Source of the DNA: a virus
Direction: 5' to 3' (one strand)
Length of the DNA: 38,866 nt
IMG/VR virus record: IMGVR_UViG_3300010354_000218
Location: 1-38,866 of that record
Positions 1-38,866 of the stretch are shown here, one piece after another. A model generated the notes under the pieces. That model worked only from the letters and a program-made list of their open reading frames with translations, had not been told where the DNA came from and searched no databases. Numbering within the stretch: position 1 is the first letter of the stretch; each line of letters begins with the position of its first letter. The position numbers were made by a program, and so were the translations under genes.

Positions 1-2641
1 AAGCTAATAAGGCTCTAGTCATAGTAGCCATGTGATTGAGTATTCTATATGCAGGAGCATGTGCTTTAGTCTTATCTCCTGAGTGATACACCATAAACTC
101 ATTCGCAGCACCCCAGAATCCTTGATTGTTAACCGCAGCATTAATGTATCTAGTAAAGCCTTCAATGTCTACTAAATTACCAATCATGGGACCATTAAAC
201 ACTTCTTTAGGTCCAGTAAACATTCCCCAGTGCCAAGGCATTGGCACTAGATTGAGTATCTTTTGTAGCTTCTGAGCTAAGTCCATATTACGTTCTAAGG
301 ACACATTAACAATCTTTAGTTGATACTTGTTGTGAAGCTGATCTGTAATTGCCTGCTTAACTTCCTGCGTAACTAGTGTGCCATTTACTTCAGCATTTCT
401 CTGTAGTCTAGCTAAAGCAGTCTCTAGATTAATAGTTTCACCATTAACAGTAATCTGCTCTCTCTGCCATATGTTTTCACTATGAGTGTTAACAGTTATC
501 TCTCCATCCATCTTAGTTATTACTATATCGGCAGGAGAAGCAAGTGCTTGTGTGTAATCATTAATAGCGCCTAACAACTGTTTATACTTACCATCCTTAC
601 TATCAATCTTATAAGGGCTTATCTTGTTAAGTAGGAACTCTCTTGTAGTAGCTTCAAAGAACGTAGCGCCCCTTATTCTTGCATAGTTCTCAAACCAGTA
701 AAGAGATAGAGTTGGATTATTAGCACTATAGAAGGCAGTAGCAGGCTGATCTCTTTTAAACTGCATTACTTCTGCTAAAAAGGGAGTATTGTATATGCTG
801 CCTCCAGATGCTACCTTTGCAAATACGTTCATCTTACTTGCATTAATAACAGATTCCTGTGCAGATAGAATACTCTGAGAGATCATAGCCTTAATAGGTT
901 CTCCTACTGCTAAGTAGGTAGCAACAGAAGATACAGAAGCAATAAGACCTGCTGCTGAGTTTTCTAGTAAGTCTTGAAAGAATGTCTGTTTAGTAGCAAA
1001 GTAGTTTTCTCCATCCTTCTTATAACTTTTAATAAGCGCTGGATTATTAACTAGATATGCTTGATCTATTAAGCCTCCAACAGCGCCAAATAAAGAAGGT
1101 ATAAATCCCTTCTCTTCTTTATACACTCTACCCATATTAATGGGTAAAAATACAAACTCATTAATTCTTGTAGATAGGCTAGGACTATTAACAGCCCTAT
1201 CATACATTCTCGCAGTTCTTAATTCATGCTCAGTTAGATCTCCCTTATCTGCTCTTAGAATAAGCTCAAAGGTATTCATATCTTCTACGTCTACAACACT
1301 GTTAAAACGTCCAGTATTTCTCATAGACGCATTGTATCTAGCCATTTCAAACGACTCAGAATAAGAGTTCTTGTTTGACAGCACAAAACCCTTTAAGCTT
1401 TTGTCTGTATCAAATAGGGGATAGAATAGTGGATTATGTATGCCTCTAGATCGCGCCTTATTTGCAGCATCACTTCTAAAGTTAGGACCAATATCATTTA
1501 TATCTATATTAAGAATCTTAGCCTTATTCTCTGGATTAGGAAGTAGACCCGCATCACTTAATAGCTTTCTCTCTTGCTCTTCACTGATAGTAGGTACAAA
1601 TCTCTGTACTCCGGTTAATCGTCTTAGCTGATCTAAGTCTGTTACTACATGTCTCTGCCAATTAGGATTAACGTTTTGCATGTTAGGCATAGCAACAGCT
1701 AACGCTTTAGCCTGCTGACTATTAACTGCTTCCTTTAAATCCATACCATTAGGAACAAAGATAGCAACCTTCCACAGTATCTTGGGTACCTCTACTCCTC
1801 CTTGTGATTCTATATAGCCCTTACTACCTACACCTCCAGTTCCAGAGCCTCCAGTAATAACGTACATAGAATTATTATTTAGAGGGCCTGCTCCATTAAT
1901 AATGCTAGGAGATACTTTATTGTTTAGATAGATTTCTAGACTTGCCCAGGGACCTTGATTGAGTGCAGGAGCTTCTGCGTACATATTAGACATTAAGTAC
2001 GTAAGACTGTTTAACGTCTTATTAGCAGTAAATGCTGCAGAGTTAGCAGCATGTCCCATATCAAATCCACTAGGAAAGGTGCTAGGAGATACAGGCTTAT
2101 GTACTTCATAGTCAGGTCTAAAATCATTCTCTCTTCTTACTGAACCTAGACTATTCTTATCAATCTTAAAGGCTACCCAGTTAGGTCTTCCCTTGTCTGA
2201 GTTGTAACTAACTACGTAGCCTCCTACATTCTCCTGCTTACGTACAAGTAATAAGTTGTTAGCATCCTCTCTAGTTGCGCCTGTAAGATTGCCTATTTGA
2301 GTTAATACGGGAGATAAACCCGTATTATCTAAACCATAATTCCTTGCTCCTGCAATAGGAGCAATACTCTGAGATGGAGGAGGCACCAACTCAATAGAGG
2401 GCATCTTATATCCATAACCAATTACTTCATTGTAGTTACGTAAATAGTTATTATATCTAGACTTAGGATCTCCACCCAGTACAAAATTACCAACTCTATC
2501 ATGTATAGAGTTGCCCTTGTACTGCCAATCCCATCCATCCTTTCTACGCCAACTAAGAGCATCATCTGCTAAATGCTTAGCTCCTAAAGCTGCTACGCCT
2601 ACAGTTAATACAGTAGTTCCTACACTAAGTAAATTGATCAT
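1..2641 (-). CDS. Large protein with DNA/RNA non-specific endonuclease domain (3' end outside window)
   Basis: This reading frame opens with ATG at 2641 and stays open for 880 codons to the window edge, so its C-terminus is not seen. Residues about 140-345 match the Endonuclease_NS (Serratia NucA) fold: an FRPDYEV strand, SGFDMGHAAN at 191-200 with the general base H197, and NQGPWASLE at 228-236. N228 and E236 would bind the metal. The spacings H197-N228-E236 (31 and 8) resemble H89-N119-E127 of Serratia nuclease. VPKILWKVAIF (285-295) and LTG (342-344) are further family landmarks. The usual DRGH is DMGH here. The N-terminus (2-20) and residues 562-580 are hydrophobic. The remaining C-terminal 500 residues or more are unrecognised. 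It follows the terminase and an unknown gene by short gaps and has no clear ribosome site. A role as an internal or ejected virion protein is inference. Confidence 0.85.
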   Translation of the reverse strand, partial: MINLLSVGTTVLTVGVAALGAKHLADDALSWRRKDGWDWQYKGNSIHDRVGNFVLGGDPKSRYNNYLRNYNEVIGYGYKMPSIELVPPPSQSIAPIAGARNYGLDNTGLSPVLTQIGNLTGATREDANNLLLVRKQENVGGYVVSYNSDKGRPNWVAFKIDKNSLGSVRRENDFRPDYEVHKPVSPSTFPSGFDMGHAANSAAFTANKTLNSLTYLMSNMYAEAPALNQGPWASLEIYLNNKVSPSIINGAGPLNNNSMYVITGGSGTGGVGSKGYIESQGGVEVPKILWKVAIFVPNGMDLKEAVNSQQAKALAVAMPNMQNVNPNWQRHVVTDLDQLRRLTGVQRFVPTISEEQERKLLSDAGLLPNPENKAKILNIDINDIGPNFRSDAANKARSRGIHNPLFYPLFDTDKSLKGFVLSNKNSYSESFEMARYNASMRNTGRFNSVVDVEDMNTFELILRADKGDLTEHELRTARMYDRAVNSPSLSTRINEFVFLPINMGRVYKEEKGFIPSLFGAVGGLIDQAYLVNNPALIKSYKKDGENYFATKQTFFQDLLENSAAGLIASVSSVATYLAVGEPIKAMISQSILSAQESVINASKMNVFAKVASGGSIYNTPFLAEVMQFKRDQPATAFYSANNPTLSLYWFENYARIRGATFFEATTREFLLNKISPYKIDSKDGKYKQLLGAINDYTQALASPADIVITKMDGEITVNTHSENIWQREQITVNGETINLETALARLQRNAEVNGTLVTQEVKQAITDQLHNKYQLKIVNVSLERNMDLAQKLQKILNLVPMPWHWGMFTGPKEVFNGPMIGNLVDIEGFTRYINAAVNNQGFWGAANEFMVYHSGDKTKAHAPAYRILNHMATMTRALLA

Positions 2642-2665
2642 GATACAAGATAAGAGATAGTAGAT

Positions 2666-3439
2666 TTACATGTAGGTAGGCACAGTACCTGGAGGATAAG
2701 CATATATGTTCTGTGGGAACACGTTGTTCTTAAACAGTATGTTTTTAATGTCTATTGGTCTTAGATACTCAATACTTATAGTTTCCCCAATAGCAGCACT
2801 AGTAGTAAGTAGAACGTCCGTAGTGTTCTTATAATTTACTGTACGTTGTAGCAATGAGGTATTAGCCGCAACTACAGAACTTAATGTAAATGTTGGCTCA
2901 TTATTAACAGATACTACATATACTAATTTGTTTATGTAGTCTTTAATCGACATAGGATTAGCAGTAAGAACTAAAGACAGCACTTCTGTTCTAAATTGAT
3001 TTGCGTATGCATAGCTGTAGTTAAGTAGATACTTACCTGAAGGATGTGGAACTAGCCAGTGCTCCGTTTTAAGTTTAGTTGGCGTATTGCCTATCTTCTT
3101 AGTCATCCTAGGTAACAAGTGGGGCCGCCACATCCAATACTCAACTTCATAACAGGAGCCCTCTCCCCATCCCACAGTAGGCTCTAATGCAAGTCTAACT
3201 TGATTTGCATATATACCTTCCCAGGGCACGTTATACCTATAGGGCATGGGTATGTATGAAGCATCATTTCTTATGTTACTGGGAGGTTTAATTATTAAGT
3301 AGTAACGAGGAGATAGAATTATAGTGTTAGTTATTAGATCTAGTTCATTGTCAGGAGTAGTAGGTATTGGTACGGGTACAGGTGGATCTGGTGTCTGTTC
3401 AATGAATGGCTCAAGAGTAAATAAAATAGGAGTCTTCAT
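2666..3439 (-). CDS. Hypothetical protein downstream of the terminase
   Basis: This 257-aa protein is not recognised. The frame also has a TTG two codons earlier (3445), but the ATG at 3439 is the likelier start; neither has a convincing Shine-Dalgarno sequence. A proline-rich stretch (TPDPPVPVPIPTTPDN, about residues 16-31) follows the N-terminus. The rest alternates hydrophobic and polar residues and looks beta-rich, with no signal peptide, membrane helix or coiled coil. The middle holds an aromatic-rich patch (EVEYWMWRPHLL). It lies 23 nt after the terminase stop and 24 nt before the nuclease-domain gene, so it is probably co-transcribed with both. Context suggests a head, neck or tail component, but nothing in the sequence assigns one. 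Confidence 0.75.
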   Translation of the reverse strand: MKTPILFTLEPFIEQTPDPPVPVPIPTTPDNELDLITNTIILSPRYYLIIKPPSNIRNDASYIPMPYRYNVPWEGIYANQVRLALEPTVGWGEGSCYEVEYWMWRPHLLPRMTKKIGNTPTKLKTEHWLVPHPSGKYLLNYSYAYANQFRTEVLSLVLTANPMSIKDYINKLVYVVSVNNEPTFTLSSVVAANTSLLQRTVNYKNTTDVLLTTSAAIGETISIEYLRPIDIKNILFKNNVFPQNIYAYPPGTVPTYM

Positions 3440-3462
3440 ACGCAATAGTAGTAAGTATCAAA

Positions 3463-6225
3463 CTATATTGTCCTGTATTTAGACTGTTGTTTGTAGGACT
3501 GTAATCTGTTAATTGAGGATCTATTATTAATAACTTTTCTATCAGTATTAATAGTTAACAGCTTAGGAGGATTTGCATTTCTAGTGTGAATTAAATTACA
3601 GCTACATCCATATCTATACGCCTCAAATACTGATACTGCTAATGCATCTGGTAAGTCCTTTGTTCCATATGGATGCACAATCTTGCCATTATCTTTAATT
3701 ACTAGAGAAGGCAAATCCGTCTTAATTAGAGCAGTCCAAGGACTATCTACGGGAAACAACACATCTCCCTGTTGTATTAATTGACGTAGTAGTGTGTAGT
3801 AAGTTAATTGACTGTCTCTAGAGAAGGACACTACATTCGTGTTAAGACCTTTAACATATAGATTCTGATTAAGAGATATAGAGTTCCAGCCATCAAACGT
3901 AATAGATACTACGTTCATGTATTGACTTATATACAGTATTACTTCTTCTGTATTTACGTAAGATACTTCTCTAAAACGGCCCTTTTCATCAATGCCTGGT
4001 GTCCAGCAAGCTATTCCTATTACCTCTATCTGACCCTTACTATTAATAGTAGCAATAGATAACGCCGTACTATCCTTCTTTGATCCCGTGTCTACATGTA
4101 TAAAGCAGGCCGTATTAACATTGTCAATTCTATCAATACTAATACCTCTGTAGCTTCTATTGTCTATGTCTATGCTGCACTCAGTAGCATCTATGCGGCT
4201 TTGAATAATACATAGCTTGTCTAGTAATGCTGCATCTAAGAACGAATTATCACTGCTGCTTCTTATATTCTCATACTCAAGTCTTGCTCTCTTAGGATTA
4301 CTGGCATAATCAGATACTATGTCTGGATTACTTCTAGTAATAGTAGGATTAACGTCAAAACAGCTTAATTCAAATACTAAAGAATAAGGATCTCCTTTTA
4401 CCTGTTCCTTTAAGGTAACCATAGGATCAGTAAATGACCAAGCAGAAGATACTACTATCTTCTTGCCTTCTCCCTTAAATCTATTAAGAGCACGACCTAC
4501 GTTCTCATAGATGTTAATGCCCGTATTAACTCCATCTGCTGTAGTCTCAAAACGCGCCATCTCATCTATAAATAACATCTTTAGGTTATAACCAACTAAT
4601 GCTTTAGAGTTAGTGTGCTTAGCAAATAGAGATACAAACTTATCAGGACACTTGATCTCATCACTAAGTACAATAATGCGCTTCTTCTTTATCATTGATT
4701 TAAAGAAGTCCGAGCTGTCTAAGAAGGATTTGATTGCTTTAAAGCTAGTCTCTAATACCTGTGCTTCTGTCTGAGCAATAGCAAATAAGGCAATGGGTGA
4801 ATAGGATAAAAGGCCGTAGTGCAGTCCTGGATCTGGTAAGGATATAAGCCTATAGAACTCATATAGAGAGATGATAGAAGAGAGCGTGCTTTTAGAGCTG
4901 TTATGACTAACTATGTAGTTACCTATAACGTGAGTGTCCTGCACCTCAAAGCCAATAATAGGCTGCAGTCCTAAGTCTTGTACATAACTGACTTCTTCCC
5001 AATCAATAGCACTGTCTACAATACTTAATAGCTGCGTATCATATGTGTTAGCTGCATACGCTCTAGCATTGCGCTTAGTAAGAGAACCGTTACTTCTTAG
5101 CCTATTCTTGCCTGACAGTTGTTTATTAGTCAGTTCAAGTACTGCTTGTCTCTGCTTTATTCTTTGCCATACAGGTTTAGGAATAGTATCTAGCTCTATA
5201 TGCTTTAGTCTATGTATTGCTTCATTCAATTTATCCTGCTTAGATAACATACCAATAGACGCAGCAAACTCTAGAATAGAATTTGCATCTTCAATAATTA
5301 GAGCCCACCTATTAGGTGTTCTTTTATTAGACGTATAGCGTACCTTAGATCTAATGCCAAACTTTACAAGTTCTTTTTGTATGTCTAGTACAAGTGTCTC
5401 ATGTAGAGATGTTATACCTATACTAGGTCTTAAGTATCTCTTATGAGACTTTTTCGTAGATACAAAACCATTACAAGAGAATAGACAGGATAAGAAGGCA
5501 GCTACTTCTTCTTTAGGCGCCTCCTTAATGCATGTAGGAATAGAACTAGCTATTGACTTAGCTAGCTGTTTAGCACGTTCAATACCAATAGACTTATTAC
5601 CAAATAGAGGTAAGTTGTTTAGTACTGCTACTCTATCTCCCTTAACCAAGTCTTTAACTGCTATCCATTCAGGCATAGCATTTCTCCATACAAGATATGG
5701 ATGATCACTTGTTACCTGCTCTTCTTTGCCATTCTTAAGCTTTAACTTGTGCGCAGACTGTAGTCCTTGATCCCACGTTCTAAAGTTACTAGTAGTAGAC
5801 AATACAAATGAAGCAGGATCAATAGTGTAGATACTAATAGCTTCTGTACTTCTATCATGTAGCTCCTTATAAGTAATAGTGCCCGCAGATGTTATTATCT
5901 CTGAAGTAGCAACAGGACAACCTCTTCCCGCTTCAAAGATTAAGTTGGTATACTTTCTGCCTTCTACCCAGTTAGTCTTATTCTGTTCCTTCCACAAGGC
6001 AAGTATAGCCTTATGCGTATCAGATAAGGGCTCATTGTATATTGCCTTTAATATTGCTTCTTGCGTAGGCCACAGCTTACTAGAAGGAGAGTCATTAAAG
6101 AGTATAGAATTAGCAAAGGTAACAACGTCTATATTGCTACCTTGAGGAGTACTAATTGATGCTTCAGTTAACTCTGCTAATAAGTCATTTAAGAACTCTT
6201 TTGTACCATACTGTTCTCTGCTCAT
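3463..6225 (-). CDS. terL: Terminase large subunit precursor containing an intein
   Basis: This is the ATP-driven DNA-packaging motor and headful/cos nuclease, 920 aa as translated and about 580 aa after intein removal. The N-extein ends EAGRG (98-102) and the C-extein begins SSKST (443-447), so splicing rebuilds a P-loop, GRGSSKST. Walker B is LFIDE (D554, E555), and a coupling motif VVSSAW follows (591-596). The C-terminal RNase H-like nuclease shows acidic residues D712 (HVDTGSKKDST), D778 (ITFDGW) and D860 (DLPDALAVS). The gene start overlaps the stop of its upstream neighbour by 4 nt (ATGA), which suggests translational coupling. Unusually, it sits at the distal end of the baseplate and tail genes instead of heading a packaging module, and no small terminase is recognised nearby. 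Without splicing the ATPase would be inactive, because the insertion splits the nucleotide-binding loop. Confidence 0.95.
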   Translation of the reverse strand: MSREQYGTKEFLNDLLAELTEASISTPQGSNIDVVTFANSILFNDSPSSKLWPTQEAILKAIYNEPLSDTHKAILALWKEQNKTNWVEGRKYTNLIFEAGRGCPVATSEIITSAGTITYKELHDRSTEAISIYTIDPASFVLSTTSNFRTWDQGLQSAHKLKLKNGKEEQVTSDHPYLVWRNAMPEWIAVKDLVKGDRVAVLNNLPLFGNKSIGIERAKQLAKSIASSIPTCIKEAPKEEVAAFLSCLFSCNGFVSTKKSHKRYLRPSIGITSLHETLVLDIQKELVKFGIRSKVRYTSNKRTPNRWALIIEDANSILEFAASIGMLSKQDKLNEAIHRLKHIELDTIPKPVWQRIKQRQAVLELTNKQLSGKNRLRSNGSLTKRNARAYAANTYDTQLLSIVDSAIDWEEVSYVQDLGLQPIIGFEVQDTHVIGNYIVSHNSSKSTLSSIISLYEFYRLISLPDPGLHYGLLSYSPIALFAIAQTEAQVLETSFKAIKSFLDSSDFFKSMIKKKRIIVLSDEIKCPDKFVSLFAKHTNSKALVGYNLKMLFIDEMARFETTADGVNTGINIYENVGRALNRFKGEGKKIVVSSAWSFTDPMVTLKEQVKGDPYSLVFELSCFDVNPTITRSNPDIVSDYASNPKRARLEYENIRSSSDNSFLDAALLDKLCIIQSRIDATECSIDIDNRSYRGISIDRIDNVNTACFIHVDTGSKKDSTALSIATINSKGQIEVIGIACWTPGIDEKGRFREVSYVNTEEVILYISQYMNVVSITFDGWNSISLNQNLYVKGLNTNVVSFSRDSQLTYYTLLRQLIQQGDVLFPVDSPWTALIKTDLPSLVIKDNGKIVHPYGTKDLPDALAVSVFEAYRYGCSCNLIHTRNANPPKLLTINTDRKVINNRSSINRLQSYKQQSKYRTI
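4900..5919 (-). mobile_element. Intein in terminase P-loop with degenerate LAGLIDADG endonuclease
   Basis: This in-frame insertion covers residues 103-442 of the terminase precursor (340 aa). The splicing motifs are present: Cys103 as first residue in block A (CPVATSEIITSAG), block B VTSDHPYLV with T172 and H175, block F FEVQDTHVIGNYIV, block G SHN with H441 and N442, and Ser443 as the +1 extein nucleophile. Splicing is therefore expected to be functional. Between blocks B and F are remnants of a LAGLIDADG (DOD) homing endonuclease. FLSCLFSCNGFV (244-255) corresponds to a block E of the type FLxGLFDADGxV, with the catalytic Asp replaced by N252. ILEFAASIGMLSKQDKL (317-333) resembles block H. 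No counterpart of the first LAGLIDADG motif is visible. The endonuclease is probably inactive, leaving a vertically inherited splicing element. Confidence 0.93.
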
Positions 6226-6923
6226 ACTCTTATATACATCTCTAACTGATCAACAATAGTGTCTATATTTCTACCAGTTAACTTAGCAGTCTCTACTAAA
6301 GAGTAGTTAGTCGGACATATTAACAGGTAATAAGTATTAACAGATTTAGTTCTAGTATTGCTAGAGGTAATAGCAATAGGAGTATCTTCTAACTGTAAAT
6401 ACAGATAGCCCGCATTAGATGGAGATAAAGTCTGTGTCTGTTTAGGTGCAATTATATATAGATCTGCATTAGTAGCTAAGCTGTTATAGCTGTAATACAG
6501 AGAAGAGTCTGTAGTGTTCTCTATAGTAATGTAGTTATTCTTAGTAGTTGTTACGGGCTTAGTCGTCTCTACATAATCATCTACAAATGCGTTCTTAGAT
6601 ATGAACAACATAAACAGCTCTGTAGCTGTCTTTAGATATGCTATAAGCGGCCCTCTTCTTATAACCTCTTTAGAACATACAAAGGGTGTCTTATTCTTCT
6701 CTACTTGTAGCGTGTTACCTCCCAAATCAAATAGTTTGTAGGGGCCAATAACGTCAGTTATATCTGGAGTAGTTGGATTAATGTAGTATGTGTTGAATGG
6801 ATGTACTGCAAATCTATAGCGGTCCCATGTTCTTAGATTGTTCCAGCTAGCATCATAGTTCTGCATAATACTGTTAACAAGATCGTATTGAGTACGATCT
6901 TCCTTTATTATTTGCCTAGCCAT
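6222..6923 (-). CDS. Hypothetical protein upstream of terminase
   Basis: This 233-aa protein has no recognised family. It begins with a charged helical-looking segment containing several Trp and Tyr residues (SWNNLRTWDRYRF), followed by alternating strands and a Thr/Asn-rich central stretch (about 120-170). No membrane segment or signal peptide is visible. A purine-rich AAGGATAGGT precedes the ATG. The start overlaps the upstream 155-aa gene by 8 nt, and the TGA stop overlaps the terminase start by 4 nt, so the three are probably translated together. It could be a head-tail connector, tail terminator or small virion protein. Its position alone does not make it a small terminase, since no helix-turn-helix DNA-binding segment is evident. 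Confidence 0.8.
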   Translation of the reverse strand: MARQIIKEDRTQYDLVNSIMQNYDASWNNLRTWDRYRFAVHPFNTYYINPTTPDITDVIGPYKLFDLGGNTLQVEKNKTPFVCSKEVIRRGPLIAYLKTATELFMLFISKNAFVDDYVETTKPVTTTKNNYITIENTTDSSLYYSYNSLATNADLYIIAPKQTQTLSPSNAGYLYLQLEDTPIAITSSNTRTKSVNTYYLLICPTNYSLVETAKLTGRNIDTIVDQLEMYIRV

Positions 6924-7383
6924 TGCTACCTATCCTTATATTAAATGTGTACGTTAGCTTAGCAGGAGGAGTTATAGTAACAGGCGCGTTTGCTATGGGC
7001 TTTACAAGTAGAGGCACGCCCTGTACATTACCTCTATTGTTGTAGTTAAGCTGATTAGCTCCAACTAACAATGCGTTATATACATAGCAGATATGTGTCG
7101 CATTAGTTATAGCACATGTAAATTCAATAGGTACAGTAGCCACTACATAAGTCTGACCACCAACTACTTCTTCTGTAGTGTTAACAGTAGGAATAACGTA
7201 TCTACTGTAAGTTCCTTGAAGCTCGTACTTAACTACGTCTAACATTGTTATACTGTCTAATGCGGCCAACTGTGTCTCATTAGGAGAAGTACCACCATAA
7301 ATAGGAGCGTTAATAAGTACTGCTACTGCATCTGTAGTAATAGTACTAAGTATGTCTTGTCTACCAACTTTGCTGTATCTCAT
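6916..7383 (-). CDS. Hypothetical small structural-type protein
   Basis: This 155-aa protein is unrecognised. It is rich in Val, Thr, Asn and Tyr, with alternating patterns that suggest a beta-sandwich (for example GGQTYVVATVPIEFTCAI near residues 75-92). It contains no charged coiled coil, signal peptide or membrane helix. The ATG shares one base with the TAA stop of the preceding gene (TAATG), a typical stop-start coupling arrangement, and its own end overlaps the next start by 8 nt. It belongs to a run of three small unknown genes between the tail proteins and the terminase. In contractile phages such positions often hold neck or baseplate-peripheral proteins; that is context only. Confidence 0.75.
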   Translation of the reverse strand: MRYSKVGRQDILSTITTDAVAVLINAPIYGGTSPNETQLAALDSITMLDVVKYELQGTYSRYVIPTVNTTEEVVGGQTYVVATVPIEFTCAITNATHICYVYNALLVGANQLNYNNRGNVQGVPLLVKPIANAPVTITPPAKLTYTFNIRIGSNG

Positions 7384-7799
7384 TAGCCTAGATTTAATGT
7401 AATAGTGTCTGTAGGAATATGTATGCCTATATATGGCTCTGACATGTCTAGTTGTATCAACAAAGTATTTGACTTTGTGGGCATCTTAAAAACGGCAGTA
7501 GGAGCATATATAGATTGAAAGATGATGTCCGTATTAAACTGTCTGTAGATAAACAGTCTTTGTCCAGTAATAGTATAGGATACTCCTATGTAGACACCTT
7601 CAAAGTTAGGATCTTCATAGGTATAACCCTTATAGCAGTTGTCTTGCTGTATTGGTAATTCTTCTGGATATAAGAAATCCAGATTAGGAGGCCTATTAGA
7701 TAACCATACCTCCTCTTCTTCTACTAAGTAACTAAACTGCTTAAAGTCACTAGATACTTGATTTAGATAATTACCGTAAGTAATGTTTGTAAGGTACAT
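7383..7799 (-). CDS. Hypothetical small protein
   Basis: This 138-aa protein is not recognised. The N-terminal half is acidic and aromatic (NQVSSDFKQFSYLVEEEEVW, about 13-32), and the C-terminal half looks like beta strands (GVYIGVSYTITGQRLFIY). No cysteine pairs, membrane segments or repeats are evident. It starts 12 nt after the stop of the upstream 382-aa gene with an A-rich leader and no Shine-Dalgarno sequence. Its stop overlaps the next start by one base. The tight packing and matching base composition make it a real member of the late operon, but a function cannot be read from the sequence. Confidence 0.75.
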   Translation of the reverse strand: MYLTNITYGNYLNQVSSDFKQFSYLVEEEEVWLSNRPPNLDFLYPEELPIQQDNCYKGYTYEDPNFEGVYIGVSYTITGQRLFIYRQFNTDIIFQSIYAPTAVFKMPTKSNTLLIQLDMSEPYIGIHIPTDTITLNLG

Positions 7800-7811
7800 A
7801 AAACGTTATTG

Positions 7812-8960
7812 TTATTTATTAATACTTTTTAAATAGCTTTCTATAGCAGTAAGACCTTTTCCACTGATTCTCGCAAGCCAAAACTGAGACCAGTCTTTCT
7901 TACATTCTGCTTTTACCTTTTCACTTTGTCCTTTTATACTAATAACAGCCGCACTAGAATCTCTTCTATAAAAACCAACTAAGACCTTAACATAGAAATC
8001 TATAGCAGCAGATACGGTGCTATCTACATTTGCCACATTAGTACTAACCTTTTCTCTAAAAGAAGCTTCTTTAGAGATTTTATATAAGCTATAAAGTGGA
8101 ATATCAGAGTCTGTAATAACTCTGGTTATTTGATCTTGTCCTCTTGTATTATTAAATAAAACAACTAACTTATTTAAATCTTCATTATCTATACAAGAGT
8201 TTAAGTCGGTTGATTTAGGTTCTTCTTTTGGTTTAATAGATGTAGTAGATTCAGTTTTAGAGTCTACGCAAGCTAGATTAATAGTCTGTAGGACTTCAAA
8301 CTTCATTAGATAGTAGTTCCTATCCTGTCTTACATAGAGCGCCTCAAACTCTTTTACATAGCCTTTAAACGCAATATTGGATTGATTATCTCTAAATAAG
8401 TAGCTCTTGCTTGTGCTGGGATTCTTTGCTTCTGTAAAGATAGTTACCTGTACTGGTACTTTCTGAGTTACGGCAAACTCAAAGAACTCACTAGCAGCAG
8501 CATAGCTGTCCTGCACTCCAGGAATATTAAGTTGACCATAAATATCTTGAGAGCTTATTTCTCCATTTCTCCACTCTTCCCAGTTGCCCGCAGAAGATAC
8601 TTCTCTTAGTCCGTCATAGCCAGTAAACATGCCACTCATAGTAACAGTAATACTGTCTATACCTAAATGTTGATAGATGGGAAAGAAGCCAGGTATTCTT
8701 AGCTTGGATATAGTAGTAGCAGACTTTATTTGAAGACCAGGCATCTGCATGGGATTTGCTTTACCTGGATGCTTTGTATCTGCGTTGGGGGGTAATACCA
8801 TGTAAAAGCTTTTGTTGTTAGCAGTCATCCTTACTCGGTAATTAGGAGGCTTAACTACATTAGAGCTTAATGCTTGCACTACTGAAGTACCTGCCTGCAC
8901 TGCTGAAGTACCTGCCTGCGTATAAGGAGATATTTGAATAGGGCGGTTATTATTTGACAT
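7812..8960 (-). CDS. Putative tail-tube-like or baseplate-tube protein
   Basis: This 382-aa protein begins with a low-complexity Gln/Ala/Thr region carrying a short tandem duplication (QAGTSAV then QAGTSVV), followed by a soluble domain. Residues about 40-230 show long beta strands, LRIPGFFPIYQHLGIDSITVTMSGMFTG-type segments and an FEFAVTQKVPVQVTIF strand near 165-180, a pattern resembling the tube fold of contractile injection systems. The C-terminal 140 residues are mainly helical and Lys/Ser-rich, without a recognised family. The start overlaps the preceding 788-aa gene by 11 nt and lacks a Shine-Dalgarno sequence. A tube initiator or baseplate-tube adaptor is plausible but unproven. The main tail tube candidate lies far upstream, next to the sheath. 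Confidence 0.6.
   Translation of the reverse strand: MSNNNRPIQISPYTQAGTSAVQAGTSVVQALSSNVVKPPNYRVRMTANNKSFYMVLPPNADTKHPGKANPMQMPGLQIKSATTISKLRIPGFFPIYQHLGIDSITVTMSGMFTGYDGLREVSSAGNWEEWRNGEISSQDIYGQLNIPGVQDSYAAASEFFEFAVTQKVPVQVTIFTEAKNPSTSKSYLFRDNQSNIAFKGYVKEFEALYVRQDRNYYLMKFEVLQTINLACVDSKTESTTSIKPKEEPKSTDLNSCIDNEDLNKLVVLFNNTRGQDQITRVITDSDIPLYSLYKISKEASFREKVSTNVANVDSTVSAAIDFYVKVLVGFYRRDSSAAVISIKGQSEKVKAECKKDWSQFWLARISGKGLTAIESYLKSINK
8875..8916 (-). repeat. Two-copy 21-bp tandem repeat in coding sequence
   Basis: Copies at 8875-8895 and 8896-8916 (TGCACTACTGAAGTACCTGCC on the plus strand) differ at a single base. Each encodes seven residues, so the reading frame is kept and a Gln-Ala-Gly-Thr-Ser-rich stretch is doubled near the N-terminus of the 382-aa protein. 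The near identity suggests a recent slippage duplication. Confidence 0.9.
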
Positions 8961-11316
8961 ATACTTTATATGCTTTTACTAAAGGTCTATTGTCTGATTC
9001 TGTTCTAAGATCTATGCGCACGGTTAGATAGTTCCTAGTTGCTTGTGTGTTAGTGCCCTGTTGAGTTACTACCTTTACTAGTTTATTGAGTGGCACTTCA
9101 AATACGTATTTGTACGTCTGATCATTACCGTCTACTAAATAGCGATAGTTAGAATTCAGCTTCTCCCATGTGTATGTCTGATTAGAGGATATATATAGAT
9201 CCACGTATGTAGAATCTAGAATAATTGCATCTAGTTCTGCATACACAGTGGAATAAGCAAAGTTAGTTCTAATTGTCTTAGATACGTAAATGGCTTTATC
9301 CTGCTTAGATGATATTAAACAGGGTCTTATATACGCATACTTATTAACATCAATAGTTATAGGTAGACTATTTGTACTATTAGTAGACGCCTCATTAATA
9401 TACTCAATGTTATTTATCTTGAAGCTATCGGGATAGTACAGATGATCAAACTTAGATAGCGCGTCATTAATTGTTAATACTGCTTTGCCTGTACTGTTTA
9501 CATAGTTTGCAGAGTACAGAGTATACATGAGATCCTTATTTAGATACTGTGTAGTTGTTGTCTGTGCTGCGTCTTGTGTAAATAGATAACCGTTAGTAAC
9601 TAGAGACTGATTAGATATAAACAGGTCAATAGGAGAATTAGGAGTACAGATAAGAAGACAGTAGACTCCCTTAGATAGAGTAATCGGTACGTCAAATACA
9701 CATCTAGTAGGCAGCGTAGCATCTACGCTTGCTCTAATGTTATTTAGCTCTACAATAGCCTGCCCTATTACTTCTTGTGGCTTATCTGTATACCGCGCCA
9801 CTAACACCTTTATAAGTGGATTATTTGTAGTGACTCTTCTAATGTATATATCCAGCTCTACTAGAGTAGTAGGTGCAGTTACTTCAAACGTTTGACCTAT
9901 GTAAGTATTATCTACTCCATAACTGTTATCTAATAGAGAAGAAGTAGCAGAAGACTTAGCATTCTGTACAGTTATTACGTCATTTATACTGCTACGCGCA
10001 GGTAAAGAAAAGGAAAAGGCAGCATATCCAGATGCATTAGTGCTAATAGAGGTACTGATTAAAGTGCTGCCAATAGTCAAGCTAAACTCAGAGCTGTTTG
10101 GAGTTAGTCCATAGACTTCTGCATTTACTATTAACTGTGTTAATAGAGTAGTTACCTCTTTAGTGCTTTTGTATATAGATGTATTTAGTTTGGGATATTG
10201 AAGCTTCAGTATTCCTCTGCTACTTATATTAGTAGTAATAAAGGAATCACTCAACTTTTGTTGTATATATGGAGTAGCAGTATAGTTTTGTATAAGTATA
10301 GAAGGCTGTCCATTAACTAGTTTTACATTAGTGTTGTTATTGCTAATAGCAACGCTGTTAGTTAATCTAGTTAGCTTACCAATACTGAGAGATCCATTAA
10401 ATATCTCACAGTCATACAGAACATGATACGTGTCTGCTTTATCTTCATTATTAAACGTATCAGCTAACAAGTTAGATGTAGTGTCTATACTGGTAAGAAT
10501 GGTGCTTTCTAATAAGTAGTCTCTTAGTCCTGCAAGTCCAGTCTCTATAGTACGTATCTGTTTAGATGTTATCTGATATGCATACTTGTTAGGCTGCCAC
10601 TTGCCATCAAGATAATAACCTAATAGTACAGAGCTATTGCTGTCCAGTTTAATTAGAGGATTTAATGTCTGTATACCCAATCTATTAACAACTAGAACAT
10701 AGTTAGATAATGTAGTAGTTACTGGAGAATGATAGGGATAGGAGTACCTAGTGCCATTAATATAGACTACTCCTGGACTAACACAGTTGTCGTTATAAGT
10801 AAGTCCCCAGCTAACAAAGTTACCATATATCTCAAAGAGCTGTTGTTGTATGTAGTCTTCAGAGCGAGACTTTGTAAGGGGACTAAGTATACCTGCATCT
10901 ACTCTTAGTATAGGAATAGCGGTATTACTGGCAGTAGTAGTAATAGTGTAGTCAAGAGCAATAGACGTAGAATCTACGGTGAACAGGAGATCTAGGTATA
11001 AAGTAAATGAAGCGCTATTTATACTTATAACTTCTTGCTGCGTCTCTACAACAAGAGGATAGTTATTAAGTAGTATTCTACCTGGAGATAAAGTAATACT
11101 GCTAGGTGTAATGCGTAATAGACGTAATCCACTAAGCACTTCCACGTCATTAAAGGCTGTTTTAGCATATTGGTATATAGGATTAATAAGAATGTCCTGT
11201 ATATCTTCAAACTCTTTAGCTTGAGGAGGGCGCTCTCTACTGGCTACAGGTAATAGCTTGAGATAAGAAGACATGTATCTTGCGCTTTTATAGTTAGATA
11301 AAGATTGGATTGACAT
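8950..11316 (-). CDS. DUF4815-type tail/baseplate protein, second paralogue
   Basis: This 788-aa virion-type protein resembles the 1342-aa gene just upstream. An N-terminal motif RERPPQAKEFEDIQDI (27-42) matches the position and pattern of RPIQTRELLELQDI in the larger protein, which is the lQARELxxLQ signature of DUF4815 tail proteins. A YGNFVSWGL segment matches EGNFVVKGF. A later module beginning IGQTFEVTAPTTLVELDIYI resembles IEQTFIATQTCFLNNIKLFI in the neighbour. The central coiled coil of the larger protein is absent. The sequence is otherwise long, beta-rich and Thr/Ser/Asn-rich, as in fibre-attachment or baseplate proteins. The gene overlaps its upstream paralogue by 23 nt, consistent with tandem duplication and divergence. 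The DUF4815 label is inferred from motifs. Confidence 0.7.
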   Translation of the reverse strand: MSIQSLSNYKSARYMSSYLKLLPVASRERPPQAKEFEDIQDILINPIYQYAKTAFNDVEVLSGLRLLRITPSSITLSPGRILLNNYPLVVETQQEVISINSASFTLYLDLLFTVDSTSIALDYTITTTASNTAIPILRVDAGILSPLTKSRSEDYIQQQLFEIYGNFVSWGLTYNDNCVSPGVVYINGTRYSYPYHSPVTTTLSNYVLVVNRLGIQTLNPLIKLDSNSSVLLGYYLDGKWQPNKYAYQITSKQIRTIETGLAGLRDYLLESTILTSIDTTSNLLADTFNNEDKADTYHVLYDCEIFNGSLSIGKLTRLTNSVAISNNNTNVKLVNGQPSILIQNYTATPYIQQKLSDSFITTNISSRGILKLQYPKLNTSIYKSTKEVTTLLTQLIVNAEVYGLTPNSSEFSLTIGSTLISTSISTNASGYAAFSFSLPARSSINDVITVQNAKSSATSSLLDNSYGVDNTYIGQTFEVTAPTTLVELDIYIRRVTTNNPLIKVLVARYTDKPQEVIGQAIVELNNIRASVDATLPTRCVFDVPITLSKGVYCLLICTPNSPIDLFISNQSLVTNGYLFTQDAAQTTTTQYLNKDLMYTLYSANYVNSTGKAVLTINDALSKFDHLYYPDSFKINNIEYINEASTNSTNSLPITIDVNKYAYIRPCLISSKQDKAIYVSKTIRTNFAYSTVYAELDAIILDSTYVDLYISSNQTYTWEKLNSNYRYLVDGNDQTYKYVFEVPLNKLVKVVTQQGTNTQATRNYLTVRIDLRTESDNRPLVKAYKVYVK

Positions 11317-14300
11317 ATACGTATTTAATAGTTACTGGTTTACTAGTGTCATTAGTTACGGTATCTACTCTGTACTTAGACCCAGTAGCATTAGTAGAAT
11401 AGGTAATAGTAAATACGCTTTCATATAATCCTATATTCTCATCTACTAGAACACTAGATACTTCTCTGCAGATGGACCATACTTCATTGGAGGATTGAGG
11501 CGCATGATAGACAAGTACTTGAGAGTCAGCAGGCTTTATATATCCCACCTTAATATTTACACTGGTGTAATTGTTGCCATGAGAGAAATAATTAGATACA
11601 ACAGTACTACTGCTGTTATTAGCATAGATACTTAGAGTGCTTCCTTTAATAAGTAGTAGAGGACTTACAGCTAAATCATCAGTATATAAAGTAGCTCTAA
11701 TACTTATCTGATTAGACTTAAAGTCTAGTGCAGTGTACTTATTACTGCTAAAAGATTTCCACACTCCATCTTCTAAGGCGTATTCATAGTTGATGTAAGT
11801 TAAAGGAGGAATAACGTCTCTAGTATTTAGAGCAAAGCCAGTAGCTAAGTTAAGTCTGTATGTACCCAACAGTATCTGCTTAGACTGCTGTGTAAATGCG
11901 TCTCTAGTAACTACATAAGATAAATCGTAATTGTCTAGTTGTACCGCATTACTTCCATCTAATGAGTAGTACAGGCATCCATTGCTTTCTAGTTGATTAC
12001 CAAAGTAAGTTCCCGTATTTAAATCTGGCGCATTAATCTTAGCTACAGCAAAGGAGAAGCCATCTTGTGGGGACTTAAGCACTATTCTGTAGAGTTTGTC
12101 TTTCTCTATTAGACAGGGCGTAAGAAATTGAGCAGTTAATGTGGTTCCTACAAATGTAGTTAATTCTGCGTAGCTAATTACATTTCTATCTTCATCTAAT
12201 AGCAGTACAGTTAGCTCTGTAGCTACTGTAGGCGCCTTATTAATAAACAGCTTTATATTGTTTAAGAAGCAGGTCTGTGTAGCTATAAATGTCTGCTCAA
12301 TGTTATATGTATACGCATCTTCTGTTAAGTATGGTGGAGTATCAGCTCCAAGTACCTGCGCATTAGTAGCGTCAAATACTACATGATTAAGAAGATTATT
12401 AAATACGCTAAACTTAGTACGTACTAAATACGCTACGTTACGCACTTCTACTGTATGTACTCCTGTATTTAGATTAGGCGGCATTAACATTCTTACGGAT
12501 GCTTTACCATTAGAACCTGCTCTAAAACTGTTGTAAATATTACCTACTGCCGTAGAACCTAGCATTACTAAAGATGTCTGCAGAGGAGCGCCATCTATAT
12601 AAACCTTATAGTTATTACTTAGAGGCTCTAAGTCAGTTAGGAATAGATCAATAGACAGGGTACTTAATGTCTTTACATTAGCAGATATATAATTCTCTAT
12701 CTCCTCATCCAGAGAATTACTATTGAATGCATTATTGGTGTAGAAAGCTTCTTCTAATGCAGTACCTAACAAGCCATACAAACTTTGATTGTATATAGCA
12801 ATACGAGAATTAATCTTACTCTGTACTTCCGCAATACTGTTTGATGGATTTATCTTTGCGCTGTTGACGTTAAAGAATAAAGAGTAACTACTAAGTCTAA
12901 GAATAGGCTTATAGGTCTGCTTAGTTAATGTTCTATACTCTGTTATACGAGACTGATTTAAATAGGACACACCTAACACTTGATGTGGCAGGCTTATATA
13001 ACTGTCAGTATAGTATCTACTAGCTTCATTAGTAGAAAGAGGAACTTCAGAGTAAGAGTAGCCAACTGTAAGCGCCTGCTTATTTGGACATATAGCCGCA
13101 GTATATGCAGGATTATATATGTCTTGATTAGTGTAAGTTAAGAAGCTGTCTGTAATTAACTCTGGCTTATCTTCTAATGCGTATACTGCTTGAGTTAACT
13201 GTTCTCTTAGCTGATGTAACTGCTTGTTGGTGTACTTATTTAAGCCAATAGATTTAAAGGATGAATCATTTACTCTTAACGTAAATTCGCAGATAGGTAA
13301 TAAGTAGTCAGGCACACTAGGTACAGCAGGATTAATGCCAGGCTCTGACATTACATAGTCTATATTGCCGTCTCTATCTAATGTTAATAGACCCGCCTTT
13401 GTTTGATAATAGCTGTAGTCTACGTAGAAGCTTTGTCCAATTGCAGGAGTTCTATTTATAAAGTAAATAGCGTCGTTCTGCAGCTTATAGTCTACGTTAT
13501 TAGTTAGGATAGAGGTGTAGAGATACGTTACAAAGTAGGTAGTGCCTGGTGCTGGTTCTTTAGTGGATGGCAAAGACCAGTCAATCTGACTTTGATTAAT
13601 AAGTCTAAAGTCAACGTCCTGCAGATAAGTAGTAAAGTCTTTTCCTACTGCAACTATCTTAGTTACTGTTGCTTGACCTAAGTTATCAATAGTGCCGGGT
13701 ACCGCACCTCTTACTACTGGCTTACTAGTTGCAATTAATGTAGCACTAAGTCTATTAATCTCTGATACTGGAGTAAATCCTAACTTATAACTATTTAGAC
13801 TAGAAGAAGAAGTGCTAGTAAGAGCCTTAGTAATAGTTACACCCTCTCCTGCTCCTACAATAGTATTGTTAGCATCTCTTTTTAATAGATTGAGAGTTAT
13901 ATCAGGAACAGTAGAAGTATTGCGTAGCGTTATAAATTTAAAGGTAATAGTAGAGTTATTAGTTAGAATGACCTCATAGTTCTGTTTAATGGCAAGCATT
14001 AAATCATTGTTATTTAGAGACAGCGTACTACACGTAATAGTTGTTGTAGTAATTGCACTATTAAACTCATTTACTATAAAGACAACAATGTCTGCAATAG
14101 ACGTAATAGTACTGGGCAGATTTATATCTATCTGCATTGTATGCTCTACGCCATTAAAGACGACATTATTCATTACTACTCTAATAAGACTCTTATTAGT
14201 CAATAAAGTAGTAAGCAGTAAATTACTAAACTGATAGGAGGTGTATGAAGCAGTCCCAGAGTAATTAAATACCGCATTATATATTTGACTAGTAGGTAGG

Positions 14301-15322
14301 TTTTTAGGAAGAGACAGCAGAGTATTAGTAGTTTTAACTATCCTATTGCCCTCTACATAGCCTACGCCAGGAGAAATAGATATAGTCTCTAGATTTACCT
14401 GTGAGTTCTTTTCTACGTCAATATCACTCTGTAAAGACTGATTAGCCTGTCGCAAGACATTTAAACTGTTTTGTAGAGTATTAATCTGTGCAGTGTTGCT
14501 CTCAATTAACTGTTCTGAGTTAGCTATAGAAGTAGCTAACTGTTGAGTATAGCTTACTAGTATTTGTTGCTTGTATTGACTTAACAGTGCATTAACTGCA
14601 TTGTTACTATCTACTAGTATTTGAATCTGATTAGTAATAGTATTTATCTTTGCGTCTTGATTGGCCTGTTGTTGTAGTAGATTGTTTAGATTAGTAGTGT
14701 TAAAGCTATTTGTACTGCTGCTAATACTGGTTACATTAAATCCTTTAACTACAAAGTTACCTTCAGCGTCATGTATGTAGTCTGCTAACAACTGCTTATT
14801 AGGATCAGTAGGAGTTATCTTAATTACCTTACTGCCTTGAATACGAGCAAAGGGATACATAGAAGACGCGTCTACAGCAATAGAGGCGGCCCACTTTACT
14901 CTGTATGCGCCTGCTGCTCCCCACAACTCTCCTCCTTTCTCAGGGTCATTAAGTCTAGGATCTTGCTGCTCTGTTATTATCTGCTCATCTACAAGAACAC
15001 CAATAACCGCATTATCTGTAGCTACGGTAAACGTAGATTCTGGCAGTTCAATAAACTGTCCCTCTATATACACAACTCCCTTAGAGCATACAAAGGATCT
15101 AATACCAGATAAGTAGGTAGTCTGCAGCGTAATATCTAAGCCCGTAACAACGGCTCCATTTTTATAGAGAGTATTAAATACGTCTCTACTGTTTCTATGC
15201 GCAATATCCTGCAGCTCTAGTAATTCTCTAGTCTGTATAGGGCGCTTATTGTTAAATAACAGCTTAATGTTATTAGAGCTGTTATCTGGATAATCTATTC
15301 TGTATGTATTTATGTCTGCCAT
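11294..15322 (-). CDS. DUF4815-type large tail/baseplate protein
   Basis: This is the largest gene in the window at 1342 aa. The N-terminus carries KLLFNNKRPIQTRELLELQD (20-39), followed by a long helix, a VVTG turn and EGNFVVKGFNV (187-197). This arrangement is seen in the DUF4815 structural proteins of large myoviruses. Residues about 208-306 are Gln/Asn/Leu-rich with heptad spacing and form a probable coiled coil, giving a trimeric or dimeric stalk. The remainder is beta-rich and contains a jelly-roll-like module near 985-1090 that also appears in the neighbouring 788-aa protein. It starts 4 nt after the preceding gene without a Shine-Dalgarno sequence. It probably lies at the baseplate periphery, joining fibres to the wedge. 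The family assignment is moderately secure; the exact position in the virion is inference. Confidence 0.75.
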   Translation of the reverse strand: MADINTYRIDYPDNSSNNIKLLFNNKRPIQTRELLELQDIAHRNSRDVFNTLYKNGAVVTGLDITLQTTYLSGIRSFVCSKGVVYIEGQFIELPESTFTVATDNAVIGVLVDEQIITEQQDPRLNDPEKGGELWGAAGAYRVKWAASIAVDASSMYPFARIQGSKVIKITPTDPNKQLLADYIHDAEGNFVVKGFNVTSISSSTNSFNTTNLNNLLQQQANQDAKINTITNQIQILVDSNNAVNALLSQYKQQILVSYTQQLATSIANSEQLIESNTAQINTLQNSLNVLRQANQSLQSDIDVEKNSQVNLETISISPGVGYVEGNRIVKTTNTLLSLPKNLPTSQIYNAVFNYSGTASYTSYQFSNLLLTTLLTNKSLIRVVMNNVVFNGVEHTMQIDINLPSTITSIADIVVFIVNEFNSAITTTTITCSTLSLNNNDLMLAIKQNYEVILTNNSTITFKFITLRNTSTVPDITLNLLKRDANNTIVGAGEGVTITKALTSTSSSSLNSYKLGFTPVSEINRLSATLIATSKPVVRGAVPGTIDNLGQATVTKIVAVGKDFTTYLQDVDFRLINQSQIDWSLPSTKEPAPGTTYFVTYLYTSILTNNVDYKLQNDAIYFINRTPAIGQSFYVDYSYYQTKAGLLTLDRDGNIDYVMSEPGINPAVPSVPDYLLPICEFTLRVNDSSFKSIGLNKYTNKQLHQLREQLTQAVYALEDKPELITDSFLTYTNQDIYNPAYTAAICPNKQALTVGYSYSEVPLSTNEASRYYTDSYISLPHQVLGVSYLNQSRITEYRTLTKQTYKPILRLSSYSLFFNVNSAKINPSNSIAEVQSKINSRIAIYNQSLYGLLGTALEEAFYTNNAFNSNSLDEEIENYISANVKTLSTLSIDLFLTDLEPLSNNYKVYIDGAPLQTSLVMLGSTAVGNIYNSFRAGSNGKASVRMLMPPNLNTGVHTVEVRNVAYLVRTKFSVFNNLLNHVVFDATNAQVLGADTPPYLTEDAYTYNIEQTFIATQTCFLNNIKLFINKAPTVATELTVLLLDEDRNVISYAELTTFVGTTLTAQFLTPCLIEKDKLYRIVLKSPQDGFSFAVAKINAPDLNTGTYFGNQLESNGCLYYSLDGSNAVQLDNYDLSYVVTRDAFTQQSKQILLGTYRLNLATGFALNTRDVIPPLTYINYEYALEDGVWKSFSSNKYTALDFKSNQISIRATLYTDDLAVSPLLLIKGSTLSIYANNSSSTVVSNYFSHGNNYTSVNIKVGYIKPADSQVLVYHAPQSSNEVWSICREVSSVLVDENIGLYESVFTITYSTNATGSKYRVDTVTNDTSKPVTIKYVYVNPIFI

Positions 15323-15326
15323 GTTG

Positions 15327-15860
15327 TTAGATAGATATTAACTGCTTAATAAGATGACGTTGATTGTCTTCTCTTACAATACGCGTGTGATTGATAGAGC
15401 TATACACATATCCTAGTTTTAGCATCTGTTCTGGTTTAAATAGTATGTTGTTATTAGGCGCTTCTGCTCCTAATACTATAGATGTAGTTCTAAAGTAGGC
15501 GCTTGTATAGTCCGTGTATCTAATGTCTCCTTCAATATATATGTGTGTTACGTCTGCATTAAGTACGTCTTCTTCATTGCTAGGATCTACGAGGTAATAG
15601 TTATTGCCATTTATTCTCTTATTATCACACGCAATACCTCCACAGTTAGTAACAGTAGCCAGCATAATAAGGCGGGGCCTCTTATACAGTATGATCTCAT
15701 CAGTAGCAGTAAAGTCTGTTACTGGCGGAGGCAGTGTTTCATTAGCCCAGGCACTATACTTGCCTACAGTAATAAAACACTTAGTCTTTAAGTAGAGCGC
15801 AATATCTCTTAGAAATATAGAGCGGCCTTTAGATAGTCTGTTAAAGTTAAATACTTGCAT
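15327..15860 (-). CDS. Putative baseplate wedge-like protein
   Basis: This 177-aa protein contains FITVGKYSAWANETLPPP (29-46), like the F-x-GK-x-xxW-xxxxxPP opening that recurs in T4-like baseplate (gp8-like) proteins. It is followed by strands and YIEGDIRYTDYTS near 107-119, resembling the wedge-protein pattern in which a loading site ends with a Tyr-rich stretch. No signal peptide or membrane helix is present. A good Shine-Dalgarno sequence (AAGGAG, 8 nt before ATG) lies inside the end of the upstream oxidoreductase gene, with a 14-nt overlap. The downstream gene is the large DUF4815-type protein. Baseplate membership is likely from context; the specific gp8-like label is tentative. Confidence 0.5.
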   Translation of the reverse strand: MQVFNFNRLSKGRSIFLRDIALYLKTKCFITVGKYSAWANETLPPPVTDFTATDEIILYKRPRLIMLATVTNCGGIACDNKRINGNNYYLVDPSNEEDVLNADVTHIYIEGDIRYTDYTSAYFRTTSIVLGAEAPNNNILFKPEQMLKLGYVYSSINHTRIVREDNQRHLIKQLISI

Positions 15861-16902
15861 TTATTATGCTCCTTACTATTGTTTGTGCTGCAGTACTGCT
15901 AGATATTATTGAATTAACTCTAGGCCCATCACTAAGAATAGCAAGAGGACCTGTCACATATATTTGACTATTTAATACTCTGCCGTCTCTATCTACTTCA
16001 TCTGGTCTTATGGATAGAGTATTAATAGGTACTACTCCAGTCCTGTTTACATACCTATAGTCATACTTAATCATTACTTCTTCTATTGGTACATCTCTGT
16101 ATATAGGAACACTACTTAATAGGTACTCGTTATTAGGAGTAATAGAAGGACCCCACGCCTTAACACTAGCTATATATCTCCTCTTTGCTTCTACAGAAGA
16201 GAGACAGTTACAGTAGACACCTAAAGCAGTGCGTGGGCCCCATATATTGTATGAAGGAGCAGGATACTGATGTATCTTAGGCAACTTAGTAATATAGATT
16301 CCTATGTCTACTCCTTTACTATGTAGATAATGAGCTATGTCAAATGCTCCTTGACCGCTACCTACTATCAATAGACGACCATAGTCCTTATTTAATATAT
16401 CTAGATTAGATACCGGTTTATATGGCAGCAGATAACTAGGAGTATCTCTCTCCTTTGTTCCTTGTGCTAGTACTATATTGTCAGCAGTAATAATGGCGCC
16501 CTGCTTTAAATGTACTTGACCATCTCTTATATCAAGCACATCATCATACAAGAATTGAACTCCTTCTTGCTGCAACTTTTGTTTTACCCAACACAGATAG
16601 CCAAACATCTGAGATCTCTTTATGCGGCGTGGATCTGTTTCTATAGCTAATTGATCCGTGGTAAACATGTCCTCTGTGTACAAATAATTGCTTAGAGAAT
16701 AATGTCTATTATTAGCACTATACGTTACTAGATCAAAGGAGACTGGGCTGCGCAATTCAAAGTCTGCTACGGTAGAAGTAGCAGACCATGTAGCGCCAGG
16801 TTTAGAGTCTACTATGTATATTTGATCAATATAGGGCAGCGCTTCAATAGCTACTGCTAATCCTCTAGGCCCTCCTCCAACAATTATAATGCTACGCAAC
16901 AT
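15847..16902 (-). CDS. FAD/NAD(P)-binding oxidoreductase in the tail operon
   Basis: This is a 351-aa two-dinucleotide-domain flavoprotein. The N-terminus has SIIIVGGGPRGLAVAIE (4-20), the GGGPRG FAD loop typical of the NAD_binding_9 (PF13454) type, with acidic D32 ending the second strand. A second Rossmann loop LLIVGSGQGAFDIAHYL (177-193) would bind NAD(P)H. Linking strands VLAQGTKE (144-151) and IYVTGPLA (314-321) fit the usual FAD domain return motifs. The length and motif order resemble flavin-dependent N-hydroxylases and related oxidoreductases, but the substrate cannot be read. It overlaps the tail-fibre-like gene by 11 nt upstream and a baseplate-like gene by 14 nt downstream, so it is co-translated with virion genes. 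No signal peptide or membrane anchor is present. Whether it is an enzyme, a fibre-modifying factor or a repurposed structural subunit is unknown. Confidence 0.9.
   Translation of the reverse strand: MLRSIIIVGGGPRGLAVAIEALPYIDQIYIVDSKPGATWSATSTVADFELRSPVSFDLVTYSANNRHYSLSNYLYTEDMFTTDQLAIETDPRRIKRSQMFGYLCWVKQKLQQEGVQFLYDDVLDIRDGQVHLKQGAIITADNIVLAQGTKERDTPSYLLPYKPVSNLDILNKDYGRLLIVGSGQGAFDIAHYLHSKGVDIGIYITKLPKIHQYPAPSYNIWGPRTALGVYCNCLSSVEAKRRYIASVKAWGPSITPNNEYLLSSVPIYRDVPIEEVMIKYDYRYVNRTGVVPINTLSIRPDEVDRDGRVLNSQIYVTGPLAILSDGPRVNSIISSSTAAQTIVRSIINASI
15869..15874 (-). promoter_or_regulatory. Shine-Dalgarno site for the 177-aa baseplate-like gene
   Basis: AAGGAG on the minus strand lies 8 nt before the ATG at 15860, inside the 3' end of the oxidoreductase gene. 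It is one of the few canonical sites in the window and fixes that start despite the gene overlap. Confidence 0.7.
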
Positions 16903-18508
16903 AAGGCTTAAACCATAAAGTAGTGCTGTTTAATGCTATGCCTGCTACTAATAATCCTGCAGTAGTAGTGATGCTTGTATTGCTGTTATTTATGTAGTAC
17001 AGAGAGCCTGGAACTAAACTAGTAAAGGCGTTTACTAGACTATTATTTGTATATAAATTACCATCAACATAAATAGCAAAGAAGTTAAGTAAAGGTTGAT
17101 TATGGCTGACTGTAATAGGAGCCCACGTATTTGCTTGCACTGGAATAAATACCTGTCCATTTACTGGTATTACTTGACCAAAGCCTTGTGCTGTTAAGAA
17201 TCTAGGTACAAGGTTATTAGGAGTGCCAGGTACATAGTCAGTTCCTCTATAGACTAAAGTAGACTCTTGATCAGGAACTTGTGAGTCAATCGTAATAGGT
17301 ATTCCATTTAATCTATTGGCATTCCAAAAGTTAGCGTCGTTTAAGATAGTTAAGGTTAGATTGTTAGTGTTATTTTGAATAGTTGCTACGTTAGTATTTG
17401 CTACGTTAATTACTTTTAGAGTAGTAACGTTATTAGCTTGAGAAGCTATAAGACTATTAGTAGTACCCGTAGAAGCAATTACTGTACTGCTATTGCCTCT
17501 AATAAGTACCTCAGTATCATTAGATTCAACCGTAATACCATCTAATCCTCTAAGTGTTCTAAGCTCGTACTTGTCCGTAACAGCATTAAAAGATTTGTAT
17601 ATTGGGCGGCCTGCTCCTATATTGCTAAGCTGATTAGTTGAAGTAGAAGCAATAGTAAGACTTGTTTCACTGTCTGTAATAGTTACGCCACTACCCGCAC
17701 TAATTCTCTTAATTTGACCTAAGCCATTATATAAAGTACTGCCTACATCATTAGCGTTAGTTAGTCCAACTCCATTGCCTGTACCTACCGCACTAATAGT
17801 TATCTCAGAAGCAGAGTCTGATATAAGAATGTTGGTACCCGCCTTAATACTCTTAAAACGTAAAGTAGAAGCTACATTGTTAACGTATATGCGCCCAGTA
17901 CCTACCCCTACGTTTTGACCAACTACAGTATTAATTCCGGCACTAGCATTAATTACTATTTGATTGCTGTTAGTCGTGTCTAAGGTAATATTGTTACCTG
18001 CTACTAGAGACTTAAAGCGTAAGTCTGCTCCTACCTTCTCCTTGTATATAGCAATACCCGTGCCTACACTAGAAGCAGTATTAGCTTCTCCAGGTGCAGT
18101 ATTAGATATGGTTATAGTGTTTACATCAGAGGAGATGCCAATATTAGTGCCTGCAACTATGGTCTTTAAGTTGTAAGTACCTCCACTGTAGTTTTTGTAT
18201 AGAGATGCACCAGACCCCACATTAGTAATAGTTAAAGGATTGGGTATTGTGCTGGATATTAACAGCGTTCTGTATACACCACTATCAGTAGTACTTACAT
18301 TAATATTATTACCTGCTACAACATTTATAGCGCCGTAAGTTCCGTCTAATACTCCATTTAAATAGAGCTTAGTACGAGGTGGTACATTTGCTAGAAGCGT
18401 AGTAAAAGAGACTGCCTTAGTCTCATTGTTGTTAGTGTCCTCTACAGGGAAATAAGTAGTGCCGCTTAATGAGGTAAGTATTGGTAGATCTGTTATGTTT
18501 GTCTGCAT
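16892..18508 (-). CDS. Repeat-containing tail fibre-like protein
   Basis: This 538-aa protein begins TDLPILTSLSGTTYFPV, as in fibre proteins that start with a short capping or attachment segment. Residues 97-337 are made of five imperfect repeats of about 40 residues with the pattern VGxGxxIYK...LRFKSLxAGxNIxI...xITIS, and a weaker copy lies near 50-85. This is a typical beta-prism or beta-helix shaft. The C-terminal part (about 395-538) lacks the repeats and contains FWNANRLNGIPI and an Asn/Thr-rich tip-like region. No catalytic motif was seen. It follows a 30-aa small ORF, has no Shine-Dalgarno sequence, and its end overlaps the flavoprotein gene. It probably forms a trimeric fibre attached to the baseplate; the host ligand is unknown. 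Confidence 0.7.
   Translation of the reverse strand: MQTNITDLPILTSLSGTTYFPVEDTNNNETKAVSFTTLLANVPPRTKLYLNGVLDGTYGAINVVAGNNINVSTTDSGVYRTLLISSTIPNPLTITNVGSGASLYKNYSGGTYNLKTIVAGTNIGISSDVNTITISNTAPGEANTASSVGTGIAIYKEKVGADLRFKSLVAGNNITLDTTNSNQIVINASAGINTVVGQNVGVGTGRIYVNNVASTLRFKSIKAGTNILISDSASEITISAVGTGNGVGLTNANDVGSTLYNGLGQIKRISAGSGVTITDSETSLTIASTSTNQLSNIGAGRPIYKSFNAVTDKYELRTLRGLDGITVESNDTEVLIRGNSSTVIASTGTTNSLIASQANNVTTLKVINVANTNVATIQNNTNNLTLTILNDANFWNANRLNGIPITIDSQVPDQESTLVYRGTDYVPGTPNNLVPRFLTAQGFGQVIPVNGQVFIPVQANTWAPITVSHNQPLLNFFAIYVDGNLYTNNSLVNAFTSLVPGSLYYINNSNTSITTTAGLLVAGIALNSTTLWFKPYVA
17498..18220 (-). repeat. Five imperfect ~40-residue coding repeats
   Basis: Repeat units start at residues of about 97, 148, 199, 245 and 296 of the fibre-like protein, spaced 46-51 residues apart. 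Each carries a VG-G-G turn, an IY or LY strand, an R/K-x-I/L strand, an AG-x-x-I/V turn and a closing ITI strand. The unit is conserved at the protein level and diverged in DNA, which points to an old expansion maintained by the fold. Confidence 0.8.
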
Positions 18509-18522
18509 ATAATATAAACCGT

Positions 18523-18615
18523 TTATTCAATAAGTAGAGAGTCTAATAAGTCTGTCTCCTGTGTAATAGGATCTCCTATCTCCTGAAGTAGTTCTTTCTT
18601 TACAATAAGGCACAT
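18523..18615 (-). CDS. Small overlapping ORF of 30 aa
   Basis: An ATG at 18615 lies inside the last codons of the 684-aa gene in the -1 frame and reads 30 codons to TAA (MCLIVKKELLQEIG... ending DSLLIE). It fills the only gap of more than 60 nt between genes in this area apart from the terminator region. The composition (Leu, Glu, Asp, Ile) is protein-like and amphipathic. No strong Shine-Dalgarno sequence precedes it; the short overlap would allow translational coupling. It may be a small protein, or, if ribosomes shift frame, a C-terminal extension of the 684-aa protein. There is no family evidence. Confidence 0.4.
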   Translation of the reverse strand: MCLIVKKELLQEIGDPITQETDLLDSLLIE

Positions 18616-20654
18616 TGCCCATCAGTTCTAAGTATTAACTGACCATTTACGTCTACCTGGCATCTATAGTCTTCTAATTTAACTATGTCAAAACAGATGT
18701 CAAAATCATTGTACAAAGGCATTTCTATGCCGCTAACTACATTTACAGGAATACCAACAACTTCAATAGTCTTTAGCTGCTGTTTAATGTAGTCATCTAT
18801 ATAGCCTAAGATCTCAATATCTACTGTGTTGCTGTAGGCTCCAGACCAGTAAGTAGATCTAATCTCTTGGCTGTCTACAGACAAAGCAGTAGTTAAAAGC
18901 TCCTTTCTGTTTAATAGATAGTTACTGTTAAATAACTGCGTATGTGTTGTCTTGGTACTAATAATGTCTTTCTGTCTTCTAGCGTGTACGTACAAGTCTA
19001 TAAGAGGCTTAGTAAATCCTCGTATTACAAGATCCTGTATAGGAGTCTCTTCACTTAGCCACGTATAGTTAACTGGAATAGTTGCTTTAAAGGTAGTGAA
19101 TACCTGTTGTTCATACATTTCTAAACATTCATAGAATGTATGCGTAAGCCTAGAAGAAGAGATAGGTATGCTCTGTACATCTACAATAAGACTATTAGTG
19201 CGCAGGTAACTAGGCAATACTACATTAATAAGCCTAAACAATAGAAGCTCCTGCGTACTTAGTTCTGTATCCGCATTTATATAATAAGGTGTTGTAAAGG
19301 ATAAGTAGTTAAATAGCTGACCTAAATACTTTTTAGTGTCAACATCTATGTTATATACGTACTTAGTAAATAGGTCCCCATATACAGTAGATTCTGTAGT
19401 TACTACAGGATTGTTAAGGCTTTCAAGAAATACACCGTCATGATAAAAACAGTACTTTATGTATTTGATTAGTGTTGTAGCAAGAGATAAGTACGTAACA
19501 TCATTAGTATTTACATATAGCTCCGTATACGCAATTAACTTAATAAAGCTGTTCTTTAGACTTCTAGTAGTAATAGCGTTAATCGTATCTATTACTGCGT
19601 TTACTTCTTGCTTAGCAAGTATAAGAGCTAAGAAGGATAACAACTGAATAGTTATGTCAGGTAATTCTTCTGTTGTGTAGTTAGTCGTGCCTAATACATT
19701 AGGAGAAGTTACTAAGTTGCTTATCCAGTTGCTCTTATCGTCCACAAGCTGCGTATATTCAATAGGAGCTGTAGCCGTCTTAACATAGCTATGACGTATG
19801 GTATTGTATGCCGCTATATCATTTATAGTTAGTAGCAGTATGTCTGCTAATCTATTTCTATCCTTATACAGTACTAACTGCTGCGGCAAAGATATATCTA
19901 CATCCGTAAGCAGAAGATAAATAATAGACCATAAAATATTCTCCGTATCATAAAGACGTACTGTCCAAGGAATGTTTGTCTCCCAGTTACTTCTTAGGTA
20001 TAAAGGGCGCTCAACAAATCTATACGTACTAACTATCTCTACTAAATTAAACTTAGTAATAGTAATAACTGCAGAAAAGCTTTCTGGTAAGTCAAGATCT
20101 ACAGTAACTGTATTGTCTATTAAACCCTGCTCTTTACTAATAAAGATCTCTTCTCCTGTCTCTATATGTATTGCGGAGACTTGATACAGATAAGAGTAGC
20201 CATAATCATCTGCATTAGCCTGTATAAAGTAGTAAGGTATATCATCTATTAGATAATACACATTACTGCTAATAGCAGTAGTCCATGCTCCGTATTTATC
20301 CATACACTCATTATTAATACAGTCATCAGTTATTACTGACGGTTGAGGATTTAGACGCAGATTATTAAGAGTAATAGTTAATACGTTATTACTTCTATTA
20401 AACGTAGGATATATAAGCTTCTGCGGCGTATTTACATACTCATACTTCTTATCATCATTTTCTATAATCTGATCGCAGATAGGAATACAGCTATCCTCTA
20501 TACAGTCGGTAGATAGACCAAGCTTAGTCTGTACAAGAGAGACTTTACTAGTAGTATTGCCAGACTTATACGCATTCCACCATATATTATTACCTCCCTG
20601 ATCTAGGTAAGTTAATACCTTGTTAAAAGCGTAGGAATTATCTTGACTTAACAC
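18600..20654 (-). CDS. Large hypothetical baseplate-region protein with N-terminal Cys clusters
   Basis: This 684-aa protein follows the baseplate J gene and starts with GTG, supported by a GAGGT site 8 nt upstream; the two genes overlap by 17 nt. Two compact cysteine groups occur early, CIEDSCIPIC (51-60) and CINNEC (112-117), and two more cysteines near the C-terminus (YRCQV and GQCALL). The rest is a mixture of strands and long Leu/Ile-rich helices with no signal peptide. In T4-like tails the gene after gp6 is gp7, a large wedge protein, and the position and size fit such a role, but no sequence signature confirms it. The cysteines could bind metal or form disulphides in the assembled virion; that is inference. 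Confidence 0.7.
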   Translation of the reverse strand: MLSQDNSYAFNKVLTYLDQGGNNIWWNAYKSGNTTSKVSLVQTKLGLSTDCIEDSCIPICDQIIENDDKKYEYVNTPQKLIYPTFNRSNNVLTITLNNLRLNPQPSVITDDCINNECMDKYGAWTTAISSNVYYLIDDIPYYFIQANADDYGYSYLYQVSAIHIETGEEIFISKEQGLIDNTVTVDLDLPESFSAVITITKFNLVEIVSTYRFVERPLYLRSNWETNIPWTVRLYDTENILWSIIYLLLTDVDISLPQQLVLYKDRNRLADILLLTINDIAAYNTIRHSYVKTATAPIEYTQLVDDKSNWISNLVTSPNVLGTTNYTTEELPDITIQLLSFLALILAKQEVNAVIDTINAITTRSLKNSFIKLIAYTELYVNTNDVTYLSLATTLIKYIKYCFYHDGVFLESLNNPVVTTESTVYGDLFTKYVYNIDVDTKKYLGQLFNYLSFTTPYYINADTELSTQELLLFRLINVVLPSYLRTNSLIVDVQSIPISSSRLTHTFYECLEMYEQQVFTTFKATIPVNYTWLSEETPIQDLVIRGFTKPLIDLYVHARRQKDIISTKTTHTQLFNSNYLLNRKELLTTALSVDSQEIRSTYWSGAYSNTVDIEILGYIDDYIKQQLKTIEVVGIPVNVVSGIEMPLYNDFDICFDIVKLEDYRCQVDVNGQLILRTDGQCALL

Positions 20655-21696
20655 TAACTACTACCTCGCTAGGAATTAATAGATACTCATTAATTATTGG
20701 AGTAATAGTAGTTGCAGGCTTATTAACGCTTACCGTATACCCCGTCTTACTAGTAACATAACTAGTAAGCTGTCCTACTACTACACTATCTCCTACAGTT
20801 AAATAAGAGAAGTATTCTTCAACTGCCGCTTTTATATTGTCTACAACAGTAGATACAGAGTCACTAGTGATTCCAGTTAAATACGCGGTTAGATCTAAAT
20901 CTACTGGTTGATACTGTAAAGACTTAACTATAAATAGTACTCCTACTGCTTTAATGTTATTAACAGTGCTAATTACTTTGTCTATGACTAACTGATTAGC
21001 AGTGTCTATGTATATAGTAGTGTATCCAGGAGCAGGCCTTCTTTCTACTATATGAATAGTATTTACATAACTCTGTAGTTGACTAATAATAGCGTCTTTA
21101 TTAACTAGGCCCTTATTAAATATAAACGTATTAAGTCTTGTTCTTAATGCATCGTCTGATTCAGATGAAGAGCCACCTATCAGATTTCCTACTAGCTGTT
21201 TTGTATTGTCTCTATAACTCCCAACAACAGCAGAAACATCACTGTTAATAAAATAGAGAGGAGTACCTGCTACTAAGTTAGCGTTGCTAGACTGAGTTAT
21301 AGATGTAACGGGCACTAATGCTTCTCTATCCGCACTTACTACTACTTCCTTTGTAGTCTCTAAAGTAATAGTGCCAGTTACGTTTTGTAGTTGAGCTCCT
21401 ACTAATAACTTAGTAGTATTAGTTGCTTTAGCTAATACAGTACCAAAAGAGCTAGTACCTGGTCTTCTTGATAGTCCGTAGGTATTAGCAAGCACATCTA
21501 GATCATTGCCCTGACTACTAGATACTAGACCCGCATTAACAATACCGGTAATCTCCTGTTCTTGTGCGTAACAGGTAGCCGCCATTCCTCTAATAAGAGT
21601 ATAGAGGACTCCATAACTAGAGGCTGCCTTTTCAAGGCTAGTATTGTTAAATTGCTGTCTTATATCTTCAACTATTTGCTCAAATGTTCTAGACAT
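20638..21696 (-). CDS. Baseplate J / gp6-like wedge protein
   Basis: This 352-aa protein of the Baseplate_J family (PF04865) forms the inner wedge ring of contractile baseplates. Signature segments are SQGNDLDVLANTYGLSRRPG (61-80), followed by FGTVLAKA, and SESDDALRTRLNTF (near 175-190), the conserved Glu/Arg-rich loop. The C-terminal region shows paired alpha-beta elements (YTTIYIDT, GVLFIVKSL) and IKAAVEEYFSYLTVGDSVVV, as in J proteins. An AGGAG site precedes the ATG, and the start overlaps the gp25-like gene by 8 nt. The order gp25-like then J-like matches many phages and contractile injection systems, which strengthens both calls. Confidence 0.9.
   Translation of the reverse strand: MSRTFEQIVEDIRQQFNNTSLEKAASSYGVLYTLIRGMAATCYAQEQEITGIVNAGLVSSSQGNDLDVLANTYGLSRRPGTSSFGTVLAKATNTTKLLVGAQLQNVTGTITLETTKEVVVSADREALVPVTSITQSSNANLVAGTPLYFINSDVSAVVGSYRDNTKQLVGNLIGGSSSESDDALRTRLNTFIFNKGLVNKDAIISQLQSYVNTIHIVERRPAPGYTTIYIDTANQLVIDKVISTVNNIKAVGVLFIVKSLQYQPVDLDLTAYLTGITSDSVSTVVDNIKAAVEEYFSYLTVGDSVVVGQLTSYVTSKTGYTVSVNKPATTITPIINEYLLIPSEVVVSVKSR
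20663..20667 (-). promoter_or_regulatory. Shine-Dalgarno site setting a GTG start
   Basis: GAGGT on the minus strand lies 8 nt before the GTG at 20654, inside the end of the baseplate J gene. It supports GTG as the real start of the 684-aa gene, for which there is no better-placed ATG. Confidence 0.65.
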
Positions 21697-22051
21697 TAAT
21701 TAATATCTCCTGTGTTTGATTGTTTGCATAGGTAATGATATAAGTGACTTGATTAAGTGAATCCACAACTGTCTGTATCTCTTTTACTACTACATCTACA
21801 AACTTAAGCGCATTATTTACGTCAGAGTTCATATCAGCTAATAAAGAAGAATTAACGTTCTCACCAATCTTAGTATATATGCTGTTACCGTAAGCCTGAT
21901 CTACGTACTTGTTAGCATCGTACTCCCACGTTAAATAGCCCAGAGGAGTTATTACTGCTCTTCTAACAAGGTTGTTAGGAGTGTCTTCAATTACTAAGTC
22001 TTCCGTAGTAGCATCAATAATGAGATCTTTGTCTGCCGCAATATCATACAT
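21689..22051 (-). CDS. gp25-like baseplate wedge protein
   Basis: This 120-aa protein fits the gp25/GPW family of small baseplate wedge proteins. It opens with an acidic segment KDLIIDATTEDLVIEDT (8-24), then RRAVITPLGYLTWEYD (30-45), in which the TPLG turn and aromatic residues correspond to the family's 'TxxGE' core, and YGNSIYTKIGENV. The C-terminal half is a mixed helix-strand segment (ALKFVDVVVKEIQTVVDSLN), as expected. Its size is within the usual range of about 110-140 aa. It lies directly upstream of the J-like gene with an 8-nt overlap, the standard neighbour relationship. It probably occupies the centre of the wedge, next to the sheath initiation site. Confidence 0.75.
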   Translation of the reverse strand: MYDIAADKDLIIDATTEDLVIEDTPNNLVRRAVITPLGYLTWEYDANKYVDQAYGNSIYTKIGENVNSSLLADMNSDVNNALKFVDVVVKEIQTVVDSLNQVTYIITYANNQTQEILINV

Positions 22052-22060
22052 AAGTATTTA

Positions 22061-22408
22061 CTAAATAAGTTTGTAGGCGGACTGAGGAAAGTTAATATGA
22101 AAGTTAGTCTCTCCTTTAGCTCTGCCAATAGTAATTGTCTGATTATCCATAATATTTACTCCTGTTTTGTATGAAATATCTAGAATGTAGAAGCCATTAA
22201 CAAGATCTACAGGAACAAGTATTATTTGATTATTATTAATAGATTCTTTTTCATAGACTAGTTTTCTGTTGGCACATTGAAGCCAATCAAGATCTGGATT
22301 TATATCAGAGTAGTATAGTCTTACAAGAATACTGGTTATCTGTTTTCTTAAATAGGGCAGGTACACCGCAAAACCATTAACTATATATTGAGTTGGACGT
22401 ATAAACAT
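22061..22408 (-). CDS. Hypothetical small baseplate-region protein
   Basis: This 115-aa protein is not recognised. It has an amphipathic N-terminus with aromatic residues (IVNGFAVYLPYLRKQITSIL, about 9-28), then strands (LVNGFYILDISYKTG) and a polar C-terminus. No membrane helix, signal peptide or cysteine motif is convincing. It lies 15 nt after the 1041-aa gene and 9 nt before the gp25-like gene, with no Shine-Dalgarno sequence. A small baseplate or spike-associated protein is possible from position only. Confidence 0.7.
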   Translation of the reverse strand: MFIRPTQYIVNGFAVYLPYLRKQITSILVRLYYSDINPDLDWLQCANRKLVYEKESINNNQIILVPVDLVNGFYILDISYKTGVNIMDNQTITIGRAKGETNFHINFPQSAYKLI

Positions 22409-22423
22409 AGGTAGTAATACTTG

Positions 22424-25400
22424 TTATAAAAGTACATAAGCATCTAAAGGATAAGGAACTAATCTATTACCCAGATCTAAGGCAGTATATTGATATAGAG
22501 CTCCTGTAGCTATCGTTTCAAGCACAAGAACTGTATTAGGATTATTAATACGGGCAATATATAATCCATCATCCTGTCTAACTACTACCCTATATTCCAA
22601 TACATTACTAGTAAATTGACTGTACAGTTTATAAGGACTTAATACCTGATTAGTATTTCTATCTAAAAACAATTCACAGTAAATATTAACTGGAGTGTTT
22701 GTATCGGGAGTAGGCTTATAGTTATTCTTAATTAGGTCTGCATTAGCTAATCTAAATGTCACATACTGCGGCCCTATCTCCTCAATATTTATTGACGCCT
22801 CATCCGCATTTAACTCTGATATGATGCCGCAGTTATCTGGTGTTATATTTAATACGTTCTTATTAGGTACAGTCTGTATAACTCTAGGCAAATAGTCAAT
22901 TATGTCCTGTAATACGGGATTAGATATGTTTTGTAGAGAGGGTGCAGAGCTCTTTATTGAATCAATGCATCCTAATAGCTTTGCTAGCTCATCTAGTAAA
23001 GGAATACCTATTCCGGTAAGTGCAGTAAATATGCTGCCAGCAATGTCATATATGTCTCTATCTTGTACCTTTTTACCTATTAGACTTAAGACCTTCTTAG
23101 CAATAGGAGTTACAGTAGGACCTAACAATTCAGATACGTAGGGAAGAGATAATAGAGAGCTGTAATTACTATTCTTAACTACGTCTGTATATACACTGTA
23201 TACTTGAGATGCATAATCTACATACATAGAAGCATCTCCACCCACTATCTGAGCAATTCTATTGGCATAGTCTCCAACGTCTTTAATGTTGCCTTCAATA
23301 ATACCTCTAGTAAGAGATAACACTCTTTCTACTGTTGCATCTGGAAAGTAAGCAGTTATAATGCCGTCTATATGCTTATTTAATAGCTGCGTAAATCCAT
23401 TTATATTTACTTGGTCTGCAGCACCAAATTCATCTCCAAACGTAAAACTGTGTTCATTGACATTTACATCTGTTCCTTGCAGCCAGTTTTCTGTAGTATG
23501 ACCTGCAACCATAGGATTTTGAGCCTGTAGAGCAATTTGAGTGCTTACATCTATAATTCCCTGTCCAATAGTTGGAGGTGTTTTAGGTGCGGGAAAGACG
23601 GTATAGGGAATACTGTTTAACACTGCTCCAATACCAGTAGGTCTCTTAGTATTAAGAAAGGTGCGCATCTCTTTTACTAAAGCAGCATTTGCTAGGAATG
23701 TATTAACTTGAGCAGAATTGTTAGTAGTTACGTCAACATTACTTATATCTACTAGGGCTAATGCTGTAATAAAGTCTGAGTAGTTAGCATCAATATTCTT
23801 TCTGTACGGCTTACTAAAGAAGTTAATGACCTCAAATCTCTGCAGACTGCTAAGACTCTTAATTGAGCTTTGTAGGTTATTCTTAGCTTCAATAGAGGGC
23901 ACAACTTCATTGGATACAGTAGGTCTACTCTTGTTTGTATAGAAGTCTTCTGGTCTATCTATATACACTTTATGCAGTAAACCTAATTGAGCAGCGCCTT
24001 CTACAGCATTTGCAGCCGTAAACGTATGTTCCTTGTTATTACTAGGTATCTTATCTACTGCTCTTGGTACTGGCTGCGGCTTAATACTTGTTTTGGGAGT
24101 AGGCTTATTAGGTCCTTTTGATGCTGTAGGTATTGAGTTAGATGCAGATATAGGCATATCTGTCTTTAAGTCCTTGGGTACAGGAACTAAGGGATCTTCT
24201 AGAGAAATAAGAAGTCTGTCTTGTGCTTCTAATGCGTGTTCATCTTGCTTCTGTACTTCTGTCTTTGCTGAAGTATCAGACTGACGTATTGTGTCTACTA
24301 CCTGATTAATAGTGTCTACTGCAGATACATTAGGTAAACACTTGCTTAAAAAGTCAGCTAGACTGCCAAAAGGAAATTCAGGAAGACTGGGTACATTTAT
24401 CTTGATAGGAGGCAGCAATTCTGTTAATAGAGGTACAAGAGGAGCTACTCCAGTACCCGCTAATATACCAAAAGGATTGACGCTAATACCTACAGTTCTA
24501 TTACCCGTATAGGTAATAGAGTCTCCTATTAGAGCAGACTGTCCCTTACTAACAATGGTTGTATTTACCGCATTAGAAGCAAAGTCAATAGATGCAAAAC
24601 CTATCTTGTTAGAGTTTGCTCCATAAGAATCACTAATATGCGCTATAGTGCCGTCTGCCTGTGTAGTAACAGAACCAGTAGACTGTAGCAACAACTTACC
24701 AATAGCAGGAGTTACTTGACTGTTTATATCTCCTACTGCTTGACTAGTTCCTTCTACTAGAGATGATTGTCCAGCAGCAATAACTATGTCCTGTTGAGCT
24801 AATACACTTGTAGTGCCTTTACTGCCCAACAGCATAGAGTTACTAGCAACATTAATAGCGTTGTTGGAATAGTGATTCACGTCACTACTGACTACCTGAT
24901 AGTCAGTAACAGCAGTAGTTCTACTGCTGGTAGATACTTCAGATATAGTATTTGTAGCTACTGTATGCTTATTCTCTGCAGAAAGTATCTTCTGCTTAGT
25001 TACTGTTATTTCTGTATCATTAGTACGGTAATTAGTATCAGCAATACTAATAGAGGTACTCGTCTTATTTACTACTACGTTGCTGTTATTAGTTATGGAG
25101 GGCCCCGTATTAATCATGCCTACATCACTTACATTGACAATTGCCCCAGATATAGTAGTAACAGCAGCACTAGTAATAGTATTAATAGAGCCGGTAAAGT
25201 CTTGCGCAGTAATAATATCTATGCTGCTGCGCATTAAGTCCTGTAGTCCTGTGCCTACACTATCCGCAAGACCTTGAAATACATCACTGTTTGGTGCCGC
25301 TTTTGCTACAGCACTTAATTCCTTTGCATCTCCCTTTAATTTGTCTGCAGTTGACTTAGCCTCTTTAACCGTTGTACTGCCTACTGCTTGAACAGTAGAT

Positions 25401-25549
25401 AACCACTCTTTAGATGAATGAACTAGAAAGTTGTCATAAGTAGTGTTAGCTAAGGACTGAGTCAGTTTAGAAGAATTACTAGTTGCCTGTGCTAACCCTT
25501 CTTTTACCGCATTACCTAACTGCAAATTAGCGTTAAAATTTATAGCCAT
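22424..25549 (-). CDS. Large baseplate/spike-region protein with possible beta-helical part
   Basis: This 1041-aa protein is unrecognised overall. Residues 1-140 are Ala/Ser/Lys-rich and helical. Residues about 150-350 are a low-charge array of short strands rich in Thr, Ser, Asn and Val (ITVTKQKILSAENKHTV, MLLGSKGTTSVLAQQDIVIA), reminiscent of the needle of gp5/VgrG-like spikes. A Pro/Leu hinge (LLPPIKINVPSLPEFPFG, about 379-396) and a Lys/Pro-rich linker follow. The remaining C-terminal part (about 500-1041) is largely helical and ends in a beta-rich domain. It starts within the end of the upstream gene (10-nt overlap) with AGGAA close to the ATG. It could be a central spike accessory or a long inner baseplate protein. 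A tape measure role is less likely, because the beta-rich parts break any continuous helix. Confidence 0.65.
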   Translation of the reverse strand: MAINFNANLQLGNAVKEGLAQATSNSSKLTQSLANTTYDNFLVHSSKEWLSTVQAVGSTTVKEAKSTADKLKGDAKELSAVAKAAPNSDVFQGLADSVGTGLQDLMRSSIDIITAQDFTGSINTITSAAVTTISGAIVNVSDVGMINTGPSITNNSNVVVNKTSTSISIADTNYRTNDTEITVTKQKILSAENKHTVATNTISEVSTSSRTTAVTDYQVVSSDVNHYSNNAINVASNSMLLGSKGTTSVLAQQDIVIAAGQSSLVEGTSQAVGDINSQVTPAIGKLLLQSTGSVTTQADGTIAHISDSYGANSNKIGFASIDFASNAVNTTIVSKGQSALIGDSITYTGNRTVGISVNPFGILAGTGVAPLVPLLTELLPPIKINVPSLPEFPFGSLADFLSKCLPNVSAVDTINQVVDTIRQSDTSAKTEVQKQDEHALEAQDRLLISLEDPLVPVPKDLKTDMPISASNSIPTASKGPNKPTPKTSIKPQPVPRAVDKIPSNNKEHTFTAANAVEGAAQLGLLHKVYIDRPEDFYTNKSRPTVSNEVVPSIEAKNNLQSSIKSLSSLQRFEVINFFSKPYRKNIDANYSDFITALALVDISNVDVTTNNSAQVNTFLANAALVKEMRTFLNTKRPTGIGAVLNSIPYTVFPAPKTPPTIGQGIIDVSTQIALQAQNPMVAGHTTENWLQGTDVNVNEHSFTFGDEFGAADQVNINGFTQLLNKHIDGIITAYFPDATVERVLSLTRGIIEGNIKDVGDYANRIAQIVGGDASMYVDYASQVYSVYTDVVKNSNYSSLLSLPYVSELLGPTVTPIAKKVLSLIGKKVQDRDIYDIAGSIFTALTGIGIPLLDELAKLLGCIDSIKSSAPSLQNISNPVLQDIIDYLPRVIQTVPNKNVLNITPDNCGIISELNADEASINIEEIGPQYVTFRLANADLIKNNYKPTPDTNTPVNIYCELFLDRNTNQVLSPYKLYSQFTSNVLEYRVVVRQDDGLYIARINNPNTVLVLETIATGALYQYTALDLGNRLVPYPLDAYVLL

Positions 25550-26571
25550 TTATTCCTATACTGCAAAACAGTAGTACTAGTTAATTTATTTACTTCTTCT
25601 GCTAAGCTACTGTACTTATTATCAAAGTACAGCAAAGAGCAGGCCTTACTTATTAGATCATCTATACGCTTCTCATACAATATAAAGTCTATGTGACATA
25701 AGTAGTGAGCTCTTCTAATTAAACTAGATGCAAGGACTAGTATTAGTGTATGTAGTCCTCCAGGCCCTATTAAAGAGTCATTATATGTATACATTGCACG
25801 TAGAGGATTTATTACTGTCTCCTCTAGTGGTATCTCTGGTATTACTAATTCCTCTGCCTGTATTGCTAAATAGATGTCCTGTATGTAGTAGCAGTAATTA
25901 ATAGATAACGTCTGAAATAAGAACTGTATAGGTGCTTCTACGGGTATCTCATCTAAGAAGTAATTAGCTCCATACTTACTAAGTTTGTATTTATTAAATA
26001 TCTTTAAATGTCTTAGTAAAGTAGCTACTTCGGGTAATTGATTGACTAAATAGCTAATGTAGTCATATATAAAGTCATCTTCTACTTGTTCCTCTTTAGT
26101 TAAAGCAAGAGATAAAGGCTTATATAAAGAGTCATACAGTTTAAGGAGACATATGCAGCCATAATAACTCTGCTCAGAAGGAGTTAAGTAGCTTGCATTA
26201 CGTGCAGTAATAAATGACAAGTAATAACCTAAAGTGCCATAACTAGTTATCCACGTAGCTTCATTATTAAACATGCGAATAGAGTGCTGTTCTATAGACA
26301 ACATCTCTTTAGTACCTATTGACTGAAGTCTTAAGTCTAATAAGTCAGGTTCTATAGTATTAGTAGTGTTCAGCGCTATTAGTATCTGTTCTAAATTATA
26401 CACAAGAGAATAAATACCTATATCTGCTTCTGCTTCACTAAATACGTCAAACAAGTAGGCAATATTGTTGTATGTCTGATTAATAGATAGAGCTAAATCA
26501 ACTATTATCTTTTGTTGTTCTTCAGTTAAGTTCTTTACAGAAATAGGAATGACGTTTATTGATTCATACAT
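25540..26571 (-). CDS. Hypothetical helical protein in the baseplate-lysin cluster
   Basis: This 343-aa protein is almost entirely helical, with many Leu, Ile and Tyr residues (INQTYNNIAYLFDVF, YISYLVNQLPEVATLLRHLK) and little charge clustering. No recognised domain, signal peptide or clear single transmembrane segment is present. The segment LIGPGGLHTLILVLASSLIRR (about 265-285) is hydrophobic enough to merit a membrane check. It starts 2 nt after the 168-aa gene and overlaps the 1041-aa gene by 10 nt. Neighbours include the GH104-M23 lysin and the spike-like protein, so an assembly chaperone or minor tail component is a reasonable guess, not a finding. Confidence 0.75.
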   Translation of the reverse strand: MYESINVIPISVKNLTEEQQKIIVDLALSINQTYNNIAYLFDVFSEAEADIGIYSLVYNLEQILIALNTTNTIEPDLLDLRLQSIGTKEMLSIEQHSIRMFNNEATWITSYGTLGYYLSFITARNASYLTPSEQSYYGCICLLKLYDSLYKPLSLALTKEEQVEDDFIYDYISYLVNQLPEVATLLRHLKIFNKYKLSKYGANYFLDEIPVEAPIQFLFQTLSINYCYYIQDIYLAIQAEELVIPEIPLEETVINPLRAMYTYNDSLIGPGGLHTLILVLASSLIRRAHYLCHIDFILYEKRIDDLISKACSLLYFDNKYSSLAEEVNKLTSTTVLQYRNKWL

Positions 26572-26573
26572 GA

Positions 26574-27080
26574 TTATTTAAATACGTGTGAGCGTTGATA
26601 TATAGCAAATACTTCTTCTGCTATGTCACAGCCTAAATACGTGTCAAGTTGCTGCAATGCATTGTAAGTATTAAAGATTAAAGTAGTAGGCGGGTATTGT
26701 GTCTTCTCTATAGCAAGTAGCTGTGGATTACTTATAGACCAATTGTTTAGTTTAGCTACTAACAGTACTAGCTCGTAAACACTATAATCATTCTTACTAC
26801 AATAATCAGCGTGAGGTAATAGATCCTCTTCTTCTTTAAGTAGTAATGCTTGTGCTACTGCCTTCTTATACGAGCGTATATTGCTGCTTATTAGTAGGCA
26901 TAGAATAGATGCTCTATGATCAAAGTAGACAGTATTGTTTTGATAGTAAGTAGGAGTTAATAAAAAGTTGTATAGCAATACCTTATCTAAACTTAGTCCG
27001 CATTTACCATAAGCCGTTACTAAGTAGAAGTACTCTTCACTAGTAGACAGACTATATATATCCTTATCTGTATAGTTCAT
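26574..27080 (-). CDS. Hypothetical helical protein after the lysin
   Basis: This 168-aa protein has no recognised family. It is helical and aromatic-rich (EEYFYLVTAYGKCGLSL near 15-31) with acidic patches (LLLKEEEDLLPHADYC). It starts 5 nt after the double-domain lysin and ends 2 nt before another helical protein of similar composition. The two may act as a pair, for example as lysin-associated or baseplate-assembly proteins. No Shine-Dalgarno sequence is visible. Holin-like features were looked for and not found: there are no paired transmembrane helices. Confidence 0.7.
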   Translation of the reverse strand: MNYTDKDIYSLSTSEEYFYLVTAYGKCGLSLDKVLLYNFLLTPTYYQNNTVYFDHRASILCLLISSNIRSYKKAVAQALLLKEEEDLLPHADYCSKNDYSVYELVLLVAKLNNWSISNPQLLAIEKTQYPPTTLIFNTYNALQQLDTYLGCDIAEEVFAIYQRSHVFK

Positions 27081-27085
27081 GTTAT

Positions 27086-28234
27086 TTATCTAAATCTCAA
27101 ACACTGTTCAGGATCAATAAAGTCTCCATTAATCTTTATTTCAAAGTGCAAATGAGGGCCCGTACTATATCCCGTATTGCCCATATCTCCAATACGCTGA
27201 CCTACTACTACCTGTTGGCCTACTGAGCAGAATATAGCTTCTAGATGATTATAGGTAGTAAGAATACCTTCTGGACTAGTTATTACCACTCTATTACCAT
27301 AGCCTCCATCATTCCAACCCGCCTCATTGACTACTCCATTACTACTAGCAAATATGGGAGTTCCTACATTATTAGCTATGTCTACACCATTATGCATACG
27401 CTCATTTCTCCAACCAAAGCCACTAGTAAACGTTCCTTGAGTAGGCAGTCTTAAACTAGAACACATAGCAAATCCCTGTGCCAGCATTGCAAACTTGGCA
27501 CCTTTAGCTACTAAGGTACTGTTAGCTACTCCTGCTCCATTAGTACTACTTCCTGTCACTGGTCTAACTATGTTAGATATTTTGCAACCTGGATTAGTTA
27601 TCTGATAATTAGCTCTATACAGATCAACCGCACTAATAGCGGCACAGGTAATATCTGCCTGTAATGCTAGATCTAAATCCAATGCAGTAGCAGGAGCAGT
27701 ACGTAATCCTTGACCTAGTCCACTAAGAGCACTAAGAGAGACGGCAGGTCCTTCAGGTAAAGGAACGCCCTTTAGTGAGTCAACTAACTTACAAAAGCTT
27801 TCTGCGGTATACTTACTGCCCTGATTCTTATATCTAAACCCAGAAGAACTATTAGGCATTGCTGCCCACTCCAGAGAATTACTATCTAACGTTGCTAGAC
27901 AGTTACCTGCTATAACGTCATTTAGTGTACCTCTAAGAGTATCCATTCTATATAAAGCAGCAATATCCTGATCTCTAGGATTGCGTATATCTAAAGGACC
28001 TAAGCCTTGCTGTATCTCTTTCCATGTACTTGGCATAAACTGATAACGACCAAACGCAGCACTAGTTCCTCCTTGAAAAATAGTATTAGGATGAGCAGCG
28101 CTTGTAGGCACATGCACGTAGCCCCCATTAGCCGTATAGTAAGTGGGAGCCTCTATCTGACTAATTGCATTTAAATAGGCAACAACATTAGTATTACTTA
28201 ATAACTGTAAATAGTAATTCTTGTCTTTAGCCAT
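27086..28234 (-). CDS. Two-domain virion lysin: GH104-like muramidase plus M23 peptidase
   Basis: This 382-aa protein has two wall-degrading domains. Residues about 8-155 resemble lambda-type/GH104 lysozyme-fold lytic enzymes: probable catalytic E28 in AISQIEAPTYY, GTSAAFGRYQFMPSTW (56-71), QDIAALYRM and LEWAAMPNSSSGF. A linker of about 100 residues follows. Residues about 264-382 are an M23 (LytM) zinc endopeptidase with FGWRNERMHNGVDIA (H281, D285), NHL (H330) and GPHLHFEIK (H361, H363), all key residues present. There is no signal peptide, so delivery is probably as part of the virion or tail. It sits between an amidase gene and two helical unknowns, directly after the hub and spike genes. 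Such a protein would cleave both glycan and peptide bonds during DNA entry; use at lysis cannot be excluded. Confidence 0.93.
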   Translation of the reverse strand: MAKDKNYYLQLLSNTNVVAYLNAISQIEAPTYYTANGGYVHVPTSAAHPNTIFQGGTSAAFGRYQFMPSTWKEIQQGLGPLDIRNPRDQDIAALYRMDTLRGTLNDVIAGNCLATLDSNSLEWAAMPNSSSGFRYKNQGSKYTAESFCKLVDSLKGVPLPEGPAVSLSALSGLGQGLRTAPATALDLDLALQADITCAAISAVDLYRANYQITNPGCKISNIVRPVTGSSTNGAGVANSTLVAKGAKFAMLAQGFAMCSSLRLPTQGTFTSGFGWRNERMHNGVDIANNVGTPIFASSNGVVNEAGWNDGGYGNRVVITSPEGILTTYNHLEAIFCSVGQQVVVGQRIGDMGNTGYSTGPHLHFEIKINGDFIDPEQCLRFR

Positions 28235-28236
28235 AA

Positions 28237-28650
28237 CTACTCTAATCCTGTATATATAGTTTTGTTGGGTAGGAACTTGTTATATGCTCTAAATAACTCA
28301 ACTCTGTCTAGCTTCTTTAAATCACTAGAACTAGATAGATCTGCGTGCGTATAAACCTTATCCAGGGCTATATCTAATTGAGATAACAGATATGCAAGCG
28401 TCATGTATTGAGCAGAATTAAGGGATCCATCAATAGACTCTAGGCATATTTGATAGGAGCTGGCATCTACATTAGATATACCTTTTAATTCGCAGTTACC
28501 ACAGGCTACCGCAGCTCTATTAGCAGGAACTAAGTATGTAAGAGCGCCATTGGTACTAATGAATGCGTGATAGCTATAGCTAGCAGTCTGTATAGTACTG
28601 AGAAATACGTCAGAGCTTTCTTCTGTCTGATGTAATACAACAATAAACAT
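28237..28650 (-). CDS. N-acetylmuramoyl-L-alanine amidase (Amidase_2 type)
   Basis: This is a compact 137-aa amidase of the T7 lysozyme/PGRP fold, cleaving the bond between MurNAc and the stem peptide. VVLHQTEES (4-12) supplies zinc ligand H7. SYSYHAFISTNGALTYLVPA (24-43) is the family's core. H102 in THAD and the K-x-D motif K113-L-D115 would supply the second and third ligands, in the place of H122 and KxC130 of T7 lysozyme. The expected 'AwHxG' loop is replaced by AVACGNC (47-53), two cysteines close together. It starts immediately at the stop of the OB-fold gene, with AGGAG 13 nt upstream. Its place between spike and lysin genes suggests a tail-associated enzyme, though an endolysin role is possible. 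Confidence 0.88.
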   Translation of the reverse strand: MFIVVLHQTEESSDVFLSTIQTASYSYHAFISTNGALTYLVPANRAAVACGNCELKGISNVDASSYQICLESIDGSLNSAQYMTLAYLLSQLDIALDKVYTHADLSSSSDLKKLDRVELFRAYNKFLPNKTIYTGLE

Positions 28651-29826
28651 TTACTTATTAATACTCCTCTTATAGTCTACGTATCTACTGTCTCCCAATA
28701 TCTTATCAACTAACGACTGATTAACTTGCGTTGCTTCTGGTAAGTCATAATAGATATACATTAGTCTAATTGCCGTATCCTCTTGTTGCTTTGGCAGTCT
28801 ATTATTCCACTGCAAATAACTAATGAAGGCAAGTACCTCTTCTCTAGTTAGAGTAAGTCTTGGCTTAGAGTTAGTAACAGGGAGCCGCAACTCTTTAGGT
28901 TTATATGCAGATGAAGTAGGCGCTGCTTCTTTTTTAGTATCTAGAGACTTTACTGCCTGCTTCTGTGCAAAAGAAGTCTTATTACACTGCTTAGCCGTCT
29001 TTAATGCTAATTCATGTATCTTCCTATGCTGCGCAGCTCTGTATTGTGCGTCAATAAGACTATTACTATTACGTGGATAACTAGTAATCTTTGACAGTTT
29101 ATTTACAGCATCTAGTGCAACTGCAGCAACTCTAGTAGCCTTAGTACACTTATCCTCTTTATCTGCTAATGCGATTTGATAGTAGCTGCCATTTACATAG
29201 TCATACTTTATTCCTCTGTAATAACTGCCCTTATCACCTAAGCCCGTATCTATATCAATACCTGTAGGAAGTGCCTGTTCTCTTACTAGATCAGCTCTAT
29301 TTGTACTAGAAGTTAATAAGTCTGTAAGTCTATACGCATCCGTATCCAGTTGAGTAGAAGTAACAGTTACTCTATTAGCAGAAGGATTCTGTACTCTATC
29401 AGGAGATAGTATTGGCTGAGGCGCATAAGTATTGTCTTCCTGTAACTGTCTAAATTTAGTTCTCTCAGTATTGGCGCCCATCAACTTATCCATATTACCT
29501 GGAAGAGATACTGCGCCTAGAATAACTATATGATCTAAGTGATTGTATAGACAACTAACAATCACCGCATCTCCTACCTTATAAGTGGCGTATTCTCCTA
29601 CTCCATTACCAGTAAAAGAAGAAGTAATAGGTATACAGCCCGTAGCAATATGACCATTTGTATTATGTATTAGTACGTCATATCGTTGTATTAGATGACT
29701 TTGGTATTCTCCATCTGAAGTTAAATTAACAATTTCTCCTAAAGATAGCCATGTATTGTCTAATGCCTGCATACCTCTAGCATTAGTAAAGAAGCCATTA
29801 GGATTGTAGAGTGGATTGTCTAGCAT
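28651..29826 (-). CDS. Baseplate spike-like protein with gp5/VgrG-type OB domain
   Basis: This is a 391-aa protein. Residues about 28-110 have the OB-fold pattern of gp5/VgrG-like spike proteins: LGEIVNLT, YDVLIHNTNG, a loop, YKVGDAVIVSCLYNHLDHIV and ILGAVSLPGN. The KVGDAV...LDHIVILG sequence is the usual transit from strand 4 to strand 5. The rest (about 120-391) is polar and helical with Lys/Ala-rich segments and no lysozyme or beta-helix motif, unlike T4 gp5. An AGGAGC site lies 6 nt upstream of ATG. It follows the hub gene by 8 nt and precedes the amidase, so it probably links hub and cell-wall enzymes at the tail tip. Confidence 0.75.
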   Translation of the reverse strand: MLDNPLYNPNGFFTNARGMQALDNTWLSLGEIVNLTSDGEYQSHLIQRYDVLIHNTNGHIATGCIPITSSFTGNGVGEYATYKVGDAVIVSCLYNHLDHIVILGAVSLPGNMDKLMGANTERTKFRQLQEDNTYAPQPILSPDRVQNPSANRVTVTSTQLDTDAYRLTDLLTSSTNRADLVREQALPTGIDIDTGLGDKGSYYRGIKYDYVNGSYYQIALADKEDKCTKATRVAAVALDAVNKLSKITSYPRNSNSLIDAQYRAAQHRKIHELALKTAKQCNKTSFAQKQAVKSLDTKKEAAPTSSAYKPKELRLPVTNSKPRLTLTREEVLAFISYLQWNNRLPKQQEDTAIRLMYIYYDLPEATQVNQSLVDKILGDSRYVDYKRSINK

Positions 29827-29834
29827 ATATGCTC

Positions 29835-32279
29835 CTATAGTATGTCTGCAATAGCAACTATCTTTGTGGTGTAACCTGCGTCAGCTCCTGTAGCCTTTAA
29901 AGAGTGAGTAATATTTCTTACCTTGTACATAGGAAATATCTTCTGCGTATCATCAGAATACACGCCCGTTGCAGTTCTAATCTTATTAATGACGGCACTG
30001 AGATCTGCAATCTTAGCCTTACTACCTTCTTGAGATCTCTTATTCTTCTTTATACCATCTACCTCTTGATATAAGGTACCTAACACTGATTGAGAGGTTG
30101 CGTCTTTGCTGTAGGTAAATACGTCCTTACTATGTAGAACCGTGTTATAGATTCTTATAGCTTCTCCTGGGCACATACTAGCGTCTCCCAATATTCTCAA
30201 CATAACGGTTAAGTTGTCCTTAGCCATAATAGAGGCGCTAGTAAGAGCTAATGCTTGTGCTGCTCCCTCCTTATTATCCAAGTTGTACTTAGGATCTTTA
30301 ATCTTAGGATCACTAATGATGTGCTGCTTTACTGGTACGTTTTTATATTGATGAGCGTAAGAAGTAATATCTACAATAGATACAAGATCAGTAAGAGAAG
30401 CGTTAGTGGGATTATTAAAATCTGCACTAGCAATAGTAAATCTATTAAAGGAGCCAATAGTGCTCTCTTGTACACGTATATCCTTAATAAGATTTCTATA
30501 TGCTACAGGAATACCGTCTATACAGTTAAAGAAGAAGTAAGTCCTGTTACCTCTTTCTGGATCTTCTAGTCCCGTAACATCTAGTACTCTAGGACCAAAT
30601 ATAAAGTGTCCATTGACGTGAGAGCAGTAAAAGTCAATAGGCATTACCTCAGTTACCTGTAAATATGTAAGTATTTCAAATGGACTCTTATTAATAATCT
30701 GCATAGTTGTCTGTCCAGTGCCAGATACTAATGGAGGCTGTAGCGTCCATATGTGGAACAGGGGATCATATTTAGACTTGGCAGGATTAATAACGTCTGT
30801 TGGTAAGAATGCATTTGCTTGTATCCATGCATTAGGATCTTCTATAGCATTGCTAAACTTAATACGCTCTTTAGCTAAAGCACTTAGATTCTCATCTATT
30901 CTCTTTACCTGATCAGTAATTCTATTACACCTGTCAATTAGAGTATTGTTATCTCCCTTAAACTTAATAGCCTTACCATCTGCTCCTACCGTTGTACTGC
31001 CTGGGGTACATACAGTGTCGTATAGAGACACTATATTACCTACATCTAATCCATAGCGCCACATCATACCTGCAGCACTATTAAGGCTATTGTCCAGATA
31101 TATGCCACCATTAGCCGCTTTATATACCGCCTCAATAGTCTTATGTCTTAATCCTTCAAATGCTCCTCTTTCTTTACTGTCTTGATTAATAAAAGGCAAA
31201 GTAATAAGCTTTGTATCTGCCAATATTCTACTTCTATCACGCAGATTATAGATTATCTGTACAGAGTTAGCACTTCCTATAAACTCTATAGTGTCTATAA
31301 AGCCCCAAAAGATAGGGGCTAGTGGTTTGTTTGCTGTTATCTCTTTTACCTTAGTAGTAGTATTAGATAACTCATCACGTAGCTTCTTTATGTCTGCATT
31401 ATAAGTATTTATTTCTTGATAAAATCTAGTAATGTCCTTCTCCTTTTTTTGTTTGCTTTCAGAGGAGCCCTGAGCGTCTCTAATATACTTTCTTCTATCT
31501 TCTATGCACTTTTCAAGCTGTTTTATACAATTAGCCTTAGTATCCTGCTCTGCTTTAGATAAGGTACTAGCGTCTACAAAGTCTCTATATTTAAATGAGT
31601 AAGGGTAATTATCCAAATCTTCTAAGGCCACAGTACTGTCTGTCTTATAGCCCGCATATATACGCACTTCATCATCAGTAGCTAAAGGTCTAGTTATTAC
31701 TTTATTAGAACTATCAACAGTATTCTGTACTATTGGCAGAGGAGGTATATTACCCTTACTATCCAATTGACAGGTAATAATAAGCTTAGCTTTGCACACG
31801 GGCCAATCTCTAGATATTTCTACTTCTGCTTCTCTAAGGAACCACACCTGTGGATTAGATGTAGGACATATCTGTACATTAGAATAAAGCAGTATTTCTT
31901 TATCTACTGCAGCAGGAACAGTAATAGTATTAGCTAAGCTAGCTCTTGCTAAAGCTCTGAGGTCTGCAAGCTCTTTTCTATATTCATTAATCTCTGTCTG
32001 TACGTCTTCAGCTCTATCCCTAGAACTTGTTAAAGCTAATAAATTAACTTTAATAGTTTTTACTAATCTGGTTTCTTCCTGTTGTTGATTGTACTGATCT
32101 GCTGTAGTATAAACGCCCGCATACACTAATGGTTTATCTTCTTCATTAATAGCTTTACTGGCTGTTTTATTAGGAGCTTCCTGTATTAATCTCTGTGTTT
32201 TATTGTTAGTTACGTACGTAACTGCAAAGCAGGGAATAGATTCTTGTTCTGTATAATATTTAGCCATAAGGTATTGCAT
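29835..32279 (-). CDS. Baseplate hub protein (gp27/gpD-like) with coiled-coil insertions
   Basis: This is an 814-aa protein with hub features: RDWPVCKAKLIITC (157-170), DDEVRIYAGYK (202-212), FWGFIDTIEFIG (324-335) and VQIIYNLRDRSRILADTKL (340-358), the order found in gpD/gp27 hub proteins. Two charged heptad-rich segments interrupt it, about 72-112 and about 238-315. The second falls within the core between DEVRIYAGYK and FWGFID. A later region includes YLQVTEVMPIDFYCSHVNGHFIFGP, typical of hub domains. The ATG at 32279 lies only four bases past the U-tract of a terminator; the ATG at 32267 (MAKYYTE) is an alternative start, also without a Shine-Dalgarno sequence. It would join the tube to the spike. 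The 814-aa length is roughly double that of simple hubs because of the insertions. Confidence 0.8.
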   Translation of the reverse strand: MQYLMAKYYTEQESIPCFAVTYVTNNKTQRLIQEAPNKTASKAINEEDKPLVYAGVYTTADQYNQQQEETRLVKTIKVNLLALTSSRDRAEDVQTEINEYRKELADLRALARASLANTITVPAAVDKEILLYSNVQICPTSNPQVWFLREAEVEISRDWPVCKAKLIITCQLDSKGNIPPLPIVQNTVDSSNKVITRPLATDDEVRIYAGYKTDSTVALEDLDNYPYSFKYRDFVDASTLSKAEQDTKANCIKQLEKCIEDRRKYIRDAQGSSESKQKKEKDITRFYQEINTYNADIKKLRDELSNTTTKVKEITANKPLAPIFWGFIDTIEFIGSANSVQIIYNLRDRSRILADTKLITLPFINQDSKERGAFEGLRHKTIEAVYKAANGGIYLDNSLNSAAGMMWRYGLDVGNIVSLYDTVCTPGSTTVGADGKAIKFKGDNNTLIDRCNRITDQVKRIDENLSALAKERIKFSNAIEDPNAWIQANAFLPTDVINPAKSKYDPLFHIWTLQPPLVSGTGQTTMQIINKSPFEILTYLQVTEVMPIDFYCSHVNGHFIFGPRVLDVTGLEDPERGNRTYFFFNCIDGIPVAYRNLIKDIRVQESTIGSFNRFTIASADFNNPTNASLTDLVSIVDITSYAHQYKNVPVKQHIISDPKIKDPKYNLDNKEGAAQALALTSASIMAKDNLTVMLRILGDASMCPGEAIRIYNTVLHSKDVFTYSKDATSQSVLGTLYQEVDGIKKNKRSQEGSKAKIADLSAVINKIRTATGVYSDDTQKIFPMYKVRNITHSLKATGADAGYTTKIVAIADIL

Positions 32280-32283
32280 TAGT

Positions 32284-32317
32284 AAAAAGCAGGTCGTATA
32301 TAAGTACTACCTGCTTT
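32284..32317 (-). terminator. Rho-independent terminator after the tail tube gene
   Basis: On the minus strand, AAAGCAGGT and ACCTGCTTT (9 bp, at 32286-32294 and 32309-32317) form a stem, with possible further pairing inside the loop, followed by a run of U (UUUUU from 32288 to 32284). It lies in the 62-nt gap between the tube and hub genes, the longest gene-free gap in the window. It probably lowers read-through from sheath and tube into the baseplate genes. Confidence 0.8.
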
Positions 32318-32341
32318 AATGTTTATTTATGTGAGTATTTA

Positions 32342-33118
32342 TTAAGTATAAGTAAAGTCGATATTAGGAGTCTGGGCACCACCCGCCTTAAATGGTCCTG
32401 TTGGCTTTCTATTGTAAGAAGAGCCATTAAAGTTAGTTCTAAAGTTCTGTAGACTCTCAGGAATAAATCTTAGACCTTCAGCTACTCCTTCCCAGCGTTG
32501 AGCTACTACTCTTCTACCCGGCATAATACCAATAGAGAGAGAGTCAATCTTACAGCGCTGTAACTCATATCTGCCTTGAACAATTGGTACGGCTTTTTGT
32601 TGACCATATGCAACACTGCCTCCATTAAGTCCTTTTAGTTGATTCTTAACAAAGCTTTGATTGTCGCCACCAACTAACTGATTAAATACGGTACCACCAG
32701 TTCTGTAGATAATCTGCTCATTGCTTTTACCACCCCCATCACTAATACCTCTATAAGTCTCTGCTAATTCATTAGCATTAGCATCAAAGGTAAGCTGAAA
32801 TCTAGGAGATCTAGTAACAAGCTGTTCTCTTGTCATTTGCTGTACACCAAACGTTCTTTGTAAGAAGTTGAGATCTACTAGACCCTGTTCAACTACAAAT
32901 GCAATCTGGACTTCACCATCTAGATATACGGGGAATCTAGTCCCTAAAGGCAAATAAGTCTCAGTACTATTTCTAATAGTTAGAGTAATAGATTGAAAGT
33001 CTCCAAAGAGAGCTAATTGACCCGTAACACTATCTTGCATCCATGCAGCAATATCAAAACCGGCAATTGGATCAAGAATAGTATTATTTACTGGCGCTTT
33101 ATAAATGTCTAAAGGCAT
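32342..33118 (-). CDS. Probable tail tube protein
   Basis: This 258-aa protein directly follows the sheath gene, where the major tail tube gene is normally found. It opens with MPLDIYKAPVNNTIL and contains strands QSITLTIRNSTETY (43-56), PVYLDGEVQIAFVVEQGLVD (64-83), and SPRFQLTFDANANELAETYR near 104-123, followed by QRCKIDSLSIGIMPGRRVV. This alternation is compatible with the tube fold, but I cannot name a family motif. No Shine-Dalgarno sequence precedes the ATG, whose leader is A/T-only. A strong terminator follows, as expected for a highly expressed gene. An unusual Gly-rich loop (GISDGGGKSN) lies near the middle. The assignment rests mainly on gene order. Confidence 0.65.
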   Translation of the reverse strand: MPLDIYKAPVNNTILDPIAGFDIAAWMQDSVTGQLALFGDFQSITLTIRNSTETYLPLGTRFPVYLDGEVQIAFVVEQGLVDLNFLQRTFGVQQMTREQLVTRSPRFQLTFDANANELAETYRGISDGGGKSNEQIIYRTGGTVFNQLVGGDNQSFVKNQLKGLNGGSVAYGQQKAVPIVQGRYELQRCKIDSLSIGIMPGRRVVAQRWEGVAEGLRFIPESLQNFRTNFNGSSYNRKPTGPFKAGGAQTPNIDFTYT

Positions 33119-33141
33119 ATTATTTGTATTATGTATTTGTA

Positions 33142-35889
33142 CTAAGCTAAGGTGACTGTACCACTAACATCTCTTGTCAAAGTGATCTCAATTCTATCAA
33201 TAGGATATAAAGGAGTATATGACAAATTGATGTTTAGATTGCCGTTGTAGTAGTCAGTAGTAGAGTTATTACTCTCATCAATTACAGGTTGACTATAGCT
33301 CACAATGTAGCCACTTCTTGCCATAGAACTCATATAAGCAGATATAGAAGAAGCAATCATATTTCTTACCTTTCTACTATTATTTTCTCCTTTGTATGCC
33401 TGCAGATTAAAGTACAGATCCTTTCTAATAGTGTCATTAACTCTAACAATATTGATTCTATCCTTTCCAGCAGTATTAGTAAGCGTTCTGCCCTGTACTA
33501 CGTAGTAACCAGAAAGCGCAGTATCTAAACTAATCATATCTACTTTTGCATCAATAAATTGCTGCTTAGTAGCTAATGATTTGTATTGATCCATGTCCGT
33601 AGAAATAATTCCCTGTATAGAGCCCGCAGAAGTTCTTGCATGAGGACTTATATTCTCCGGTAAAGAGGCTAGTTTACCTGCATAGAATGCAGACAGTGGA
33701 ACGCCAAATCTATTATTAATATCTCCACCATAAGTAGCCCAACCTGCAACATACACAGCTCTTTCAGTGTTAATAGCTGCCGTTTCTATTCTAGCTAAAG
33801 CAGGAGTTAGATTTCTCTTAGAAGTTAGAATAGCAATCTTTCTACCTTCTAACTCTTTACTGTTATTTGCTACTGTAATTTGTGCCTGTTTAATAGCATC
33901 AGATGCACCCGCTAATTCACTAGCTACTACAATAAAGTTAACTAGCTGTTCTGACAAAGAGTTAATAGTTTTAATGTAGTCCCTTTCTACGGGAACAGGA
34001 CCGTCATAGCCCTTTATTAAAAAGATGTTCTTTAGTCTAGCATTACCTACATAGTTAATATGTCTAATATCATTTATATCAGTAATGTAGACGTTAGCTG
34101 GTGCTAGTCTTTGTGGAGTTCTATTTAATAGAGTAAGCGCATTTGGCTGATTTAATGTCACAGGCAAATAGTCTGCCTTTAGATAAGTAGAAGTAATAGA
34201 ATTAATATTACCACTGCCATCTACGTCAGTTAATAGGTCTACATCAAACGACTCAATCTGTGTATCTAACGTATTAGTATTCTTATCTTCAATTACTACG
34301 TTAAAGCGACTAGCTCCCGTACTATTAACTGTTAATGCAATGTTGTTTCCCCATTGTCCTGGACTAATAGCAGTAAATCTAACAAGAGGCTGACCATCAG
34401 AGCTGTATAAAGTTCTAAACGCATTTCTCGCACTATTAGTTGTGCTAGAGAAGCCTGTCTTATTAGTTACGCCGTAATTACTAAAGCTAATACCATTTAT
34501 ATTAGAGAAGGTAATTGATTGATTAGTAATAGCGCTAGTAGTTGCTTGACTAAGAGTAAGTACGTTGCCTGATTTACTCTGTACAACTGCGCCTTGAGGA
34601 ATACTAGCATGACTGACAATACTGTTAATAGATATATTACTTGCATCTGCTACTGTAAGAGTAGTGCTGTTATTAGCCGCAGTTCCTGTAGTTACTACTT
34701 GTCCATCTGGTGTCTCTAGATCTATCCAGAAGCTATAACCACTTGCAATAGTAATTCTATCTGGATCATTTAGATCAAAGAACTCAATAGGCTGATTAAA
34801 GATGCTTTCTGCTAGAAATAGTCCGGCTCCCTGTTCATTAGTTAATCGTGTTACTTGACCAATAGGATTAACTCCACTGACTAGATCCTGTATATTATTA
34901 ATAACGTCAGAGGGAGTAGCAGATTCTGCAATAGGGACATTGTATTGTGTAGAAGATACTCTAACAGTAAATTGATCTCCGGGATACAACTCAATAGGTA
35001 CACCAGTAGTACTAAATTTAAGAGATACGCCTTCTGCAGTTATCTTGTAAATACCCGCATCAGTAGTTAAGTCTAGTGCAGTAGATAATAAGCCGCCAGT
35101 AACAGTAGTATTAGTAGTATCTACATAACTAGGCACATCAGTCTGAGTAGTGCCCCAATTAATACTTGGAAGAACATTTCTATTTGGGTACTGATCAACA
35201 CCAAGAGTAACCCACTTAAGAATTGCCTTATTAGACGTAGTAAAGACGTTGTATCCCGCTGCACCTGTTAATAGAGATGCAGATAGAGTAACCACTCCAG
35301 TAGTAGTATTAACGTTAGTTACCGTAGTGTTTGCAGGCAGAACTCCAGCAGTATTACTAATAATAGTAGAGCCAACAACAATCTTCTTTGCGTCTGCCGG
35401 ATTAAAAGTAATAGTAGTGGCAGAACTAGACTGATTATATACGGCTAGAGCAGACACAGGACCATGTGTTACGTTATAAACATAGCGCTTGTCTGCAGTA
35501 CCTGTATAACTACCAGTAGATGCAATAGGCGTTTCAATATAGGTAGAGCTAATTGGCTGCCCAATAAACTTTAAATTAAGAGTAAGTATATTGCTCTTAG
35601 TAGCAGTACCACCAATAAGTAGATTTACCTTAGCAGGCTCACTAGAACCAATTACTCTAGTAACGCCAAATTCTCTAGCCCCCTGATCATACGCAGCTTG
35701 AAAGGCTAGGTTTGCAATACCATTGTCATATCCATAAATTCTAGCAAAGTCTTTAAAATCTGACAGTAGTACCGTATTAATAGGACCTCTGGTAAACTCA
35801 CCAACAATTGCAATTCTATTAGATGCTGTTAGATTAATAGGAGCACCTAATGCTGGTTGTTCATTAAAAATTACGTCAGGTATTCTCAT
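33142..35889 (-). CDS. Tail sheath protein with inserted exterior modules
   Basis: This 915-aa contractile sheath protein has the N-terminal signature PDVIFNEQ...NRIAIVGEFTRGPINTVLLS (through residue 43) and IYGYDNGIANLAFQAAYDQG (51-70). A conserved ISPGQWGNNIALTV (508-521) marks the sheath core. A C-terminal region from about 700 to 895 has the expected sheath order: FGVPLSAFYAGKLA, SAGSIQGI, YYVVQGRTL, INIVRVND and RSGYIVSYSQP. The protein is about 250 residues longer than T4 gp18 because of insertions. Residues about 158-217 and 408-461 are two similar beta modules with the pattern 'GSTI...P.NTTVT...GVVTLS' and 'NSIV...PQGAVV...NVLTLS'. They would lie on the outer surface. It starts 13 nt after the upstream gene, without a Shine-Dalgarno sequence. 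Confidence 0.92.
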   Translation of the reverse strand: MRIPDVIFNEQPALGAPINLTASNRIAIVGEFTRGPINTVLLSDFKDFARIYGYDNGIANLAFQAAYDQGAREFGVTRVIGSSEPAKVNLLIGGTATKSNILTLNLKFIGQPISSTYIETPIASTGSYTGTADKRYVYNVTHGPVSALAVYNQSSSATTITFNPADAKKIVVGSTIISNTAGVLPANTTVTNVNTTTGVVTLSASLLTGAAGYNVFTTSNKAILKWVTLGVDQYPNRNVLPSINWGTTQTDVPSYVDTTNTTVTGGLLSTALDLTTDAGIYKITAEGVSLKFSTTGVPIELYPGDQFTVRVSSTQYNVPIAESATPSDVINNIQDLVSGVNPIGQVTRLTNEQGAGLFLAESIFNQPIEFFDLNDPDRITIASGYSFWIDLETPDGQVVTTGTAANNSTTLTVADASNISINSIVSHASIPQGAVVQSKSGNVLTLSQATTSAITNQSITFSNINGISFSNYGVTNKTGFSSTTNSARNAFRTLYSSDGQPLVRFTAISPGQWGNNIALTVNSTGASRFNVVIEDKNTNTLDTQIESFDVDLLTDVDGSGNINSITSTYLKADYLPVTLNQPNALTLLNRTPQRLAPANVYITDINDIRHINYVGNARLKNIFLIKGYDGPVPVERDYIKTINSLSEQLVNFIVVASELAGASDAIKQAQITVANNSKELEGRKIAILTSKRNLTPALARIETAAINTERAVYVAGWATYGGDINNRFGVPLSAFYAGKLASLPENISPHARTSAGSIQGIISTDMDQYKSLATKQQFIDAKVDMISLDTALSGYYVVQGRTLTNTAGKDRINIVRVNDTIRKDLYFNLQAYKGENNSRKVRNMIASSISAYMSSMARSGYIVSYSQPVIDESNNSTTDYYNGNLNINLSYTPLYPIDRIEITLTRDVSGTVTLA

Positions 35890-35902
35890 TTAGTTAAATT
35901 AG

Positions 35903-36562
35903 TTAGACTTGTAAATTTATAGTGTTAATGGACAACTGTTTAGTGGAGTACTTAGGCAAATAACAGGTAACTAAACAGCTAGTCAAGACTTCTTTAAAGT
36001 AGGGATCTTTTTCCCACTGACCTCCTATAAAGGCAGAACTTAATAAGGTTAACTTAGTATTTAAATCATCTATTCTAATGTCATATATGATTAGCCTTAA
36101 TAGCTCAATACACTGACTTAAGATATGCATTGAAGCGTCTGTATATACCAAGAGGTCTTGATTTTTATCTAATACAATTTCAGCATCGTTACTAGGTAAT
36201 TGAGTGGGCATATTTTGTATAACTATAGGCGTTGATTTAGATCCTGAAGTAACTACGTTGTAGTAGAAGCTAATATGAATTAAGTAGTTTACCTGAGTAT
36301 AGTCAGTACCTAATGAATAGGGTTCATATATAACTGCAGCAGATTGACTACCTGGAGACTTTGCATTTAATGATTGAGATGGCGCTGGATATACTGCCAT
36401 CGTCAATGCATTGCTGGTAGTCTCTATTCCCCCATACAGTCTGTAATTAGTAATAGGAATTACTCTATTAGTAAGAACGTCTGTAATTGGATTACTAAGT
36501 ACTAGCGGGTGAGATGCAAATGCCTTAATAAAACTAGTACAGATTTGATCTACTCCAAACAC
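35903..36562 (-). CDS. Possible neck/tail-completion protein upstream of sheath
   Basis: This 219-aa protein starts with GTG, supported by AGGAG 6 nt upstream, and overlaps the end of the 644-aa gene by 29 nt. It has a helical N-terminus (DQICTSFIKAFASHPLVLS), then strands (TNYLIHISFYYNV-type segments) and a helix near the C-terminus (ILSQCIELLRLIIYDIRI). No recognised family motif is present. In many myoviruses the gene before the sheath encodes a tail terminator or head completion protein, and size and position fit; the sequence does not decide. Two cysteines near the C-terminus (SCLVTCYL) are noted. Confidence 0.6.
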   Translation of the reverse strand: MFGVDQICTSFIKAFASHPLVLSNPITDVLTNRVIPITNYRLYGGIETTSNALTMAVYPAPSQSLNAKSPGSQSAAVIYEPYSLGTDYTQVNYLIHISFYYNVVTSGSKSTPIVIQNMPTQLPSNDAEIVLDKNQDLLVYTDASMHILSQCIELLRLIIYDIRIDDLNTKLTLLSSAFIGGQWEKDPYFKEVLTSCLVTCYLPKYSTKQLSINTINLQV

Positions 36563-38468
36563 TTTGAACTCCTGTTAAATCTCTGAGCATACTCATCTTG
36601 TCTTTTACACTGCTTAGCTTTGTATTTGCTTTACTTCCTAGTTCAGCACTACTAACTCCCTTCTTTATTGTTGTGTCTGTATTATTTGTAGCTACATTAA
36701 TACGCAGTACAGTAGTAACTGCCACTGAACGTGGAGAAGTATTATATTGAGTTAATGCTGGAGCCTGCAGATGATAATAGCTTGCTACTGTAATGCCCTG
36801 TATATCCTCAAACTTCAAGTCAACTATTACCTTTACTTCTGGATTAGTTACTTTATACGCATTAATGTAGACAGCGTTATTGTATATTTGAGCGCCTACA
36901 ACGTGCGTGTCTTCTGCGACTCTATACTCTAATATGCCTTGAACCAGTTTAAAGGCAATATCTTCTACTTTGTCTCCCACGGACACAGCAATGGGTACCC
37001 AAGGAACAGCAGTAGATATAGTAGATATTCTAAAGTACATAGTGCCCCCTACTGTACAGTAGGGATTAGCAGTATCTGCATAAGCAAAGTAGAAAGTATC
37101 TATCTCTATCTTATGATCTAACTTACTAGAAGCAGAAGTAGCGGTAGCAGTAGTTGATTTAGATACTCCCTTAGTTACGTCTATGATGCTAGATAAGGGC
37201 CCCTTATCCTGTAATGCTGAATAGTTTAAATAGTTAGTAGAGAATTTGCCTAGAACTAGACCATTTATATAGTCATATAAATAATTGTTCTTCTTATTGA
37301 CTAAATCTAACTTAGTATATGCAATGGAGCTAAGAGGAACTACCTGCCAACTATTGGTATTTGTAAGAGGGGCAGTATTGTTATTTATCAGTGATCTGTA
37401 TAGCGTGCCTGTAGACTCTACTACCTCATTAATCATATAACTAGAGTTATTATCATATGCGCCTTTATACAGAGGCAAGAGAGATGCTCTAAGAATAGTA
37501 ATAGGTCTAATAACAATTGCTTCTGTTGCTACTATAGTAGATAGTCTTCTAGCACTAAACTCTAGATAAACAGAGTATAGTTCTGTAGTAAAATTTGCCG
37601 TCTTATTCTTAAACGTAGTAGTTGCAGGATACAGTTCTTTCTTCTTTACACTTAAGCTAATATCACTATTTGTTGTTCTAGTTGGAGTAGCTATTAGATT
37701 GGAATAAGGATATTCTGCAGCGCCAATAGTATACACATTTGCACATAAATCATTAATGTCAGAGCTAAGTCTAAATATTAGAGACTCTACTGTTTCTCCA
37801 CTATTAACGACAGTTACTCCTTCATTAAGTAGAGGAGGCGCTCCTGGTTCAGACTTAAGTACGTTAAAGTATATAAAGGCAATTTGATTGTCGGGTACAC
37901 TAAGACTAGTCTGTGCCAATACATCCGTAAGTTTTACTGGCTCCGTCTCTAAACCCACATCAAAGCTATTAGCTGGAATAGTAGACTTATCTAGGGCAGG
38001 GGCAAAGTAGAAGTAGTCAGTAGTACTAATCTTAGTCTGAGTAGTACTACTAACTGTTTGACTAGATGTATATAGAAAGATAATTCTATCTAAGTTGGCA
38101 TATGCTCTAGTCTCTAATTCTTTTCCTCTGTCAATAAGCTTTAGATCCGCATTCAGAGGTAAAGATCTAATAATGTTTGCCGCTGTTAATTCCGCAGCTA
38201 CATTTAATAGGCCACTACTATACTCACTGTCTATCATAAGAGATAAGACTGCTTGATAGGTAGTAGGCAGCTTAAACAGTCTTGTGTTATCCTTATCCTT
38301 AGCAGCAGACAGAACAAGACCTATAGTATTAAATTGATTTAGACCTTGAAAGATAATGTCATCGTCTGTTATAAAAGAAGACCCTTGTGTCAATACACAC
38401 AAGGGTCTTACAAGTTTAACAAAGTTAGCACTATCAATACTTGCCTGTATATCTTGTGCAAAATTCAT
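36534..38468 (-). CDS. Large virion-type protein with duplicated motif and carbohydrate-binding-like module
   Basis: This 644-aa protein is unrecognised overall. Residues about 334-377 (YKGAYDNNSSYMINEVV and TLYRSL...SW) resemble the short aromatic chitin/carbohydrate-binding-like modules found in phage tail proteins. Two related segments, VTVVNSGETVESLIFRLSSDI (218-238, one region) and VPIAVSVGDKVEDIAFKLVQ (491-510), suggest an internal duplication. The N-terminus (1-60) encodes a 13-bp inverted repeat. The start at 38468 is 8 nt after the preceding gene and lacks a Shine-Dalgarno sequence. The protein lies upstream of the neck candidate and sheath, so a fibre, whisker or exterior virion protein is plausible; no enzymatic motif was seen. 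Confidence 0.7.
   Translation of the reverse strand: MNFAQDIQASIDSANFVKLVRPLCVLTQGSSFITDDDIIFQGLNQFNTIGLVLSAAKDKDNTRLFKLPTTYQAVLSLMIDSEYSSGLLNVAAELTAANIIRSLPLNADLKLIDRGKELETRAYANLDRIIFLYTSSQTVSSTTQTKISTTDYFYFAPALDKSTIPANSFDVGLETEPVKLTDVLAQTSLSVPDNQIAFIYFNVLKSEPGAPPLLNEGVTVVNSGETVESLIFRLSSDINDLCANVYTIGAAEYPYSNLIATPTRTTNSDISLSVKKKELYPATTTFKNKTANFTTELYSVYLEFSARRLSTIVATEAIVIRPITILRASLLPLYKGAYDNNSSYMINEVVESTGTLYRSLINNNTAPLTNTNSWQVVPLSSIAYTKLDLVNKKNNYLYDYINGLVLGKFSTNYLNYSALQDKGPLSSIIDVTKGVSKSTTATATSASSKLDHKIEIDTFYFAYADTANPYCTVGGTMYFRISTISTAVPWVPIAVSVGDKVEDIAFKLVQGILEYRVAEDTHVVGAQIYNNAVYINAYKVTNPEVKVIVDLKFEDIQGITVASYYHLQAPALTQYNTSPRSVAVTTVLRINVATNNTDTTIKKGVSSAELGSKANTKLSSVKDKMSMLRDLTGVQSVWSRSNLY
36569..36573 (-). 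promoter_or_regulatory. Shine-Dalgarno site setting a GTG start
   Basis: AGGAG on the minus strand lies 6 nt before GTG at 36562, within the last codons of the 644-aa gene. It supports the GTG start of the neck candidate and shows the 29-nt overlap is real. Confidence 0.65.
38378..38409 (-). promoter_or_regulatory. Terminator-like hairpin inside the 5' end of a coding sequence
   Basis: A perfect 13-bp inverted repeat (AAGACCCTTGTGT, loop of six bases) lies 60-91 nt into the 644-aa gene on the minus strand. It is followed by CUUUUAU in the transcript. This resembles a Rho-independent terminator or attenuator placed within an open reading frame, ahead of the sheath and tube genes. Its activity is not shown by the sequence alone. 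Confidence 0.6.
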
Positions 38469-38476
38469 TGTGATTA

Positions 38477-38866
38477 CTACTTATATGTCATTAGATGTTC
38501 AATAGCAGCTTGTTTATTTGTATAGACATAGTTAGGATTTACTTCAGCTAGTGCCTTCTTTAAAGAAGCAGCAGTATGAGAACTTAACTGTTCCTCTGAT
38601 AGAGCAAGTAGTTCTTGTGTTGCTTCAGAGTACTTTACTTCTACCTGTTGTTGTACTGACGTGTCTTCAATAAAGATAGGCTCTTGGACATTCATCTCTA
38701 TAGGACTAGACTGAGGTGTCTGTAAAGACTCTAGATAGTCCTCTTCTTCAGCCGGAGATGGTGCAAAAGGAGCATAGATGTCTTCATTAATACCATAAGG
38801 TAGTGTCTCTAGAGGAGGCAGACTATCTGATGCTTCTGCTATGCGCAGTTCAGTGCCAAACACATC
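38477..38866 (-). CDS. Small acidic protein, start outside window, possible HeH/LEM-like C-terminus
   Basis: This frame is open at the window edge. A GTG at 38863 is possible, but an in-frame GAT codon precedes it, so the true start probably lies further upstream; 128 residues are visible from the GTG. The sequence is acidic and Pro/Glu-rich (PFAPSPAEEEDYLESL). Its last 35 residues, with ASLKKALAEVNPNYVYTNKQ then AAIEHLM, fit the two-helix pattern of HeH/LEM or SAP-like motifs that often end phage virion proteins and may contact nucleic acid or other proteins. It is followed after 8 nt by the 644-aa gene. A head or neck protein is possible; no firm function. Confidence 0.6.
   Translation of the reverse strand, partial: DVFGTELRIAEASDSLPPLETLPYGINEDIYAPFAPSPAEEEDYLESLQTPQSSPIEMNVQEPIFIEDTSVQQQVEVKYSEATQELLALSEEQLSSHTAASLKKALAEVNPNYVYTNKQAAIEHLMTYK

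Follow-up and report, generated by a model that had tools for sequence, protein, structure and literature searches.

A literature search for nuclease modules in tape-measure proteins, or in phage proteins that are ejected, found none beyond two cases. One is Tme, a tape-measure-related endonuclease effector of a contractile injection system in Streptomyces davawensis, for which endonuclease activity has been shown experimentally (PMC11126660). The other is a baseplate hub of the phage-like element BtI1, which contains an SNase domain whose purpose was stated as not obvious (PMC2147016). Exchangeable toxin domains are carried by the MuF polymorphic toxins (PMC5576092), and the comparably giant gp50 of phage N4 carries an enzyme domain (PMC12633501). 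Polyvalent proteins combine several enzymatic domains in one injected protein; the text of Iyer 2017 on this group does not mention SNase, phospholipase D, or NucA.

The locus described here lies in a 38,866-bp virus contig (IMG/VR record IMGVR_UViG_3300010354_000218), the whole of which is referred to as the window. Nearly all of its large ORFs are on the minus strand, and these genes form a contractile-tail morphogenesis operon that includes the sheath, a baseplate wedge protein, a cell-wall hydrolase, and the terminase. A synteny comparison showed that the gene order is the same as that of gp089-gp120 in the Microcystis phage Ma-LMM01. The window is from a cyanophage-type virus and belongs to a group of contractile-tailed phages that are kin of Ma-LMM01 and of the Microcoleus phage My-WqHQDG. 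The features discussed below are collected in Table 1.

Table 1 Features of the window. Residue numbers refer to the product of the giant gene.
Feature	Position	Strand	Basis or comment
Giant gene, 5' part, 880 codons, ATG start	2..2641	-	Remainder beyond the contig end
N-terminal hydrophobic segment, residues 1-20, weak	2582..2641	-	Within shuffled expectation
Endonuclease_NS (NucA-type) domain, residues 137-345	1607..2233	-	Pfam PF01223, E = 5.6e-24; PDB 1zm8/2o3b
DMGH, residues 194-197, equivalent of DRGH	2051..2062	-	Alignment to NucA and relatives
N219, predicted metal-binding Asn	1985..1987	-	Aligned to the NucA Asn; invariant in the window, L026, and L005
Conserved block of the giant, residues 480-600, INE...GRVYKEEKGFIPS	842..1204	-	Common to the NS, SNase, and PLD lineages except the remote L095
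259-aa gene adjoining the giant	2666..3445	-	Homologous across lineages, with any nuclease type
Large terminase gene with a LAGLIDADG intein inside	3463..6225	-	Pfam and PHROGs; synteny anchor
Tail sheath gene	33142..35889	-	Marks a contractile-tailed phage; synteny with gp091-gp120 of Ma-LMM01

Results

A NucA-type nuclease domain begins a giant protein

The original prediction placed a NucA-like nuclease domain, with DMGH in place of DRGH, in a large protein downstream of the terminase. Each of these points was borne out. The Endonuclease_NS profile matches the window protein with a score of 85.5 bits, as compared to a curated cut-off of 23, and the terminase is followed by the 259-aa gene and then by the giant. 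Among solved structures, the Anabaena nuclease (PDB 1zm8 and 2o3b) is the best match and aligns with residues 114-353 at E = 3.8e-25. In the motif D194-M195-G196-H197, the Arg of DRGH is replaced by Met and the His is kept. The equivalent position reads QRGH in the related contig L005 and DRGH in the related contig L026. The complete DRGH, which is usual in the family although the profile does not demand it, is absent from the window. Both H197, the predicted general base, and N219, the Asn of the "NM" pair, align with NucA, and H197 shares with N219 its invariance in L026 and L005.

With 3428 and 3513 aa, the giants of L026 and L005 match the full 880 residues at 51% and 46% identity, respectively. 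Since both align from residue 1, the start of the window ORF is taken to be correct. Judged from these complete relatives, the whole window giant is predicted to be ∼3,400-3,500 aa. The earlier figure of at least 880 residues was an underestimate of its size.

Two hydrophobic stretches had also been pointed out, and these proved weak as evidence. The Kyte-Doolittle averages are 1.71 for residues 2-20 and 1.46 for residues 562-580, and 1113 of 2000 shuffles of the same sequence contain a hydropathy window of at least 1.6. The hydrophobic stretches were rejected as a sign of membrane insertion in this part of the protein, as there is no excess over the shuffles. AlphaFold gave poor models both for the window protein (mean pLDDT 45, 10 alignment rows) and for the C-terminal 1192 aa of the giant of L035, another related contig (mean pLDDT 38, 9 alignment rows).

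The body of the giant and its neighbors are conserved

The rest of the 880 residues matches Ma-LMM01 gp120 (2898 aa) and My-WqHQDG WOL31340 (4151 aa). The former corresponds to PHROG 29513, and both are annotated as hypothetical. Further giants were collected from IMG/VR by searching with the window protein, with core alignments, and with the terminase. Most of the IMG/VR matches are of the gp120 type, yet these represent one lineage. The complete related giants are 2796-5484 aa in length. With the whole window protein as the query, a search for exact peptides gave no match, and no relatives turned up when core block 2 was searched against genomes of bacteria and archaea.

The order of terminase, ∼260-aa gene, and giant is kept in most relatives. 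The ∼260-aa gene is homologous in all lineages tested, irrespective of the nuclease type, and its product may be a partner of the giant or a chaperone for it. In the remote member L095 the core motif is absent and the giant directly follows the terminase. This member is a phage of 205 kb, rich in GC, whose terminase is a distant relative, and its 3972-aa giant (L095:5708-17623, minus strand) has a PLD module. The longest giant, of 5484 aa (L096:506-16960, plus strand), contains a GDSL hydrolase, two HExxH motifs (one of which weakly matches eCIS_core), proline-rich repeats, and a PLD module.

Several other observations were made in these genomes. Oversized terminases also occur in L026 (728 aa), L021 (1672 aa), and L094 (1020 aa), where the size is probably due to inteins. 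In two members of the NS lineage, a PD-(D/E)XK nuclease gene is located directly downstream of the giant (L005:19219-20304 and L026:18927-19982); a counterpart in the window would fall beyond the contig end. The 1673-aa gp064 of Ma-LMM01 (L098:43811-48832, minus strand) has 24 Cys and contains the motifs HELVHH and NEGDADGDQ, the latter of which resembles the catalytic motif of two-barrel RNA polymerases.

Unrelated nuclease folds occupy one N-terminal slot

A Pfam nuclease domain scores above the cut-off at the N-terminal slot of the giant in 12 of 13 lineages. The domains belong to three unrelated superfamilies: Endonuclease_NS in the window, L005, and L026; SNase in L007, L021, L035, and L092; and PLDc_2 in My-WqHQDG, L093, L094, L095, and L096. 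All four SNase members retain the catalytic residues of that family (Asp, Arg, Asp, Glu, and a later Arg), and several PLD members have paired HxK motifs. Outside these giants, the 12 related contigs contain no NS or SNase domain except for one stand-alone SNase. Apart from the gp120 type, every giant seen had a module. In gp120 itself, Pfam recognised no nuclease family at the slot and only an HxK motif is present. When residues 1-440 were compared with the PLD set as a candidate PLD module, the HHalign probability was <1%, and the gp120 module was therefore given no family despite the HxK motif.

The exchange is clearest between L007 and My-WqHQDG, whose giants share 71% identity over 2963 aa and 82% in the N-terminal tip (the first ∼22 residues), with an SNase in one and a PLD in the other between tip and body. 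The core tree contains two such SNase/PLD sister pairs, with support of 100/100 and 98/97. At least four fold changes are required by the core and terminase trees, in which the NS members form one clade. That one slot is filled by different nucleases suggests that these viruses deliver a nuclease with the genome.

The giants are depleted in cysteine

The 13 giants contain two Cys in 44,164 aa. Cys makes up 0.83% of the residues encoded by the other genes of the window and 0.61% of those of Ma-LMM01 gp091-118; at the late-gene rate of Ma-LMM01, ∼18 Cys would be expected in gp120. N4 gp50 (3500 aa), gp51, and gp52, T7 gp15 and gp16, and lambda gpH have no Cys and T7 gp14 has one, while portals and lambda TerL have 2-9, a range that widens to 2-11 when lambda J is included. 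It should be noted that the depletion is not exclusive to ejected proteins, as the window sheath and the N4 MCP also have none, and it was used as a supporting rather than a defining sign of ejected virion proteins. The complete giants are among the longest genes and have 3-17 hydrophobic segments each by a simple hydropathy threshold. Pfam and PHROGs scans of the window protein and full-length relatives gave no match to a tape-measure, ejection, or other known virion family.

Besides gp120, the only large gene of Ma-LMM01 that is tape-measure-like is gp080 (3562 aa, 1 Cys). Homologues of 3674-5372 aa are encoded in 7 of 12 related contigs, with one more partial, and have no Cys. These giants have PLD-like HxK...GSxN motifs near the N terminus. 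One member only is above the Pfam cut-off, and the assignment of this module to PLD is tentative. The gp080-like cysteine-poor giants are found in L109-L115 and at L099:7700-18388 (minus strand). Two window proteins, of 1041 and 814 aa, were considered as tape-measure candidates and look unlike one by eye and by hydropathy. The phage MaMV-DH01 is lytic and has a 260-nm tail. A helical residue spans ∼0.15 nm, and a tail of this length needs about 1,700 aa. Based on this length and by elimination, a giant of the gp120 type or the gp080 type is the likeliest tape measure.

Discussion

On balance, we favor the reading that the ORF encodes the beginning of a giant tail-ejected virion protein, of the tape-measure or pilot type, which brings an interchangeable nuclease into the host. 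The contractile tail would be the exit route of the giant, which would leave the particle before the genome or together with it. The N-terminal module of the giant would be a sugar-non-specific nuclease of the NucA-type beta-beta-alpha-metal class, with H197 as the base and N219 binding the metal. Once delivered to the entry site, the nuclease could cut host or competing nucleic acid, and the incoming phage DNA may be spared by its separation inside the channel. The slot would require nuclease activity and not one fold, which would allow the module to be replaced by SNase or PLD in evolution. Wholesale destruction of host DNA fits poorly with the finding that almost no host gene changed expression during infection by Ma-LMM01 (PMC5780444), although this is the phage whose module has no assigned family. 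Competitor DNA, plasmids, or RNA are possible targets. The length of the giant, its operon position, the Cys depletion, and the fold exchange all favor the ejected virion protein that was originally predicted. Late expression, however, finds no support in the Ma-LMM01 transcriptome, which places the terminase in the middle class and has five late genes only (PMC5780444), and a search for virion proteomics of these phages found none.

The Met in place of the DRGH Arg counts against the favored reading. This drift, along with QRGH in L005 and the lack of a recognised domain in Ma-LMM01, would suit a module that is retained to bind nucleic acid or to act as a plug, for example to hold the leading genome end in the tail, with catalysis being dispensable. 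We consider this rather unlikely, since L026, the four SNase members, and several PLD members have full catalytic residues, and three different enzymes that are all nucleases fit catalysis better than binding. Nor do we expect the giant to be an effector of the polymorphic-toxin kind, aimed at competitor bacteria or sibling cells and paired with a cognate immunity protein. Toxin-type nucleases are indeed swapped on a constant carrier here, as in the MuF toxins (PMC5576092), but such an effector is improbable for several reasons. The module is N-terminal, the slot holds a nuclease in every case that could be assigned, and the relatives that have been characterised, MaMV-DH01 among them, are lytic. 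Moreover, the ∼260-aa gene is the same in all lineages tested, whatever the nuclease, and a second neighboring gene is 82% identical between the SNase/PLD sisters L007 and My-WqHQDG. The toxin and separate immunity gene that had been raised earlier are weakened by this conservation, and a check of the neighbors in relatives found no nuclease-specific gene.

The location of the gene just after the terminase, and the middle transcript class of the Ma-LMM01 terminase, would also be compatible with a nuclease that works during assembly, in DNA packaging or capsid clearing, in a giant that is not delivered. This is distinctly improbable, as a non-specific nuclease in the cytoplasm would endanger the phage DNA and a cysteine-free carrier of 3,000-5,000 aa would be unneeded. 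A conserved terminase is, in addition, expected to have its own nuclease domain. Lastly, the domains could be selfish insertions, similar to homing endonucleases, that landed here by chance; the window terminase holds a LAGLIDADG intein, and genes for homing endonucleases often lie close to those for phage terminases and tape measures (PMC10448857). We regard such an origin as highly improbable given that NS, SNase, and PLD are non-homing families that form in-frame N-terminal parts of the giants, and that no module-free giant was seen.

With less assurance than for the window giant itself, we propose that large contractile-tailed phages, several cyanophages among them, have an exchangeable nuclease module at the N terminus of a tail-ejected giant, where unrelated folds may substitute for each other as in polymorphic toxins while serving infection itself. 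If true, an interchangeable nuclease would be delivered with the genome, which raises the questions of how the phage DNA escapes and of what is cut, be it host DNA, RNA, plasmids, or rival phages. The giants of Microcystis phages that are annotated as hypothetical would gain a likely function, and phage tails would be linked to contractile injection systems that carry nucleases. The swap between sister giants provides a natural experiment.

Comparison with known systems

The nearest analogues of the window giant appear to be Tme and the MuF polymorphic toxins, and Tme is, by analogy, the closest in function. In Tme, a nuclease is linked with a contractile tail-like particle (PMC11126660). The Tme nuclease is EndA-like and C-terminal, while that of the window is N-terminal. 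Tme is also homologous to TMPs and contains DUF4157, but neither feature was detected in the 880 aa of the window, and Pfam found no DUF4157 and no second nuclease in full-length L005 and L026. Finally, Tme serves a bacterium, whereas the window giant is a phage protein with a fold that varies among relatives. The MuF toxins share with it a phage virion-type protein of the packaging module that has exchangeable toxin domains (PMC5576092). However, their toxin domain is C-terminal and followed by a cognate immunity gene, whereas the module here is N-terminal and has no nuclease-specific neighbor. The window carrier is far longer than MuF proteins, and no Pfam match to the MuF domain (PF04233/PF06152) was found in the window protein or full-length relatives.

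The lack of Cys is shared with the ejected N4 gp50 vRNAP and T7 gp16 and with the tape measure lambda gpH, but no sequence similarity of these to the giants was found, and the enzymes concerned are an RNA polymerase and a wall hydrolase rather than nucleases. With respect to polyvalent proteins, L096 (GDSL, HExxH, and PLD) is the only giant with several enzymatic domains. Anabaena NucA, the closest solved nuclease with ∼240 residues aligned, is a stand-alone protein of ∼250 aa with DRGH, whereas the window domain is part of a giant and has DMGH. The closest comparison for the carrier is with Ma-LMM01 gp120 and My-WqHQDG WOL31340, which have a homologous giant body in the same gene order and differ in the module, that of My-WqHQDG being a PLD and that of gp120 unrecognised. 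The BtI1 hub similarly places an SNase domain on a tail-associated virion protein, but it is a hub and a single case, without a series of folds at one slot. Taken together, the N-terminal placement, the three folds, and the giant phage carrier set this family apart from Tme, from the MuF toxins, and from the BtI1 hub.

Follow-up and report, generated by a model that had tools for sequence, protein, structure and literature searches.

What does a flavoenzyme gene do in the tail operon of a virus? The question is raised by one gene (OXR) of the window, the whole 38,866-base virus record that was analysed. We know of no earlier redox enzyme integral to contractile-tail biogenesis, and to our knowledge contractile tails have been described as protein machines that are assembled without redox enzymes.

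Plus frame 1 of positions 15847-16902 is packed with stop codons, and the true ORF lies on the minus strand (Table 1). A sequence-only reading had described a complete flavin oxidoreductase gene here, and this was confirmed, with Pfam and PHROG scores beyond chance; both of the dinucleotide-binding loops that it had called intact were found. The same reading had OXR overlapping virion genes on both sides. On the downstream side this stands, since the BW3TFN baseplate ORF is overlapped by 14 bp; the upstream overlap is likewise present (11 bp), but the identity of that neighbour as a tail fibre is less well backed. Such an identity is weakly suggested by tblastn, in which 50 residues match a tail fibre protein of a Pseudomonas phage (54%, E 1e-5), and the 538-aa product has no Pfam family, no PHROG family and no solved relative. 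Recent insertion was rejected on composition, the GC content of positions 16001-17000 being 0.385 in a window range of 0.329-0.399.

Table 1. Coordinates of OXR, its motifs and neighbouring genes in the window
Feature	Position	Strand	Basis or remark
OXR, 351 aa, ATG start	16902..15847	-	ORF, Pfam, PHROG 29209, predicted fold; homologue of Ma-LMM01 gp106
FAD dinucleotide-binding loop GGGPRG, residues 9-14	16861..16878	-	G9, G11, P12 and R13 in 26/26, G14 in 24/26
NAD(P)H-binding loop GSGQGA, residues 181-186	16345..16362	-	G181, G183 and Q184 in 26/26
RSPVSFDL, residues 51-58	16729..16752	-	aligned to N-hydroxylase substrate-side loop
YPAPSYNIW, residues 213-221	16240..16266	-	motif conserved among phage proteins
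KAWGPSITP, residues 248-256	16135..16161	-	motif conserved among phage proteins
SDGPRVNSIIS, residues 324-334	15901..15933	-	conserved C-terminal motif
BW3TFN baseplate protein, 177 aa	15327..15860	-	"Baseplate wedge 3 tail fiber network component", E 3.8e-14
DUF4815 protein, 1342 aa	11294..15322	-	relative of solved chain 9euf_0 (ORF65), E 1e-26
Fibre-like protein, 538 aa, upstream of OXR	16892..18508	-	weak basis
684-aa protein between baseplate J and OXR	18600..20654	-	relatives at this place in most loci long enough to include it
Baseplate J-like wedge protein	20638..21696	-	PF04865 1.7e-13, phrog_6

Judged from the 16 ORFs that were scanned, the window reads as the tail operon of a contractile-tailed phage, and its products include a sheath protein, an Amidase_2 protein, an M23 peptidase, baseplate J, BW3TFN, the DUF4815 protein and a terminase. 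BW3TFN is related to the solved baseplate chains 9tic ORF64, 9fko, 9euf and 6hhk Gp105 (E 5e-5 to 4e-3), and the predicted model of the 684-aa protein is poor (pLDDT 52). Two cell-wall hydrolases occur within the operon, an M23 peptidase ORF being followed closely by an Amidase_2 ORF (27086-28650, minus strand). The ORF of the large terminase subunit (920 aa; 3463-6225, minus strand) is interrupted by what resembles an intein, including a LAGLIDADG domain (PF14528, 1.4e-9), and the intein splicing family PF14890 matches across residues 118-442, under its cut-off. In a listing of closed ORFs, positions 1-2660 contain no minus-strand ORF of at least 60 aa and, on the plus strand, just two small ones (74 and 63 aa), while the rest of the window is densely coded.

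The family of OXR was examined by profile and by predicted structure. The protein scored above cut-off for PF13434 (Lys_Orn_oxgnase; 42.9 bits, cut-off 21.3, E 4.5e-11), PF07992 (Pyr_redox_2; 35.2 bits, cut-off 26.1, E 1.2e-8) and PF13454 (NAD_binding_9; 25.0 bits, cut-off 21.8, E 2e-5), in agreement with the families that the sequence-only reading had put forward. All 14 members of one set of relatives (A2) matched PF13434 at E ≤0.01, and OXR itself matched PHROG 29209, of unknown function, at E 9e-39 over residues 6-351. The predicted model (mean pLDDT 86.6, pTM 0.87) bears out the fold of a flavin/NAD(P)H enzyme and displays the two FAD and NADPH domains of the N-hydroxylating flavin monooxygenase superfamily. 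Its match to KtzI (4tlx) has a VIA Z of 28.4 and an rmsd of 3.0 over 327 of 351 residues, followed by SidA (27.8), PvdA (27.7) and the diamine hydroxylases (26.2-26.7, with putrescine N-hydroxylase at 26.7); the N-hydroxylase matches span 324-327 of the 351 residues. Flavin-containing monooxygenases scored 19-24 and thioredoxin reductase 19.2. Foldseek similarly ranked N-hydroxylases at the top (KtzI, E 5e-15, TM 0.72). A thioredoxin-reductase or lipoamide-dehydrogenase identity was rejected, the matches lying far under the family cut-offs and the Z scores below those of N-hydroxylases. Flavin-containing monooxygenases bear the fingerprint FxGxxxHxxx(Y/F), which was found in none of 26 OXR proteins. 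On the strength of a confident model, OXR is thus predicted to have the fold of the flavin N-hydroxylating monooxygenases.

To assess conservation, 33 ORFs were reduced to 26 distinct proteins, each 300 aa or longer, by dropping five exact copies and two truncated sequences. Thirty-nine aligned positions are invariant across the 26, seven of them in the two cofactor loops. Every protein carries the superfamily loops GxGP (FAD) and GxGQ (NADPH). The sequence-only reading had named the loss of cofactor-contacting residues in relatives as evidence for a stray insertion, and these loop residues are not lost. The invariant residues further include W39, R51, S52, P53, F56, D57 and L58, as well as Y213, P214, P216, W221, W250, P252, I254, T255, D325, G326, P327 and R328. 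The profile alignment to cellular N-hydroxylases is unreliable past residue 205, where the default alignment ends and beyond which a forced one is unconvincing at the motifs, and the YPAP, KxWGPSITP and DGPR motifs are therefore not assigned equivalent residues in those enzymes.

A tblastn search of 50,697 phage records with OXR returned 10 with a match across at least 80% of the query, and a second query returned the same 10. Nine are Microcystis-phage records (Ma-LMM01 and its kin, 31-32%), among which two genomes occur twice, and the tenth is the Microcoleus phage My-WqHQDG (29.5%). The nine Microcystis-phage homologues are labelled "putative lysine/ornithine N-monooxygenase" (four), "lysine/ornithine N-monooxygenase" (one) and "hypothetical protein" (four). 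The sole full-length strong match in a viral library was MaMV-DC gp106 (E 9e-23; next 4e-7). IMG/VR scans yielded 28 OXR loci altogether, and a scan of one genome per species (84,980 species) yielded one relative, on a contig of the cyanobacterial assembly Elainella saxicola. These scans used two short peptide patterns for OXR, so that divergent relatives will have been missed, as will those with or without OXR in the DUF4815 scan described below, which used one.

Three matches at E 1e-10 were obtained in 386 cyanobacterial genomes, with up to five candidates scored per genome, a design that is weak for distant copies. The only full-length match (Elainella) sits on a contig that also carries this tail operon, and OXR is therefore not an evident host gene; a host origin was rejected, since no close homologue was found among the host genes of these 386 genomes. 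The two partial matches (G097 and G237) fall in long ORFs that we read as dihydrolipoamide-dehydrogenase-like. A tree separated the 26 phage-type proteins from five cyanobacterial N-hydroxylases with a support of 100/100. As relatives occur in Microcystis and Microcoleus phages and in the Elainella assembly, the known hosts are cyanobacteria, and we infer that the window and the IMG/VR loci derive from cyanophages. The DUF4815 gene of the Elainella-assembly contig is split into two overlapping ORFs (L027, 11682-16072), as it is in L067, an IMG/VR contig possibly identical in sequence. Four records labelled Acinetobacter phage MD-2021a (CAKLQF020000018, CAKLQH020000016, CAKLQH020000011 and CAKLQF020000009) encode lysine N-hydroxylases of the ordinary iucD type, unlike the tail-linked OXR; they are 44-46% identical to a cyanobacterial enzyme, and iucA is named alongside in two.

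The position of OXR is fixed. In all 32 loci that hold both OXR and BW3TFN (the window, three phage records and 28 other loci, near-copies included, five of which carry exact copies of another's OXR protein; L002 ends inside OXR and was left out), OXR lies directly 5' of the BW3TFN gene, which is followed by the DUF4815 gene. The OXR proteins found there are as little as 27% alike, which argues that the gene is no stray insert, and the view that it is not a casual cargo gene was upheld. When the starts of the longest ORFs are taken, the OXR and BW3TFN frames overlap in 29 of the 32 loci; two others have a gap of no more than 10 nt, and L023 stands apart with 63 nt. On the other side, the distance to the nearest upstream ORF ranges from -82 to 153 nt in 31 of the 32 loci (L025 starts inside OXR), and the window and L006-L010 were the only loci in which the 11-bp overlap with the fibre-like gene was seen. 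It is the baseplate gene downstream, rather than the fibre gene, that stays constant beside OXR.

Not all related tail modules carry the gene. A DUF4815 profile scan of IMG/VR gave 35 loci and, with SPO1 (L034), 36 were examined, of which 22 possess OXR (21 of them already among the OXR loci counted) and 14 do not. Twelve of these 14 show an SPO1-type arrangement (SPO1 and L068-L078), and another, L062, begins inside the DUF4815 gene and is uninformative. The last, L060 (contig IMGVR_UViG_3300014775_001868, 3967-9915), passes straight from baseplate J to BW3TFN and lacks both OXR and the 684-aa middle gene. It also encodes proteins related to T788 and P382 of the window, and its DUF4815 protein is nearest, among the records listed, to those of Microcystis phages (27%); no further copy of OXR was detected on its 67-kb contig, which is possibly a fragment. 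Absence from the same place in all relatives, the other sign of stray insertion named beforehand, was not borne out, as OXR keeps its position in each of the 32 loci with both genes. The DUF4815 protein of the window has matches in 634 records of the phage collection and, at the sensitivity of tblastn, only the 10 records already described have a full-length OXR match. Since the SPO1-type relatives and L060 lack it, OXR belongs to one branch of the tail module and is not universal even nearby.

Gene position alone is no proof of a tail function. Our preferred reading, held tentatively and a little short of even confidence, is that OXR is a working FAD/NAD(P)H enzyme of monooxygenase fold, belonging to a phage-only clade, dedicated to tail biogenesis and oxidising a tail protein. 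OXR would bind FAD and NAD(P)H and form a flavin-hydroperoxide; it would associate with BW3TFN, or with the adjoining DUF4815 or fibre-like protein, and would oxidise a side chain of that protein, as N-hydroxylases do free amines. The oxidation would take place during assembly, before completion of the baseplate. Homology, the predicted fold, the conserved cofactor loops, the fixed position and purifying selection are shown and favour this reading, as do the high conservation of OXR among the module proteins, the scarcity of matches in the 386 cyanobacterial genomes and the invariant phenylalanine of the substrate-side loop; cofactor binding, activity, substrate and timing are inferred. The idea that OXR acts on a baseplate or fibre protein, or else is carried in the baseplate together with its FAD, is plausible without being probable. 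Several observations count against oxidation of a tail protein. OXR distances follow those of the tail genes loosely (Spearman 0.36-0.41, versus 0.45-0.78 for the tail genes among themselves), and hence no tight partner is shown. L060 is a tail-module relative without OXR. Three N-hydroxylases (NbtG, Z 23.5; 5cqf, 23.3; 9nns, 22.3) fall inside the range of the flavin-containing monooxygenases. At the C-terminal ATG motif position, G289 is present in all 26 proteins and T288 in 19, and the clade of the window has RTG, RVG or KIG against the usual (A)TG elsewhere. We know of no N-hydroxylase that acts on a protein. In addition, only five genes of Ma-LMM01 were classed as late in PMC5780444.

If OXR were instead a small-molecule enzyme, e.g., a diamine or amino-acid N-hydroxylase that alters host polyamines or iron supply, its placement among tail genes would be incidental. 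We consider this rather unlikely, although the best solved-structure profile matches are the diamine hydroxylases DfoA (1.4e-13) and DesB (1.7e-13) and a putrescine hydroxylase (3.5e-12), ahead of SidA (1.2e-9). The substrate-side loop bears on the kind of substrate. F56 of OXR is aligned where the lysine/ornithine enzyme 9nns has the lysine of FLKDL, and this position is phenylalanine in all 26 OXR proteins (phage loop FDL). In SidA and PvdA the substrate carboxylate is bound by the lysine of FLKDL, and OXR lacks this mark of the lysine/ornithine N-hydroxylases proper (SidA, PvdA and IucD), so that the label "lysine/ornithine N-monooxygenase" is doubtful. Provided that the role of the lysine is as described, the phage loop speaks against a protein built for free lysine or ornithine. 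The diamine hydroxylases (FMADL, FMSDL and FIADL) and all five cyanobacterial N-hydroxylases (FLADL) also lack the lysine, however, and the substrate may therefore be a small amine. Set against such a substrate are the fixed tail-operon position across deep divergence, the conserved phage motifs, which were not seen in the cellular enzymes, and the Pfam scan of the 15 other ORFs of the window, itself a fragment, in which no gene appeared whose protein might make use of an OXR product.

Unlikely, in our judgement, is a virion flavoprotein, in which OXR with FAD would be a subunit of the baseplate or fibre network, perhaps redox- or light-responsive at adsorption or contraction. OXR adjoins the BW3TFN and DUF4815 genes, whose products are related to solved baseplate chains, in each of the 32 loci, and it is under purifying selection with a dN/dS like that of the neighbouring tail genes: among six loci of the Microcystis-phage group, dN/dS (NG86) is 0.176 for OXR (15 pairs), 0.185 for BW3TFN (15), 0.183 for DUF4815 (15) and 0.135 for T788 (10). 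Yet the SPO1-type modules and L060 manage without the gene, and OXR is more conserved than four tail proteins and has kept its NAD(P)H loop, which would be superfluous in a purely structural part. The median pairwise identity is 35% for OXR, compared with 28% for DUF4815, 28% for baseplate J, 22% for BW3TFN and 21% for T788 (19 loci; 18 for baseplate J and T788); OXR is the most conserved of the five module proteins compared, as an enzyme might be. An enzyme that oxidises a host surface glycan or protein on entry is highly improbable, for although OXR adjoins fibre-like and baseplate genes, the NAD(P)H that it needs is found inside the cell, and the monooxygenase fold fills nearly the whole chain with no separate anchoring domain.

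The retention of a flavoenzyme in a cyanophage baseplate operon suggests either an oxidative step in tail maturation, as in the preferred reading, or a redox-active tail part. The standing annotation, which invites a siderophore or auxiliary-metabolism interpretation, is put in doubt, and the question is directly testable in cultured Microcystis phages. In the literature covered, "monooxygenase" does not appear in the main texts of the Microcystis-phage papers PMC9927357, PMC5780444, PMC4103541 and PMC12542629, nor "gp106" in the main text of PMC5780444, nor "flavin" or "oxidoreductase" in the text consulted of the A-1(L) tail paper PMC10966104. Among the papers searched on Ma-LMM01 and on ornithine N-monooxygenase in phage, none was found that discusses the gene.

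Among known systems, the SPO1 module gp14.2-15.1-16.1-16.2 shares the order of a J-like gene, a middle gene, BW3TFN and DUF4815, but there, unlike in the window, the middle gene and BW3TFN are not separated by a flavoenzyme gene. With KtzI, SidA, PvdA, DfoA, DesB and putrescine N-hydroxylase, OXR shares the predicted two-domain fold, the FAD loop and the NADPH loop. It is about 75-150 residues shorter than the solved N-hydroxylase chains (425-501 aa), has phenylalanine in the substrate-side loop where these have lysine or alanine/serine and, in contrast to them, possesses motifs of its own (YPxPxYxxW, KxWxPSITP and DGPRxxS) and a location in a tail operon. The closest described counterparts are Ma-LMM01 gp106 and MaMV-DC ORF106R, full-length homologues of 31-35% identity that occupy the same place before BW3TFN-like and DUF4815 genes, which in Ma-LMM01 are gp107 and gp108. 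They are 337 aa in length against 351 aa for OXR, and they keep the ATG motif that is lost in the window copy. Both had already been annotated as "putative lysine/ornithine N-monooxygenase", so that the gene family is not new and the statement that no described system fits was too strong. What seems to be unreported is the constant association of this family with the baseplate module throughout a deep lineage, together with its changed substrate-side loop.
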